A DNA stretch of 12,515 nucleotides from a bacterium. GTDB taxonomy: Bacteria; Blakebacterota; Blakebacteria; Blakebacterales; Blakebacteraceae. The position numbers and the translations under genes are program-made. The stretch spans positions 1 through 12,515 of the forward strand of contig JALGVQ010000105.1 of NCBI GenBank assembly GCA_025774615.1. The letters run 5' to 3'. Position 1 is the stretch's first letter, and each line of letters begins with the position of its first letter. The notes under the pieces were generated by a model. That model made no database searches. It saw only the letters and a program-made list of their open reading frames with translations, and was not told the origin of the DNA. Of the stretch, positions 1 through 12,515 are shown in pieces.

Positions 1-624
1 CTCGATGATCGTCACCTGGCTCTCTTCCCCCACCACGATGAGGTTCCTGGGCCAGGAGACTGTAGCTTCCTCACTCTCTGATGAGAGGTAGAGCAGGTGG
101 ATCGGCTCTTTCATTACGGTGCCGCGCGGGATGTAGAGGAAAGCACCGTCCTTGATGAACGCGGTGTTCAATGTCGCGAAGGCGTTCTCATCGATCGTCG
201 CATATCCGCCCAGGTGGGTCTGTACCTTGTCGGGGACGGTCCTGATGGCATCGTTGAGGTTGCCCAGTACCGCGTCCTCGGGGAGATCGCAGATGGAGGA
301 GAACGAGGGTGCGTAATGTCCGTTGATGAACACGAGTTCCCCGCACATCACATAGGAGAATGGTACCACGTCGACCGGGCTCAGGTCTGCCTTCGCACTC
401 GGGACCCGTTTGAACAGTGTTTGCGCTATCTCTGAGATATCGGTCGCGCGCCAGGCCTCGAGGTCGGTTGAAGGAAAGCCGCTCTCCTTGAACCGGGAGA
501 TCGCGCGGTTCCTCAGCTGGGCGAGTGCGGCCGGTTCGTTCTGAGGCAGTCGTGACGCGAACTCGGTGTATTCCTCCAGCCAGGGACCGAGGATGACAGA
601 GCTGGCAAAGTCAGGTAATCCCAT
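1..624 (-). CDS. sufD: Fe-S cluster assembly protein SufD (N-terminal 208 residues, cut by window edge)
   Basis: SufD is the partner of SufB in the SufBC2D complex, the cytoplasmic scaffold on which iron-sulfur clusters are built. The ATG at 624 lies 6 bp after the sufC stop, and a GGGGTGAG stretch at the end of sufC serves as ribosome binding site. The 208 codons visible are open to the first base of the window. The N-terminal part shows the family's helical region, including a GFPSTDLEAWRATDIS stretch that matches the usual 'GFPT..EEWRYTD' region, followed by the start of the beta-helix core (FIKDGAFLYIPRGT, then VVGEESQVTI). SufD proteins are usually a little over 400 residues, so about half is missing, including the C-terminal region with the conserved histidine. 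Position as third gene of sufBCD supports SufD over a second SufB. Confidence 0.93.
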   Translation of the reverse strand, partial: MGLPDFASSVILGPWLEEYTEFASRLPQNEPAALAQLRNRAISRFKESGFPSTDLEAWRATDISEIAQTLFKRVPSAKADLSPVDVVPFSYVMCGELVFINGHYAPSFSSICDLPEDAVLGNLNDAIRTVPDKVQTHLGGYATIDENAFATLNTAFIKDGAFLYIPRGTVMKEPIHLLYLSSESEEATVSWPRNLIVVGEESQVTIIE

Positions 625-630
625 GAATGC

Positions 631-1410
631 TCACCCCGCCACGGATTCCTCGTCGGTTTCATCCGACGGATGTTGCTGGAGCCAGGCGTACCCCTTTTCC
701 TCCAGCTCGAGAGCGAGCTCCTTGCCCCCAGACTGGACGATCTCACCATCGACGAGTACGTGGACGAAGTCGGGGACGATATAACTGAGAAGACGCTGGT
801 AGTGTGTGATCACGATGAATGACCGCTTCTCGTCCCGCATCGAGTTCACCCCGTCTGCTACGATTCGCAGGGCATCGATATCGAGGCCGGAGTCGGTCTC
901 ATCCAGGATCGCAAGCTTCGGGTCGAGGACGGCCATGTGGAATATTTCGTTCCGCTTTTTTTCGCCTCCGGAGAACCCCTCATTCACCGGGCGTTTCAGG
1001 AGTGACTCGTCCATCTTCACCAGCGCCATCTTGTCCTGGATCATCTCGAGGAAGTCAAAGGCGTCCACCGCGGGCTCACCGTGGTGCTTGCGGATCGCAT
1101 TGAGGGCGGCCTTGAGGAAGTAAGCATTCGTTACGCCGGCGATCTCGACCGGGTACTGGAAGGCCATGAAGATCCCTTCCCGGGCCCGTTCCTCGGGACT
1201 GAGTTCGAACAGGTCCTTACCTCCGAAGGTGATTGTTCCATCGGGGATATGGTAGTGATCACGGCCCGCGAGGATCTGGGAAAAAGTGCTCTTCCCCGAC
1301 CCGTTCGGGCCCATGATCGCATGCACTTCACCCGGTTTTACGGTCAGGTTGAGCCCCTTCAGGATCTCCTGACCTTCGATCCAGGCGTGTAGATTCTTCA
1401 CCTCAAGCAT
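631..1410 (-). CDS. sufC: Fe-S cluster assembly ATPase SufC
   Basis: SufC is the ABC-type ATPase of the SufBC2D scaffold complex; ATP hydrolysis drives the rearrangement of SufB-SufD needed for cluster assembly. The 259-residue protein has a Walker A motif GPNGSGKST (residues 34-42), the Q-loop at FQYP (84-87), the SufC form of the ABC signature FSGGEKKRNE (146-155), Walker B with ILDETDSGLD (168-177) and the switch histidine in ITHYQ (H203). The ETDSGLDIDAL run after Walker B is typical of SufC rather than of transport ATPases, and there is no membrane segment. Length is that of the family. It starts 15 bp after the sufB stop; GGAGAAAAGGA in that gap provides the ribosome binding site. It is co-transcribed with sufB upstream and sufD downstream. 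Confidence 0.97.
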   Translation of the reverse strand: MLEVKNLHAWIEGQEILKGLNLTVKPGEVHAIMGPNGSGKSTFSQILAGRDHYHIPDGTITFGGKDLFELSPEERAREGIFMAFQYPVEIAGVTNAYFLKAALNAIRKHHGEPAVDAFDFLEMIQDKMALVKMDESLLKRPVNEGFSGGEKKRNEIFHMAVLDPKLAILDETDSGLDIDALRIVADGVNSMRDEKRSFIVITHYQRLLSYIVPDFVHVLVDGEIVQSGGKELALELEEKGYAWLQQHPSDETDEESVAG

Positions 1411-1425
1411 GATGTCCTTTTCTCC

Positions 1426-2934
1426 TCAGCCGACAGAGCCTTCGAGCGTAATCTGAAGCAGGTTGGAAGCTTCCACCGCGAACTCCATCGGCAGATGGTC
1501 GAAAACCTCTTTGCAGAAACCATTCACGATCATCGAGAGTGCATCCTCACCGCTGATACCCCGGGAAGCGCAGTAGAAGAGCTGATCCTCACCGACCTTC
1601 GAGGTTGAAGCTTCATGTTCAGTCTGCGCGGTCGGGTTTCTGACGTCGATGTAGGGGAAGGTGTGAGCGCCGCACTGGTCACCGATCAGCATCGAATCAC
1701 ATTGCGAATAATTCCGGGCGTTCTCCGCGCTCTTGCCGATCCGGACGAGTCCCCGGTAGGTGTTCTGACCATGCCCGGCCGAGATCCCCTTCGAGATGAT
1801 GGTGCTTTTCGAGCCCTTCCCGATATGGATCATCTTGGTACCGGTATCAGCCTGCTGGTAATTGCTCGATACAGCCACCGAGTAGAACTCACCGATCGAG
1901 TTCTCACCTTTCAGGATGCAGGAGGGATACTTCCAGGTAATGGCCGACCCGGTCTCCACCTGGCTCCACGATATCTTCGAACGGTCACCATCACAGAGTC
2001 CCCGCTTGGTGACAAAATTGTAGATACCCCCTACGCCCTGTTCATCTCCCGGGTACCAGTTCTGGACCGTCGAATAACGTATCTCCGCGTCCTTGTGGGC
2101 ATACAGCTCAACCACCGCGGCGTGCAGCTGGTTCTCATCCCGCATCGGTGCTGTACAGCCTTCCAGGTAGCTGACACGGCTTCCTTCGTCGGCGATGATG
2201 AGGGTCCGTTCAAATTGCCCGGTATTTGAGGCATTGATCCTGAAATAGGTAGAGAGCTCCATCGGACAGTGGACACCGGGAGGTACGTATACGAACGATC
2301 CGTCGGTGAATACCGCCGAATTCAGAGCAGCGTAATAGTTGTCACGGTGAGGCACAACCGATCCCAGGTACTGCTGAACCAGTTCAGGGTGTTCCCTGAC
2401 CGCTTCGGAGAATGAGCAGAAGATCACCCCCACCTCGGCCAGCTTGTCCTTGAACGTTGTTGCCACCGACACGCTATCGAAGATCGCGTCGACGGCCACG
2501 CCTGCCAGCTTCTTCTGCTCCAGCAGGGGGATGCCAAGTTTCTCGTAGGTGTCAAGGATCTCGGGATCGACCTCATCAAGACTCTTCGGCTGATCACCAG
2601 CCATCGACTTCGGTGCCGAGTAGTAGCTGATCGCCTGGAAATTGATAGGGGGATAAGAGACATTAGCCCAGGTCGGTTCAATCATGGTGAGCCAGTTGCG
2701 GTACGACTTCAGCCGCCACTCCAACAGCCAGTCCGGCTCATTCTTCTTCATGGAGATCAGTTTGATCACATCTTCGTCGAGACCGGGTGGAAGGGTGTCC
2801 TGCTCGACATCAGTTACGAAACCTTCCCGGTATTTCCGCTCTTCCAGCTGCCTGATTGCGTCCTCGGTTGTGGCAGGTGTGCTGGGCCCGGGCGCAACAG
2901 GTGCGGTTCCTTCGCTGTGATCGATCTCTGACAT
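1426..2934 (-). CDS. sufB: Fe-S cluster scaffold protein SufB
   Basis: SufB is the core scaffold subunit of the SufBC2D complex, on which nascent Fe-S clusters assemble in the cytoplasm. The 502-residue protein carries the strongly conserved C-terminal half: [39 protein letters not shown], then FYCASRGIS and the end EGSVG. The cysteine in FYC (C455) and the glutamate in PMEF (E484) are 29 residues apart, the same spacing as E. coli C405 and E434, the two residues needed for activity there. The protein is slightly long because of a Pro/Thr/Ala-rich N-terminal stretch of about 25 residues. The ATG at 2934 is preceded by GAGGA at a suitable distance. It is first in the sufBCD operon; no sufA, sufS, sufE or regulator gene is present between it and the divergent porin gene. 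Confidence 0.97.
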
Positions 2935-2977
2935 GGATATCCTCGGTATAAACCCGACAAATTTCGTCGCTTTTAAT

Positions 2978-2996
2978 GTGCCTGTATGATAGGCAC
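2978..2996. repeat. palindrome around the suf -10 element (operator candidate)
   Basis: GTGCCT (2978-2983) and AGGCAC (2991-2996) form a perfect 6-bp inverted repeat with a 7-bp spacer. The spacer plus the edge of the right arm contains the -10 hexamer of the suf promoter, so a dimeric protein bound here would block RNA polymerase. There is no T-run and it lies at the promoter, so a terminator role is unlikely. The binding protein is unknown. Confidence 0.45.
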
Positions 2997-3013
2997 CCTG
3001 TATGCCCTGTCAA
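2986..3013 (-). promoter_or_regulatory. sigma70-type promoter of sufBCD
   Basis: On the minus strand TTGACA (3013-3008, 6/6 to the -35 consensus) is followed after 16 bp by TATCAT (2991-2986, 5/6 to TATAAT). Transcription would start near 2979, leaving a leader of about 45 nt before the sufB ATG. Within that leader CGAC (2969-2966) and GTCG (2958-2955) can pair over a 7-nt loop. This is the best promoter match in the window. It is flanked by two palindromes, listed separately, so it is probably regulated. Confidence 0.72.
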
Positions 3014-3033
3014 CCCCTGTTATTACAGGGGTT
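3012..3033. repeat. 22-bp perfect palindrome at the suf -35 element (operator candidate)
   Basis: AACCCCTGT (3012-3020), spacer TATT, then ACAGGGGTT (3025-3033): a perfect 9-bp inverted repeat. The left end overlaps the suf -35 box (3008-3013). It carries the hexamer CCCTGT, which recurs in the same orientation at 2996-3001, 3005-3010, 3015-3020 and 3053-3058, so the region may bind a regulator at several sites. In other bacteria suf promoters are controlled by Rrf2-type (IscR, SufR) or Fur regulators; the sequence does not match a consensus closely enough for me to name one. Confidence 0.5.
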
Positions 3034-3057
3034 TACGCCCATTGGAATGTTTCCCTG

Positions 3058-3091
3058 TTGTCACACGATCGCCACACCTTATCTAGATAAT
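3058..3091 (+). promoter_or_regulatory. Pho-box-like promoter of the porin gene
   Basis: TTGTCAC (3058-3064) and TCGCCAC (3069-3075) are two 7-bp half-sites in 11-bp register, and ATGTTTC (3047-3053) is a weaker one 11 bp further upstream. Exactly 10 bp after 3075 lies GATAAT (3086-3091), 5/6 to the -10 consensus. The PhoB-activated phoA promoter of E. coli has the same geometry: two CTGTCAT-like repeats 11 bp apart, 10 bp, then a -10. TTGTCAC matches the Pho consensus in 6/7 positions and TCGCCAC in 4/7, so this is a moderate match. Transcription would start near 3098, giving a leader of about 100 nt. The 264-bp space 2935-3198 otherwise contains the suf promoter and no gene. Confidence 0.5.
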
Positions 3092-3183
3092 GGGAGCGTT
3101 CAAAGCAGTCGAATCTGATGAGATACCGGATCGGGAATGCTGACATGTACATTTCCCGCGAATTCCGGTCGAACCGTCCAATC

Positions 3184-3190
3184 AAGGAGA
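3184..3190 (+). promoter_or_regulatory. ribosome binding site that fixes the porin start
   Basis: AAGGAGA, 8 nt before the ATG at 3199. The reading frame is open further upstream to an ATG at 3118, but that codon has no Shine-Dalgarno sequence and would put about 27 polar residues before the signal peptide. Confidence 0.8.
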
Positions 3191-3198
3191 TTCTTCGG

Positions 3199-4194
3199 AT
3201 GTTCCGACGAGTTCTTACTGCCGCCACCGTGATCATGGTGATCGTCTCTCTCGGCACACCGGCCCGGGCTCAGGTAGCTGGAAACGGCACCCTCAAGGGG
3301 AGGGCCTATTTCGACCTTTCGCAGGGATTGAGTGATGATGTGGACAATATGCTGACCCACGGATTCCGCCGGGTCTACTTCACCTATGACACGCAGATGA
3401 GCGAAGGCATTACCGGGCGTTTCCGCACCGACGTGAAACAGGATGGTGACGGGAAGTATCGTCTCTTCATCAAGCATGTCTACGCTGACTGGATAGCATC
3501 CGGCGTGGTGAGTATCCGCGCGGGAATGATGGGTACACCTTTCTTCGGAACCATCGAGGAGGTCTGGGCCTACCGGGGTGTAGAGATGACGATGCAGGAC
3601 TACTTCAAGATCCGTTCATCGGCAGATCTGGGGGTGATGGCCCGGATCAGGCTGAACGAGATGATTGCATTGAATGTCATGCTCAGTAACGGCGACGGCT
3701 ACAGCAAACTCGATGACATTTCATTCGGCAAGGCGTATGAGATACAGGGGGTCTTCACTCCGGTCGACGGCCTGCTCGTGACCGCTCACTTCGGGATGAA
3801 CGGGTTCGACAGTGACGGCGACCCGCTGACCGAAGGCGACATGGAGAACACAACCACCATGGATCTCTCGGTCGGGTATGAGAGTGGGAACTTCGTGGTC
3901 GGTGGCTCATACACCACCCAGTCGAACTACCGGTTCACCCTCGACCAGGACGGAGCCGGTTTCTGGGGCTTCGGCCGTTTCACGATCCCTGAATCACCCC
4001 TGACCGTGCTGGCCAGCTACATGAACTGGGATCCCGATACCGGCGTGGATGATGACACCATGACGCTGTTGCTCATCGGTCTCGATTACACCCCCGGCAA
4101 GGGGCTGAGCATCATTCCGAACTTCCATCAGACGAAGACGGGCAGTGGTGATCCCACCAACGTGTTCCGGGTTACCTTCAACTGGAAGTGGTAG
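3199..4194 (+). CDS. outer-membrane beta-barrel porin, possibly phosphate-related
   Basis: The 331-residue product begins with a clear signal peptide (MFRRVLTAATVIMVIVSLGT, cleavage probably after ARA at 22-24) and continues as alternating strands rich in aromatic and Gly/Asp residues, ending in FNWKW; a final aromatic residue is the usual mark for insertion by the Bam machinery. It is therefore probably an outer-membrane porin. Stretches such as RRVYFTYDTQMSEGITGRFR, then GTPFFGTIEEVWAYRGVEMT, and SSADLGVMARIRLNE resemble the 'porin O/P-like' proteins of diderm bacteria. Which solute passes is not shown by the sequence. The neighbourhood (phoR ends 9 bp from its end, and a Pho-box-like promoter lies upstream) suggests phosphate. 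It stands alone, divergent from suf and convergent with phoR. Start chosen by the AAGGAGA site and the signal peptide. Confidence 0.8.
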   Translation: MFRRVLTAATVIMVIVSLGTPARAQVAGNGTLKGRAYFDLSQGLSDDVDNMLTHGFRRVYFTYDTQMSEGITGRFRTDVKQDGDGKYRLFIKHVYADWIASGVVSIRAGMMGTPFFGTIEEVWAYRGVEMTMQDYFKIRSSADLGVMARIRLNEMIALNVMLSNGDGYSKLDDISFGKAYEIQGVFTPVDGLLVTAHFGMNGFDSDGDPLTEGDMENTTTMDLSVGYESGNFVVGGSYTTQSNYRFTLDQDGAGFWGFGRFTIPESPLTVLASYMNWDPDTGVDDDTMTLLLIGLDYTPGKGLSIIPNFHQTKTGSGDPTNVFRVTFNWKW

Positions 4195-4203
4195 GGGATA
4201 CGG

Positions 4204-5955
4204 TCAGGCGACAGGCAGGGTGAACCAGAAGAGGGAGCCGCCGTCGGGCGCCGGTTCGAAGCCGGCTCTCCCGCCCATCGCTTCCGCCAGGTGGCGAACG
4301 ATGGAGAGTCCGAGTCCAGTACCTCCGGCTTCCCTCGATCGTCCTTCATCGATCCGGTAGAAACGTTCGAAGATACGGTCCCGGTGTCTGAGTTCGATCC
4401 CCGGACCGTTGTCGATCACTTCGATTCTGATCTCGCCGTCGCGGTTCTCTGCGCGCACGATGATCTTCCCGCCTTCAGGGGTAAACTTGATCGCGTTGTC
4501 CAGGAGGTTCAGGAATATCTGCTCTATTCCCTGAGGGTCAGCTGTGACTGCCATTTCGTCCGGGATCCCGACGATAAGTTCATGCTCTCTTCCCTCGATG
4601 AGGTCTCCAAGGGACCTGACTGTGCTCTGCAGTACTCCTTGGAGCTGCAGTGTGACCGTTTCTGCCTGGAATCCATCACTCTCCAGCCTGGAGAGGTCGA
4701 GCAGGTCGTCCACCAGGTTCGAGAGGCGTTCGGCATCATTGAGGATGTTGCCGATAAACCGGACCGCGTGTTCCCGATCATCAAGAGCTCCATCGATCAG
4801 GGTTTCGGCATTGGCCCTGATCACGCTCACTGGTGTACGCAGTTCGTGGGATACATTCGCCAGAAAGTCACGTCTGATACGTTCCAGCCGTCTCAATTCG
4901 GTGACGTCGATCAGGACCAGGACTGCACCGCCATTCACATCGAGGGGTGTTGCCCGGACGAGCAGAGTGAGCGCCTGATCCCCGAGCAGCGCGATTTCTC
5001 CGGCAGCGGGAGTGCCGGCCCGGGCGGAATTCACAAGACGGTCGAGATCGGGTGACCGGACCGTTTCGAGAAGGGTTCGTCCAACCGGTTCCTCTTTCAG
5101 ACTGAGCAGAGACATGGCCCGTGGATTGACCATCGTGATCCGCTGGTCTGCATCGAGGGCGATCACCGCGCCATGCATGCTGTCCAGGACCGCCTGGAAG
5201 CGGTTCCGTTCATCGGACAACGTGGAAACGGTGTGTTCCAACTCCTCTGCGATCTGGTTTATCGATCCGGCCAGCCCTCCAAGTTCATCGCGGCTCCGGG
5301 GAAGTAATCTACGGCCCATCTCGCCGGAGGCCAGGGAACGCGCTCCGTCGGCGATCTCCAGCAATGTGCGTGCAAGGAGGCGGGAGATGACCCATGAAAC
5401 CAGGAGAGCGAGGATGACCCCGAGCAGTCCGGCGACGGCGAGGAACTCCCGGAATCGTCCGATGGCGGTGTGCACCTCGGTCAGTGGTCGGGATACCCGT
5501 ACGACACCTGATCCTTCCTCCCGGGACCAGGGCAGCGCCAGGTAGAGCATGTCGGTGCCCAGAGTCGTGCTGTAGCGACGGGCTACTCCGCGGCCTTCTG
5601 TGAGGGCCTGATGGATCTCACTCCGGTTACGGTGGTTCTCGACTGCTCTGATCTCGTCGAGGTTCAGCTCGGTGTCACCGAAGACCACTCCTTCACCCGA
5701 GATGATCGTGACTCTGACATCCACGAGCCCACCGATGGAATCAGCCAGTGCGTCCCAGGCTGTCAGTGAGTCGAACCGGGGTGTACATTCGACCTGCTGG
5801 CGGGTGAGGCGCGCGAAATCGGTCAGTTCGCTCTCTATCCGCTCCTCATACCAGTCCCTCAGACGGTTCTCCAGATAGAGTCCGCTTGCGACGATCATGA
5901 TGAGGATTGCTGCACCCGAGCTGAGAAAGATCTTCCCCCGCATGCCGATCCTCAC
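4204..5955 (-). CDS. phoR: phosphate-regulon sensor histidine kinase PhoR
   Basis: PhoR phosphorylates PhoB when phosphate is low. The 583-residue inner-membrane protein has a first membrane helix (about residues 9-28), an extracytoplasmic domain (about 29-170), a second helix (about 171-194), a HAMP linker (to about 245), a PAS domain (about 250-350), a HisKA domain with the phospho-accepting histidine in NVSHELRTP (H370), and an ATPase domain with NLLDNAIKFTP (483-493), DNGPGI (515-520), FERFYRID and GGTGLGLSIV. The sizeable extracytoplasmic domain resembles Bacillus-type PhoR rather than the short loop of E. coli. The start is a GTG at 5955 overlapping the phoB stop (GTGA) with GGAG upstream; an ATG at 5943, preceded by GAGG, is an equally possible start. 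It is last in the pst operon, which supports PhoR over another two-component kinase. Confidence 0.93.
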   Translation of the reverse strand: MRIGMRGKIFLSSGAAILIMIVASGLYLENRLRDWYEERIESELTDFARLTRQQVECTPRFDSLTAWDALADSIGGLVDVRVTIISGEGVVFGDTELNLDEIRAVENHRNRSEIHQALTEGRGVARRYSTTLGTDMLYLALPWSREEGSGVVRVSRPLTEVHTAIGRFREFLAVAGLLGVILALLVSWVISRLLARTLLEIADGARSLASGEMGRRLLPRSRDELGGLAGSINQIAEELEHTVSTLSDERNRFQAVLDSMHGAVIALDADQRITMVNPRAMSLLSLKEEPVGRTLLETVRSPDLDRLVNSARAGTPAAGEIALLGDQALTLLVRATPLDVNGGAVLVLIDVTELRRLERIRRDFLANVSHELRTPVSVIRANAETLIDGALDDREHAVRFIGNILNDAERLSNLVDDLLDLSRLESDGFQAETVTLQLQGVLQSTVRSLGDLIEGREHELIVGIPDEMAVTADPQGIEQIFLNLLDNAIKFTPEGGKIIVRAENRDGEIRIEVIDNGPGIELRHRDRIFERFYRIDEGRSREAGGTGLGLSIVRHLAEAMGGRAGFEPAPDGGSLFWFTLPVA

Positions 5956-6668
5956 TCCGGGACTCCATTCACTCTGGCGCGGAACCGGTAGCCGACCCCC
6001 CTGATGGTCTCGATATAATCTCCTGCCGTCCCCAGTTTCACTCTGAGACGTTTGATATGGGTGTCGACGGTCCTGGTCGTCACATCGGCCTCGATGCCCC
6101 AGACATCATCAAGGAGGATTGTGCGGGTCTGTACTCGCCCCTTGCGCCTGAGGAGGACATTCAGCAGTCGGAATTCAAGCGCGGTCAGCTGTATCTCCTC
6201 TTCTCCCACCCAGACCCGGTGTCCATCCTGATCGATACGGAGCATCCCGAACACGTGTTCGTCCAGTAGTGCCTCCGGGGGCATCCGGCGGCGCAGGATC
6301 ACCTTCACTCGCAGCATCAGTTCACGCATGCTGAATGGTTTGACCACGTAATCGTCAGCTCCGACCTCGAAACCGACCACCCGATCGATCTCGTCACCCC
6401 TGGCGGTGAGTATGATGACGAAGACTTCGCGGGTCAGTTCATTCTCCCGGAGGCTCCGGCAGACCTGCGTGCCGGGGATGTCGGGCAGCATCAGATCGAG
6501 CAGAATGAGGTCGGGGACCGGTTCAGTGGAGGCCAGCTCGAGTCCCTCGGCTCCGGTCATCGCAGTCCTGGTCTGGAAGCCGTTCTTCTGGAGATTGTAA
6601 TCGAGGGTGCTCAGAAGCCCCTCTTCATCCTCGATGACGAGGACAAGCCCGGAGGCCATCTCATCCAT
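5952..6668 (-). CDS. phoB: phosphate-regulon response regulator PhoB
   Basis: PhoB is an OmpR-family transcription factor that, once phosphorylated by PhoR, binds Pho boxes and activates phosphate-starvation genes. The 238-residue protein has a receiver domain with the acidic pair E13/D14, phospho-acceptor D58 (ILLDLMLPD), T88 and K110 (VKPF), and a winged-helix DNA-binding domain with LTALEFRLLNVL, then TRTVDTHIKRLR and the C-terminal IRGVGYRF hairpin. Length is typical of the family. The ATG at 6668 lies inside the end of arsC (8-bp overlap); an ATG at 6659 is an alternative start that would remove three residues. The stop overlaps the phoR start, so the two are translationally coupled. Its likely targets in this window are the tandem repeats before pstS and the site before the porin. 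Confidence 0.93.
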   Translation of the reverse strand: MDEMASGLVLVIEDEEGLLSTLDYNLQKNGFQTRTAMTGAEGLELASTEPVPDLILLDLMLPDIPGTQVCRSLRENELTREVFVIILTARGDEIDRVVGFEVGADDYVVKPFSMRELMLRVKVILRRRMPPEALLDEHVFGMLRIDQDGHRVWVGEEEIQLTALEFRLLNVLLRRKGRVQTRTILLDDVWGIEADVTTRTVDTHIKRLRVKLGTAGDYIETIRGVGYRFRARVNGVPE

Positions 6669-7104
6669 ATCGGGCCTGCCCGGTCTTCAGGTGCTGCAGA
6701 TATTCTTCGATGCGGGATCCGATCTCATTCCGGATGAGTCGGAAAACGTCCATGATCTCCTCCTCCGATCCGGTCGCTCCGGCCGGATCATCGAACGGCC
6801 AGTGATCCTTCTCAACGCCCGGCGGCAGGATCGGGCAGTGCTCATCGGCGTGTCCGCACACCGTGATCACCAGCTCGGCCCGCTCGATCATCGCATCAGT
6901 CACACGGGTCGACTCCTGGCTGGCGATGTCGATCCCGATCTCCGCCATGGCCCGGATGGCGCGCGGATTCTGGCCGTGAGCCTCAATCCCGGCCGATTCC
7001 GCCTCGATGAGACCGGCGCCCAGTTGGTGGGCGAATCCCTCTGCCATCTGTGATCGGCATGAATTGCCCGTACAGAGGAAGAGTATTCTGCGAGGGTGCA
7101 TCAT
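6661..7104 (-). CDS. arsC: thioredoxin-coupled arsenate reductase ArsC
   Basis: The 147-residue cytoplasmic protein belongs to the low-molecular-weight tyrosine-phosphatase fold. It carries the P-loop CTGNSCRSQMAEG (CX5R: C11, R17) and, decisively, C83 and C90 in VCGHADEHCP, followed by HWPFDDPA with the general-acid aspartate (D105). In the well-studied Staphylococcus and Bacillus enzymes C10, C82 and C89 carry out the thiol relay that reduces arsenate to arsenite and is recycled by thioredoxin; the spacing here is the same. A plain phosphatase would lack the last two cysteines. The start ATG overlaps the phoU stop (ATGA) and its end overlaps phoB, so it is an integral member of the phosphate operon. 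No arsenite exporter or arsR is present in the window. Arsenate is a phosphate mimic taken up by phosphate transporters, which explains the placement. Confidence 0.9.
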   Translation of the reverse strand: MMHPRRILFLCTGNSCRSQMAEGFAHQLGAGLIEAESAGIEAHGQNPRAIRAMAEIGIDIASQESTRVTDAMIERAELVITVCGHADEHCPILPPGVEKDHWPFDDPAGATGSEEEIMDVFRLIRNEIGSRIEEYLQHLKTGQARYG

Positions 7105-7778
7105 TTCGACGGCATCTCCCCGGCATCGGGCTGGTGGCGGATAATCTGGCCCTCCACCATGAAAACCACCTCTTCGGCGATGTTGGTGGCGTGATCGGCG
7201 ATCCGTTCGAGTTGCCGTGAGACCGAGAGGATATGGACCGCTTCATCGAGTGTTTCCGGATTCTGTCTGATGTGATCCTGCACGGTCTCATACATCAGAC
7301 GATGGGTCTCATCCACTTCATCATCCCTCTGAATGATCTCCCTGGCCAGCGCCGCATCCTCATTCACCAGGGAATCGAGACTGTCTTTCACCATCTGCCG
7401 TGTCGTTGCGGTCATGTCGATCAGATCTTCAGGTATCGAGATCGGTTCATGATCGGTGAGGAACTCGGCACGCTCGGCGATGTTGACTGCCAGATCGGCC
7501 ATCCGTTCCAGATCGTTGTTCACCATCATGCAGGCTACCACGAACCGGAGATCGCTCGCGACCGGCTGATGGAGTGCCAGGATCTTGAGACAGTTCTCGG
7601 CGATGTCGACCTCTTTCTGATCGATCACTTCTTCATCCTGCAGGACCTCCGCCACCAGGGAATCGTCCCGGTTCATGAGGGCGGTGATCGACTTGTTGAT
7701 CGCTTCTTCTACCAGACCGCCCATGGCCAGGAGTTCCTGCCTGACGTTCTCAAGGTCTCTGAACAGATGCATCGACAT
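7101..7778 (-). CDS. phoU: phosphate signalling regulator PhoU
   Basis: PhoU is the cytoplasmic protein that connects the Pst transporter to PhoR and keeps the kinase from activating PhoB when phosphate is plentiful. The 225-residue protein is made of two similar three-helix PhoU domains; each ends in the characteristic metal-binding helix: NDLERMADLAVNIAE in the first half and RQLERIADHATNIAEEV in the second. Length fits the family. The ATG at 7778 has AAGGG 9 nt upstream; a second in-frame ATG two codons later is possible. A 70-bp gap separates it from pstB, and its stop overlaps the arsC start. Confidence 0.95.
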   Translation of the reverse strand: MSMHLFRDLENVRQELLAMGGLVEEAINKSITALMNRDDSLVAEVLQDEEVIDQKEVDIAENCLKILALHQPVASDLRFVVACMMVNNDLERMADLAVNIAERAEFLTDHEPISIPEDLIDMTATTRQMVKDSLDSLVNEDAALAREIIQRDDEVDETHRLMYETVQDHIRQNPETLDEAVHILSVSRQLERIADHATNIAEEVVFMVEGQIIRHQPDAGEMPSK

Positions 7779-7848
7779 CGATACTATCCCTTCGCATATG
7801 CGGCGGCACCAGTGGCAGTCGCGCCATGTGTGATGTTTCCAGGCGCTA
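7779..7848 (-). other. pstB-phoU intergenic gap
   Basis: This is the largest gap inside the phosphate operon (70 bp) and has no gene. It contains a 10-bp palindrome CGCATATGCG (7793-7802), and a GCGCC/GGCGC pair (7842-7846 with 7821-7825) that could form a weak 5-bp stem. There is no T-run to make a terminator and no clear promoter or Pho box. Confidence 0.35.
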
Positions 7849-8682
7849 TCATCCGAACCGTCCGGTCACGTAATCCTCAGTCTGTTTCTCACGCGGTCGG
7901 GTGAAAACCTGTTCAGTCTCACCATATTCGACCAGATACCCCTCATAGAGGAACACCGTATTGTCGGAGACACGGGCCGCCTGCTGCATGTTATGGGTTA
8001 CGATGATGATTGTATACCGACCGCGGAATTCACCGATCAGATCTTCGATCCGGGCGGTCGACTTCGGGTCGAGGGCCGAGGTCGGTTCGTCCATCAGCAG
8101 GATCTCGGGATCGACGGCAAGCGCCCGCGCGATGCAGAGACGCTGCTGCTGACCGCCGGAGAGACCGAGAGCGTTGTCATCGAGCCGGTCCTTCGCCTCG
8201 TTCCACAGGGCCGCACGATTGAGACTCTTCTCAACGATCCCATCGAGCGTGCTCCGGTCCCTGATCCCGTGGATTCTGGGACCATAGGCGATGTTGTCAT
8301 AGATCGATTTCGGAAACGGGTTCGGCTTCTGGAACACCATCCCGACCCGCTTGCGAAGGACGGTGACGTCGACATCATCGCTATAGACATGATGCCCGTC
8401 GTAGTAGAGACCCCCATCGGTCGTGGCGCCGGGGATCAGGTCGTTCATCCGGTTGATGGCCCGCAGGAAGGTGCTCTTGCCGCATCCGCTGGGGCCGATG
8501 ATGGAGGTGACCTGACCGCTCGGGATCGAGAGGGTGACGTCACTGACCGCGGCCTTCCCGTTGTAGTACACCCAGAACGAATCCGCCCTGACATGGGCTT
8601 CAGCGCCATCTGCCTGCGTCCCTTCGACACGTTCTTCCATGATCGCCTGTCGGGGGGTGGATATCTCCGCTGGAGAGATCAT
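7849..8682 (-). CDS. pstB: phosphate ABC transporter ATP-binding protein PstB
   Basis: PstB hydrolyses ATP to drive phosphate import through PstCA and, with PhoU, relays transporter activity to PhoR. The 277-residue protein has Walker [10 protein letters not shown] (63-71), a Q-loop with the PstB-type [20 protein letters not shown] run (117-136), signature LSGGQQQR (174-181), Walker [14 protein letters not shown] (194-206) and switch H230. The phosphate-specific Q-loop region separates it from other ABC ATPases. The core begins near residue 30; the N-terminal extension of about 20 residues over E. coli PstB makes the start uncertain. The ATG at 8682 has only a weak AGG upstream and the ATG at 8640 (codon 15) is an alternative with a similar AGG. 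It lies 9 bp after pstA. Confidence 0.95.
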
Positions 8683-8691
8683 GACCTGATC

Positions 8692-9970
8692 TTACCCTTT
8701 CAGTTTCTTCGCCACCCGCGCTCTGAGGATGACCGCGGCCAGGTTGAGAGTCAGAACGAGGCCCACGAGCGCCAGAACCATGCCGTACTGGACGTGGCGG
8801 ATCAGATCCACCGCCTCATGTTCCGTGGCCAGATTGTAGATGTTCCATGGCAGAGCCGGGGTCGGCTGGCTGAAGACCTGCCAGAATTTCAGCGGCAGGC
8901 CGACACTTACCGCGGCTGTGAAGATGATCGGGGCGGTCTCACCGGCGGCGCGCCCCATGCTGATGACGATGCCGGTGAGGATCCCGGGCAGGGCCGCGGG
9001 CAGCACGACCGTCACGACCGTCCACCACCTGCTCGATCCGAGGCTGAGGGAGGCTTCCTTGTAAGTGCGGGGCACAGCCAGGATCGCCTCCTCGGAGGCC
9101 CTGATGATCACCGGCAGTACCAGCAGGCCGAGGGTGAGTGATCCTGCCAGTACGCTCTTGGCCGGCGATATGTGCATGGTGTTGATGAAGAACGCCAGTC
9201 CGAAGAGACCGAAGACGATACTGGGCACCCCGGCCAGGGTGTTGATGCAGGTTCTGATGATGCTGACGATCATCCCCTGTCGGGAGTATTCGGTCAGGTA
9301 GATCGCAGCGATGATACCCATGGGAACGGCGAAGAGCATCGCTCCAAGCGCAAGGTAGAAGGTGCCGAGCAGTTCGGGCCAGATGCCGCCGAAGAAATGA
9401 GAGTCGATCGGATTGTCGAACAGGAACCGCCAGTAGAAGGTCAGACGAGGCCACAGCATCACAGTGGCATTGTTCTCGATATACGCGAAGAGGGGCTCGA
9501 TTGAGGTACCCCGGAACTCCTCCACGCGCGGAGTATGGACCAGCACTCCCATCTGTGTCGGATCGGAGTAATCCCAGCTCTCGATCATCAGCACCCGTTG
9601 CGTCGCATCCTGTGCCTGGTCCCATCTGGTCTGACCGTACTGGTCACGGATCAGAACCGGGATGTGAGCGCCCGGGGCGGGACCGAGCAGGAAACGGATA
9701 TGATCCTCGAGTTCGCTTACAGAACTCCGGTACCGCATCCTGTCGGAGAAACTCATGGTGTCGAGTTCAGCCTCGAACGCGGCGATCATGTCGTAGACCG
9801 GCTGACGGACATCGATCGCCCGGCACCGTACCCTGGAAGAGGTAGGCATCGAGCCCCTTGATGACCATCGGTACCAGGATGATGAGCAGAGAGGCGGCAA
9901 GCAGGCCGATCGCCAGGTAGCCCAGACCGGAGAAAGTGCGGTCGAGCAGTTTTCTTATCTCTCCCGTCAC
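8692..9970 (-). pseudogene. pstA: phosphate ABC transporter permease PstA with an apparent +1 frameshift
   Basis: PstA is one of two inner-membrane permease subunits of the phosphate transporter. Reading starts at a GTG at 9970 (GAGGGG upstream, 3 bp after the pstC stop) and encodes a first membrane helix (residues 17-38) up to about FQGTV (49); that frame then stops at 9767. The rest of PstA, from about RAIDVRQPVYDM, continues in another frame from about 9822 to the stop at 8692. Joining them needs one base fewer, for example one G of the GGG run at 9817-9819 region, giving about 425 residues. The second part has a long extracytoplasmic region (about residues 50-195), then membrane helices with the permease loop EEAILAVPRTYKEASLSLGSS and GRAAGETAPI. 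Such a large domain between helices 1 and 2 also occurs in some proteobacterial PstA proteins (DUF3333 type). The frameshift may be real or a sequencing error. Confidence 0.8.
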
Positions 9971-9973
9971 CGG

Positions 9974-11113
9974 TCAGCCCCTCTGCCGTCTGATCCGGGC
10001 TGAGAACCGCTCGCTGACCAGGTTGGAGATGAATGAGATGGCCAGCAATGAGAGGGCCATGGCGAAGAGGACGCTGTATCTGGCCGAACCGGTGACGTGG
10101 TCGGCCTCCCCCATATCACCCGCGATGGTAGCAGTGAGGGTCCTGACCGGTTCGAGGAAGTTGAAGAACGGTTCGGGGATCTGGGCGGCGTTTCCGGAGG
10201 CCATCCAGACGACCATCGTCTCCCCGACCGCGCGCATCACCCCGAGGATGACCGCGGCGACAATACCGCTCGCGGCGGCCGGCATGACGACCTTCAGCAG
10301 GGTCTCGGCGCGGGTCGATCCGAGAGCGTAACTTCCCTCCCTCAGATCGCGGCCAACGGCCTGGAGGGCATCCTCCGAGACGCTTACAACGGTCGGAACC
10401 GCCATGATACCGAGTATGATCGATACGTTCAGGGCGTTTGTGCCACTCTCGATCACCAGACCTGACAACCAGCCGCCGATCATGGAGAGGATCGCCAGCG
10501 ATACCAGCCCCAATACCACCCACGATCCGATCTTCGTCCAACGACGGTGGCGTTCTGGCACCCTGATGGATATCAGACTGCCGATGATCCATGTCCCGAG
10601 GGCCGCCACGGGGATCCCGGTGACCCAGAGTGCGGTGCTGAGCAGATTTCCGCCCCGTTCCTGGAGCAGGGGAGCGAATATGACGAGGGCGAAGAAGCCA
10701 TAGGCTACCGAGGGTATGGCAGCGAGAACCTCGATCACCGGCTTGACCATCTGACGAACCTCGAATCTGAGGATGTCGCTCATGCAGATGGCCGCGGTGA
10801 TCCCCAGGGGGACAGCCACGAGTACCGCTCCGAGAGTGACGAGGCCCGTTCCGACGAAAATCGCCGCCGTGCCGAATGAGGCCGGATCACCCGATGGATA
10901 CCACCGGGTACTGGTAAAGAACTCCCTGAATCCCTGCAGCTGGAAGAAGGGGAGGGCGTCTTTGGCGATGAAATAGAAGATAAAGAGTACCGCGAACACC
11001 GAGAGTGAGGTGATCAGCAGCAGCGTGCCTTCCCCGGCAAGGGAACCGAACCGTCTTGCCCGGCTGGCTCCCCTGCTCAGCAGCAGGTCTTCTGTCGTCT
11101 TCCTCTCAGCCAT
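9974..11113 (-). CDS. pstC: phosphate ABC transporter permease PstC
   Basis: PstC pairs with PstA to form the phosphate channel in the inner membrane. The 379-residue protein has a first helix (about 29-50), a helix near 82-110, PVIEVLAAIPSVAYGFFALVIFAPL (125-149), the permease coupling loop SEDALQAVGRDLREGSYALGST (246-267), MRAVGETM (293-300), and a last helix near 347-366. These IPSVxYG and RAxGETM motifs are typical of PstC. It is about 60 residues longer than E. coli PstC, largely because of two extra hydrophobic segments (about 159-183 and 195-221) between FAPL and the coupling loop. The ATG at 11113 directly abuts a hairpin that fills the gap after pstS; no good Shine-Dalgarno sequence is visible. 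Its stop is 3 bp before pstA. Confidence 0.93.
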   Translation of the reverse strand: MAERKTTEDLLLSRGASRARRFGSLAGEGTLLLITSLSVFAVLFIFYFIAKDALPFFQLQGFREFFTSTRWYPSGDPASFGTAAIFVGTGLVTLGAVLVAVPLGITAAICMSDILRFEVRQMVKPVIEVLAAIPSVAYGFFALVIFAPLLQERGGNLLSTALWVTGIPVAALGTWIIGSLISIRVPERHRRWTKIGSWVVLGLVSLAILSMIGGWLSGLVIESGTNALNVSIILGIMAVPTVVSVSEDALQAVGRDLREGSYALGSTRAETLLKVVMPAAASGIVAAVILGVMRAVGETMVVWMASGNAAQIPEPFFNFLEPVRTLTATIAGDMGEADHVTGSARYSVLFAMALSLLAISFISNLVSERFSARIRRQRG

Positions 11114-11144
11114 GGATAGCCGGGATCAGCGATCCCTGATATCC
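11114..11144 (-). promoter_or_regulatory. symmetric hairpin filling the pstS-pstC gap
   Basis: The 31 bases between the pstS stop and the pstC start are fully symmetric on the minus strand: GGATA, TCA, GGGATC, loop GCT, GATCCC, GGC, TATCC. That gives a 6-bp inner stem (11122-11136) and a 5-bp outer stem with a 3x3 internal loop. No T-run follows, so it is not an ordinary terminator. It may protect the pstS messenger from 3' decay or limit translation of pstC, giving more binding protein than permease. Confidence 0.6.
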
Positions 11145-12002
11145 CTACCGATACGCGGTGACCGGGACGAATCCGATCGATGCGACGATCTCCTGCCCCC
11201 GCTCGGTCAGGTAGAGGGTGATGAAGCGGTGCAGGTGACTGCCCAGCTTCGGGTACCCGTTCGTGAACAGGTAGAGCGGGCGGGCGATAGGGTAGGCGCC
11301 GGAAATGATCGTTTCACTGTTCGCTTCGACACCGTTGACAGGGATCGGCTTGACCGTCCGGTCGACGAAGCCGAGTCCCACATAACCGATCGCGTTCTGC
11401 GTCGATTGGATACGCTGGCGGATCGCGCCGTTGGAACCGACGTACTCGGCGCTCTGGGTGATCTCTTCCTTGTTCATCACGAGGCCCTGGAAGGTCTCGT
11501 AGGTGCCGCTGTTGGTGTCACGGCTTACGATGGTAATCGATCGGTCGGGACCGCCGACCTCACTCCAGCTGGTGATCTCACCCTTGTAGATCCTCTTTAC
11601 CTGATCGATTGTCAGGCCACGCACCGGATTCGAGGGGTGGAGTACGATCGCCAGTCCGTCGAGCGCGACTACATGGGCAACCGGCATGAGACCGGCCTCG
11701 GTCGCGGCGGCGAATTCAGTCTCCTTCATGAATCGGGACATGGCGGCGATATCACAGGCGCTGTTCATCAGGCTCTTGGCGCCATTGCCACTCCCCGATT
11801 CGCTCACCGTGATGTTCACGCCGGGATTCTGCCGCATGTAATATTCAGCGAACGCCTTGGCGATTGGACCGACCGTGGTCGATCCATCGATGACGATCCG
11901 GTTCTCCTGCATCTGCGCCGAGATTCTGGCCGGGCTCATCGAAGAGGCCAGGCCGATCGTCAATGCGAGGGCGACCAGGTACATGGTCGAACTGGATTTC
12001 AC
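11145..12002 (-). CDS. pstS: periplasmic phosphate-binding protein PstS
   Basis: PstS captures phosphate in the periplasm and delivers it to PstCA. From the GTG at 12002 the product is 285 residues: a signal peptide with K2 and a hydrophobic core (residues 7-22), cleavage probably after ISA (29), then IDGSTTVGPIAKAF (phosphate-loop region, 40-44), SGSGNGAKSL (69-78), CDIAAMSRFMKE (83-94) and VSRDTNSGTYETF (159-171), the ligand-binding elements of the family. It ends with a short FVPVTAYR. It is of the PstS_2 type. The frame is open upstream, with an ATG at 12014, but GGAGGT lies 5 nt before the GTG and would be inside the gene if the ATG were used. It is the first gene of the operon, downstream of tandem Pho boxes. 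Confidence 0.95.
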   Translation of the reverse strand: MKSSSTMYLVALALTIGLASSMSPARISAQMQENRIVIDGSTTVGPIAKAFAEYYMRQNPGVNITVSESGSGNGAKSLMNSACDIAAMSRFMKETEFAAATEAGLMPVAHVVALDGLAIVLHPSNPVRGLTIDQVKRIYKGEITSWSEVGGPDRSITIVSRDTNSGTYETFQGLVMNKEEITQSAEYVGSNGAIRQRIQSTQNAIGYVGLGFVDRTVKPIPVNGVEANSETIISGAYPIARPLYLFTNGYPKLGSHLHRFITLYLTERGQEIVASIGFVPVTAYR

Positions 12003-12006
12003 AGCA

Positions 12007-12012
12007 ACCTCC
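12007..12012 (-). promoter_or_regulatory. ribosome binding site that decides the pstS start
   Basis: GGAGGT on the minus strand, ending 4 nt before the GTG at 12002 (5 nt from its GGAGG core). The in-frame ATG at 12014 overlaps this site and has no Shine-Dalgarno sequence of its own. Confidence 0.7.
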
Positions 12013-12058
12013 ATCTGGTATGGACAGCTGATGGGTAGCTGAAGTACCCCCGTCGTTC

Positions 12059-12067
12059 TGATAGTAT
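12059..12067 (+). promoter_or_regulatory. possible extended -10 promoter for the GH172-like gene
   Basis: TGATAGTAT on the plus strand has the TGN extension followed by TAGTAT (4/6 to TATAAT). The matching -35 region is poor (CTGAAG at 17 bp). It would start transcription near 12074, so the Pho repeats at 12112-12140 would lie in the leader. Weak evidence. Confidence 0.25.
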
Positions 12068-12073
12068 TGTCGG

Positions 12074-12103
12074 GAGTACTCGAACGTTGTCCTGAAGAGT
12101 ACT
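12074..12103. repeat. two copies of GAGTACT between the Pho boxes and pstS
   Basis: GAGTACT occurs at 12074-12080 and 12097-12103, 23 bp apart; each contains the palindrome AGTACT, and the first is the full palindrome GAGTACTC. The second overlaps the candidate pstS -10. They may be protein sites or chance. Confidence 0.3.
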
Positions 12104-12140
12104 GACCGATTGTGCCAGGATTGTGACAGGAGGGTGACAA
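12096..12140 (-). promoter_or_regulatory. tandem Pho boxes and -10 of the pst operon promoter
   Basis: On the minus strand TTGTCAC (12140-12134), CTGTCAC (12129-12123) and CTGGCAC (12118-12112) lie in exact 11-bp register with 4-bp spacers CCTC and AATC. The PhoB consensus is CTGTCAT, a 4-bp spacer and CTGTCAC, so the three units match 6, 7 and 6 of 7 positions of the second half-site. A degenerate CGGTCAG follows, off register by one base. Ten bp after the third unit is TACTCT (12101-12096), which keeps the key T, A and final T of a -10. No -35 is present, as expected for PhoB-dependent activation. The leader from there to the pstS GTG would be about 85-90 nt, and could form a small GGGTA/TACCC stem (12033-12049). 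Confidence 0.78.
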
Positions 12141-12515
12141 GTGTCTGACTCCGCAGGTGGCTTGAGATCTGATGCATCGCGTCGGTCTGTGATACTGATC
12201 GGCCTCACCGTGGCGCTTCTGCTTCCGGCCGGATCTTCTATCAGGGGACAGGGAGCGCTGGAGAATCTGCTCGACCTCGGCAGGCTCCCTTACCTGAAGC
12301 AGAGCACCTTCCGCCAGATCGCGTCCAATGACACGACCGGCGGCAATGCCGACCGACTGGTAATTGCTCCGGGAGCGACCGCGACCCTGGCCGATATCGA
12401 AGGGCCGGGTGTGATCACCCGCATCTGGGTCACGATCTCGAGCAGCGATCCCCATTACCTGCGGCGGATACTCCTGCGGATGTACTGGGATGATGAGAAG
12501 ACTCCGAGCGTGGAG
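12141..12515 (+). CDS. secreted DUF2961 / GH172-like protein (N-terminal 125 residues, cut by window edge)
   Basis: The GTG at 12141 is preceded by AGGAGGG (12128-12134), and the frame is open to the last base of the window. The product begins with a positively charged then hydrophobic segment (RRSVILIGLTVALLLPAG, residues 14-31), a probable signal peptide, followed by a stretch typical of the start of DUF2961 proteins: ALENLLDLGRLPYLKQSTFR, then ASNDTTGGNADRL (61-73) and DIEGPGVITRIWVTIS (85-100). Members of this family (GH172) include fructofuranosidases and arabinofuranosidases that act on extracytoplasmic polysaccharide. The substrate here cannot be read from the sequence and the catalytic part lies outside the window. 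The gene is divergent from pstS and shares its upstream region, so it may respond to phosphate, but nothing else links it to phosphate uptake. Confidence 0.75.
   Translation, partial: MSDSAGGLRSDASRRSVILIGLTVALLLPAGSSIRGQGALENLLDLGRLPYLKQSTFRQIASNDTTGGNADRLVIAPGATATLADIEGPGVITRIWVTISSSDPHYLRRILLRMYWDDEKTPSVE

Follow-up and report, generated by a model that had tools for sequence, protein, structure and literature searches.

An arsenate reductase gene inside a predicted PhoB-controlled pst-pho operon of an uncultured bacterium

Introduction

The linkage of ars genes to pst/pho genes and the control of arsenic genes by low phosphate are both already known. In the arsenic gene islands of Proteobacteria and others (aioBA-ars-pst/phn; PMC3834237; Halomonas GFAJ-1, PMC5930303), as in the locus described here, arsenic-resistance and high-affinity phosphate genes are adjacent, which is explained by the mimicry of phosphate by arsenate. 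However, such islands contain complete ars operons and, in most cases, an additional copy of pst, whereas our locus has one arsC in the sole PstB locus detected in the genome, on a contig without arsR, aio or exporter. Phosphate and arsenic regulation are likewise cross-wired in Agrobacterium tumefaciens 5A, where ArsR represses pstS1/phoB1 (PMC7965956), and in Halomonas HAL1, where aioBA, an arsenic gene target, is preceded by a PHO box to which PhoB binds (PMC4563254). The HAL1 target is arsenite oxidase and in strain 5A it is the arsenic repressor that controls pst, while here PhoB is predicted to control an arsenate reductase by operon membership.

In cyanobacteria, with their pstS-gap-MFS-acr3 clusters and an arsB of Crocosphaera that is induced by phosphate starvation (reviewed in PMC4284471), low phosphate switches on arsenic detoxification, as we predict for our locus, but the genes are different, arsR is sometimes present, and the induced part is the exporter rather than the reductase. 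The LMWPc_ArsC of SAR11, whose gene frequency is inverse to phosphate (PMC6426599), is similar in that ArsC is favoured at low phosphate; it is reported beside an aquaporin and not described within a pst/pho operon. Our literature search found no description of a lone arsC inside pstSCAB-phoU-phoBR, a weak absence, as most subscription papers fell outside the search. The single-gene, ArsR-free insertion of arsC looks under-described.

Here we analyse such a case, in which arsC is best explained as a structural member of a PhoB-controlled pst-pho operon, detoxifying arsenate imported by Pst (probability roughly 0.8).

Results and Discussion

Organization of the locus

The window, that is, the whole stretch of DNA analysed, is one entire contig (C157, 12515 bp) from the 82% complete genome of an uncultured organism. 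On its minus strand the gene order is pstS-pstC-pstA-pstB-phoU-arsC-phoB-phoR:

11145..12002, minus strand: pstS (TIGR02136, above cut-off; start inferred as the GTG at 12002)
9974..11113, minus strand: pstC (above family cut-off)
8692..9900, minus strand: pstA (above family cut-off; true start uncertain)
7849..8682, minus strand: pstB (TIGR00972, 397 bits, cut-off 343)
7101..7778, minus strand: phoU (TIGR02135, 211.9 bits; its stop shares ATGA with the arsC start)
6661..7104, minus strand: arsC, thioredoxin-coupled (pI258/B. subtilis type) arsenate reductase, 147 aa (TIGR02691, P-loop, kept in a second species)
5952..6668, minus strand: phoB-type response regulator, starting 8 bp before the arsC end
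4204..5955, minus strand: phoR-type histidine kinase (HAMP-PAS-HisKA-HATPase)
3118..4194, plus strand: Porin_4-type outer-membrane porin, convergent with phoR

For PhoB and PhoR these are the best functional matches, yet both fall below their equivalog cut-offs. The open reading frame of pstS, listed as extending to 12455, is too long, and its likely start is the GTG behind a GGAGG. Divergent from pstS, the start of a DUF2961-like gene (12200-12515) is truncated by the contig end.

The overlaps of arsC with phoU (ATGA) and with phoB (8 bp), on which the first-pass annotation had based its reading of the locus, are both present in the window sequence. The pstSCAB-phoU genes are co-oriented with phoBR, and arsC lies between the two sets. 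The locus is not a classical ars operon, since arsR and an arsenite exporter are absent from the contig (the genome's acr3 lies on another, C282), nor, within the contig, an arsenic island, as arsC is its only arsenic gene.

The ArsC protein

The protein has cysteines at positions 11, 16, 83 and 90. The first opens a CX5R P-loop (C11-TGNSC-R17), and C83 and C90 are equivalent to the C82/C89 redox pair; the catalytic triad C11, C83 and C90, earlier described as intact, is indeed seen both in the translation and in the alignment to the ArsC proteins of B. subtilis and S. aureus, which spans P-loop, redox pair and DDP motif. Against TIGR02691 (arsC_pI258_fam) the protein scores 174.9 bits and so passes the equivalog cut-off of 174.3 narrowly. 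The enzymes of Staphylococcus pI258 and B. subtilis (1jf8, 1jl3) have the same fold and catalytic triad, and differ from the window ArsC in genomic context and predicted regulation.

ArsC belongs to the low-molecular-weight (LMW) phosphatase fold (PF01451), and this, together with the position of the gene between phoU and phoBR, is what might be expected if a protein of that fold had been taken into the operon to act as a phosphatase, serving phosphate signalling or scavenging, rather than for arsenate detoxification. The genomes of one family (f76) that have the same linkage and lack a recognised arsenite exporter would also fit such a role. However, C83 and C90 are required by the arsenate redox cycle and not by phosphatase chemistry, and the P-loop cysteine and a matching later cysteine pair are kept in all Pho-linked ArsCs examined. 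As the protein also passes the arsenate-reductase cut-off and the solved structures nearest to it are ArsC proteins, we consider a phosphatase role unlikely.

Conservation in a second species

In a metagenome-assembled genome (MAG) of another species of the same genus (G001:C346, L116), the region is collinear with window positions 2900-9085 at 85% nucleotide identity. The collinearity runs through both arsC junctions, so the arrangement did not arise by faulty assembly, and the phoU-arsC-phoB order, for which comparison with related genomes had been proposed, is kept in this relative. The ATGA overlap of phoU and arsC is retained there, whereas the 8-bp overlap of phoB and arsC is replaced by a 1-bp gap.

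Between the two species ArsC is 78.5% identical at the amino acid level, with a dN/dS of 0.16, from which we conclude that the gene is under purifying selection and hence maintained. This ratio is somewhat higher than those of phoU, phoB and pstB (0.08–0.09, or 0.08–0.13 with phoR included); it counts, as does the unconserved phoB overlap, against the reading of arsC as a structural operon member. An in-frame TGA in the G001 gene is its normal stop, slightly earlier than that of the window and read through by the search, which rules out both selenocysteine and a pseudogene.

The same MAG has a second arsC (G001:C50, L115 5441-8454), which stands alone with a DUF2961-like gene on one side and a porin on the other; genes of these two types also flank the pst-pho operon of the window. 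This second copy could represent a paralogous locus, what is left of a lost operon, or a contaminating sequence in the MAG.

Predicted regulation

The whole window was scanned for PHO boxes with a 7-4-7 pattern of 14 scored positions, and the sites of interest are:

12112..12140, minus strand: predicted PHO box TTGTCAC-CCTC-CTGTCAC-AATC-CTGGCAC, three half-sites with an 11-bp period, ~110 bp upstream of pstS
3058..3075, plus strand: PHO-box-like site upstream of the porin, 12/14

The only 14/14 match in the window (12140-12123) lies within the first of these, upstream of the first gene of the operon, and the third half-site follows one 11-bp step on. Under a first-order Markov model, 0.01 sites scoring at least 13/14 are expected per window, and 14/14 was reached in none of 100 replicates. 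Within the operon no other site scored 12/14 or more, and promoter- and terminator-like sites were no commoner than in shuffled sequences. Because the pstS PHO box is thus accompanied by no internal signal beyond chance, predicted control of arsC by PhoB is the best reading.

It could be argued that arsC is only physically in the operon and is driven by its own arsenite- or arsenate-responsive promoter of the ArsR type inside phoU, as several ArsR-family HTH_5 proteins are encoded in the genomes. None of them is encoded on this contig, however, the scan found no promoter-like site near 7104, where arsC starts, and the ATGA overlap with phoU is tight, making an arsenic-responsive internal promoter very improbable.

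The porin is likely a phosphate-starvation porin. With the site upstream of it matching at 12/14, and its G001 orthologue at 13/14, it is probably co-regulated as another target of PhoB.

Under PhoB control, the operon would work as follows. When phosphate falls, PhoR would phosphorylate PhoB, which would bind the PHO box in front of pstS and activate pstSCAB-phoU-arsC-phoBR, presumably as one transcript. High-affinity import by Pst would also carry arsenate, the phosphate mimic, so that expression of arsC from this operon should coincide with the greatest risk of arsenate entry. Translationally coupled to phoU, ArsC would reduce arsenate to arsenite through a C11/C83/C90 thiol relay and thioredoxin, as its conserved residues suggest, and protect phosphate chemistry from poisoning. 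Arsenite would then exit via Acr3 (C282), apparently outside PhoB control. Co-transcription, phosphate-dependent induction, enzyme activity and a benefit to the cell are what we infer from the locus.

Arsenite export

The observation that no arsenite exporter is nearby holds for contig C157, but not for the genome, which has an acr3 on another contig (C282:19679-20791; 374.6 bits, cut-off 282.8). The pathway therefore need not stop at arsenite. We rejected PHO box control of this acr3, as its upstream region has no site of 11/14 or better.

Of 41 other genomes that encode ArsC as well as PstB, 27 have Acr3, mostly within ~2.5 kb of an arsC. In Pho-linked cases the exporter, where found, is elsewhere in the genome: besides C282, on C98 of G208, C31 of G370 and C8 of G048, with an ArsB-like protein in G127. 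A search for exporters found none in Pho-linked G078, G220 and G349 (each at least 98% complete), G323 or G001 (85% complete, no acr3), and aquaporin was found in none of the Pho-linked genomes. The first three, all from family f76 (L124, L125, L126), have arsC in the Pho operon and neither Acr3/SBF nor ArsB. The missing exporter in these and in G001 counts against detoxification of Pst-imported arsenate as the role of the gene, as the exit route of arsenite is not always clear.

Recurrence in other families

An arsR or acr3 gene lies no more than 3.5 kb away in 67 of the 80 nearest named ArsC loci, in agreement with the earlier remark that arsC usually sits in an ArsR/ars context. In just two of the 80 are pst/pho genes near neighbours. 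In Paenibacillus barengoltzii (L063) a full arsR-acr3-arsC operon follows a pst operon, and in a gammaproteobacterial MAG (L004) arsC-acr3 (5926-7499) lies between phoR and pstS. In the latter a 13/14 PHO box precedes arsC-acr3 by ~46 bp, in the stretch that separates phoR from arsC, and two more follow acr3, ahead of pstS. In this independent instance the arsenic genes carry a predicted PHO box of their own.

A wider census covered 386 genomes, with most families represented by one or a few. ArsC was found in 176, of which 142 were listed with positions, and 104 of these have PstB. Among the matches listed, ArsC is on the same strand as PstB and within ~7.5 kb of it in at least eight genomes from five families including the window's own. 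The four linked families besides the window's own (among the matches listed) compare with ~0.28 expected by chance (P ~2e-4), a rough value that uses one average genome size, counts pairs for each genome instead of each family and takes linkage from PstB only.

In these four families arsC lies in co-oriented pst/pho clusters (G078, G220, G349, G127, G208, G370), and in a fifth it is beside pstS (G048/G323). The gene orders differ:

f76: pstB-phoU-arsC, with the same kind of overlap, or pstB-arsC-phoB-phoR
f125: phoB-phoR-...-pstS-arsC-pstC-pstA-pstB-phoU
f184: arsC-phoR-...-pstS-pstC-pstA-pstB-phoU
f253: arsC-phoB-phoR-porin-pstS-...-pstB-phoU
f46: pstS-arsC

The pstS-arsC pair of G048 and G323 adjoins a pyrR-like gene (L120 7836-9110, L131 870-2154), and the PstB gene of G048 lies on a different contig from this pair. 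The Pho operon of G370 contains a distant homologue of the window porin (L129 8162-9235).

Phylogeny of ArsC

The ArsC tree was built from 118 proteins and 143 alignment columns, a short alignment that leaves its finer forks unsure. Pho-linked ArsCs require seven label changes on this tree, at least five of them forced by well-supported branches, and not one of 200 bootstrap trees unites these proteins in a single group. A single inherited clade of Pho-linked ArsCs is therefore rejected, and the same label changes point to repeated recruitment of arsC into pst/pho clusters by unrelated bacteria.

The window ArsC sits in a Pseudomonadota-dominated clade. This fits horizontal acquisition, and with the second G001 arsC outside the operon it is compatible with arsC being a passenger, inserted by chance and transcribed with the operon while gaining nothing from its control. 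However, both species of the genus retain the gene under purifying selection, and its recurrence in several unrelated families is well over chance expectation; we regard a mere passenger as improbable.

Conclusions

The view that arsC is an integral part of a pst-pho operon under PhoB control is supported by the gene order and overlaps, the catalytic residues, the PHO box, conservation in the second species, recurrence, and an Acr3 elsewhere in the genome. More tentatively, and with somewhat less than even confidence, we suggest that a lone, ArsR-free arsC has been repeatedly and independently recruited into pst-pho operons as a form of "import proofreading" within the high-affinity phosphate system, with arsenate reduced on its entry into the cell, in some lineages without a recognised dedicated arsenite exporter.

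If our reading is true, exposure to arsenate through phosphate scavenging, even at background levels of arsenic, shapes the phosphate-starvation operon, and such shaping would reach several unrelated bacterial families. It predicts that low phosphate alone, with arsenic absent, induces arsenate reductase. Counts of arsC in metagenomes may then be as much a sign of scarce phosphate as of arsenic pollution, in agreement with the pattern in SAR11 (PMC6426599).
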